35,397 nt of DNA from a candidate division WOR-3 bacterium (GTDB taxonomy: Bacteria > Hydrothermota > Tepidihabitantia > Tepidihabitantales > Tepidihabitantaceae): the NCBI GenBank assembly GCA_039801245.1, contig JBDRUF010000013.1, positions 1-35,397 on the forward strand, written 5' to 3'. A program made the translations under genes and the position numbers. Each line of letters starts with the position of its first letter. Positions within the stretch are counted from its first letter, which is position 1. Positions 1 to 35,397 of this stretch are shown here, piece after piece. The notes under the pieces were generated by a model. That model did not search any database and was not told the DNA's origin. It saw only the letters and a program-made list of their open reading frames with translations.

Positions 1-764
1 CTGGTGGCATTTATAACACGACGAGCGGCAACTGTGCCACGGTTGCCGGCGGCGCAGCCAACACGGCAAGCAACGAGTATGCCACGGTTGCCGGCGGTTA
101 TGCTGATACCTCTGCTGGCAATTATAGTTTCACTACCAACAACCATTCAGTAGTACCTTCATCCTATTCCAACTCCGCCGCATTTAACGGTCAGACCGCA
201 ACCGCTTCAAACCAGACCAGAGTGGGTGTGCTTTCCAAGGCATCGGGTTCATTCACAATTGACCATCCACTTGACCCGTATCACAAGATTCTCAACCACT
301 ACTTCATTGAAGGACCGGAGATGAGAAATATCTATGAAGGCAGTGTTATCCTTGATGCATCGGGCAGAGCCGAGGTAAAACTGCCTGACTACTTCTCAGC
401 CTTGAACAGAAACCCGCACATCCAGTTGACCGGTGTTGGCACAAGCGATGTGTATGTTGCCGAAGATGTCAAAGGGAACACCTTTGTCATTGGTGGCAAG
501 CCTGGGACAAAGGTCTACTGGCAGGTTACCGGCGAGCGGCAGGATGTTTCAGCCGAGGCAACGAGAAGGATGATGCCGGTTGAGCAACCAAAGACCGGTG
601 AACTTGCGGGCAGGATGCTTGATGATGACTTCCTTGCTGGCTGTATGGAACAACTGGAGCGTGAGGGCAAGGCGTCTGGTCTTGACTTCCGCACCGCTGC
701 TGGCAGAGCCCGCTACGAAAGAATGAAAAACCCACCCAAACCAGAACCGGAAAGGGAGCATTAA
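1..764 (+). CDS. YadA-head/tail-fibre-like surface protein, 3' part (5' end outside window)
   Basis: The frame is open from base 3 to the TAA at 762-764, so the gene enters from the left; a GTG at 222 is internal. The first ~70 visible residues are Gly/Ala/Asn/Thr-rich with two copies of an ATVAGG-type unit 15 codons apart, the pattern of YadA-like trimeric head repeats. This is followed by a compact C-terminal region (from about base 250, GSFTIDHPLDP then YFIEGPE) that I associate with the ends of fibre or adhesin-like proteins annotated as hypothetical. The last ~60 residues are charged and Pro-rich and probably disordered. Role inferred as trimeric surface or fibre protein; no enzymatic motif is seen. 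It could equally be phage-derived, but no other phage gene is present. Confidence 0.75.
   Translation, partial: GGIYNTTSGNCATVAGGAANTASNEYATVAGGYADTSAGNYSFTTNNHSVVPSSYSNSAAFNGQTATASNQTRVGVLSKASGSFTIDHPLDPYHKILNHYFIEGPEMRNIYEGSVILDASGRAEVKLPDYFSALNRNPHIQLTGVGTSDVYVAEDVKGNTFVIGGKPGTKVYWQVTGERQDVSAEATRRMMPVEQPKTGELAGRMLDDDFLAGCMEQLEREGKASGLDFRTAAGRARYERMKNPPKPEPEREH
36..97 (+). repeat. YadA-head-type 45-bp tandem unit
   Basis: The 17-base string gccacggttgccggcgg occurs at 36-52 and again at 81-97, exactly 45 bp (15 codons) apart, encoding the ATVAGG core of two consecutive head repeats in the partial first gene. Confidence 0.7.
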
Positions 765-815
765 GGGAGGAGAGGGGAAGCAATTTTCCTACAAGTGGGG
801 AGGTCTTTCACATCG

Positions 816-844
816 TTGACTGCTATTTTAATTTTAAATACAAT
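816..844 (+). promoter_or_regulatory. Sigma-70-like promoter of the Kre9-repeat protein gene
   Basis: TTGACT (816-821), a 17-base A/T-rich spacer and TACAAT (839-844). Predicted start near 851 gives a ~100-nt leader before the ATG at 954. Confidence 0.6.
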
Positions 845-953
845 AAACTATTATATTGTGGAAGGCAGAAGAGAAGGGACCGAAACCGGCGGCACCGAGC
901 CGAAGACGAAAAATGTGTCTAAAGGTGCGCTTAGGCACAAAGGAGTATCACCT

Positions 954-3023
954 ATGAATAATAAAAAGGTGTTGCTACCGCTGATCCTCATCTTCCCATT
1001 GCTCGTGACCGGCCAAACAATCACGGTGGTTAGTCCCAACGGCGGCGAAAACTGGACGGCATTGAATTATCATCCGATTCACTGGAACTGGACTGGTAAT
1101 ATATCTTATGTGAAGATTGAGTATTCCACTGATGGTGGCTCAACCTGGAATGTTATCATTTCCAATACTACAAATGATGGGTGTTATGCCTGGGTTGTTT
1201 CCTATGCGCCCAGTGGCAATTGCCGAGTGAAGGTCACAGATGCGAGCAACCCGGCAGTTTTTGATGTAAGTGATAGCAGTTTTACGATAGCAAGACCGGA
1301 AATTTCACTCAGATCCCCAAATGGCAGTGAGGTCTGGACAGTGGGCGAGCATCATGCCCTTCACTGGGATTGGACTGGCGACTTTAACCAAGCAACCCTG
1401 GAGTATTCTACTGACGGCGGTGGCTCTTGGGCGGTGATAGCGGCAAGTATTACCAATGATGGCTCTCATTACTGGACCATTCCCAACGCTCCTTCAACAA
1501 ACTGCAAAGCCCGGGTGAAGAATGTATCCGACCCCTCTTGCTTTGATATTAGCGATGGCAATTTCATTATTGAGCATCCATTTATAAAGGTGAAAAGACC
1601 GAATGGCGGTGAGACCTATTATGCCAATAAATACGCCCCGATTCACTGGGACTGGACCGGTGGCTTTTCCAATGTGAAACTGGAGTATTCCACTGACGGT
1701 GGCGAATCCTGGACGGTTATCACCAGTAGCACCACCAATGATGGTTGTTATTCTTGGCATATCCCTAATGGCCTTTCCGCAACCACCTGTAAGATAAGAG
1801 TTACCAACACCAGTGACCCCAACTCCTATGATATCAGCGATAGCAATTTTACCGTCACCACCACCTTACCCCCAGACACAATCAAGATAACCTCCCCGAA
1901 AAACGGTGATCAGTGGATAGTGGGCAGGCATTACTACATCACCTGGACAACTCTTGGCTCAATCACCAATGTCAAGATTGAGTATTCCACGGATGGTGGC
2001 TCAACCTGGAGCCTGATTACCGCCAGCACCAGCAACGACGGGCAGTATGAATGGACCATCCCCAATACACCCAGCACCAACTGCAAGGTGAAGATCAGCA
2101 ATGCGGCAAATCCTAATGTTTATGGGGAAAGTGAAATTTTTGCGATAAATAAACAGACCATCACCGTGACCTCCCCGGTAGCAGGCATCAGCTGGATAGG
2201 AGGAAGGCGGTATTATATTTCCTGGAACTGGACCGGTGCTTTCAATGAAGTTAAAATTGAGTATTCCACCGATGGTGGTTCAACCTGGAGCCTGGTTGCG
2301 GCTACCGCGGATAATGACGGGCAGTATGAATGGACCATCCCCAATACCCCCAGCACCAACTGCAAGGTGAAGATAAGCAATGTTGCCAATCCTGCTGCCT
2401 ATGATGAAAGTGACATATTTACTATTGCGCCGCAGCAGATAACTGTAACTTCTCCAAGGGCAGGTGATATTTGGATAGTGGATAGGCACTATTATATCAC
2501 TTGGAACTGGACCGGTGTTTTTAGTGAGGCGAAGATTGAGTATTCCACGGATGGTGGCTCAACCTGGAGCCTGATTGCCACCAGTGCCAATAATAACGGC
2601 TACTATCAATGGACCATCCCCAATACCCCCAGCACCAACTGCAAGGTGAAGATAAGCAACCCTGCCAATTCAGCTGCCTACGACGAGAGTGATGTATTTG
2701 AAATCAGGCAGCCAGGCGCAATAACAGAGGGGGCATTCAATTCTCCTCCATTTCAACCTATTGCCTCAATCCAGCCAAATCCGGTTAAATCCCGTGTCAA
2801 TATTAGATTTTATCTCCCACAAGAAACAAATGTTGACTTGAAGGTCTTGAACAGTACTGGTGAGGTTGTCAAGGTACTAATAAACGGCAGGCATGCACCT
2901 GGCTTTTACCGTGTTACCTGGAATATTGATGAAGGTCTAACGCCCACTCCTGATGGTATCTATTTCTGCTATTTCCGTGCAGGTGATTTCCTTGTTAAGG
3001 AGAAACTGACAGTGATCCATTAG
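954..3023 (+). CDS. Secreted multi-repeat (Kre9/KNH-like) surface protein with FlgD/T9SS-like C-terminal domain
   Basis: 689 residues from the ATG at 954, chosen because an AAGGAG site lies just upstream and the protein then opens with a signal peptide (MNNKKVLLPLILIFPLLVTG). The frame is open further upstream to 795, but that part is not signal-like and overlaps the promoter. Six repeats of about 93 residues follow. Each opens with SPxxGxxW, has an IxWxWTG strand, a (V/A)KIEYSTDGGSTW core and a (Y/H)xWxIPN...TNCKVKIS end, resembling the Ser-Thr-rich Kre9/KNH beta-sandwich (PF10342). The last ~85 residues (IQPNPVKSRVNIRFYLP, then GIYFCYFRAGD) resemble FlgD Ig-like or Por secretion sorting domains. 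Likely exported to the cell surface; ligand unknown. It has its own promoter upstream and a strong terminator downstream, so it looks monocistronic. Confidence 0.85.
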   Translation: MNNKKVLLPLILIFPLLVTGQTITVVSPNGGENWTALNYHPIHWNWTGNISYVKIEYSTDGGSTWNVIISNTTNDGCYAWVVSYAPSGNCRVKVTDASNPAVFDVSDSSFTIARPEISLRSPNGSEVWTVGEHHALHWDWTGDFNQATLEYSTDGGGSWAVIAASITNDGSHYWTIPNAPSTNCKARVKNVSDPSCFDISDGNFIIEHPFIKVKRPNGGETYYANKYAPIHWDWTGGFSNVKLEYSTDGGESWTVITSSTTNDGCYSWHIPNGLSATTCKIRVTNTSDPNSYDISDSNFTVTTTLPPDTIKITSPKNGDQWIVGRHYYITWTTLGSITNVKIEYSTDGGSTWSLITASTSNDGQYEWTIPNTPSTNCKVKISNAANPNVYGESEIFAINKQTITVTSPVAGISWIGGRRYYISWNWTGAFNEVKIEYSTDGGSTWSLVAATADNDGQYEWTIPNTPSTNCKVKISNVANPAAYDESDIFTIAPQQITVTSPRAGDIWIVDRHYYITWNWTGVFSEAKIEYSTDGGSTWSLIATSANNNGYYQWTIPNTPSTNCKVKISNPANSAAYDESDVFEIRQPGAITEGAFNSPPFQPIASIQPNPVKSRVNIRFYLPQETNVDLKVLNSTGEVVKVLINGRHAPGFYRVTWNIDEGLTPTPDGIYFCYFRAGDFLVKEKLTVIH
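1965..2700 (+). repeat. Three near-identical 279-bp domain repeats (domains 4-6)
   Basis: Shared nucleotide blocks starting atggaccatccccaatac lie at 2051, 2330 and 2609, a spacing of exactly 279 bp (93 codons) both times. Domains 4-6 are much closer to each other in DNA than to domains 1-3, which suggests recent in-gene amplification. Confidence 0.75.
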
Positions 3024-3040
3024 CCCCGGTAAGAATGGAG

Positions 3041-3084
3041 AATATGCAGCGGGCGTGCTGAGCACGCCCGCTGCATATTTTGTT
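3041..3084 (+). terminator. Strong hairpin terminator
   Basis: Perfect 18-bp stem (3041-3058 with 3062-3079) around a TGA loop, followed by TTTGTTGTG. It closes the gene ending at 3023 and, being perfectly symmetrical, may also work towards the minus-strand gene. Confidence 0.85.
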
Positions 3085-3411
3085 GTGCTCCCGTAACACA
3101 TTTAAGGTTGTCTTAGCGATTGTAATCCCTCTGGGTTTGTTAACCACCACTCTCTAAAAGCAATCACCTTGAATACCCCACGCCACCCCAAAAACCGAGA
3201 AAAGACATTGGGAGCGTAGTGAAATAACCAAGGGCACTGGTGTTTTCCGCAGCATCTCGGATGAGGCGTACACGCTGAATCTCTGAATCTTGCAGACAAT
3301 TTTCCGAAAAGCGGTCATCCAGAAAGAAAGCTCACTAATCTTTGCCATTTCGGTTCTAAAAAATAGATCTGCAACAGAGACATTTACACTATATAGAACG
3401 AACCGAACCTC
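3085..3411. other. Intergenic stretch without a recognisable gene
   Basis: Between the terminator and the end of the minus-strand subtilisin gene there are only overlapping minus-strand ORFs of 64-65 codons (3102-3299, 3154-3348). I recognise no family, no convincing ribosome site and no repeat. A decayed gene fragment is possible (a tail reading FREWWLTNPEGLQS looks protein-like), but I cannot name it. Confidence 0.4.
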
Positions 3412-6177
3412 TTAATGCTGAACTGTAATTTTTTGCCTTGCCTGATTTCCTCCTGCCTTTATTTCAAGGAGATATACCCCGGCAGGTATTTTTGTGCAGT
3501 CAAACCAGAGTTCAGTGCTGTTGCCCTTGCTGGTAATTTTAACCGGGCATTCCCGCACCCGTCCGCTTACATCAAATAAGCGCAACCGAATCGGTTCTGA
3601 CTCATGCAAAGTTAATCGCATTCGTGCCTGACCCAGAACCGGATTCGGACTCAGCCTCAGGGCAAATTCCGGCTTGGGCAATAATTCTCCAACCGCTCCC
3701 GGCTGTCCCGCACCCTTGCGAATGTAATAAACCGACTTTGTGCCCGATGCCACCTGGTCCCAGACAACATGAACCGTATCAGCAAAGAACCCGATTGCCG
3801 GCATTTCATCCATCTCGTTATCCCCGTTATAACAAAGCCGGTAGGTATTACCCCAGTTCAAACCGGCATTGGTGCTACGTTTGTAATATACCTCGCACGA
3901 CCAGTACTTGTCCCGGTCACCCCACCACACCAGATTAACCCGGTTGTTACCGGCGGCGATACGCGGGTTACGATAGGTGTAGTTCTCACCCACATTGGCA
4001 ATATGCTGATGCTTTCCCCAGTTTGCACCACCATCAGTGCTTTTGCGTAATGCAATCTCTTCAGAGATTCCATCACTGTCCCTTTCCTCATCCCAGACCA
4101 CATAAACATTGTTACCATCAGCCGCCACATCCGGATTGAGAAAGCAGGTGTAGTTCGTATCAAGCGCTCTTAACGGCTCCCAGGAAGTCCCATTATACCG
4201 CCTCACCACAACCTGATATGAGCCAGCCGAGGAGAGATGACCGGCAACAAAAACCCTATTGTTGCTCGCCGCTATCGCCTGACCGCTGACACCGGTGGTA
4301 ATTGTATCCCAGTTTGCCCCTCCATTGGTGCTGCGCCGGTACCCACAGTTCCAGACCAGATGTATCGTGTCTGAGGCAAAACAGACATCTGCCCGATAGG
4401 ACTCCATTGTTGAATCGCTTACCAAGAGATCATTGCCCCAGTTCTGCCCATTGTCAGTGCTTTGCTTGAAATAAACACCATAATAACCCCCTCTTGAATC
4501 ATGAAAAACGAGAGCAACCCTGTTACCCAGAACCGCCACTCTTGGATGCCAGTCGCTCAGACTTCCTTGATAAGAAGAGAGCAAGCGCGGCCGTTCCCAG
4601 TTTCTACCGCCATTAGTGCTCCTTAGATAATAAAGCCCCCGCTCCCTGCCACCACCGCCTTTGTCCGAATAGACCAAATGGACATTTTCACCAGCCACTG
4701 CAATATCCGGTTCAAAACAGGCTTCATAACCAGACACAAGGAGTGTCTCTGCGATCCAGCCGGGCAGAAACTCCACCTCTTGCAGCGCCTGATAAGCATT
4801 AATCCTGCCATGACCGAAATAGACATCAAAACCTGGCGCACCCAAATCCTCCGCAGTTCTTTGAATGATGTCTTTTAGTTCACTCGGACTCAAATCCGGG
4901 TTGCGGCTCAAAAGCAGCGCTGCAGTGCCACTGACATGGGGCGCTGCCATTGAAGTCCCCCACCACCAGTCATAACCGTTGTTACGCACCGTTGAATAAA
5001 TGTTATTACCCGGTGCGGCCACATCGATCCAGGAGCCCCACATACTGTACATCCAGGAGCCGTTGTGGTTCTTAACCATGCGCTCATCATCATTGGCGGT
5101 CGCACCGACCGCAATCACATTGGCAAACCCTGCCGGGTAGAACTTAGTGCTGTCGTCATTAAGCGTGTCGTTGCCCATCGCCGCTACTGGCAAAACGCCC
5201 GAGTTCCAAGCATAGTTGACCGCTGCTTCAAGAGTGGGGGAATATTGGGTTCCGCCGAGACTCATATTGAGAATCCGGGCACCATTGTTCACCGCATAGT
5301 AAATGCCCTTACACAAATGTGAATACCAGAACCTTCCCTGCGCATTAATCACCTTCACCGCCATTACTTGTCCATACCAGCAGGTCCCGGCACCCCCGGT
5401 GTTATTGTTCGTATGGGCGGCAATTGTGCCGGTGGTGTGCGTGCCATGACCGTTATTGTCATCAACATTGTTGGTGCCGTTGGGATGTGCCTGGGTGCTG
5501 TCCTCAAAATTCCAGCCCAAGGTGTCGTCAATATAGCCGTTGCTGTCGTCATCAACATTATTGGCAGGAATCTCAGCCCAGTTGTGCCAGAGAACACCCG
5601 CCTGATAATTTGTCACAAACTCCTCGTGGTCAATGTCTGCGCCGCTGTCAAGGTTACCGATGATTATGTCCCGGCTTCCCCGTTCAATGTCCCAGGCGAG
5701 TTCAGCATCAATGTCACAGCCGGGCGTTCCAGGGTCACCCCTCCCACCCACCAGTTGCCCTATGTTCTTGAATCCCCATTGCTCTCCATAGTTCGGGTCA
5801 TTGGGCGCGGGCGCCAATGCCCGCCCACAGAAGTCTGGTTCGGCATACTCAACCACATCCAGAGAGGCGTATTGCCCCACTGCGCTCTGGATGTCAATTG
5901 GCTGCTCAGCGCTCAAAAGATACACCCTGTTAAGTCCCATCTCTTTTGCAAGTTGATTGACCGGTTCGGGAAAGACTGCCGAGATGCCGGTAATACCCCA
6001 GTCTGCATTCAGCCGGTCAATTTCACCAATACCGGTGCGAACTATACCACCAAAAACCGATGCCTGAATCTCGCTTCGGAATTTGACGACGAAGCGATTG
6101 GGAGCGAAATCTGCTTCCCAATTTGCCCGTGCCAGCAAAATTGTTACCAGCATCAGGATCAGGCTTTTTTTGCTCAC
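3412..6177 (-). CDS. Secreted subtilisin-family (S8) serine protease with BNR-like repeats and sorting domain
   Basis: 921 residues from a GTG at 6177, placed 5 nt after a perfect AAAGGAGG (6183-6190 region); the ATG one base upstream is in another frame. A short hydrophobic signal (residues 4-16) precedes an inhibitor-like propeptide (FVVKFRSE, then VVEYAEPDF). The S8 domain shows the full catalytic set: Asp177 (NLDSGADIDHEE), His244 (NGHGTHTTGT), oxyanion Asn336 (VAAMGN) and Ser409 (GTSMAAPHVSG). Residues ~490-840 carry repeated S(T)NGGxNW motifs typical of BNR/sialidase-type beta-propellers. The last ~75 residues (LRLSPNPVLGQARMRLTL, then PAGVYLLEIKAGG) form a Por/T9SS-like sorting domain. 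Role: extracellular proteolysis, probably surface-attached. It is divergent from the ABC operon. Confidence 0.93.
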   Translation of the reverse strand: MSKKSLILMLVTILLARANWEADFAPNRFVVKFRSEIQASVFGGIVRTGIGEIDRLNADWGITGISAVFPEPVNQLAKEMGLNRVYLLSAEQPIDIQSAVGQYASLDVVEYAEPDFCGRALAPAPNDPNYGEQWGFKNIGQLVGGRGDPGTPGCDIDAELAWDIERGSRDIIIGNLDSGADIDHEEFVTNYQAGVLWHNWAEIPANNVDDDSNGYIDDTLGWNFEDSTQAHPNGTNNVDDNNGHGTHTTGTIAAHTNNNTGGAGTCWYGQVMAVKVINAQGRFWYSHLCKGIYYAVNNGARILNMSLGGTQYSPTLEAAVNYAWNSGVLPVAAMGNDTLNDDSTKFYPAGFANVIAVGATANDDERMVKNHNGSWMYSMWGSWIDVAAPGNNIYSTVRNNGYDWWWGTSMAAPHVSGTAALLLSRNPDLSPSELKDIIQRTAEDLGAPGFDVYFGHGRINAYQALQEVEFLPGWIAETLLVSGYEACFEPDIAVAGENVHLVYSDKGGGGRERGLYYLRSTNGGRNWERPRLLSSYQGSLSDWHPRVAVLGNRVALVFHDSRGGYYGVYFKQSTDNGQNWGNDLLVSDSTMESYRADVCFASDTIHLVWNCGYRRSTNGGANWDTITTGVSGQAIAASNNRVFVAGHLSSAGSYQVVVRRYNGTSWEPLRALDTNYTCFLNPDVAADGNNVYVVWDEERDSDGISEEIALRKSTDGGANWGKHQHIANVGENYTYRNPRIAAGNNRVNLVWWGDRDKYWSCEVYYKRSTNAGLNWGNTYRLCYNGDNEMDEMPAIGFFADTVHVVWDQVASGTKSVYYIRKGAGQPGAVGELLPKPEFALRLSPNPVLGQARMRLTLHESEPIRLRLFDVSGRVRECPVKITSKGNSTELWFDCTKIPAGVYLLEIKAGGNQARQKITVQH

Positions 6178-6190
6178 ATTAACCTCCTTT

Positions 6191-6207
6191 AGTTGCCCAA
6201 GGCAACT
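6191..6207 (-). promoter_or_regulatory. Hairpin immediately upstream of the subtilisin Shine-Dalgarno
   Basis: AGTTGCC-CAA-GGCAACT is a perfect 7-bp inverted repeat with a 3-nt loop, directly abutting the AAAGGAGG ribosome site at 6181-6190 in the subtilisin leader. It could influence ribosome access or be a dimeric operator. Confidence 0.45.
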
Positions 6208-6222
6208 ATTTTATCATGGAAC

Positions 6223-6233
6223 GATAATGATAA
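6223..6233 (+). promoter_or_regulatory. Fur/PerR-like half operator A
   Basis: GATAATGATAA matches the first 11 positions of the classical Fur 19-mer (GATAATGATAATCATTATC) but the second half does not. It lies just downstream of the predicted subtilisin transcription start. A related TTATCAT string is at 6211-6217. Confidence 0.3.
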
Positions 6234-6255
6234 CACCCTCTCCTCAATTGCTTTA

Positions 6256-6284
6256 ATTGTATAACCAGAATTTAATCATGTCAA
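6256..6284 (-). promoter_or_regulatory. Promoter of the subtilisin gene
   Basis: On the minus strand TTGACA (6284-6279), 17-nt spacer, TACAAT (6261-6256). Predicted start near 6249, giving a leader of about 72 nt that contains the 6223-6233 GATAATGATAA site and the 6191-6207 hairpin. Confidence 0.65.
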
Positions 6285-6309
6285 ATCCCATAAAGGTCAA
6301 CTGCCAGGC

Positions 6310-6338
6310 TTGCCATCAGATTTTTTAATCATTATCAT
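6310..6338 (+). promoter_or_regulatory. Promoter of the ABC exporter operon, overlapped by Fur-like half site B; leaderless
   Basis: TTGCCA (6310-6315), 17-nt spacer, TATCAT (6333-6338). The expected start (6344-6345) coincides with the GTG start codon at 6344, and no Shine-Dalgarno precedes that codon. AATCATTATC at 6327-6336, the right half of the Fur consensus, overlaps the -10 element. Confidence 0.5.
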
Positions 6339-6343
6339 TCGGT

Positions 6344-7066
6344 GTGGATACTGCAGTTACAGTCAAAAGCCTTGTGCGCAACTATGGCTCCTTGACCGCT
6401 GTCGATAACATCTCCTTTAACATTCATCCTGATGAAATATTTGCGCTGATTGGTCCGAATGGCTCGGGCAAAACCACTACCCTGCGCGTCATCGCCACAC
6501 TTTTGAAACCCTCGGCTGGCTCGGTAAGCGTTTTCGGTTTGGATGTGGTCAAACAGGAAGCAGCAGTGCGCAAGGTCATCAGTTATCTGCCCGAGGAGGC
6601 AGGGGCATATCGCAACCTTTCCGGTCTTGATTATCTCCGTTTTATGGCCACATTTTATACCAAAGACACGGCTGAGCGGGACCGGCTGGTTGAAAGGGGA
6701 AAGGAGCTTGCCGACCTCGGCAGAAGAATCAATGATAAAGTCAGCACCTATTCCAAAGGTATGGTCCGGAAACTCCTCCTTGCCCGAGCCCTGATGACCG
6801 AGCCGAAACTGGCAATTCTCGATGAGCCAACATCAGGACTGGATGTGGAAAACTCAACCGAAATCCGTCAGCGGATAAAGGATTTTGCCCGCAAAGGTAC
6901 AACTGTGCTTTTATCGTCGCACAATATGCTCGAGGTTGAGTTTCTCTCTCACCGGGTGGCAATAATAAGGCAGGGTAGAATTATCGCTCTCGGCACCCCA
7001 GCCGAACTGAAATCCCAATACACCAGCCCTAATCTTGAAGAGGTATTTCTCAAGGTGGCAAGATGA
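6344..7066 (+). CDS. ABC transporter ATP-binding protein (ABC-2 exporter type)
   Basis: 240 residues. Walker A GPNGSGKT (residues 37-44), a signature-like TYSKGMVRKLLLARAL (the LSGGQ position reads YSKGM, as in ABC-2/NatA-type proteins), Walker B LAILDEPTSGLD and the switch histidine in LLSSHNMLE. The length and the C-terminal SPNLEEVFLKV match NatA-like subunits. The GTG start lacks a ribosome site but sits where the promoter predicts the RNA to begin. It overlaps the permease gene by ATGA (7063-7066), so the two are co-translated. Role: ATP hydrolysis to drive the 7063-8334 membrane partner; substrate unknown (Na+, drug or lipid exporters are family precedents). Confidence 0.95.
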   Translation: MDTAVTVKSLVRNYGSLTAVDNISFNIHPDEIFALIGPNGSGKTTTLRVIATLLKPSAGSVSVFGLDVVKQEAAVRKVISYLPEEAGAYRNLSGLDYLRFMATFYTKDTAERDRLVERGKELADLGRRINDKVSTYSKGMVRKLLLARALMTEPKLAILDEPTSGLDVENSTEIRQRIKDFARKGTTVLLSSHNMLEVEFLSHRVAIIRQGRIIALGTPAELKSQYTSPNLEEVFLKVAR

Positions 7067-8334
7067 GGATATTGGGAACGATAATCCTTAAGGAGATGCG
7101 CGAACTCTTAACCCGCAAGATGCTTCTGCCCTTTTTTGCTATAATGGTGCTATTTCTCTTTATTGGCAGGGCAATCCGGGGCGAAAGAAAAAAGGCTTCG
7201 GCACCGCAACGCGCATTGGTGCTGGTTCAAGAGGAGTCGGAAATCGGTGATACCATCATCAGCCGGCTGCAGCAAAGCGGACTTTTAATCACCAATATCA
7301 GTGAACCCAAGGAACAGGCAATCACCAGGGCACAAAAGGAGAATTTCCCCTTGCTCATTGTTCTGCCCGAAAGTATTGACGAGCGGCTTAAAAGATTTGA
7401 GCCAGCGACAATAGAAACCTATACGGTAATCAAAGGGTTTTCCTTTGCCCAGACGATGCGTGGAGTAAAAATCAAATCCGCACTCGGTCAGATTAACTCT
7501 TGGCTGGCGCAGCGTCATCTGCAAACTTTGGCACCGGAATTTAATCCGGAAAATATCGAGAACCCGCTGAAAACAAGCGAATATGTAGTGTTGAAGGGTA
7601 GATTGGCGCCAGGCACTCCAGAACTGATTCAAGGGGTGGTGATAGCCCAAACATTTTTGATTCCGATTGTCCTTTTGATGGTGATCATCTACGCCAGCCA
7701 GATGATTGCCGCATCAATCGGACAGGAAAAGGAGAACAAGACCTTAGAGACACTTTTAACCGTGCCCATCAGTCGGGTATCAATCGTTCTGGGCAAGATG
7801 TTAGGTGCAGCAATTGCCGCGTTTGCCATCTCAGCCATCTTTATGGGTGCGATGGCATATTATACAACCGCATTCTCCGAACGTCCGCAGCAGATGCCGA
7901 TTGACACCAATATCGCATCAACCTTAGATTTAAATCTGACTCCCGAGGGGATGATTTTAATCGGCATCACCCTTTTCCTTGCCATCCTCGCCGCGCTCGC
8001 ACTTGCTACCCTCCTCGCGGTTTTCTCTGAGGACGCCAAAAGCGCGCAGGCGGCAATTGCCCCCTTGATGATTTTGTGCCTGGTGCCTTACTTCTTTACA
8101 ATGTTCTTTGATATTCAAACCCTCTCGTTACCCCTAAAAATCTTTGTCTTAGCCATCCCCTTTTCCTATCCCTTCCTTGTGCCGCAAGCATTAATCTTCG
8201 GCAATTATCCCCTGATTATCTTCGGGCTCGTTTATATAACCCTCTTTGCTGCCTTGACCGTATTCATCGCCGCCCGGCTCTTTCACAGTGATCTGGTCCT
8301 CACTGCTAAACTCCGTTTCTGGCGCGGTCGTTAA
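7063..8334 (+). CDS. ABC-2 type transporter permease
   Basis: 423 residues, fused-extracytoplasmic-loop type. TM1 is at ~20-38 (MLLPFFAIMVLFLFIG), followed by a ~150-residue soluble loop and then five or six hydrophobic segments from ~190 onward. The EKENKTLETLLTVPISR motif (about residues 222-238) is the cytoplasmic coupling loop typical of ABC-2/NatB proteins (PF12698-like). Translationally coupled to the ATPase by an ATGA overlap. It ends 6 bp before the convergent GNAT gene. Export role is from family knowledge; substrate not deducible. Confidence 0.92.
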   Translation: MRILGTIILKEMRELLTRKMLLPFFAIMVLFLFIGRAIRGERKKASAPQRALVLVQEESEIGDTIISRLQQSGLLITNISEPKEQAITRAQKENFPLLIVLPESIDERLKRFEPATIETYTVIKGFSFAQTMRGVKIKSALGQINSWLAQRHLQTLAPEFNPENIENPLKTSEYVVLKGRLAPGTPELIQGVVIAQTFLIPIVLLMVIIYASQMIAASIGQEKENKTLETLLTVPISRVSIVLGKMLGAAIAAFAISAIFMGAMAYYTTAFSERPQQMPIDTNIASTLDLNLTPEGMILIGITLFLAILAALALATLLAVFSEDAKSAQAAIAPLMILCLVPYFFTMFFDIQTLSLPLKIFVLAIPFSYPFLVPQALIFGNYPLIIFGLVYITLFAALTVFIAARLFHSDLVLTAKLRFWRGR

Positions 8335-8340
8335 CAACAC

Positions 8341-8886
8341 TTACAACTGTAGACGCAACAGTGGAAATTCATCTATATCACGCAGAATCGCAAATCCGTG
8401 CTTTTGCCAGAATTCAACCGGTCCTGAAGGGCTATCTGCCCTTCCTTTCCGAGCAAAGGTTTCTAAGGCTTTGATGTTCCTTGCCCTTGCTTCGCTGATA
8501 ATACTTTTAACCATCAAACTGCCCAGTCCTTGATGTTGATAGATTTTCTCCGGAATAAAGAGGCAAGAAATCAACACCGCATCATCACTTGGCGGTCCGG
8601 ACTGATACCTCACCGCATTGGGTAAGAACCTTGCTGGTGCAAACTCAGCAAAACCCACAGCCTTGTAGTCAACATAGATTAACTTGCCGCAGTCACCAAA
8701 CTCCCGCCTCACCCAGCGCACCCATAACCGCTTCCGTTCCAACCGTTCCTCTTTAACCTCTGACAGAGGGTCTGTACATTCCTCAGGAAATTCCCAATAC
8801 AGACAAAATTTACAACTATAAGGATGGCTTTGCCACTCAGGTGCATCTATCAGGTTTTTCTCGGTGAGGTTGACAATTTCAATCAC
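8341..8886 (-). CDS. GNAT-family N-acetyltransferase
   Basis: 181 residues from the GTG at 8886. I prefer this to the GTG at 8901 because it makes a 4-base GTGA overlap with the stop of the upstream DUF3795 gene (8883-8886) and the protein then begins MIEIVNLTEKNL, a start I associate with this subgroup. An N-terminal Cys pair (CKFCLYW) precedes the acetyltransferase core. The core shows VLISCLFIPEKIYQHQGLG followed by LMVKSIISEA, the acetyl-CoA-binding motif A (Q/R-x-x-G-x-G/A), and FWQKHGFAIL (motif B). Cytoplasmic; substrate unknown. Forms a two-gene unit with the DUF3795 gene. Confidence 0.85.
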   Translation of the reverse strand: MIEIVNLTEKNLIDAPEWQSHPYSCKFCLYWEFPEECTDPLSEVKEERLERKRLWVRWVRREFGDCGKLIYVDYKAVGFAEFAPARFLPNAVRYQSGPPSDDAVLISCLFIPEKIYQHQGLGSLMVKSIISEARARNIKALETFARKGRADSPSGPVEFWQKHGFAILRDIDEFPLLRLQL

Positions 8887-9314
8887 CGCATCTCTGCCCA
8901 CTGACGGTCAATCCAGGTTTTGATGCCCTTGTCTCTGATCTCAATCAGGTTCTCGATACAGTGAAACTTTATTACACCCGGGTTTTCCTTTAACAGTTTA
9001 CATGGAAACTGGGAACATTCCCTGCACAGATAAAACCCTTTTTTGTAACAGCACTGGCGAATAGAGCACCTGTCATTTTCTGCAATTTCCGCCTTGCATC
9101 CCGAACAGATTCCGGCACCGGCAAGCATCTTCAGCCCCTTTTTCAGTTCATTCCGATTAACCTTATTTTCCAAAAGTTTTCCAAAACCGTGCTCCTCCAG
9201 CAAACCAAGCGCCGAACTAAATACTTGCCTGATTTTGCCGGTATACCAGTTACAGGTGCGGCAATATGAGCCGCAGAAAGACACATACCACCTTTTCTCC
9301 TCATCGTAATTCAT
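8883..9314 (-). CDS. DUF3795-type cysteine-rich protein
   Basis: 143 residues, ATG preceded by AAAAGGAGG. Contains 12 Cys in a pattern (FCGSYCRTCNWYTG near the start, ICSGCKAE, CSIRQCCYKKG, LCRECSQFPC) that I match to DUF3795, small probably metal-binding proteins of unknown function common in anaerobes. No catalytic motif. Overlaps the GNAT start by 4 nt, so a shared role is likely (inference). Confidence 0.8.
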   Translation of the reverse strand: MNYDEEKRWYVSFCGSYCRTCNWYTGKIRQVFSSALGLLEEHGFGKLLENKVNRNELKKGLKMLAGAGICSGCKAEIAENDRCSIRQCCYKKGFYLCRECSQFPCKLLKENPGVIKFHCIENLIEIRDKGIKTWIDRQWAEMR

Positions 9315-9348
9315 CGCCCCCTCCTTTTACCTTTCCTTGTTCAAACCT

Positions 9349-10761
9349 CTATCGCGGCTCACGGAAAACAACTACCTTTTCGATCCGCCTGCACCCTGTG
9401 TTATTCGTTTCAATCAAATAAATGCCACTCCCAATCCTGGAGCCTATTTTACCGGTTAACTGCCCAAGGGAATTGTAAACATTTGCCCCATCTAAAAATT
9501 TGGGCATCTCCCTTTGGATTCGCAAGAGTTTGTTATGCCATTTTGGTCTTCCCTCGGAAATCCCAATCCCTGCTATCCAGCCGTAAAGATAATAAACATC
9601 AATGTTGCCCGAACTTTCATCCTGATAAACGATATGGAGCCCATAACCAGAATCACAGACAAGTGCCGGTCGGTCAATATTACCGTTGTCAATTTCTGTC
9701 AACTGCTCAGGCAGACTCCAGTTGCCATACTTGTCTCTGAAGGAGTAGCACAACTGAAAGTTATCAGGCGATGCCTGGGTTTTACCACGCCAGACAATAT
9801 GGCATTCGTTCTCCTCGCGACAGGATGCTGAAGGTGTCCCCTGTTGATAACTTACTCCGCGGCTGACCATAAAGATTTGACTCCAGCCATTAGGAGTGCG
9901 TAAACGGTGATATATTTGCCGGTACATCTGACCGGTAACCGTCCCCTCCCAGACAACATGCCAGTTTCCATTTGCACTAACAGCAACACATGGAGAATAC
10001 TGTGCTAAATCACCCGGAAATTCAGACACCTGTTCCACATTCTGCCAGACGCCATCAATTCTGCGACGGCAGAAAACCTGATTGCGCTGACTGCCAAAAT
10101 CCTGACCCAGCCAAACTACGGCTAGGTTGTTGTTAGAGTCAACCGCAACCGCGGCGGCTTCATGTGGACAGATAGCCGAACTCACCTGCTCATAAGGAAG
10201 CCAGCCGGAAGTGGGGCGATACTCCTTGTGAAAAACCTGATAAAGCCCGCCGGTATCTGGGTTGCCAAACCAGACAATATGGACAGCATTGCCCCCAAGT
10301 TGAGTCGCAATTATCGGGTTCTTGCGTAGATAAGGCAAAACTGCCGGCACTAATAGAGTGTCGCCAAGCCATCTTCCCTGACTTTTATCCCATTTCTTAT
10401 ACCATATCCCCGCATACTGCCCGCCCTCGATATGCCAAGCGAGATGGACATTCCCACTCTGGTCACAGGCAGCTGAAGGTGGATTTGCCTGAGCAGAAAT
10501 CCGGGTCAACTGCGATTCCGGCAGCCATATCCGGTTTACCCGGTCAAATTTACGTAGCCAGATTTGGTAAGGTGTTGAGCGCTGATCCTGCCAGAACACC
10601 CAGACATTCCCATCAGGGTCAACTGCGATGCTTTTCTGATAACTCAACCCTAAAACTTGAGTTCGGTTATTATCGGTCAACCTGATAATACTATCCCATT
10701 CAGTGGCAGAGCCTATCATCACAATTATCAACAATAGTAGAACATTATTCATTTTTGCCAT
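9349..10761 (-). CDS. Secreted beta-propeller (BNR/sialidase-like) protein with sorting tail
   Basis: 470 residues. Start at ATG 10761 or ATG 10752 (MNN); neither has a well-spaced ribosome site (an AAAGGAAAA lies about 20 nt up). Signal peptide NVLLLLIIVMIGSA. The body has about seven repeats of the form (S/A)VDPDGNVWVFWQD..., with xGNxHLAWH or xWHVVWEG strands, the signature of BNR/Asp-box-like beta-propellers. The C-terminal ~70 residues (VYNSLGQLTGKIGS, then SGIYLIETN) look like a short Por/T9SS-type sorting domain. No catalytic sialidase residues are obvious, so a binding role is more likely than hydrolysis. Related in design to the C-terminal half of the 3412-6177 protease. Confidence 0.8.
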   Translation of the reverse strand: MAKMNNVLLLLIIVMIGSATEWDSIIRLTDNNRTQVLGLSYQKSIAVDPDGNVWVFWQDQRSTPYQIWLRKFDRVNRIWLPESQLTRISAQANPPSAACDQSGNVHLAWHIEGGQYAGIWYKKWDKSQGRWLGDTLLVPAVLPYLRKNPIIATQLGGNAVHIVWFGNPDTGGLYQVFHKEYRPTSGWLPYEQVSSAICPHEAAAVAVDSNNNLAVVWLGQDFGSQRNQVFCRRRIDGVWQNVEQVSEFPGDLAQYSPCVAVSANGNWHVVWEGTVTGQMYRQIYHRLRTPNGWSQIFMVSRGVSYQQGTPSASCREENECHIVWRGKTQASPDNFQLCYSFRDKYGNWSLPEQLTEIDNGNIDRPALVCDSGYGLHIVYQDESSGNIDVYYLYGWIAGIGISEGRPKWHNKLLRIQREMPKFLDGANVYNSLGQLTGKIGSRIGSGIYLIETNNTGCRRIEKVVVFREPR

Positions 10762-10882
10762 CTATAACAGATTGACCTGTTTTCCTTTCTCTGTCAAATA
10801 ATTCACTCACATTATCAATGGTTTATTGCTAAGTTTCTTTGCATCCGCTGTGGATTTTCTTGACTGAAATCAGGCAGGAATT

Positions 10883-11692
10883 ATGATTTTTTCTATGAAA
10901 CAACGGTTGTTAATTTTTACCGGCATCGCTGCGGGACTGATTACGATATCCTGTTCAGATGCACCGCTGATTGTCCGCGAGGCGAACCGAGTGGTTCTAG
11001 TTGAACTTTTTTCCACCCCGCTGGATGAATGAGAGTACTGTGCGTCCGCGGCGCGGGCGCTTGACAGCCTGAAGTCTCTTTACGGAGATTCAATGGCTTT
11101 TGTAATTTACTACTCAGGCGAAACCCATCAGCAACTCGCATCGCGGGCAGGCAAAGCAAGGAGTGAATGGTATGGTGTTGGCCTTGAGGCACCGCTTGCC
11201 TTTTTTGATGGAACATTGCGCTCGCCCCAGATTACTGTGCCGGACTCATTTTATCCGGTGTATAAAGACATGATTGATGCCGCCCGTTCCCGCAAGAGTT
11301 GGCTGGAGATGGTAATTGACAGCACCAGCACGACTATTGATTCGGCTACGCTGCAAATCAGGATAAGTATCACCCCGACCGACTCGGTGATCGACACAGT
11401 GACCAGCCTAAGGCTGGTGGCGATTGTTTATGAGGACAGTGTGCCTTATTACTCATTTTTAGTCGGGGACACAACCTATTCACCGATGACAGTACGTCAG
11501 GTTATTGGTGATAGTTTCGGCATCCCGATTAACCTTAAGTTCGGACAGGATTTTGACACATTACTGGCAACCAGTGTCAGTGGCTATAATCCCGATCGCG
11601 TGGGTGTGGTGGTTTCGGTTCAGGATTTTGCTACCAAGGCGGTGTTGCAGACTGCGGTCAAAAGAAGAATTAAAAGAGGGGAGGCAAGATGA
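10883..11692 (+). CDS. Selenoprotein: Omp28-like thioredoxin-fold lipoprotein with UxxC (in-frame TGA 11030-11032)
   Basis: 269 residues if TGA codon 50 is read as selenocysteine. ATG at 10883 follows CAGGAA by 3 nt. The N-terminus is hydrophobic and ends ITISC|SD, an imperfect lipobox, so it is probably exported and lipidated. Then comes RVVLVELFSTPLDE-U50-EY-C53-ASAARALDSL, which aligns with the Omp28-type opening where CxxC normally stands. A thioredoxin-like cis-Pro follows at residue 104 (APLAFFDG). The frame continues without further stops to a TGA at 11690-11692 that overlaps the TlpA-like ATG (ATGA), so readthrough also explains the coupling. The bSECIS candidate is at 11042-11060. 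A caller that stops at TGA would report only a fragment from an ATG at 11093, lacking both signal and active site. Alternative: a nonsense pseudogene, judged unlikely because the same event occurs three times in this locus at the same motif position. Confidence 0.85.
11042..11060 (+). promoter_or_regulatory. bSECIS candidate 1
   Basis: GCGTCCG (11042-11048) pairs with CGGGCGC (11054-11060), 7 bp with one G-U, around the loop CGGCG. The loop begins after 16 nt downstream of the TGA at 11030-11032 and has G at loop position 2, fitting the bacterial SECIS model (loop 16-37 nt from UGA, G among the first two loop bases). Confidence 0.75.
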
Positions 11693-12246
11693 GAAGAGAA
11701 TTTATGATTTTGGCAGCCCTGATATTTGCCCTAAGTGCGGTACGCGCTGAGGAAAAGGAAGAACCCAAGTATGAAAAGGCGCCTGACTTTACCCTCCTTG
11801 ATATCAAAGGCAATGAGGTTACCCTTTCTGAACTCTTAAAAAACGGACCGGTATATATGGAATGCTGGGACTTGCCCTGCGTCAACTGCATTGCCGAACT
11901 GGATGCACTTGTCCCGGTCTACGACTCGCTGAAAGAGCGGGGCTTGCAGATTATCGCCCTTTCGGTTGATAAGCCCAGTGATGAGGGAAGGGTAAAGGCG
12001 TTTGTCTCTTCGAAAAAGTGGCCGTATATTATTCTCCTTGACCAGGAGCAGAAAGTGAAAAAGGCGTATAACATCATCATCAAACCCACCGCCTATCTGA
12101 TAAATATGCAGGGCGAGATTGTCTATACCCATATCGGGTATAAGAAGGGCGACGAGAAAAAAATCGCTGAGGAGATAGGCAAATGGCTACCTGAGGAAGA
12201 AAAAAAAGAGGAGCCAACTGGCGAGGACACTCAGGAACATAAATGA
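11689..12246 (+). CDS. TlpA/ResA-like periplasmic thioredoxin
   Basis: 185 residues. Signal peptide to about residue 20 (ILAALIFALSAVRA). The thioredoxin fold of the AhpC/TSA-TlpA type opens with KAPDFTLLDIKG. The active site is C64-V-N-C67 in WDLPCVNCIAEL, atypical against TlpA's WCxPC. The cis-Pro is in IKPTAYLIN, and GEIVYTHIGY follows. The acidic tail (EEEKKEEPTGEDTQE) is probably disordered. Start overlaps the end of the selenoprotein gene (ATGA), implying translational coupling. Role (inference from family): exchanging reducing equivalents with partner thiol proteins in the periplasm. It is the only member of the cluster's three soluble thioredoxin-fold proteins that keeps Cys at the first position. 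Confidence 0.92.
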   Translation: MRREFMILAALIFALSAVRAEEKEEPKYEKAPDFTLLDIKGNEVTLSELLKNGPVYMECWDLPCVNCIAELDALVPVYDSLKERGLQIIALSVDKPSDEGRVKAFVSSKKWPYIILLDQEQKVKKAYNIIIKPTAYLINMQGEIVYTHIGYKKGDEKKIAEEIGKWLPEEEKKEEPTGEDTQEHK

Positions 12247-12319
12247 GCAGGCTTGTCCCGAGCGACTGGAAAAGGCGTTCCTCCACTGGGGTGGCGATGG
12301 GGGAGCCGAGGAGTAGACG

Positions 12320-13780
12320 GTGCCGGTGACCCCTCTCCTCCTCACCATCGCCATCTTCGCTGCTGACTTTACCATTCAGGGTGTCAACCGGGCAGAATTC
12401 TGGGGGTATCAGGAGCAGTGGGCAACCCATTTTGAAGATAAACTGGATTTAACCGCCCGCTACGCCGATTTTGATGCCGAACTGGGCATTCTTTTGTTTG
12501 AGCCATCAAAGCATAGCCCCGCGGTGCGGAGACCCTTGCGCCTGTTTGATTACTCCATTGGCTATAATCCGCAGGAACTGGAAATCAGATTGGGCAGATT
12601 CTTTACCACCTTTGGTCAAGGTCTGACGCTCTCCTCCTCGTCCGATGACGACTTCCGGCATTACAAAAGCCTACACGGGCTTATGGGCAAAATAAACCTG
12701 CCTTTCAAAAGCGAAATAACCCTTCTTGGTGCCAGATTACGCGATGTCTTTTTTCAGGAAAACACCTATAAAATAATGAATGAACTTGATACCACCGACC
12801 AGGTCTTGGGTGCGAATTTGACTTCAAGACCAAGGAAGTTTTTCGCATTTGGTTCAAGGTATGTCCGGATTAACCGCGATGTTGACCCAAGCGCAAAGGC
12901 ATTTACCGAACTCTTTGGCGGTGATGTCCGGTTGGATTTCGGCCCAGCGATGATAGGTGGTGAGGCGTGCTGGCGGTTGGGAACAAGACCAGGGATTGGC
13001 GGCAGGGAAAAGGGCTTTGGTTATCTAATAAATACCGGTATCAGCCTTGCCGGGATTTCCTTTGTCGGGCAGTTCGTTGATTACACCCGCCTCGGGTTTC
13101 CCTCTGGAGTTTACCATTACAATGACCCGCCCACACCAATAAAATCCGGGGTGGCAATCAACCGTGGTGTTGATGAACGGGGTTTTGGCCTGCAGGTCTC
13201 AGGGATGCCCTTAACCGCACTTTATCTTGAAGCCAACTTAGGCAGGCTTTTTGTCCACGACGACACCAGCGCCGGTGTGGTTGAAGCCGAGGCAAAGGTG
13301 CGCTATTCACTTGGCACTAACTGGACATTTGAAGGCAAGTTCAATCATATGCTGCAAAAAAACATTGAATTAGGAACATACCAGCGCATCACCGACCGAC
13401 CGAGTATCATGATTAACTATCTCTTCGGTCAACATACCATTGCCCTTGAGGCAGAGTTCGGCTGGGTTGATGAAAGGCCGACCGATACCGCCAAAGGTGC
13501 GCACTGGCTGTATCACGAACCGCTCATCTCTTTCAGCTATGGCTGTGGTGAAAAGTGGCTCTTTACACTTGGCTGGCAGGGTGTTGACAAGGACTCGCTC
13601 AAGCGCTATGACAACCAGAAATCCTGGCCTATATTTGAAACGGTTTACAACATCAATGAGCGCAATGTCCTCAGACTAAGAATAGGTGCGGAAAAGGGCG
13701 GCTACACCTGTTCGGGCGGGGTCTGCCGTTATGAGGCACCTTTCCGGGGTGTGAAATTACAGTTAATCAGCCGAATATAA
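12320..13780 (+). CDS. DUF6029-like outer-membrane beta-barrel protein
   Basis: 486 residues from the GTG at 12320, 7 nt after GAGGAG and just downstream of an in-frame TAG at 12314. Short hydrophobic start (TPLLLTIAIFAADFT), then alternating polar/aromatic beta strands throughout (e.g. FDYSIGYNPQELEIRLGRFF, then TLGWQGVDKDS) typical of an outer-membrane barrel. The C-terminal block GEKGGYTCSGGVCRYEAP carries a paired Cys motif (CSGGVCR) that I associate with DUF6029 proteins of Bacteroidetes-like bacteria. Flanked by thiol-redox genes and followed after 1 nt by the small selenoprotein, so the barrel is a likely client or platform of the redox system (inference). Function otherwise unknown. 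Confidence 0.75.
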   Translation: MPVTPLLLTIAIFAADFTIQGVNRAEFWGYQEQWATHFEDKLDLTARYADFDAELGILLFEPSKHSPAVRRPLRLFDYSIGYNPQELEIRLGRFFTTFGQGLTLSSSSDDDFRHYKSLHGLMGKINLPFKSEITLLGARLRDVFFQENTYKIMNELDTTDQVLGANLTSRPRKFFAFGSRYVRINRDVDPSAKAFTELFGGDVRLDFGPAMIGGEACWRLGTRPGIGGREKGFGYLINTGISLAGISFVGQFVDYTRLGFPSGVYHYNDPPTPIKSGVAINRGVDERGFGLQVSGMPLTALYLEANLGRLFVHDDTSAGVVEAEAKVRYSLGTNWTFEGKFNHMLQKNIELGTYQRITDRPSIMINYLFGQHTIALEAEFGWVDERPTDTAKGAHWLYHEPLISFSYGCGEKWLFTLGWQGVDKDSLKRYDNQKSWPIFETVYNINERNVLRLRIGAEKGGYTCSGGVCRYEAPFRGVKLQLISRI

Positions 13781-13781
13781 A

Positions 13782-13916
13782 ATGCGGCGGTTTATCATAA
13801 TTGCCTTAGCAGCTGTCGGTGCCGCAGCAGTAGCCCTCGGTATCAAATTAGGGATGCTAACGGTTATCCACGGCTTTGCCTCCCAGATATGACTCTCCTG
13901 TATGGGTCTCGTGTAG
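13782..13916 (+). CDS. Small membrane selenoprotein, CD1871A-like UxxC family (in-frame TGA 13890-13892)
   Basis: 44 residues when TGA codon 37 is read as Sec; too short and interrupted for ordinary gene callers. ATG lies 1 nt after the DUF6029 stop, so translation is probably coupled. One N-terminal TM helix (FIIIALAAVGAAAVALGI), then GMLTVIHGFASQI-U37-LS-C40-MGLV and TAG. The layout (TM, a G-x-x-x-V-x-x-K/H-like middle, then ICxxCxGxx at the extreme C-terminus) matches, from memory, the CD1871A family of ~45-residue CXXC proteins, which often sit next to 4Fe-4S membrane proteins as here (13928). The first Cys of the motif is Sec. A 6-bp hairpin (13904-13920) follows at the right distance. 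Likely role: membrane-anchored thiol/selenol carrier taking electrons from the NapH-like neighbour (inference). Confidence 0.82.
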
Positions 13917-13920
13917 ACCC
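13904..13920 (+). promoter_or_regulatory. bSECIS candidate 2
   Basis: GGGTCT (13904-13909) pairs perfectly with AGACCC (13915-13920) around CGTGT. The loop begins after 17 nt downstream of the TGA and contains G at position 2 followed by U. The hairpin spans the TAG stop (13914-13916) and ends 7 nt before the next ATG (13928), so Sec decoding and initiation of the Fe-S gene may interfere. Confidence 0.78.
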
Positions 13921-13927
13921 TTGAGAT

Positions 13928-15208
13928 ATGCCTAAAAGAAGAATCGCACCCTACCGTATCGGTCAGATTGCCGCTACCATTATCTTAAACGGCTACATCC
14001 TTGCCTATATTCAGAATAAAATCATTTATTCTGGCTTTCTCAAATCAATCCCTGAACCGGTTCTTAACTGCTATGGCGGACCTCTTTCTGTCTTTGCCTG
14101 CCCGCTCGGCTCTCTACAACAGATTATTGGAATGAAAGGCACTTACTGGTGGCAGAATGTTCCCTGGGTGATAATTGGTTTTTTTGTCCTTATCGGTGCG
14201 TTTGTTGGTAGAACCGCCTGCGCCTGGGTTTGCCCTTTTGGTTTGTGGCAGGACTTACTTTATAAAATTAAATCAGGACCCCGCGCAAAGGCAAAACGCT
14301 GGATTTCCTTTGCCATCATTGGCTTCATCGGCTTGATTGCGGTAATATTGCTTACCATTTTTATCCATATCGCTATCTGGAAATCACTCCTTTTTGCCTG
14401 GCTGCCGTTTATGGTGCTTCTGCTTTATACTCCCCTCAAGGGAAAAAGCGACTTGCCAAAACGCTGGTGGCTTGGCGGAATGATTGTTGGGATTGGACTC
14501 GGGCTTTTAGTTGCCTTCAAGCATGAAATCAACCTCGGCATTGCCAGCGGCGTAATAGCAATGACACTTTTCAGCCTTGTTGGTGGTCTACCGGTTATCT
14601 TAATTGCTGCACCCCTTGGTTTTGCTCTCAGCCTTTTTGGCAAACCGGTTCATCTCGGTCCGTTTGCCGGTGCAGAACTTGGGCTTTTGTTTGTTCTTAT
14701 CTCAGTGCTGATAGTTCTTTTGCTCGACCGATTGGTGAAGGTGTCTCTGCCCGCAACCGGTCTAAAATTCGCCTTTTTACTCCTTGTTGCCGTTGTTGTG
14801 CCATTTCTTACTGCCGAACCCTGGTTCTGCAAACTCTGCCCTCAGGGAACCCTTGAAGCCGGAATCCCTCTGGTCCTCTGGGACCCGGTTCAGGGATTGC
14901 GGGCGCTTGTCTCTTGGCTTTTTTATCTCAAGGTCGGCATTCTCCTTTTCGTCATCTGGGCAGCGATTACAATCAGGCGCCCTTTCTGCCGCCTTGTCTG
15001 CCCGATTGGCGCGGTCTACTCCCTCTTTAACAAGATAAGCCTAATGCGGTTAAAACTTGATGCCGCCACTTGCAACCAGTGCAAAATCTGCCGCCGGGTC
15101 TGTCCCACCGATATTGAGCCTTTTGAGGACCCAAACCAGGCAGAATGCATCCGTTGTTTTGAATGTGTCTGGAACTGTCCGCGCCGCGCCTTGAAGATTA
15201 CCACATAA
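13928..15208 (+). CDS. Polytopic 4Fe-4S membrane protein (NapH/CcoG-like)
   Basis: 426 residues, about 8-10 hydrophobic helices. Cys motifs in order: NCYGGPLSVFACPLG (~47-61), CAWVCPFG (~98-105), FCKLCPQGT (~301), PFCRLVCPIGA (~356), then two classical [4Fe-4S] sets, CNQCKICRRVCP and CIRCFECVWNCP, in the C-terminal 50 residues. The CxxxCP membrane motifs and terminal ferredoxin domain match NapH-type quinol or membrane electron carriers. The first motif reads CYGG where relatives usually have CYxC, so one ligand is lost. It directly follows the small UxxC selenoprotein. Inferred role: passing electrons across the membrane to the extracytoplasmic thiol/selenol proteins of the cluster. Confidence 0.9.
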   Translation: MPKRRIAPYRIGQIAATIILNGYILAYIQNKIIYSGFLKSIPEPVLNCYGGPLSVFACPLGSLQQIIGMKGTYWWQNVPWVIIGFFVLIGAFVGRTACAWVCPFGLWQDLLYKIKSGPRAKAKRWISFAIIGFIGLIAVILLTIFIHIAIWKSLLFAWLPFMVLLLYTPLKGKSDLPKRWWLGGMIVGIGLGLLVAFKHEINLGIASGVIAMTLFSLVGGLPVILIAAPLGFALSLFGKPVHLGPFAGAELGLLFVLISVLIVLLLDRLVKVSLPATGLKFAFLLLVAVVVPFLTAEPWFCKLCPQGTLEAGIPLVLWDPVQGLRALVSWLFYLKVGILLFVIWAAITIRRPFCRLVCPIGAVYSLFNKISLMRLKLDAATCNQCKICRRVCPTDIEPFEDPNQAECIRCFECVWNCPRRALKITT

Positions 15209-15211
15209 AAG

Positions 15212-16072
15212 GTGCGTAAACCCTCCTGGCTCAAAACCAGACTGCCTCTTGGTGAAGAGTTCAACCGGGTCAATGCCATCATTTCAAAGTACAACCTTAA
15301 CACCGTTTGCAGCTCTGCCCGCTGCCCCAACCTTAGCGAATGCTGGAACTCAGGCACCGCCACAATCATGCTTTTGGGTGATATCTGCACCAGGCACTGC
15401 CGTTTCTGCTCTGTTAAAACCGGCAACCCTCAGGGTAAAATTGACCCTGATGAACCTCAAAGGGTGGCAAAGGCGGTAAAGGAACTGGGCTTGAAATATC
15501 TGGTTTTAACCTCGGTTGACCGTGATGACCTTTCTGACCTCGGTGCAGGTATCTTTGCCCGAACGGTCAAAATCCTGAAATCTCAAAACCCTCAAATCAA
15601 AATAGAGGTCCTTGTTCCTGATTTCGGGGGAAGGGAAGAGTTGCTCCACCTCGTGGTTGATTCCGGTCCGGATGTCTTCGCACATAACCTTGAGACGGTT
15701 GAGCGGCTCTCAACTTTGGTCCGTGACCACCGCTCATCCTATCACCAGTCGCTTGGGGTGCTAAAAAAGGTCAAAAATATGGCGCCTACCCTCCTGACCA
15801 AGAGCGGCTTGATGCTCGGACTGGGCGAGACAAAACAAGAGGTCTTGCAGACCCTTGCAGATTTGCGCAGTGCCGGCTGCGATATTGTTACAATCGGTCA
15901 ATACCTTCAACCCAACCGTAGATGCCTACCGGTTGCCCTTTACTGGACACCTGATGAGTTCAAGGAAATTGAAGCGGAGGGAAGAAAAATGGGCTTCAGA
16001 CAGGTTTTTGCCGCACCCTTGGTGCGCAGCTCCTATCAGGCAGAAAAAATCTTCTTTGATGAACGGGCTTAA
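15212..16072 (+). CDS. lipA: Lipoyl synthase
   Basis: 286 residues, GTG start 3 nt after the Fe-S gene's stop. Both diagnostic cluster motifs are present: C33-SSAR-C38-PNLSE-C44 for the auxiliary sulfur-donating [4Fe-4S] and C59-TRH-C63-RF-C66 for the radical-SAM cluster. The C-terminal RSSYQAE supplies the Ser ligand of the auxiliary cluster. Reaction: insertion of two sulfurs into the octanoyl group on E2/GcvH proteins. No lipB or lplA is adjacent. It is embedded in the redox operon, with the MFS start overlapping its last 14 nt. Placement may be incidental, or may reflect a shared need for low-potential electrons (inference). Confidence 0.97.
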   Translation: MRKPSWLKTRLPLGEEFNRVNAIISKYNLNTVCSSARCPNLSECWNSGTATIMLLGDICTRHCRFCSVKTGNPQGKIDPDEPQRVAKAVKELGLKYLVLTSVDRDDLSDLGAGIFARTVKILKSQNPQIKIEVLVPDFGGREELLHLVVDSGPDVFAHNLETVERLSTLVRDHRSSYHQSLGVLKKVKNMAPTLLTKSGLMLGLGETKQEVLQTLADLRSAGCDIVTIGQYLQPNRRCLPVALYWTPDEFKEIEAEGRKMGFRQVFAAPLVRSSYQAEKIFFDERA

Positions 16073-17426
16073 CCAGAGCGCAATCAACCGCGGTCTGAAA
16101 ATCTCAATCATTGAAGGCACATTTGCCACCCTTTACACCACCCTTGCCGGCGGTATGTTCCTTGCCGGACTTGCGCTTTATCTTGGTGCCAACTCATTTC
16201 AAATCGCCCTTTTGAGCGCCATCCCCGCCTTAGTGAGCGGTTTCAGTTTTCTTGCCGGTTATCTTGTGCGCCGGGTTGGTGCGCGCAAACCAATAGTTCT
16301 CTGGACCGCGGGACTGGGCAGGACGGTCTATCTCTTGTTTGTCCCCTTCCTCCTCCTTGGCATCAGATTTAAAATAGAACTCTTCCTCTTGGTGGTAATG
16401 CTCTCCAGCGTTCTGATGGCGATTGCCGGCACGGTCTGGACATCCTGGATAAGCGACCTGGTGCCTGAAGAAACAAGAGGAAGGTTTTTCGGTCTGCGCA
16501 ATGCCATCCTCAATGTCAGCGGTGTCTTTGTTGCCTATGCTGCGGGCAGGGGAATGGACTGGTTAAAGGCGTGGGGTCAGGAGGTCTCCGGTTATGCGCT
16601 TGCCTTTACCCTTGCGGTCAGTTTCGGTCTGGTCTCAACCCTTCTTTTAACCCGCCAGCCCGAGCCACACCTGCCCAAAAGACCAGCACCCAGTTTGAAG
16701 GAGATATTCATCGGTCCCTTGCACGAGCCCCAGTTCCGGCGCCTGACCGTCTTCCTTGGGGTCTGGTTTCTCACCGGCACCCTCGCATCGCCATTCTACC
16801 TTGTCCATCTTATCAAAAATTTGCACTTCAGTTTTGCCGCCATCGCCATCTACTCAATGATTGGCGGCGTCATCGGTGTCCTTTTCCAACTCTTCTGGGG
16901 CAGGGTCATTGACCGGTTTGGCTCAAGACCGGTTACGGTCTTCAACTTTGCCCTTGTCGGTCTGATGCCCTTTCTCTGGCTTTTTGCAACACCAAAGTTC
17001 CGCCTGCCCATCTGGATAGATGCGGTTCTTAACGGCACGGTCTGGACCGGTGCCAACCTCGGACTCTGGAACCTCCTCTTGGATTTGGCAGACAACCCGG
17101 TGCGCAAGGAGAGTTACTTTGCCATCTACTCGGTCGTTACCGGCTTGGGTGCATTCATCGCCGCCATCTTTGCCGGCACGGTCGCTCAGCTCCTCTCCCC
17201 CTTTCACCTCACCCTCTTCACCCTTGACTTCTACAACTACGATATAATGTTTCTCCTTGCCGGCATCGCCCGGTTTGCCTCTTTGCCGTTGCTGCTAAAG
17301 GTCCAAGAACCCGGGAGCAAGCCTGTCCGCTACACCATCAGGGTTCTTGGCAACTTTGCCCTCTGGCGCCTGAATGCGGGCAAGGATACCGTCCTTGAGG
17401 CGCTGGGCATAAAATCAAAGGATTGA
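16059..17426 (+). CDS. MFS transporter
   Basis: 455 residues from the ATG at 16059, overlapping lipA by 14 nt. The frame stays open upstream to 15855 only because it shadows lipA. About 12 TM segments: N-terminal half from GTFATLYTTLAGGMFLAGLA, central loop with KRPAPSLKEIF, second half with GGVIGVLFQLFWGRVIDRFG, the second copy of the MFS loop motif (G-x-x-x-D-R-x-G-x-R). LVPEETRGRFFGLRNAI is the equivalent region of the N-terminal half. Substrate not deducible. Last gene before a new promoter and the second Omp28-like selenoprotein gene. Confidence 0.9.
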   Translation: MNGLNQSAINRGLKISIIEGTFATLYTTLAGGMFLAGLALYLGANSFQIALLSAIPALVSGFSFLAGYLVRRVGARKPIVLWTAGLGRTVYLLFVPFLLLGIRFKIELFLLVVMLSSVLMAIAGTVWTSWISDLVPEETRGRFFGLRNAILNVSGVFVAYAAGRGMDWLKAWGQEVSGYALAFTLAVSFGLVSTLLLTRQPEPHLPKRPAPSLKEIFIGPLHEPQFRRLTVFLGVWFLTGTLASPFYLVHLIKNLHFSFAAIAIYSMIGGVIGVLFQLFWGRVIDRFGSRPVTVFNFALVGLMPFLWLFATPKFRLPIWIDAVLNGTVWTGANLGLWNLLLDLADNPVRKESYFAIYSVVTGLGAFIAAIFAGTVAQLLSPFHLTLFTLDFYNYDIMFLLAGIARFASLPLLLKVQEPGSKPVRYTIRVLGNFALWRLNAGKDTVLEALGIKSKD

Positions 17427-17450
17427 CAGGAAAAAAACCCTGGTTAAATT
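17423..17450 (+). promoter_or_regulatory. Promoter of the second Omp28-like selenoprotein gene
   Basis: TTGACA (17423-17428, overlapping the MFS stop), 16-nt spacer, TAAATT (17445-17450). Predicted start near 17457 leaves a short leader containing AAAGGAG before ATG 17472. Confidence 0.45.
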
Positions 17451-17471
17451 TACTATTGAAAGGAGAACCTT

Positions 17472-18485
17472 ATGAAGAAACTGACCGTTTTAACACTCCT
17501 CCTCGCCGCAATGGCGCTTGGTTATCAGCGCGTGGTTGTCTGTGAGGAAGCCTATTCTGAAGGTTGAGGCTCCTGTGCCACAGCCAGCAGTGTGCTGGAC
17601 CAGATTTGCTATGACTATGCCGGCTATGTGGTTGCGGTAGAATGGCATGTCAGTTCATCCTATCCGCTCTACTCTGCCGAGGCAAGGGCAAAATGGCGGA
17701 TGTATCCTCCGCCCTACAACGGCTCCTATGCCACACCCTGGCTCTGGGTTGATGGCAGACAGCGCGGCTACAACTACAACCTCTGGCGCAACTATGTTGC
17801 CAGCCAGATTTCGGTCCCAACCCCGGTCCTGATTACCCTTTCTGGAAATTACGACCCAGCAACCCGCGAAGGTGAAATCAAAGCATTGATTCAGAACGAC
17901 TCCACCGAAGACCTGACCGCCCGTGTCTCGGTTGTTGTTACAGAAGACTCCATCTACTATGCTGCACCCAACGGCGACCCCTGGCACAACCATGTCTGCC
18001 GCGACTACATCCCTGACCAGACCGGAACGGTCCTGACAATCCCTGCCGGTGCTGCTGATTCGGTAATCCTGCCATTTACCATCAACTCCAACTGGAACGA
18101 GGAAAAGTGCAAGATTGTTGTCTATGCCCAGAGCACCGAAATGGTTCCTGCCGACTCATCCTATCCTGCCTATCAGGGCGCTGAGGTGAATATCCTTGAC
18201 CTGGTGGGAATACAGGAGAAAAAAGCGTATAACCTCAAACCGCAACTGCGCATTATTCCTAACCCGGTTCGGACCAAAGCCGAGCTTCTCTTCAACGCCC
18301 AGCCAGGCACACCCTATCAACTCCTCCTCCATTCTCCTGATGGCAGACTCCTGAAAAAATTCTCTGGGATTGCGTCAGGTGAAACCAAACTGCGCATAGA
18401 AAAAAGGCTTAACTCTGGCATCTACCTCTACCGCCTTACCCTCAACCAGTCAACATTCAGCGGCAAACTTATCGTAGCCCAATAA
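17472..18485 (+). CDS. Selenoprotein: Omp28-like protein with UxxC and sorting domain (in-frame TGA 17565-17567)
   Basis: 337 residues if TGA codon 32 is Sec. ATG 17472 has a strong GAAAGGAG site 6-8 nt up. Signal peptide KKLTVLTLLLAAMALG, then RVVVCEEAYSEG-U32-GS-C35-ATASSVLDQICYD, the Omp28 family opening with Sec in place of the first active-site Cys. A cis-Pro follows at residue 89 (YATPWLWVDG), giving a thioredoxin-like fold, then a beta-rich middle. The C-terminal ~80 residues (LRIIPNPVRTKAELLF, then NSGIYLYRLTLNQ) form a Por/T9SS-like sorting domain, so the redox head is probably displayed outside the outer membrane. Calling from the next start (GTG 17592) would lose signal and active site. 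bSECIS candidate 17584-17598; own promoter and terminator. Confidence 0.88.
17584..17598 (+). promoter_or_regulatory. bSECIS candidate 3
   Basis: CCAGCA (17584-17589) pairs perfectly with TGCTGG (17593-17598) around a GTG loop. The loop begins after 22 nt downstream of the TGA (17565-17567) with G first and U second, as in the bSECIS model. A nearer alternative hairpin (CTGT-GCC-ACAG) is too close to the TGA. Confidence 0.75.
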
Positions 18486-18499
18486 CCCAAAACATCATT

Positions 18500-18526
18500 A
18501 AAGGCGGGCAAGATGCCCGCCTTTTT
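18500..18526 (+). terminator. Rho-independent terminator of the selenoprotein region
   Basis: AAAGGCGGGCA (18500-18510), loop AGA, TGCCCGCCTTT (18514-18524) with TTTTTATTA. Perfect 11-bp stem; it closes the 17472-18485 gene and separates it from the convergent methyltransferase. Confidence 0.92.
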
Positions 18527-18560
18527 ATTACTACCAGCACCTCTTCACCGGGCAGAAAAA

Positions 18561-19493
18561 TTATGCCGGTTTCCAGAAGTCTAAGATATATTCAAATGTT
18601 ATGCTAAGTGTTATGTAATTGTTAGGCCAGCCGAAAATTCCTACTTTATTGACAAGGTTTCTTTTGTCCCAGATGATTATGTTGCGGAGTTCGTAGCCAA
18701 CCGACTCCAAAGCATCTATTATATGCTTATGTATTAGTGTCCTTTTATTATTCTGCCAAAGGTCATTGACATTGATCACACAGTGCGCCTTAGGTTTTAG
18801 TAGAGGCAGAATCCCTTTATAAATCTCGGCCAGCGCCTCAACATAGCGCGGCATTTCCATTGTGCCCAAATCACGCGGGTCATCAGAATACTGAAGAACC
18901 TTGAGATAATGCCTTTTCCTTAAATCGCTCCGCAAGCTCTTATTCTTTCTCGGCGTATTTAACATATTGGCGTAAGGGGGGGAGGTTACACAAAGTGCAA
19001 CCGTCCCTTCATCTAAGTATTTGGGAATATCTCGAGCATCAGCACAGATAGCTAACTGTCTTGTAGGTGAATCAAACAGCGTTTTTTTGCTCACCCGCAT
19101 ATTAGCTAGGGAAACATATTTTGGATTCAGGTCGAATCCTACTGCATTTCTTTCTAAATCCTGAGCAGCAACCAACGTTGATCCAGTTCCAACAAATGGA
19201 TCAAGGACAAGTTCACCCCGATGAGTAAATAATTCAATGCATTTGGCAGGCAGTGAAATTGGAAAGGCTGCTGGATGAACCTCCTTATCCCGAATATCTC
19301 GCTTTTCATAATAGCATTCCCAAATTGCCACTTGATGTTTAATCCATTCTTTTGGGGTAAGACAATTTAATTTTCGTGACGGGCAATCGCATATCCGGGT
19401 ATAACCAATTTGTAGCCGCGTAGGGACTAAGGAAATTGTTGCACCTTCCTTAGCCAAAAATTGTGGCTGGTTTTTTGCAGTCTTCTTTTTCAT
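18561..19493 (-). CDS. DNA methyltransferase (N4-cytosine/N6-adenine type) of a type II R-M system
   Basis: 310 residues. SAM-binding motif I is DPFVGTGST (98-106), preceded by a motif-X-like EVHPAAFPISLPAK (71-84), and catalytic motif IV is TSPPY (170-174). SPPY favours N4-cytosine methylation. The order X-I-IV differs from the common beta order (IV before X-I). Its ATG overlaps the endonuclease stop (ATGA, 19490-19493). Base composition is visibly more A/T-rich than flanking genes, suggesting transfer. Given the partner's MvaI/BcnI affinity, the target is probably CCWGG- or CCSGG-like (inference). An N-terminal CDCPSRKLNC block adds unexplained Cys residues. Confidence 0.92.
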   Translation of the reverse strand: MKKKTAKNQPQFLAKEGATISLVPTRLQIGYTRICDCPSRKLNCLTPKEWIKHQVAIWECYYEKRDIRDKEVHPAAFPISLPAKCIELFTHRGELVLDPFVGTGSTLVAAQDLERNAVGFDLNPKYVSLANMRVSKKTLFDSPTRQLAICADARDIPKYLDEGTVALCVTSPPYANMLNTPRKNKSLRSDLRKRHYLKVLQYSDDPRDLGTMEMPRYVEALAEIYKGILPLLKPKAHCVINVNDLWQNNKRTLIHKHIIDALESVGYELRNIIIWDKRNLVNKVGIFGWPNNYITLSITFEYILDFWKPA

Positions 19494-20170
19494 AATTCTT
19501 CTATATAGGAGAAAAGGCGCTCAAGTCTTGATTCTGGAGTGCGAAAGCCAGTTCCGTGATTCCGGGCGCGCGTCCCCTTATCATGCAACCTTAGGTCAAC
19601 AAGAATATTGCCTTGTTCAATTTGGTCTTTAATAATGCTTGGTGAAGTGCCTCGCAACAACCTTGCTCTTGTAAATCTAAACCATTCTTTATCCCCTCGG
19701 ATTTCACTCTGGGCACTCACGAGAATAAGAGCCGGCACCTTTGCCATAAACTGCCGGGCAAGGTCAGTAAGCCGCCATTCTACCACAACGACACCAGATA
19801 TGTGCCTAACCGATATTGCAGCCTCGTCGATATGAAGAAAAAGCCCCGCGCTATTAGGCATCCTGGACATAGTAAAGTAAAGCCCCAATCGTCCATTTTC
19901 ATCAGGCACGCCAAATTTTCTCACTGCATCCAGTTGATTCATTTTCCATGCTCGGCGATTAAAAGTGAATAATGTTATCATAGATGTTGAATCTACTCGA
20001 TGCGTCTTTAATTCTACTTCCCCTAGGTCGGGCAAAGCAATATTATTCTCGGTTAAACCCATAAGTTGTTCAAAGGTATGCCCGACACCTGTTGGTCCTC
20101 GTCTTTTGCTCGGAACCCATCCGAGTTTCTTAATCTCACCAAACCGTTGTCTAAACTCGGCAATAGTCAT
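19490..20170 (-). CDS. MvaI/BcnI-family restriction endonuclease
   Basis: 226 residues. The N-terminal block RRGPTGVGHTFEQLMGL, then PDLGEVELKTHR, matches the MvaI/BcnI family (PF15515). Candidate catalytic residues are Glu34, Asp48, Glu53 and Lys55 (D-x4-E-x-K), nearly the same spacing as recalled for MvaI. These monomeric PD-(D/E)xK enzymes cut CCWGG or CCSGG. First gene of a two-gene unit with the methyltransferase, and both are A/T-rich. The endonuclease lying upstream of its protecting methyltransferase is notable; no controller (C) gene is visible. Weak ribosome site (AAAAAAGAAAAA). Confidence 0.88.
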   Translation of the reverse strand: MTIAEFRQRFGEIKKLGWVPSKRRGPTGVGHTFEQLMGLTENNIALPDLGEVELKTHRVDSTSMITLFTFNRRAWKMNQLDAVRKFGVPDENGRLGLYFTMSRMPNSAGLFLHIDEAAISVRHISGVVVVEWRLTDLARQFMAKVPALILVSAQSEIRGDKEWFRFTRARLLRGTSPSIIKDQIEQGNILVDLRLHDKGTRARNHGTGFRTPESRLERLFSYIEEL

Positions 20171-20188
20171 TTTTTCTTTTTTATCTAT

Positions 20189-20216
20189 ACTATATTTTAA
20201 CCAGTAATTCTGGCAA
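20189..20216 (-). promoter_or_regulatory. Promoter of the R-M operon
   Basis: Minus strand TTGCCA (20216-20211), 16-nt spacer, TATAGT (20194-20189); predicted start near 20182 gives a ~12-nt leader. Confidence 0.5.
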
Positions 20217-20410
20217 AGTCAAAAAATTTGAGTTTGCTTTGGAACATTTAGCCGCTATCTAAAGACATTCTTACAAACCTGTCTCTGGGTATAATTATAT
20301 AACTGTTTGATTTTTAAGGCGATAGAAGAAGGGGGCTCGTCCCCCCCACCCTCCCCTATTTTAGACCGGTCTTTTGACCTGTTTGGGGGTTGGCGTTACA
20401 ATCAGAGTTT
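20217..20410. other. Intergenic region between the R-M operon and the purine gene
   Basis: No gene seen. Contains GGGGG-CTCGT-CCCCC (about 20330-20345) and AGACCGGTCT near 20364, which may help end the minus-strand purine transcript, but neither has a proper T-run on that strand. Confidence 0.4.
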
Positions 20411-21580
20411 TCAGTGATAGAACAGTCTGAGTTTGGTAAAGACCATCACCATCCCGTATTCATCAGCCGCCCGGATGATGCCCTCATCACGGGTTGAGCC
20501 GCCCGGCTGGATGATGTATTTGACATTGCTTTTTGCCGCCCGGTCAATGTTGTCCCGAAACGGGATAAACCCATCCGATGCGAGGCAGATGCCGTCAAAT
20601 TTGGAAAGCCACTCCATCTTCTCCTCAGGGGTGATGGGCTCAGGCTCTTCGGCAAAGTGCCTCTCCCAGATGCGTTTTTCCTCAAGGGAGGCGTTTTCCT
20701 CAAGAAACACATCAACTGCGGTTGCCTTTTCACCCTTGCTTGTCCCTTTCTTGAACTTGAGATTCAAGACCTTGGGATGGAGCCTTAAGAACCACTTGTC
20801 CGCCTTGGCGCAGGCAATCCGCGTGCAGTGAATCCTTGACTGCTGACCGGCGCCAACACCGATAACCTGACCGTCATAGGCAACTGCGACCGAGTTTGAC
20901 TGGGTGTATTTCAGGGCAAGATAGGCGATGAGCAAATCCTGCCGGGCATTTTCCGGAATCGTTTTTTTCACGGTTACCACATCCCCAAGCAGGCTCTCAT
21001 CAATCCGGGCGTTGTTGCGCTCCTGTTCAAGGAAGATTCCAAAGAGCTGCCTTATCTCCATCACCGGCGGCTGCCACTCTGGGTCAATCTCAAGAATTGG
21101 AAACCTCCCTCCCCTTTTAGTTTTTAGAATCTCCAGCGCCTCGGGCTCGTACCCCGGTGCGATGCAGCCGTCAGAAATCTCCTTGGAAAGAAAGAGGGCG
21201 GTGGGCACATCAACCACATCAGAAAACCCTGCCCAGTCCCCAAAGGTTGACATCCTATCAGCCCCGCGTGCCCGGGCATAGGCGCAGGCAAGGGGTGAAA
21301 GCTCCTGGTCAGGTACAAAAAGGGAGCGGGCAAGATCCTTATCGATTGGTTTGGCGATTGCCGCACCTGCCGGGCTGGTGTGCTTGAAACTTGCCGCCGC
21401 GGGCAGACCGGTGAGTTCCTTCAGTTCCTTTACCAGTTGATAGGAGTTTAAGGCGTCAATGATGTTGATGTAACTGGGAGAGTCGTTAAGCACCCTTAGG
21501 GGCAGTTTGCCCTCAGGGACATAGATACGGGCGGTCCGCTGATGCGGATTTGTGCCGTAGCGCAGTTTTATCTCATCCAA
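20411..21580 (-). CDS. Stand-alone AICAR transformylase (PurH C-terminal activity)
   Basis: 389 residues, no IMP cyclohydrolase (MGS-like) domain. The family signatures are RYGTNPHQ at the N-terminus, the catalytic Lys66-His67 in ASFKHTSPAG, ARGADRMSTFGDWAGF, KYTQSNSVAVA, GVGAGQQSRIHCTR, SDGFIPFRDNID and IIQPGGSTRDEGII. Reaction: formyl transfer from 10-formyl-THF to AICAR, giving FAICAR in purine synthesis; an IMP cyclohydrolase must be encoded elsewhere. The start is TTG at 21580 (an in-frame stop lies five codons up), without a ribosome site, at the expected transcription start. Single-gene unit, divergent from the TPR gene. Confidence 0.93.
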   Translation of the reverse strand: MDEIKLRYGTNPHQRTARIYVPEGKLPLRVLNDSPSYINIIDALNSYQLVKELKELTGLPAAASFKHTSPAGAAIAKPIDKDLARSLFVPDQELSPLACAYARARGADRMSTFGDWAGFSDVVDVPTALFLSKEISDGCIAPGYEPEALEILKTKRGGRFPILEIDPEWQPPVMEIRQLFGIFLEQERNNARIDESLLGDVVTVKKTIPENARQDLLIAYLALKYTQSNSVAVAYDGQVIGVGAGQQSRIHCTRIACAKADKWFLRLHPKVLNLKFKKGTSKGEKATAVDVFLEENASLEEKRIWERHFAEEPEPITPEEKMEWLSKFDGICLASDGFIPFRDNIDRAAKSNVKYIIQPGGSTRDEGIIRAADEYGMVMVFTKLRLFYH

Positions 21581-21586
21581 CAGGTA

Positions 21587-21615
21587 AAAATATTAAAAAT
21601 ATCGCCCCTTGTCAA
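21587..21615 (-). promoter_or_regulatory. Promoter of the AICAR transformylase gene; leaderless
   Basis: Minus strand TTGACA (21615-21610), 17-nt spacer, TATTTT (21592-21587). The expected start falls on the TTG start codon at 21580, and there is no Shine-Dalgarno. Confidence 0.55.
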
Positions 21616-21632
21616 AAAGGGCAGGGGCTTTT

Positions 21633-21660
21633 TTGACCGTTGCTAAATTTTTGCTATCTT
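21633..21660 (+). promoter_or_regulatory. Promoter of the TPR-protein operon
   Basis: TTGACC (21633-21638), 16-nt spacer, TATCTT (21655-21660), back-to-back with the minus-strand purine promoter; ATG at 21699. Confidence 0.5.
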
Positions 21661-21698
21661 TATTTAGTCTTGGTTGAAATGGCAATGGCAATCACCTT

Positions 21699-23369
21699 AT
21701 GAGCACAGAGGAAAAGCCTGAAGAGGAACTGGTGCAAGAGGCGCTCGCCGCGGTTGACTTCCTTATTGAGCAGAGCCGGGCGAGGTTTCCTGAGGATCTG
21801 CCCCTCCTGCATCCCGAAAGGCTGAGCGCCTGGCGCAACGGCACAGGTGGCTCCTTCCTGACCGCAACCAAAACCAAAGAGCCCGACAACCCCCTTGCCC
21901 AGACCCTGGAGAGTCACCGCGCCTATGCCGAGGCGCTCCTTCTCCAAGAGCAGTTGCACAAAACCAGTTTTGACATCAATCGCCGCGAGGAGCTCATCCA
22001 GCGCGCCCTGGGCATCCTGCCCGCATCTGCCGCCGCCCGTTTCCTGGAAATCCACCCCTGCACCGTTTTGCTGCCCCGCAACATCGCCGACTCCACTGAA
22101 AAACTGCTCAAGGCGCTGGAACTGGGCACCAGCCTGATAGGTGAGGCATACGCCTTTGCCTACATCATGCTCATCGTTGCCGGGCTCCGCGCCCTTACCG
22201 AATTTGAACAATACGGCAGCAAACTTGACAATATCTTTGAACAGGTATTTGCTGCGCCCGCGGTGACGGAGGTGCTGAGTTTGAGCAACCTCACCGAGAG
22301 CGGTGCCGGTTTTGAGCCCCAGTTCCGCCTCCTCATCGGGGTCAGGGAAAGGCTCTTTGCGCTGAAGCGCTCCCGGCTCGCACCAACCGGCTTTCTTTTG
22401 ACCAGCGTCATTGACGCCTATCTCTCGGACCGACCCAGCGCCGGGAACGCCCTCGGACTGGCGGTTTTTGATACGGTGCTTATTACCCGACTCGGCTTCC
22501 CTGTCCGTTACATCTATAAGGAGGGTGTTATCTTAATTGAGGTGTTGATAACAAACCGTTCGGTTTACTGGGACCCCACAAAACCTGTGCCCCTTAGCTT
22601 TGAGCCGATGTTTACCGGGCAGAGCCTCACCACCACTGACCTGATTGGACTTACCTACGCCTCACTGGCAAGTTACCATTTCTCCCGCGCCGAATGGGAC
22701 AAGGCGATTGCCCACTACCTCCGGGTCCTGGAATTTATCCCTGACTCACCCGAGACCTATGCTAACCTTGCCCTCTGCTACATTCGCAAGAACGAACCGG
22801 ATAGGGCGATAAAGGTTCTTGAAGAGGCAATGGTTTACGCACCTAACTATGCCTCGCTCCCCTATCTCCTTGGCATCGCCCATTCCCAGACCTACCGCTG
22901 GCGCCAGGCGGTTGCCGCCTATAAAAGGGCGCTGACAATCAATCCGGATTTTCCCGAGGCGCTGTTCAACCTGGGCATCGCTTTGGAAAAAATGGGCAGT
23001 TTTGAACAGGCGGTTGCCGCTCTTAAAAAGGCGGTGGAGATCAAACCCGACTACATCCCTGCCTTTCTCGCCCTCGGCAACATCCACCTTGAAGAGAGGC
23101 GGTTTAAGGAGGCAATCACCTGGTATCAAGAGGCGCTGAAATATGACCCCAGGCTTGTTTCTGCCCATTACAATCTGGGGCGCGCCTATTACGAACTGAG
23201 GGATTTGGACAGCGCCATCCACTCCTATCAAGAGGCAATCAAAATTAACCCCAAACATGCCGGTGCCTGGCACAACTTGGGCATCGCCTATCGTGACAAG
23301 GGGCTTAAGGAAAAGGCGGTTGAGGCGCTGGAACAGGCAATCGCCCTCAACCCCACACTCATGCGTTAA
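21699..23369 (+). CDS. TPR protein with N-terminal transglutaminase-like (SirB1-type) region
   Basis: 556 residues. Residues ~60-320 include LTSVIDAYLSDRPSAGNALG, then ITRLGFPVRYIYKEG and NRSVYWDPTKP. This resembles the SirB1/Transglut_core2 domain (R-x-G-x-P then a D near the end), but the catalytic Cys is not evident, so it may be inactive. From ~315 to the end there are about seven TPR units (e.g. AEWDKAIAHYLRVLEFIPDS, then PEALFNLGIALEKMGSFEQA) forming a peptide-binding superhelix. No signal peptide; cytoplasmic. First of a five-gene run (to 28336) with short gaps. Partner unknown. Confidence 0.8.
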   Translation: MSTEEKPEEELVQEALAAVDFLIEQSRARFPEDLPLLHPERLSAWRNGTGGSFLTATKTKEPDNPLAQTLESHRAYAEALLLQEQLHKTSFDINRREELIQRALGILPASAAARFLEIHPCTVLLPRNIADSTEKLLKALELGTSLIGEAYAFAYIMLIVAGLRALTEFEQYGSKLDNIFEQVFAAPAVTEVLSLSNLTESGAGFEPQFRLLIGVRERLFALKRSRLAPTGFLLTSVIDAYLSDRPSAGNALGLAVFDTVLITRLGFPVRYIYKEGVILIEVLITNRSVYWDPTKPVPLSFEPMFTGQSLTTTDLIGLTYASLASYHFSRAEWDKAIAHYLRVLEFIPDSPETYANLALCYIRKNEPDRAIKVLEEAMVYAPNYASLPYLLGIAHSQTYRWRQAVAAYKRALTINPDFPEALFNLGIALEKMGSFEQAVAALKKAVEIKPDYIPAFLALGNIHLEERRFKEAITWYQEALKYDPRLVSAHYNLGRAYYELRDLDSAIHSYQEAIKINPKHAGAWHNLGIAYRDKGLKEKAVEALEQAIALNPTLMR

Positions 23370-23392
23370 GATGGACATCCCAAGGAGGAACT

Positions 23393-24058
23393 ATGCCTGA
23401 ACGGTTGCGTTTTGAGACCTTGCGGTCAATGGAGATCTCATTTAATCGGCTGAGCCCGGGCTTTGGTTGCGGGCTGATGCTCTCCAGCCTGCCCGCGTTT
23501 ACCTCCTCTGACCCCTTAATCACCATTATGAGCAACTACGGCTTTGAGAAAATCTATGCGGACAAAACCGCCCAGAAAATCCTCACCAATTCCGGACTGC
23601 TCAAAACCTTTTACGACAACGCCTTTAAAAACAAGACCCCCTTGCAGCAGAACTTCCGCAGCACCTTTGGCAATCAGGAAATCTTCCTTGTCTTTGACAA
23701 CGCCCTCAAGACCGCCTGGTTCATCGCCGAGCCGCAGAATAAGATTGCACTTGCCAACTACTTTCGGGATGCGGTCTCCTTCCGGCTGAAGAGTGAAGGC
23801 ATCGTTTTGTTTGGCTCCACCAACAGACTAACACCAGTGGGCTGGCAGAACCTTCACGACCTGCTCCAGGAAAAATTTATGCAGAGGCTCGGGCGGATAG
23901 AAAGGGTGGAAATAGCGAACCTCTTGACCGGCGTGCGCTGGGCGCCCCCCACACTCAAAATCGGGGTCACGCTCCTCAATATGAAGGAGTTTAAGGAGAT
24001 CTGGGCAACGGTTGATGCCGCATTAAAGGGGGGTCCTGCCGAGGAAACTCAACGCTGA
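23393..24058 (+). CDS. Protein of unknown function
   Basis: 221 residues, ATG with a perfect AAGGAGG site 5 nt upstream. I recognise no family. Mixed alpha/beta composition, no signal peptide or TM helix, one GFGCG near the N-terminus and a block FRSTFGNQEIFLVFDNAL. It lies 23 nt after the TPR gene and 12 nt before the ThiN-like gene, so the three are probably one transcript and may share a task. Confidence 0.75.
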   Translation: MPERLRFETLRSMEISFNRLSPGFGCGLMLSSLPAFTSSDPLITIMSNYGFEKIYADKTAQKILTNSGLLKTFYDNAFKNKTPLQQNFRSTFGNQEIFLVFDNALKTAWFIAEPQNKIALANYFRDAVSFRLKSEGIVLFGSTNRLTPVGWQNLHDLLQEKFMQRLGRIERVEIANLLTGVRWAPPTLKIGVTLLNMKEFKEIWATVDAALKGGPAEETQR

Positions 24059-24070
24059 CAATTAAATTGA

Positions 24071-24670
24071 ATGGACGATAAAGAGCGTGAATTTGTTCTC
24101 GAGCGCCTTGACCTGGCGGTCAGAAAAATTGAACAATGCCCGGGGATTGTCCCTTTAATCCCAGAGGTGAGGACCAACATCGCCTTTGCCCTGAGTGGTG
24201 CCAAAAGCCCGGAGGATGTGGCTGCGGTTGATGGCAGAATCACCGTGGTTAACAACCTTCCCAAAGCCGCTGGTCCGGTTCGCTTCGGTGCCTCTGACCA
24301 CCTTGCCCGGCTCATCATCGAACTCCACAAATACTCTGAAGAAATCCGCTCCGCCCTGAACTTCCGCTGGAACGAAAGGATTCACCAGTTTGTTACCGAA
24401 TGGGCAAAAGTGGAGAAAAAGCAAATCGGCATGATTGACCGGTCAAAAGAACCAATAGAGTTAATTGGCAAGGACAAGATGTCAGTAACCTGGAAGGTGA
24501 AAGAGATTTTATCATCAACCGGCGGAGGTGTCCCCGAAATTGTTTATGAAACCAAGGGCTGGGGAAAGGAACCGCTGTTTCTTCTGATTGGCAAGGACCC
24601 GGTTGCCCTTGCTGAACAACTGGTTGCCATTGCCCGAGGCTACAATCAAAATGTCAATGGCAAGAGGTAA
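24071..24670 (+). CDS. Stand-alone ThiN-like (thiamine-phosphate synthase family) protein
   Basis: 199 residues. The first ~105 residues match the ThiN pattern: PLIPEVRTNIAFALSGAKSPEDVAAVDGRITVV, interrupted here as LIPEVRTNIAFAL / PEDVAAVDGRITVV, then FGASDHLARLIIELH and RSALNFRW. The conserved His (SDHLAR) and Arg (RSALNFRW) are kept. ThiN usually occurs fused to ThiD (condensing HMP-PP with thiazole phosphate) or to a DNA-binding domain in ThiR. Here it has neither, but a ~90-residue C-terminal extension (KVEKKQIGMIDRSKEP) of unknown type. Thiamine-phosphate synthase or a ligand sensor are both possible. Followed 1 nt later by the S55 peptidase gene. Confidence 0.75.
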   Translation: MDDKEREFVLERLDLAVRKIEQCPGIVPLIPEVRTNIAFALSGAKSPEDVAAVDGRITVVNNLPKAAGPVRFGASDHLARLIIELHKYSEEIRSALNFRWNERIHQFVTEWAKVEKKQIGMIDRSKEPIELIGKDKMSVTWKVKEILSSTGGGVPEIVYETKGWGKEPLFLLIGKDPVALAEQLVAIARGYNQNVNGKR

Positions 24671-24671
24671 A

Positions 24672-26378
24672 ATGAATTCAAAACGGTGGCTTCTCCTCTT
24701 GACTTTGATATTGGCTCTCACATTTATGCCTGCCTATCCTGGAATCAAAGTTATGCCGGTTGATGAGATTAGACCTGGGATGAAGGGCACCGGCTACTCG
24801 GTCTTTTCCGGGACAAAACCACAGGAGTTTGATGTTGAAATAATTGATGTGATACACCGCACCTCCCCACGGGGTGACCTCATCCTTGCCCGTCTTGCCG
24901 GTGCCGGACTGGAGAAGACCGGCGTCATCGCCGGGATGTCCGGCAGCCCGGTGTACATTGATGGCAAATTGATTGGTGCCCTTGCCTATGCCTGGTCATT
25001 TGCCAAGGAGCCGATTGCCGGCATCACCCCGGCAGCGGAGATGCTGAAGATCTGGGATTTGCCCGACTCTAACAAAACCAGGGGTCAAACCCGCACATCA
25101 CCATTAGAACGCTCCAACCTCAATTTACCGCCCATCCCGCTCGCCATCTCCGGCTTTAATAAACGGCTTGAAGAAATTATTACCCCAAACCTTAGCCGGC
25201 TTGGCTTCCAGCCGGTTGCCGCCGGCATTGCCACCGATGATGTTGATACCGCAGACCTTGTTCCTGGTGGTGCGGTTGGGGTGGCACTCCTTGACGGTGA
25301 TGTGCGCGCGGCTGCGGTTGGCACCATCACCCATCGGGAGGGCAATAGAATCCTTGCCTTTGGTCATCCCCTTTTCCTTGCCGGGGCAACCAGATTACCG
25401 ATGACCGGTGGCAGGATTCATACCGTGCTGCCATCCCTGGAAATCTCTCACAAAATGTTTTCCCCCACCAGACCTATCGGCATTATCAATCAGGACCGCA
25501 TGACCGGCATCAGCGGCATCATCGGTCCCCAGGCACCGATGATTCCGGTCAATGTCTATCTCCGCTCAAGCGCAACCGACGACACCTACCGCTTCCGTGT
25601 TGTTGACCAGGAGCAACTCACACCTGATTTTCTGCCCATTGGGCTGATCAACATCATCCTTGAAACCGAAGGGCTCTTGGAGGAGTATACCATCGAATCA
25701 AGGATGCGGCTTTACCTAAAATCCCCTGCCCCCGCTGCCGAAATCAGGCATATCTTTACCGGCACTGACGCAATCTCAGCAATGTTTAGTAAAATCAACT
25801 CCGAACTGAACATGCTTTTTGCCAATCCGCTTGAGGAGCTGGAACTCAAGCAGGTGGAAACCGAATTTAATTTTATTCCAAAAAGAAAAAGCGCCCAGTT
25901 GGTCTCTGCCCGTCCTGACCGCACCCGGCTCAAACCCGGTGAGACCCTTTCGGTGCGATTGCGCCTGCGCGACTACCGTGGCGAGGAGAGCGAAAGGGAA
26001 ATCCCCATCCCCATTCCTGCCACAACCCCATCCGGAACAATTGCCATCACCATTACCACCCGGGACGAGTTTTTCGCTGCGGAAATGGGGCGGGCGAATA
26101 AGACCCTTGAACCCACATCCCTGAAAAAACTCCTCAAACTGCTTGCAGAAACCGGCAGGGAGGATGAACTGATTGTTGCCGGGTTTGCCCGCACCGCCGG
26201 TCTGACCGTCGGTGACAAGGAACTTCCCCAGCCGCCACCATCCCTGCGTCAGGTGCTTCTTGCCACCAAATCGGTTGGCGAAATCCAGCCTTTAGGCTCG
26301 AGCCTTTTGTTTAAACAGGTTGTGAAGATGGACCGGGTTATCCTCGGCTCGGCAAACTTTGAACTGGAGGTAAAATGA
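24672..26378 (+). CDS. SpoIVB-like S55 serine peptidase domain protein, secreted
   Basis: 568 residues from ATG 24672 (AGAGGT just upstream; longer in-frame versions overlap the ThiN-like gene). Signal peptide WLLLLTLILALTF. The N-terminal block IRPGMKGTGYSVFSGTKP, IAGMSGSPVYIDGKLIG (Ser90 or Ser92 region) and EPIAGITPAAEML, plus ILAFGHPLFLAG and GISGIIG later, is the conserved set of the SpoIVB S55 group found in Acidobacteria-like genomes. Relative to Bacillus SpoIVB the GMSGSP segment precedes the GHP segment, so the arrangement differs and activity is uncertain. The C-terminal ~170 residues form a beta domain. Probably extracytoplasmic. Its last ATGA overlaps the next gene. Confidence 0.82.
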   Translation: MNSKRWLLLLTLILALTFMPAYPGIKVMPVDEIRPGMKGTGYSVFSGTKPQEFDVEIIDVIHRTSPRGDLILARLAGAGLEKTGVIAGMSGSPVYIDGKLIGALAYAWSFAKEPIAGITPAAEMLKIWDLPDSNKTRGQTRTSPLERSNLNLPPIPLAISGFNKRLEEIITPNLSRLGFQPVAAGIATDDVDTADLVPGGAVGVALLDGDVRAAAVGTITHREGNRILAFGHPLFLAGATRLPMTGGRIHTVLPSLEISHKMFSPTRPIGIINQDRMTGISGIIGPQAPMIPVNVYLRSSATDDTYRFRVVDQEQLTPDFLPIGLINIILETEGLLEEYTIESRMRLYLKSPAPAAEIRHIFTGTDAISAMFSKINSELNMLFANPLEELELKQVETEFNFIPKRKSAQLVSARPDRTRLKPGETLSVRLRLRDYRGEESEREIPIPIPATTPSGTIAITITTRDEFFAAEMGRANKTLEPTSLKKLLKLLAETGREDELIVAGFARTAGLTVGDKELPQPPPSLRQVLLATKSVGEIQPLGSSLLFKQVVKMDRVILGSANFELEVK

Positions 26379-28336
26379 GATTTCATTTCCCAGTTTGCAT
26401 TTTGACTTTGGCGGTTATGCTTAACATTGCCCCTGCCGCTGTCTTCACCTTTGTCCCGAACGAACAGGTTTTTTCCAACCTTGACCAGATTGAGTTAAAG
26501 AATGTTTATTTCCCTGTTCAGGGCAACATCAAACTTGCACCCAAATTTGTCTCCCTCTGCTCCCTTGATGATGCGGGAATCTGGTCAATTGCCCTTGACC
26601 GCTCCCAAAACATCTATCTTGGCACCGGCAATCAGCAGAGGCTCTATCGCCTTGGCGCCCGTGCCCGGCAGCCCCAGCCAATCTTCAGCGCTGACGCCGG
26701 TGAAATTTTAACGGTAACAACCACCCCTGATAACACCATCTATTTCGGCACCAGTCCGGATGGCATTATCTATCGTATCCTTCCCCGGGGAGAACCAGAA
26801 TCACTTTTTGCCACTAATGAATCGTATATCCATGCCCTTCTGCCCGCACCGGAAAAATCGCTTCTCTGCGCGACCGGTCCTAATGGCAAACTCTTTCGCA
26901 TCACCCCTGACCGCGGCTCAGATTTAATCTTCACCGCACCTTCTGCCCATATCACCTGCCTTTACTGGCTCTCTTCTGGCAGGGAACTTTTGCTCGGCAC
27001 ATCACCTGGCGGCACGGTCTATCACCTGAAATTCACCAGCATCGGTGCAAAGCCTGAGGTCGCTGTGCTCTATGACACCCCGCTTGATGAGGTGCGCGCC
27101 ATCGTGGCTGACAGCCGCTCCATCTATGTGGCTGCCAATCCTGGTGAACAACCATCCCCCAACCCCGGACCAAATCAGCCGGTAGTCTATTGCCTTGATA
27201 AGGAGGGTCTCGTCAAATGGCAGTGGCTCTGTCCGGAATCGGTTGTCTTCAGCCTTGCCCAGTTTAACAATCAACTCCTGGTTTTGACCGGCAACCGGGG
27301 AATTGTCTATACCCTTGACAGCCTCGGTCAGCCCGCGGTCATCTGCCGGCTTAATGAGCCGCAGGCGGTTGCCTGTATTTCTTCAAACAACCGCCTTTAT
27401 TTAGGCACCGCCAATCCGGCAAGGCTCTATTACGCCGATATTGGCTTTGCCGACTCCGGTTTTGTCACCAGCCCGGTATTTGACTGCTCAAGCCCTGCCC
27501 GTTTTGGCAAAATTGAACTGCGCGCCCGCGTCCCTGCGGGAACCGAGATTCACCTTGACACCCGCTCCGGCAACAGAGAATTGCCCGACTCCCTCTGGAC
27601 GAACTGGCAGGAGGCAAAGGGCAAAATCGCCTCACCGCCCGCCCGTTTTATCCAGTGGCGCTGCCGGCTCTACTCCAACCTCTCCAATGCCAGCCCGGAA
27701 CTTGAGCGGGTTGACATCTACTATCAAGGGGTCAACCGCCCGCCGGTCATCTCCAGACTTGAGATAAACCCTGTTTCAGAACCGGATGCCCGCCGCGGCA
27801 ACGCCCAGCCCAAAAGGCAAATCACCTGGGAGGCGCATGACCCGGACTACGACTCGCTTGTCTATCAACTCTATCTCAAACCCGAGGAGGAAACCTCCTG
27901 GCTGGAGCTAAAAAAGGACCTTGCCGAACCCCGTTATGAACTTGACACCCGCACCATCCCTGACGGCTGGTATCGGCTGCGCCTCGTTGCCCTTGATGCG
28001 CCTGACCGCCCAGAAAAAACTGCACTCAGCGCCGAGCGGGTCTCCTTACCCTTTGCCATTGACAACACCCCGCCGGTAATTTCGGAGATAGGTGTCTCGG
28101 GCAACCGCGCATCCTGGAAAGTATCGGACAACCTCTCAACTATCGTTGCCTGCCGCATCTCAATCAATGCCGGTGACTGGCAGCCCTTGGAACCTGAGGA
28201 CGGCATCTTTGACTCATCTGAAGAGCGCTTCTCAACTACATTTGCACCCATTAAAGGAATAAACACCATCGCGGTTTGGGCAACCGATGCTCAGGGCAAC
28301 GCTGTTACCCGGCGCGCAAGTTTCACCAGCCGCTAA
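26375..28336 (+). CDS. Secreted beta-propeller protein with C-terminal Ig/FN3-like domains
   Basis: 653 residues; ATG overlaps the S55 gene stop (ATGA). Signal peptide FPVCILTLAVMLNIAPAA. Residues ~60-350 hold repeated (I)YLGTGNQQRLYRL, IYFGTSPDGIIYRI, LLLGTSPGGTVYHL units, a WD40/YVTN-like propeller. Then a beta-sandwich region, then an FN3/Ig-like domain (RQITWEAHDPDYDSLVYQL) and DNTPPVISEIGV, typical of extracellular Ig-like modules. Translational coupling to the S55 peptidase suggests that the two act together outside the inner membrane. Ends in a 4-nt convergent overlap with surE. Confidence 0.82.
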   Translation: MRFHFPVCILTLAVMLNIAPAAVFTFVPNEQVFSNLDQIELKNVYFPVQGNIKLAPKFVSLCSLDDAGIWSIALDRSQNIYLGTGNQQRLYRLGARARQPQPIFSADAGEILTVTTTPDNTIYFGTSPDGIIYRILPRGEPESLFATNESYIHALLPAPEKSLLCATGPNGKLFRITPDRGSDLIFTAPSAHITCLYWLSSGRELLLGTSPGGTVYHLKFTSIGAKPEVAVLYDTPLDEVRAIVADSRSIYVAANPGEQPSPNPGPNQPVVYCLDKEGLVKWQWLCPESVVFSLAQFNNQLLVLTGNRGIVYTLDSLGQPAVICRLNEPQAVACISSNNRLYLGTANPARLYYADIGFADSGFVTSPVFDCSSPARFGKIELRARVPAGTEIHLDTRSGNRELPDSLWTNWQEAKGKIASPPARFIQWRCRLYSNLSNASPELERVDIYYQGVNRPPVISRLEINPVSEPDARRGNAQPKRQITWEAHDPDYDSLVYQLYLKPEEETSWLELKKDLAEPRYELDTRTIPDGWYRLRLVALDAPDRPEKTALSAERVSLPFAIDNTPPVISEIGVSGNRASWKVSDNLSTIVACRISINAGDWQPLEPEDGIFDSSEERFSTTFAPIKGINTIAVWATDAQGNAVTRRASFTSR

Positions 28337-29082
28337 ATCAGCCCCGCCTTTTTAAACGCCCTCTCCAGGCGCCGCACCTCAGAATGGTGGGTCATATCCA
28401 GATGCAGGGGCGTAACCGAAATATAGCCTGAATAGACCGCCTCAAAATCAGAACCCCTTGTCTGGGCAAAACCCATCTCACCGTCAATCGTATAGCAGAC
28501 ACCGCCATCCGGCAAAACCCCCTTAATCGCCATATCCTTATAGATTCTCTTGCCCAGCCTTGTCACCCGCACCCCTTTGATCTCCCCTGCCGGGATATTC
28601 ACATTCAAGAGGCACTTTTTTGGCAAGAGCCCTTTCAAAAGCAGGGGCACAAGTTGGTGAAGGAAATCCCTTGCCGCCTTAAAATTTTTCCCATCCTCAA
28701 GATAGGAAACCGCCACCGCCGGTATCCCCAAAAGCGCCGCCTCAATCGCTGCCGCCACCGTGCCCGAATACAAAACATCATCCCCAAGGTTGGCGCTGTC
28801 ATTTATCCCGGAGAGGACCAGACCGATTGAGCGCCGGAAGATGCCGTGATGCGATATGAGCACGCAGTCGGTTGGTGTGCCCAGAACCGCAAACCAGCCC
28901 GGCCTTCTCCTTTCCACCACAATCGGCTTGCGCAGGGAAAAGGAGTGGCTTGCCGCAGACTGATTTTTTGCCGGTGCCACCACAAACCTCTTGCCCAGCC
29001 CCCTGGTGGCAACAAACAAATCCCTTAAACCCCTTGCCTCAATCCCGTCATCATTGGTGAGAACAATCAAAGGCTTTTCCAT
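28333..29082 (-). CDS. surE: 5'-nucleotidase SurE
   Basis: 249 residues from ATG 29082 (the frame extends to 29112, but SurE proteins start just before the NDDG motif). Metal-binding TNDDGI at residues 9-14, AAPAKNQSA-type loop (VVAPAKNQSAASHS), LSGINDSANLGDDVLYSGTV with the third and fourth metal ligands, and LLNVNIPA. Dephosphorylates 5'/3'-nucleoside monophosphates; cytoplasmic. Single gene, convergent with and overlapping the 26375-28336 gene by 4 nt. Confidence 0.97.
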   Translation of the reverse strand: MEKPLIVLTNDDGIEARGLRDLFVATRGLGKRFVVAPAKNQSAASHSFSLRKPIVVERRRPGWFAVLGTPTDCVLISHHGIFRRSIGLVLSGINDSANLGDDVLYSGTVAAAIEAALLGIPAVAVSYLEDGKNFKAARDFLHQLVPLLLKGLLPKKCLLNVNIPAGEIKGVRVTRLGKRIYKDMAIKGVLPDGGVCYTIDGEMGFAQTRGSDFEAVYSGYISVTPLHLDMTHHSEVRRLERAFKKAGLI

Positions 29083-29266
29083 CTCGCACCTGCTAATAAA
29101 ATCACCGCCCAATTTTACTCCTCAGCCCAGTTCGGTCAAACTTATCACCCCCTTGCCCAATTTTCAAATCACCTGAGGGATTACCCCGGGTTGGGGTCTG
29201 AAATTCTGAAGAACTTATCCAAAACATTAAATATCAATAAAATAGAAAAATTAACCCGATAATAAT

Positions 29267-29533
29267 TTGTATACTTATAGGTATACTTTTCTCCTTGACC
29301 CTGTCTTAGTATCCCGGCATAATTTTATTGTGTTAAGGAATCTTCTGAACATTTCCTTCACCATCTTAATTACCATCCTGTTTCTCAATTGCAAAAAAAC
29401 AAACACCGCCAGCCGCCCGCCCAATAAACCGGCAATCCCATCAGGTCCATCAACAGGGGCAAAGAACACCCTTTATACCTTTACCACCATCACCACCGAC
29501 CCGGATAAAGACGGCAACACCCAAAACCCCTGA
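29267..29533 (+). pseudogene. Truncated lipoprotein fragment with FN3-like start
   Basis: 88 codons. A hydrophobic signal ending ILITILFLNC|KK looks like a lipobox (a GTG at about 29329 giving MLRNLLNISF would be a better start). After it, NKPAIPSGPSTGAKNTLYTF, TTITTDPDKDGN is the usual opening of FN3/Ig-like domains in surface lipoproteins of such genomes. The frame then hits TGA at 29531 and another TGA three codons later, 40 bp before a tRNA, so the domain is cut near its beginning. Most likely a broken gene left beside a tRNA. A short functional lipoprotein is the alternative. Confidence 0.6.
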
Positions 29534-29538
29534 TGGAG

Positions 29539-29566
29539 TTGACTTCAACCCCCTCCTTGTTAGAAT
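29539..29566 (+). promoter_or_regulatory. tRNA promoter
   Basis: TTGACT (29539-29544), 16-nt spacer, TAGAAT (29561-29566). The expected start (~29573) is exactly at the tRNA 5' end. Confidence 0.7.
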
Positions 29567-29573
29567 GAAATCG

Positions 29574-29646
29574 GGTGGCGTAGCTCAGATGGCAGAGCAG
29601 TGGAATCATAATCCACGTGTCAGGGGTTCGATTCCCTTCGCCACCA
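29574..29646 (+). tRNA. tRNA-Met (CAU), elongator type
   Basis: 73 nt cloverleaf. Acceptor GGTGGCG/CGCCACC with discriminator A, D arm GCTC-AGATGGCA-GAGC, anticodon stem GTGGA/TCCAC with loop ATCATAA (anticodon CAT), T arm AGGGG-TTCGATT-CCCTT. The 1-72 pair is G-C and the anticodon stem lacks the three G-C pairs of initiators, so not tRNA-fMet. tRNA-Ile2 (lysidine-modified CAU) cannot be fully excluded. CCA is not encoded. Confidence 0.96.
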
Positions 29647-29701
29647 GAAAAACTTGAGCGTTAACCTGTTGATACTGTTAATTAACACCAATAAAACCTG
29701 C

Positions 29702-29733
29702 GGCGGAGCCGAAAGGTTCCGCCATTATTTTTA
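29702..29733 (+). terminator. Hairpin between tRNA-Met and ilvE
   Basis: GGCGGAGCC-GAAA-GGTTCCGCC: 9-bp stem (one G-U) with GAAA tetraloop, then ATTATTTTTAT. Probably ends the tRNA transcript; it also sits in the ilvE leader just before its AAGGAGG, so it could act as an attenuator. A weak promoter (TTGATA 29669, TAAAAC 29692) precedes it. Confidence 0.7.
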
Positions 29734-29745
29734 TAAGGAGGCAAA

Positions 29746-30672
29746 ATGGGCTTAGAAGAGTCAAAGTCAAAATACATCTGGATGAACGGCAAATATCTCC
29801 TCTGGGAGGATGCGAAGATTCACATCTGCAGCCATGTGATTCACTACGGCACCGGCGTGTTTGAAGGTCTGCGCTGCTACAAAACACCGAAAGGACCGGC
29901 AATCTTCCGGCTTAAGGACCACACCAACCGGCTTTTCAACTCGGCAAAAATCTACCGGATGGAGATCCCCTTCACCAAAGACCAGATCAATCAGGCAACA
30001 GTAGAACTCATCAAGAAGAATGAACTTGACGAGTGCTATATCCGCCCGATTGTCTATCGCGGTTATAAGGAGTTGGGTGTCAACCCATTTGGCTGCCCGG
30101 TTGAGGTTGCGCTCATCACCTGGAAATGGGGCAAGTATCTTGGACCGGAGGCGCTGGAGCAGGGGGTTGATGTGATGGTCTCATCCTGGAGCCGGATGGC
30201 GCCCAACACCTTTCCGGCGATGTCCAAAACCTGTGCCAACTATATGAACTCCCAGTTAATCAAGATGGAGGCATTGACCTATGGCTTTGTTGAAGGGATT
30301 GCCCTTGATGTCTACGGCTTTGTCTCTGAGGGCTCGGGTGAGAACCTGTTTGTTGTCCGCAACGGCACCATCTTCACCCCGCCCTTGCACGCCACGATTT
30401 TGCCCGGCATCACCCGCGACACCATCATCACCCTTGCCCGGGATTTGGGCTATGAGGTAAAGGAGACGATGATGCTGCGCGAGATGCTCTACCTTGCCGA
30501 TGAACTGTTCTTCACCGGCAGTGCGGCTGAGGTGACGCCCATCCGCTCGGTTGACCGGATTGTCATTGGCGATGGCAGGTGCGGACCCGTGACCAAGAGA
30601 CTGCAACAGGAGTTTTTTGCCATCATTGAACTGAAAAGGGAAGACAGGTACGGCTGGCTCACATTTGTCTAA
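29746..30672 (+). CDS. ilvE: Branched-chain-amino-acid aminotransferase
   Basis: 308 residues, ATG after ATAAGGAGG. PLP class IV fold: [13 protein letters not shown] near residue 33, PLP lysine Lys161 in [16 protein letters not shown], cofactor-binding [20 protein letters not shown], and [16 protein letters not shown]. Length and motifs match IlvE rather than D-amino-acid aminotransferase or PabC. Transfers amino groups between Val/Leu/Ile and 2-oxoglutarate in the cytoplasm. The stop overlaps the rpiB start (TAATG), so the two are co-translated. Confidence 0.95.
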
Positions 30673-31115
30673 TGAAGGTTGCGCTTGGTAGTGACCATCG
30701 CGGCTTTGCCTTAAAGGAAAAACTCAAACCCTATCTTGAAAGATTGGGATACAAAACCATTGACAAGGGAACCTTCTCAAAAGAACGGAGTGATTATCCC
30801 GACTTTGCCTTCCTTGTCGCCGAGGCGGTTCAAAAGGGCAAGGCAGACCTGGGCATCTTAATCTGTGCAACCGGCATCGGGATGTCCATTGCCGCCAACA
30901 AGGTCAAGGGTATCCGAGCAGGGCTCTGCCTAAACACCAGGATGGCGCGCCTCTGCCGTGAGCACAACAACGCCAATGTCCTCTGTTTAGGTGCAGATTT
31001 GCTCACAGTCGCACAGGCAAAAAGAATTGTCCGGGTTTTTCTTGAAGCCAAGTTTGCCGGTGGTAGGCACAGCCGCAGACTGAAAAAAATCGCCTCCTAC
31101 GAACAAAGTTCGTAG
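30672..31115 (+). CDS. rpiB: Ribose-5-phosphate isomerase B
   Basis: 147 residues. RpiB/LacAB fold: GSDHRGFALKE at the start (Asp and His for substrate), SDYPDFA, the catalytic Cys in ILICATGIGMSIAANK (usual CGTGIGxSIAANK) and REHNNANVLCLGA. Interconverts ribose-5-P and ribulose-5-P. Overlaps ilvE by 1 nt. The last codons and TAG lie inside the GTTCGTAGTT repeat at 31107-31125, so this end may have been rewritten by the repeat. Confidence 0.95.
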   Translation: MKVALGSDHRGFALKEKLKPYLERLGYKTIDKGTFSKERSDYPDFAFLVAEAVQKGKADLGILICATGIGMSIAANKVKGIRAGLCLNTRMARLCREHNNANVLCLGADLLTVAQAKRIVRVFLEAKFAGGRHSRRLKKIASYEQSS

Positions 31116-31177
31116 TTCGTAGTTTAGGGTTGGCAGTTCGGATAACTAAGAACTAAAAACTATGAACCAAGAACTAT
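31101..31177. repeat. AACTATGAAC/GTTCGTAGTT inverted-repeat cluster, copy 1
   Basis: The + strand reads AAGTTCGTAGTTCGTAGTTTAG, interrupted here as GTTCGTAGTTCGTAG then TTTAG, followed within 30 nt by CTAAGAACTAAAAACTATG and AACCAAGAACTAT, an approximate inverted repeat. It lies between the convergent rpiB and SLBB genes and could act as a bidirectional terminator. A relative lies at 34832-34900. Confidence 0.6.
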
Positions 31178-32521
31178 CTAACGCTGCATCGCAATGATTG
31201 TGAGAATCAGTGAAACTGTGGGAATCCCGAAGTTGGCAATAATGGTGACATAGTCCTGCCACCATTTAATCCCGTATCTCGGCACAATCACAATATCGCC
31301 CTGCTCTATTAGCGGATTGGTTTTACCCGAAATCCTTTTGCCATTCCTGACAACCACAACCCCACCCAGATTGCCGTTCTCGGTCGGTCCGCCTGCCTGT
31401 CCGATATAATCCTGCGCCCGCAGGTTCGGGGTGTAAAGTAAAGGACCGGGTTTAGTGACCTCACCCTCAACATAAACAAAGGCGTTTATCGGCGGCACCA
31501 CCACAATGTCGGCATTCACCAGCTCAATATTCTGACTGGAATCCTGTTCAAAAAGCACCCGATGCAGGTCAACCGGAATCCGCTGCCTTTTGCCCCCGCT
31601 GTTCAAGACCAGGCGCTCAACATAGCAGTTGTGCAAATCTGCCCAGGGCGTGATGCCACCCGCCTTGCGAATGACATCAAACACCCGCTCACCCGGCTTG
31701 AGTTCATACACCCCTTCACTCATCCGCTCCTTCTCGGTTGTTAAAGCCGATGCCCTGATGCGGTACTCCCCCCTACCAAAGACCGCACCCCTGACCGTTA
31801 CCAACCCTTCAACCGGCGGCACATAGATAACATCACCGGACTCAATGAACGGGTTGGCATTCAAATCGCCCTGATTCTCAAACCGCTCAATGTCAACATT
31901 CGCATAGGGCAAACCGCCCCGAATCAAGGAGATTTTTGTCTTTGAGCCCAATGGTGAAACCCCGCCTGCCCGCGCCACCAACTGCGAAACCCGCTCAACC
32001 GGTGAGGCGTTATAAGCACCAGGATTTAGCACCTCACCGGTAACAAAAACAATTGCCGACCTCAACCCGATTAATGTCAGTTTCACCTCGGCATCCTTGA
32101 AATACCTCCGCATCACCTTGGTCAGGGTGTCCTGCGCCTCTCGGAGAGTCAGACCGGAAACCGTAACCGCATCAACCACATCCTGATAAAGGGAAAGTTG
32201 GTCTGATGTCTCATAGGACTGTTTCAATGGGCGAACTGGCACACTTATTGTCACCTTGCCCTCATAGGTAATCAGGCTCTGATAGGAAAATGTGAGTTTA
32301 CCGGTTACCGTTACCAAAAGTTTATCCCCGGGCATCAGGACATACTTTTCAGAGATTATCGGGCTTTCCACCCCGACCAGACTGGGCACACCTGAAACCG
32401 AAGGCTGCAAGAGACTCTGAATGTTAACCCCGCCCAGCCCGGTAATACCTGGCGCCTCCTGAGCATAACCAATGTCAAGGAATGCAAAAAGGATTAAGCT
32501 AACAAGGACGCCATATCTCAT
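31178..32521 (-). CDS. Polysaccharide export protein (Wza/SLBB family)
   Basis: 447 residues from ATG 32521 (AGAGGC just upstream, and signal peptide RYGVLVSLILFAFLDIGYA follows; the frame extends to 32551 without a better signal). A Poly_export region (YVLMPGDKLLVTVTGKL) is followed by three or four SLBB beta-grasp units (VFVTGEVLNPGAYNASP, LVTVRGAVFGRGEYRI, FVYVEGEVTKPGPLLY, each with an AGG(V/I)xP or AGGPT end). One C-terminal TM segment (YVTIIANFGIPTVSLILTII). Role: outer-membrane or periplasmic channel for capsule/EPS export. No glycosyltransferase or Wzc partner in the window. Probably downstream of the 32625 gene in the same transcript. Confidence 0.92.
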   Translation of the reverse strand: MRYGVLVSLILFAFLDIGYAQEAPGITGLGGVNIQSLLQPSVSGVPSLVGVESPIISEKYVLMPGDKLLVTVTGKLTFSYQSLITYEGKVTISVPVRPLKQSYETSDQLSLYQDVVDAVTVSGLTLREAQDTLTKVMRRYFKDAEVKLTLIGLRSAIVFVTGEVLNPGAYNASPVERVSQLVARAGGVSPLGSKTKISLIRGGLPYANVDIERFENQGDLNANPFIESGDVIYVPPVEGLVTVRGAVFGRGEYRIRASALTTEKERMSEGVYELKPGERVFDVIRKAGGITPWADLHNCYVERLVLNSGGKRQRIPVDLHRVLFEQDSSQNIELVNADIVVVPPINAFVYVEGEVTKPGPLLYTPNLRAQDYIGQAGGPTENGNLGGVVVVRNGKRISGKTNPLIEQGDIVIVPRYGIKWWQDYVTIIANFGIPTVSLILTIIAMQR

Positions 32522-32624
32522 GCCTCTGGACTTGACCACAAAATCAATCACGCTGGATTCTAATTTTAGAATCTGCCATTGTCAATCTCTGCATCCCAAC
32601 CCGCTCCTTAGGGGTAGTTGTCCC

Positions 32625-34838
32625 TCAAGCCAGTGTTCGCTGCCACGACTGGCAGATTGCGCTCACCACCTTCAAACTGGTAAGGAAAAACCCTGCCCCT
32701 ATAAGACCAAGAACCGGTATCAAAAACAGCGCGGTTGAAATCCCTCCCAGCGCGCCACCGGTAAAGTCTAAGACACTTAAAAACCCGGCGGTTCTGCCAC
32801 CGGCAATCACACCGGTTTTCTGCATCTCAATACTGGCAATCCCGAACTGCCAGCCCAAGCACATCCCGGCGATAAAAAGCACAAAGACAAAAATCACCTT
32901 GCCACCGCAAAAACCAAGCAGGAGAAGCACACCAAGGACCGCCACCAATGTTAGTTCTGCAACAAGAAACAAAATCCCGCCAATACCGCCTTTCCCCACC
33001 CTTTTTGCCATTCTTCCTGAGAGCCAGGCGCCCGCAACCGTGCCGAACATAAAGCCGGCAAGCAACAGCGCCACCCCGGAATAGACCGAGCCAAACCGCA
33101 CCTGATACAGAAGAATGGCAAGGGTAGAGATTCCGGCACCGGCAAACCCTGATGTCAAGATTCCCAGACCCCTTGAGAAAAACCTGCCCCTTAACAATGA
33201 ACCGGCAATTCCCACAAGTAGAACAACGGCAAGAACCAGCAAAAACCAGCCTCTCCCAATCCTCGGCACCCGCGCATAAAACCGCTTAAATACTGTTGAT
33301 GAACGCCTTCCCTCCCGCACCATATTAAAGAAAAGTTCATTCGGCTTCAGGTCGCTGTTAATCTCGCCGGTAGCTATTACCCTTTTAAGAAAAGCCTCCT
33401 GCCGAAAAGGCTCAAGAAGGTTGGCAAGATAAAGAGGGGTAAGAAAGGTCAAATCCACCCCTGCCCGACTCAACCGCACCATCAGGCTCTCCGGGTTTAG
33501 GTCAAGACCTTTCCTTGCGGCAATAACCATTGGAAAGTCAAGCCCGATTGGCTGCACCTCGGGAAAGACCCGCTTCAGAGTTGCGACCCTCATCCCCAGG
33601 ATTGCGCCTGCCTCAGGCTGGAGGTTCTCGGTTGCGCCTGGCGTCCTGGTGACAAAAAGCCCGTTTCCCTTCAGCCTTGCCGCACAGAGCCGGAAAAACC
33701 CCTCACTGAAAAGCCTGTTTGCACTCAGGTTTTCTGGCGCTGCAGGCACCAGGACAATCAAATCAAAACTGTCCCTGACACTCGCAAGAAACCGGCGCGG
33801 GTCATCAATCACCAGTTCCAACCTCGGGTCACTCAACTCCCGCTCAACCAGACCGCCGCCCGCCCTTCTTATCTCATCAACCAAAACCCGGTCAATCTCC
33901 ACCACCTTCACCTCTTCAACCTGCCACTTCAAAACCTCACTGAGAAAACCGCCAAGAGCCTGCCCCAAAACCAGGACCCTTTTCGGCTCAGGATGCAGAA
34001 CCATCGGCAGCGAAACCAGCTCCTCAAAGGTGCTCAAATCAACCAAAGGCACACCCATCACCAAGGAACCGTCATAAAGCAAAAGCCGCTGCCCCTCCCT
34101 TTCCAGGCTGACAATCTTGCCATAACCCGACTCCTTGACACCAAGAACAGCCTGACCCTGCCAGACCCTTGCCTCGAGCCGTTTCTGCAGTTCCTGTGCC
34201 GGTCCTACACCCATTGCCAGAAGAACCGCACCCAGACCGATAAAGACCGTTCTCGGCACAAAAGAATCGGTTTGATAGAAACCCAAAGCAACCAAAAAGA
34301 GCCCGGCAAAAAGGGCGACAATACCCAAGCCCGGAATCCGGGAAAGCAAAAGGAAATATGACAGTAGCGCTGCGAGAACCGTTCCCAGACCCTCATAAAA
34401 ATAGGCGCGGCTCACACCGGTCCTTGACTCAAACCTGGAAAAGATTTGGGCGCATAAAACAAAAAGCCCGCCATGACTGGCTGCGGGCAGAAACACCACC
34501 GCACCGCTAACCAGAACCAGGCTAAAAAGGTTCAGACCCTCACCCGGCAAAAGACCGAGAACCGTCCTGGAAAATGTCACCCCAATCACCCCAAAAACCG
34601 AAATCAGCGCAGAAAAAAGACCGAGCCAGACCAAAAACCCGGTCTCCCTGCCCCTGATGCGCTCTGACAGCCTCCCCAAAATCCATGCGCCCAAACCCTC
34701 GGACAAAAGCCAGAATGAAAGGAAAACCCCTGAGGAAAGCTCATTACCGGCAAAAACCGCAAAAAGTTCGCGCAGCAAAATCAGCTGGGCGGAAAGCCCG
34801 AGCCCGCCCACTGTTAAAAGGGGCAGTTTGTGGTTCAT
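32625..34838 (-). CDS. Membrane-fused spermidine-synthase-like protein
   Basis: 737 residues. About six TM helices (residues 1-215), a soluble Rossmann domain (~225-500), then about six more TM helices. The middle domain has the spermidine-synthase outline: LLLYDGSLVMG, VLVLGQALGGFLSEVL (SAM loop, with QALGG where GGGxGG is usual), VVEIDRVL, DPRLELVIDDPRRFL and SFDLIVLVP. The altered glycine loop and the DDPRRFL in place of D-A/G make true aminopropyl transfer doubtful. Such fused proteins are common in environmental genomes and uncharacterised. The start ATG lies within the repeat at 34832-34842. Confidence 0.85.
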   Translation of the reverse strand: MNHKLPLLTVGGLGLSAQLILLRELFAVFAGNELSSGVFLSFWLLSEGLGAWILGRLSERIRGRETGFLVWLGLFSALISVFGVIGVTFSRTVLGLLPGEGLNLFSLVLVSGAVVFLPAASHGGLFVLCAQIFSRFESRTGVSRAYFYEGLGTVLAALLSYFLLLSRIPGLGIVALFAGLFLVALGFYQTDSFVPRTVFIGLGAVLLAMGVGPAQELQKRLEARVWQGQAVLGVKESGYGKIVSLEREGQRLLLYDGSLVMGVPLVDLSTFEELVSLPMVLHPEPKRVLVLGQALGGFLSEVLKWQVEEVKVVEIDRVLVDEIRRAGGGLVERELSDPRLELVIDDPRRFLASVRDSFDLIVLVPAAPENLSANRLFSEGFFRLCAARLKGNGLFVTRTPGATENLQPEAGAILGMRVATLKRVFPEVQPIGLDFPMVIAARKGLDLNPESLMVRLSRAGVDLTFLTPLYLANLLEPFRQEAFLKRVIATGEINSDLKPNELFFNMVREGRRSSTVFKRFYARVPRIGRGWFLLVLAVVLLVGIAGSLLRGRFFSRGLGILTSGFAGAGISTLAILLYQVRFGSVYSGVALLLAGFMFGTVAGAWLSGRMAKRVGKGGIGGILFLVAELTLVAVLGVLLLLGFCGGKVIFVFVLFIAGMCLGWQFGIASIEMQKTGVIAGGRTAGFLSVLDFTGGALGGISTALFLIPVLGLIGAGFFLTSLKVVSAICQSWQRTLA

Positions 34839-34900
34839 AGTTTATAGCTCGGAGCTGTATGAACCAGGAACTAATAACCGATAACTATGAACCGGTTCAT
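34832..34900. repeat. GGTTCATAGTT inverted repeat, copy 2
   Basis: GGTTCATAGTT (34832-34842) is perfectly complementary to AACTATGAACC (34883-34893), with related GAACCAGGAACT between, followed by GGTTCAT. It contains the start codon of the 32625-34838 gene and touches the stop of the 34897 gene. Same word family as the 31101-31177 cluster. Confidence 0.65.
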
Positions 34901-35397
34901 ACTAAGAGACAGCCCTTCTCTTCATACTCCTGGAAAAGTTTTCCCCAGCCGGTCTCCTTTTTCCAGCGCTCAAAAACCTTCCGCTCCTTCAAAGGCCAGT
35001 GGATAAAGTCGTGATTGAACTCCGAGACAAAAATCGGGATGTTCACCAGCCAGGTGCGGAAGATGAGTTTCTGCAAAACCCTTGTCGGACCATACCAGGA
35101 AAGCCAGCCTAAAAACCGGTGAAAAGACATCCCCACCTCAAACCCCCAGTTCTCATTAGAGATGTCATCACCAACAACCTCAATCTCCTTTGGGTCGCCA
35201 ACCCCCAAACCCTTTTCGTGTGCCAGCCGGATATACTTGATTGACAATGGGTCAAAACCCATCATCTTTGCCGCAATCGCATCAATCGCCACCTGGTCCT
35301 GTGAAGCCAAAATCACATTCTTCACCACCGGCTTCAAAGTCCGCGGCCCTGGACCATTACCAGCGGTGGTCCCATCCATCACCGCAAAAATCCCCGG
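34897..35397 (-). CDS. DUF362-domain protein, C-terminal part (5' end outside window)
   Basis: The minus-strand frame is open to the window edge; the visible part begins PGIFAVMDGTTAGNGPGPRT, then VILASQDQVAIDAIAAKMMGFDP, the characteristic C-terminal half of DUF362 (D-G-x-x-A-x-x-GNGP and D-x-V-A-x-D). The internal GTG at 35382 is not the start. DUF362 proteins are often 4Fe-4S associated and of unsettled function. The final ~80 residues (e.g. GMSFHRFLGWLSWYGP) are unlike typical DUF362 tails. Its TGA stop (34897-34899) sits in the inverted repeat. Confidence 0.85.
   Translation of the reverse strand, partial: PGIFAVMDGTTAGNGPGPRTLKPVVKNVILASQDQVAIDAIAAKMMGFDPLSIKYIRLAHEKGLGVGDPKEIEVVGDDISNENWGFEVGMSFHRFLGWLSWYGPTRVLQKLIFRTWLVNIPIFVSEFNHDFIHWPLKERKVFERWKKETGWGKLFQEYEEKGCLLV

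Follow-up and report, generated by a model that had tools for sequence, protein, structure and literature searches.

Three genes in an eight-gene locus of a candidate division WOR-3 bacterium each carry a single in-frame TGA at the first position of a UxxC motif and, judged by sequence, bear all the marks of genuine selenoproteins. Our reading of the locus, held with moderate confidence, is that it encodes a TlpA-DUF6029-Omp28-type envelope thiol/selenol system made with selenocysteine (Sec), which would work as a reductive relay. The window, by which we mean the whole stretch of 35,397 nucleotides that was analyzed, comes from a 1.7-Mb genome that is 97% complete. The eight genes (10883-18485) all lie on the plus strand with short gaps or overlaps, the TlpA start overlapping the ORF1 stop, in the order ORF1, TlpA, DUF6029, a very short gene referred to here as tiny, NapH-like, LipA-like, MFS, and ORF3:

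10883..11692, plus strand: ORF1, Omp28/HBP35-type thioredoxin-fold lipoprotein and selenoprotein; Sec is residue 50 (TGA 11030-11032; UEYC)
11042..11060, plus strand: ORF1 SECIS-like hairpin; loop GGC at 11050-11052, 17 nt after the TGA
11689..12246, plus strand: TlpA/ResA-like periplasmic thiol-disulfide oxidoreductase with CVNC (AhpC-TSA, 1.9e-21; ResA, 3.4e-24); syntenic in relatives
12320..13780, plus strand: DUF6029 (PF19494), predicted outer-membrane beta-barrel with 24 strands in the model
13709..13726, plus strand: CSGGVC motif of DUF6029 (C464, C469), in the loop preceding the last strand
13782..13916, plus strand: tiny, 44-aa CD1871A-like selenoprotein; Sec TGA 13890-13892, IULSCMGLV at the C-terminus
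13904..13920, plus strand: tiny SECIS-like hairpin; loop CGTGT at 13910-13914, +17
13928..15208, plus strand: NapH-like polytopic Fe-S protein; 16 invariant Cys (15 relatives compared)
15212..16072, plus strand: LipA-like lipoyl synthase; conserved along with the cluster in the window's family
16059..17426, plus strand: MFS transporter; conserved along with the cluster in most of the window's family
17472..18485, plus strand: ORF3, Omp28/HBP35-type selenoprotein with a T9SS type A sorting tail; Sec is residue 32 (TGA 17565-17567; UGSC)
17584..17598, plus strand: ORF3 SECIS-like hairpin, CCAGCA-GTG-TGCTGG; loop at 17590-17592, 22 nt after the TGA
18500..18524, plus strand: intrinsic terminator-like hairpin 3' of the gene run; 11 pairs, 7 of them GC

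The internal TGA codons lie at 11030 in ORF1 (DEUEYC), 13890 in tiny (QIULSC), and 17565 in ORF3 (EGUGSC), one per ORF. The window alone could not settle whether they encode Sec, because UxxC or CxxU motifs in TGA frames of such size numbered 4, versus 2.5 expected from shuffles; these counts were dropped as evidence. The host genome encodes tRNA-Sec (73 bits), SelB (403 bits), SelA (570 bits), and SelD, the full set that the first-pass annotation had proposed searching for. We then compared loci across the phylum (147 genomes searched; about 40 loci fetched). The ORF1 column was TGA in every readable core-cluster ORF1 (about 30 loci, with protein identities as low as about 25%), and the TGA was also kept in 16 tiny loci and about 20 ORF3 copies. 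Cys, which had been suggested as the residue to look for at this column in homologues, was indeed seen there in ORF1/ORF3 paralogues (L107), in the tiny of genome G119, and in the tiny of other families. Neither tRNA-Sec nor SelA was found in G119. The same held for G101, where no ORF1 was detected beside TlpA; its sister G100 has SelA, tRNA-Sec, and an ORF1 with the TGA. Two genomes, each about 90% complete, were exceptions: G066 keeps the TGA, yet SelA and tRNA-Sec were not found, and in G076 SelA was found as a fragment only. In ORF1 and ORF3, changes at third codon positions predominated both before and after the TGA, and both flanks are judged to be under purifying selection. As a side observation, SelD adjoins SelB in the host genome (C27:6608-9432; L009, L216) and is likely a selenoprotein itself, since it has an in-frame TGA of its own.

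A SECIS-like hairpin was present at a fixed distance 3' of each TGA, with loops at +17 (ORF1), +17 (tiny), and +22 (ORF3) and a G within the first two loop bases in all three. The first-pass annotation had noted such hairpins at 16, 17, and 22 nt; the latter two offsets stand, and the first is 17, a difference of 1 nt. Stems were 8 bp with a GGA or GGC loop in ORF1, 6 bp with CGTGT in tiny, and 6 to 7 bp with G-N-N in ORF3. Among relatives, 92% of cells were paired in the ORF1 hairpin (24 relatives) versus 24-49% with slid partners, and 87% in the ORF3 hairpin (17 relatives) versus 19-43%; all 6 pairs of the tiny hairpin formed in 9/9 sequences (100%). Slid-partner controls over the three hairpins gave 19-63% paired, and the stems contained compensatory changes (C-G, T-A, G-C). 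No comparable hairpin was found in Cys forms of tiny (mean, -1.75 kcal/mol; 26 loci). A scan of the window at Rfam gathering thresholds returned an ordinary tRNA only, and bacterial SECIS elements were not flagged. Taken together, the conserved TGA column, the covarying stems, purifying selection (in ORF1 and ORF3), and the Sec machinery in the same genome settle the Sec reading at the level of sequence, and the original proposal of three separate UxxC selenoproteins is upheld. That the TGA codons are instead ordinary stops or sequencing errors, as a UxxC pattern not clearly above chance might by itself allow, is rejected as virtually impossible: the TGA is kept in dozens of independent assemblies, the hairpins covary, the Sec machinery is complete, and selection is purifying on both sides.

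The order ORF1-TlpA-DUF6029-tiny-NapH was found again both within the window's family and in further families of its order and class. The synteny anticipated in related genomes was thus observed, and the genes for TlpA, the predicted outer-membrane barrel, and the polytopic Fe-S protein stay clustered across several WOR-3 families. The gene after NapH is LipA in G103 and in the window's family, many members of which also have MFS and ORF3 in the cluster. Because ORF3 lies apart from the core cluster or was not detected in several relatives, and ORF1 was not detected beside TlpA in two, the composition of the chain differs among members. Tiny stays beside NapH even in a Cloacimonadota contig that carries TlpA-DUF6029 with an inverted NapH-tiny pair nearby. 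In Bacteroidota, 12 of the 21 DUF6029 genes inspected were directly followed by an Omp28-type lipoprotein-like ORF with CxxC (CxNC or CxQC), with TlpA at most about 2.5 kb away in most loci. The same three families are therefore close together there, but in Cys forms, and the tiny-NapH pair was not detected in those loci. From these Cys Omp28 neighbors of DUF6029, with TlpA nearby, we infer that the WOR-3 cluster is the selenium version of a widespread envelope thiol module. In its WOR-3 version, this module appears to be coupled to two further parts, the NapH-like Fe-S protein and the UxxC peptide tiny.

The ORF1 lipobox Cys (Cys24, in CSxAP) was invariant, and the invariant residues of the protein centered on the UxxC and the lipobox. 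The AlphaFold model (pLDDT, 90.5) comprised thioredoxin (Trx) and Ig-like domains, and its best match in the PDB was HBP35 (5y1a), followed by Omp28 (2r2c). On this structural match, ORF1 is predicted to belong to the Omp28/HBP35 fold superfamily; it shares their Trx plus Ig-like architecture but has Sec where they have Cys, and its identity to HBP35 is 12%. HBP35 is found on the surface of P. gingivalis, reduces insulin in vitro through its thioredoxin activity, and binds hemin (PMC2907840); it leaves via the Por system (T9SS) (PMC2907840, PMC3120885). ORF3 matched Pfam Omp28 (53.3 bits; cut-off, 34.9) and the T9SS sorting tail (29.5 bits; cut-off, 23). SprA, by which we judged T9SS presence, was found in the host genome and in 20/20 genomes tested. 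ORF3 therefore qualifies as a candidate T9SS cargo, in line with the earlier proposal of a surface-sorted product. Omp28-related selenoproteins have been known since 2008 as GOS_C, now NF045500 (PMC2398784; PMC13188914), and ORF1 and ORF3 resemble them in the Trx-like fold, UxxC, and Omp28 type. However, the ORF1 product is a short lipoprotein from a cluster of five genes, ORF3 is T9SS-tailed, and both fall far under the 200-bit cut-off of NF045500 (ORF1, 2.8e-5, 23.6 bits; ORF3, 3.9e-11, 42.9 bits), as do their relatives (28-81 bits). In G076 and G077, SelA or a fragment of it was found near a gene of ORF1 type. Separately, two other WOR-3 genomes have a tRNA-Sec gene directly next to a homologue of ORF3 (L099:8730-8823; L114:2050-2143).

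DUF6029 matched PF19494 (54.9 bits; cut-off, 27) and was modeled as a 24-strand barrel (pLDDT, 86) with structural matches to PapC, FimD, and FecA barrels; it is thus predicted to be an outer-membrane barrel. Near its C-terminus, C464 and C469 of the CxGGVC motif were invariant in 19 sequences. Counting strands from a periplasmic N-terminus would place the CSGGVC loop on the extracellular side. A possible polysaccharide-secretion role has been suggested for related barrels in one DUF6029 paper; the conserved neighbors here do not seem to point to such a role for DUF6029.

Tiny consists of an MRR start, a single N-terminal hydrophobic helix, and a C-terminal I-U-L-S-C-M-G, so that by the positive-inside rule its UxxC probably faces the periplasm. 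Its homologues resemble the CD1871A family (NF040920), a 38-residue membrane/CxxC domain: 10 of 19 matched (best E, 1.1e-6), whereas the window's tiny scored 14.1 bits, under the cut-off of 32, and in its family the first Cys is replaced by Sec. The NapH-like protein scored 56 bits against NapH/MauN (TIGR02163; cut-off, 213), and we describe it as resembling NapH rather than file it as NapH. Of its 16 invariant Cys, eight would serve two C-terminal 4Fe-4S clusters; the eight others make further Fe-S clusters possible. Between its Cys motifs, NapH of the window's family carries about 130 additional aa; NapH of other families lacks this insert and totals about 265-330 aa. Tiny carries Sec only in the family whose NapH has the insert. 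The tiny SECIS runs over the stop codon of its gene and stops 8 nt short of the NapH start (13928); Sec insertion may therefore influence initiation at NapH, and vice versa. A second tiny, in Cys form, occurs in the host genome (C52; L212:280-4587), where it precedes a Cys Omp28-like protein; genes for a double-cubane-cluster reductase, its activase, and a methyltransferase lie upstream of the pair.

In the relay that we propose, electrons from cytoplasmic ferredoxin would cross the inner membrane via the NapH-like clusters, which would reduce the tiny UxxC at the periplasmic face. Tiny would pass reducing equivalents to TlpA, and TlpA to the outer-membrane pair DUF6029/ORF1. This pair would hold surface proteins, namely ORF3 and further T9SS-tailed selenoproteins, in the reduced dithiol and selenol state, and these could then react with extracellular substrates. 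The order and direction of transfer are suggested by general Trx-fold chemistry; a Sec-based electron path toward the cell surface is plausible. The first-pass annotation had likewise proposed that the products make up a single electron chain, and its interpretation is supported in part: the components and their clustering are upheld, whereas the chain would be one plausible use of them. The Sec machinery, conserved TGA, covarying SECIS, core synteny, and constant tiny-NapH pairing all support the relay, as do the Bacteroidota DUF6029-Omp28 pairs, the Trx fold and HBP35 match of ORF1, and the ORF3 tail together with SprA. The variable presence of ORF3 and ORF1, the dependence of the CSGGVC loop placement on strand counts, and the TGA of G066 in a genome where SelA and tRNA-Sec were not found, count against it. 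A CcdA-like DsbD_2 protein (PF13386) is encoded elsewhere in the genome, and NapH-tiny is thus not the sole possible source of reductant; an argument that the pair is needed because CcdA/DsbD is missing was dropped, since PF13386 is present though PF02683 is absent. A bolder version, in which the relay crosses the outer membrane from the Fe-S protein through tiny and TlpA to the selenolipoprotein and CxGGVC barrel and on to T9SS-displayed selenoproteins, is tentative, and we regard it as unlikely. If true, a Cys version of such a relay would be widespread in Bacteroidota.

A similarly unlikely reading is disulfide folding and quality control, with the Omp28-type proteins, TlpA, and DUF6029 isomerizing or reducing wrong disulfides of outer-membrane proteins and T9SS cargo, and Sec only speeding exchange. 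The TlpA/ResA family, the Trx fold, SprA in every genome tested, and the Cys module retained by Bacteroidota would all suit this role, which nonetheless leaves unexplained both the Sec in surface-sorted ORF3 and in other surface proteins and the dedicated Fe-S donor. Surface-sorted selenoproteins and an Fe-S electron source fit a dissimilatory or detoxifying terminal reductase, in which ORF3 and other surface selenoproteins would pass electrons to sulfur compounds, metal ions, or peroxides outside the cell; we consider this quite improbable, as no substrate-binding or known reductase domain was matched beyond Trx/Omp28. Capture of heme or a metal, the role proposed for HBP35, with the Omp28-type proteins binding and the large DUF6029 barrel taking up, would accord with the best structural match of ORF1 being a hemin binder (PMC2907840), but this likeness is at the fold level and the invariant residues of ORF1 cluster at the UxxC and lipobox, making this function very improbable.

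Relative to these alternatives, the Sec-built relay remains our preferred reading, and we compared its components with known selenoprotein systems. The Tso and SAO operons (PMC13188914) likewise place several selenoproteins in one neighborhood. Membership of either was rejected for want of a convincing model match: no cluster product matched the TsoA, TsoB, or TsoC models at E 0.1, and SaoT matched ORF1 at chance level (E, 0.095). The first-pass annotation had known of no description of the combination. We found no description of the combination, of a cluster like this around GOS_C, or of a Sec form of a tiny CD1871A-like peptide in the literature examined, and a 2026 review of prokaryotic selenoproteins does not mention CD1871A (PMC13188914). 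The parts, however, are not all new, given that GOS_C is known and that relatives of tiny match the CD1871A family. DUF6029, Omp28, and the CD1871A-like tiny thus gain a shared context, an envelope thiol module reaching from WOR-3 to Bacteroidota, and the locus offers a 44-aa transmembrane selenoprotein with its SECIS over its own stop codon, ending just before the start of the next gene.

Candidate surface-exposed selenoproteins on a bacterium with T9SS raise the question of how extracellular selenols stay reduced. The idea of surface selenoproteins is strengthened by a further candidate family, mostly T9SS-tailed, in the same organisms. Its Sec region is covered by no NCBIfam or Pfam model. 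One TGA (SGUG) was conserved in every copy whose alignment spans it, and most copies had a SECIS-like hairpin with a GGTC loop at about +20. These proteins start with NGDFE, are roughly 650 aa long, and lie beside ORF1 or ORF3 in relatives (L097:10903-12867 and 13088-14986; L099:5302-7200). The family also occurs twice in the host genome (C14:31256-32224, in L210; C54:3709-4701, L211).
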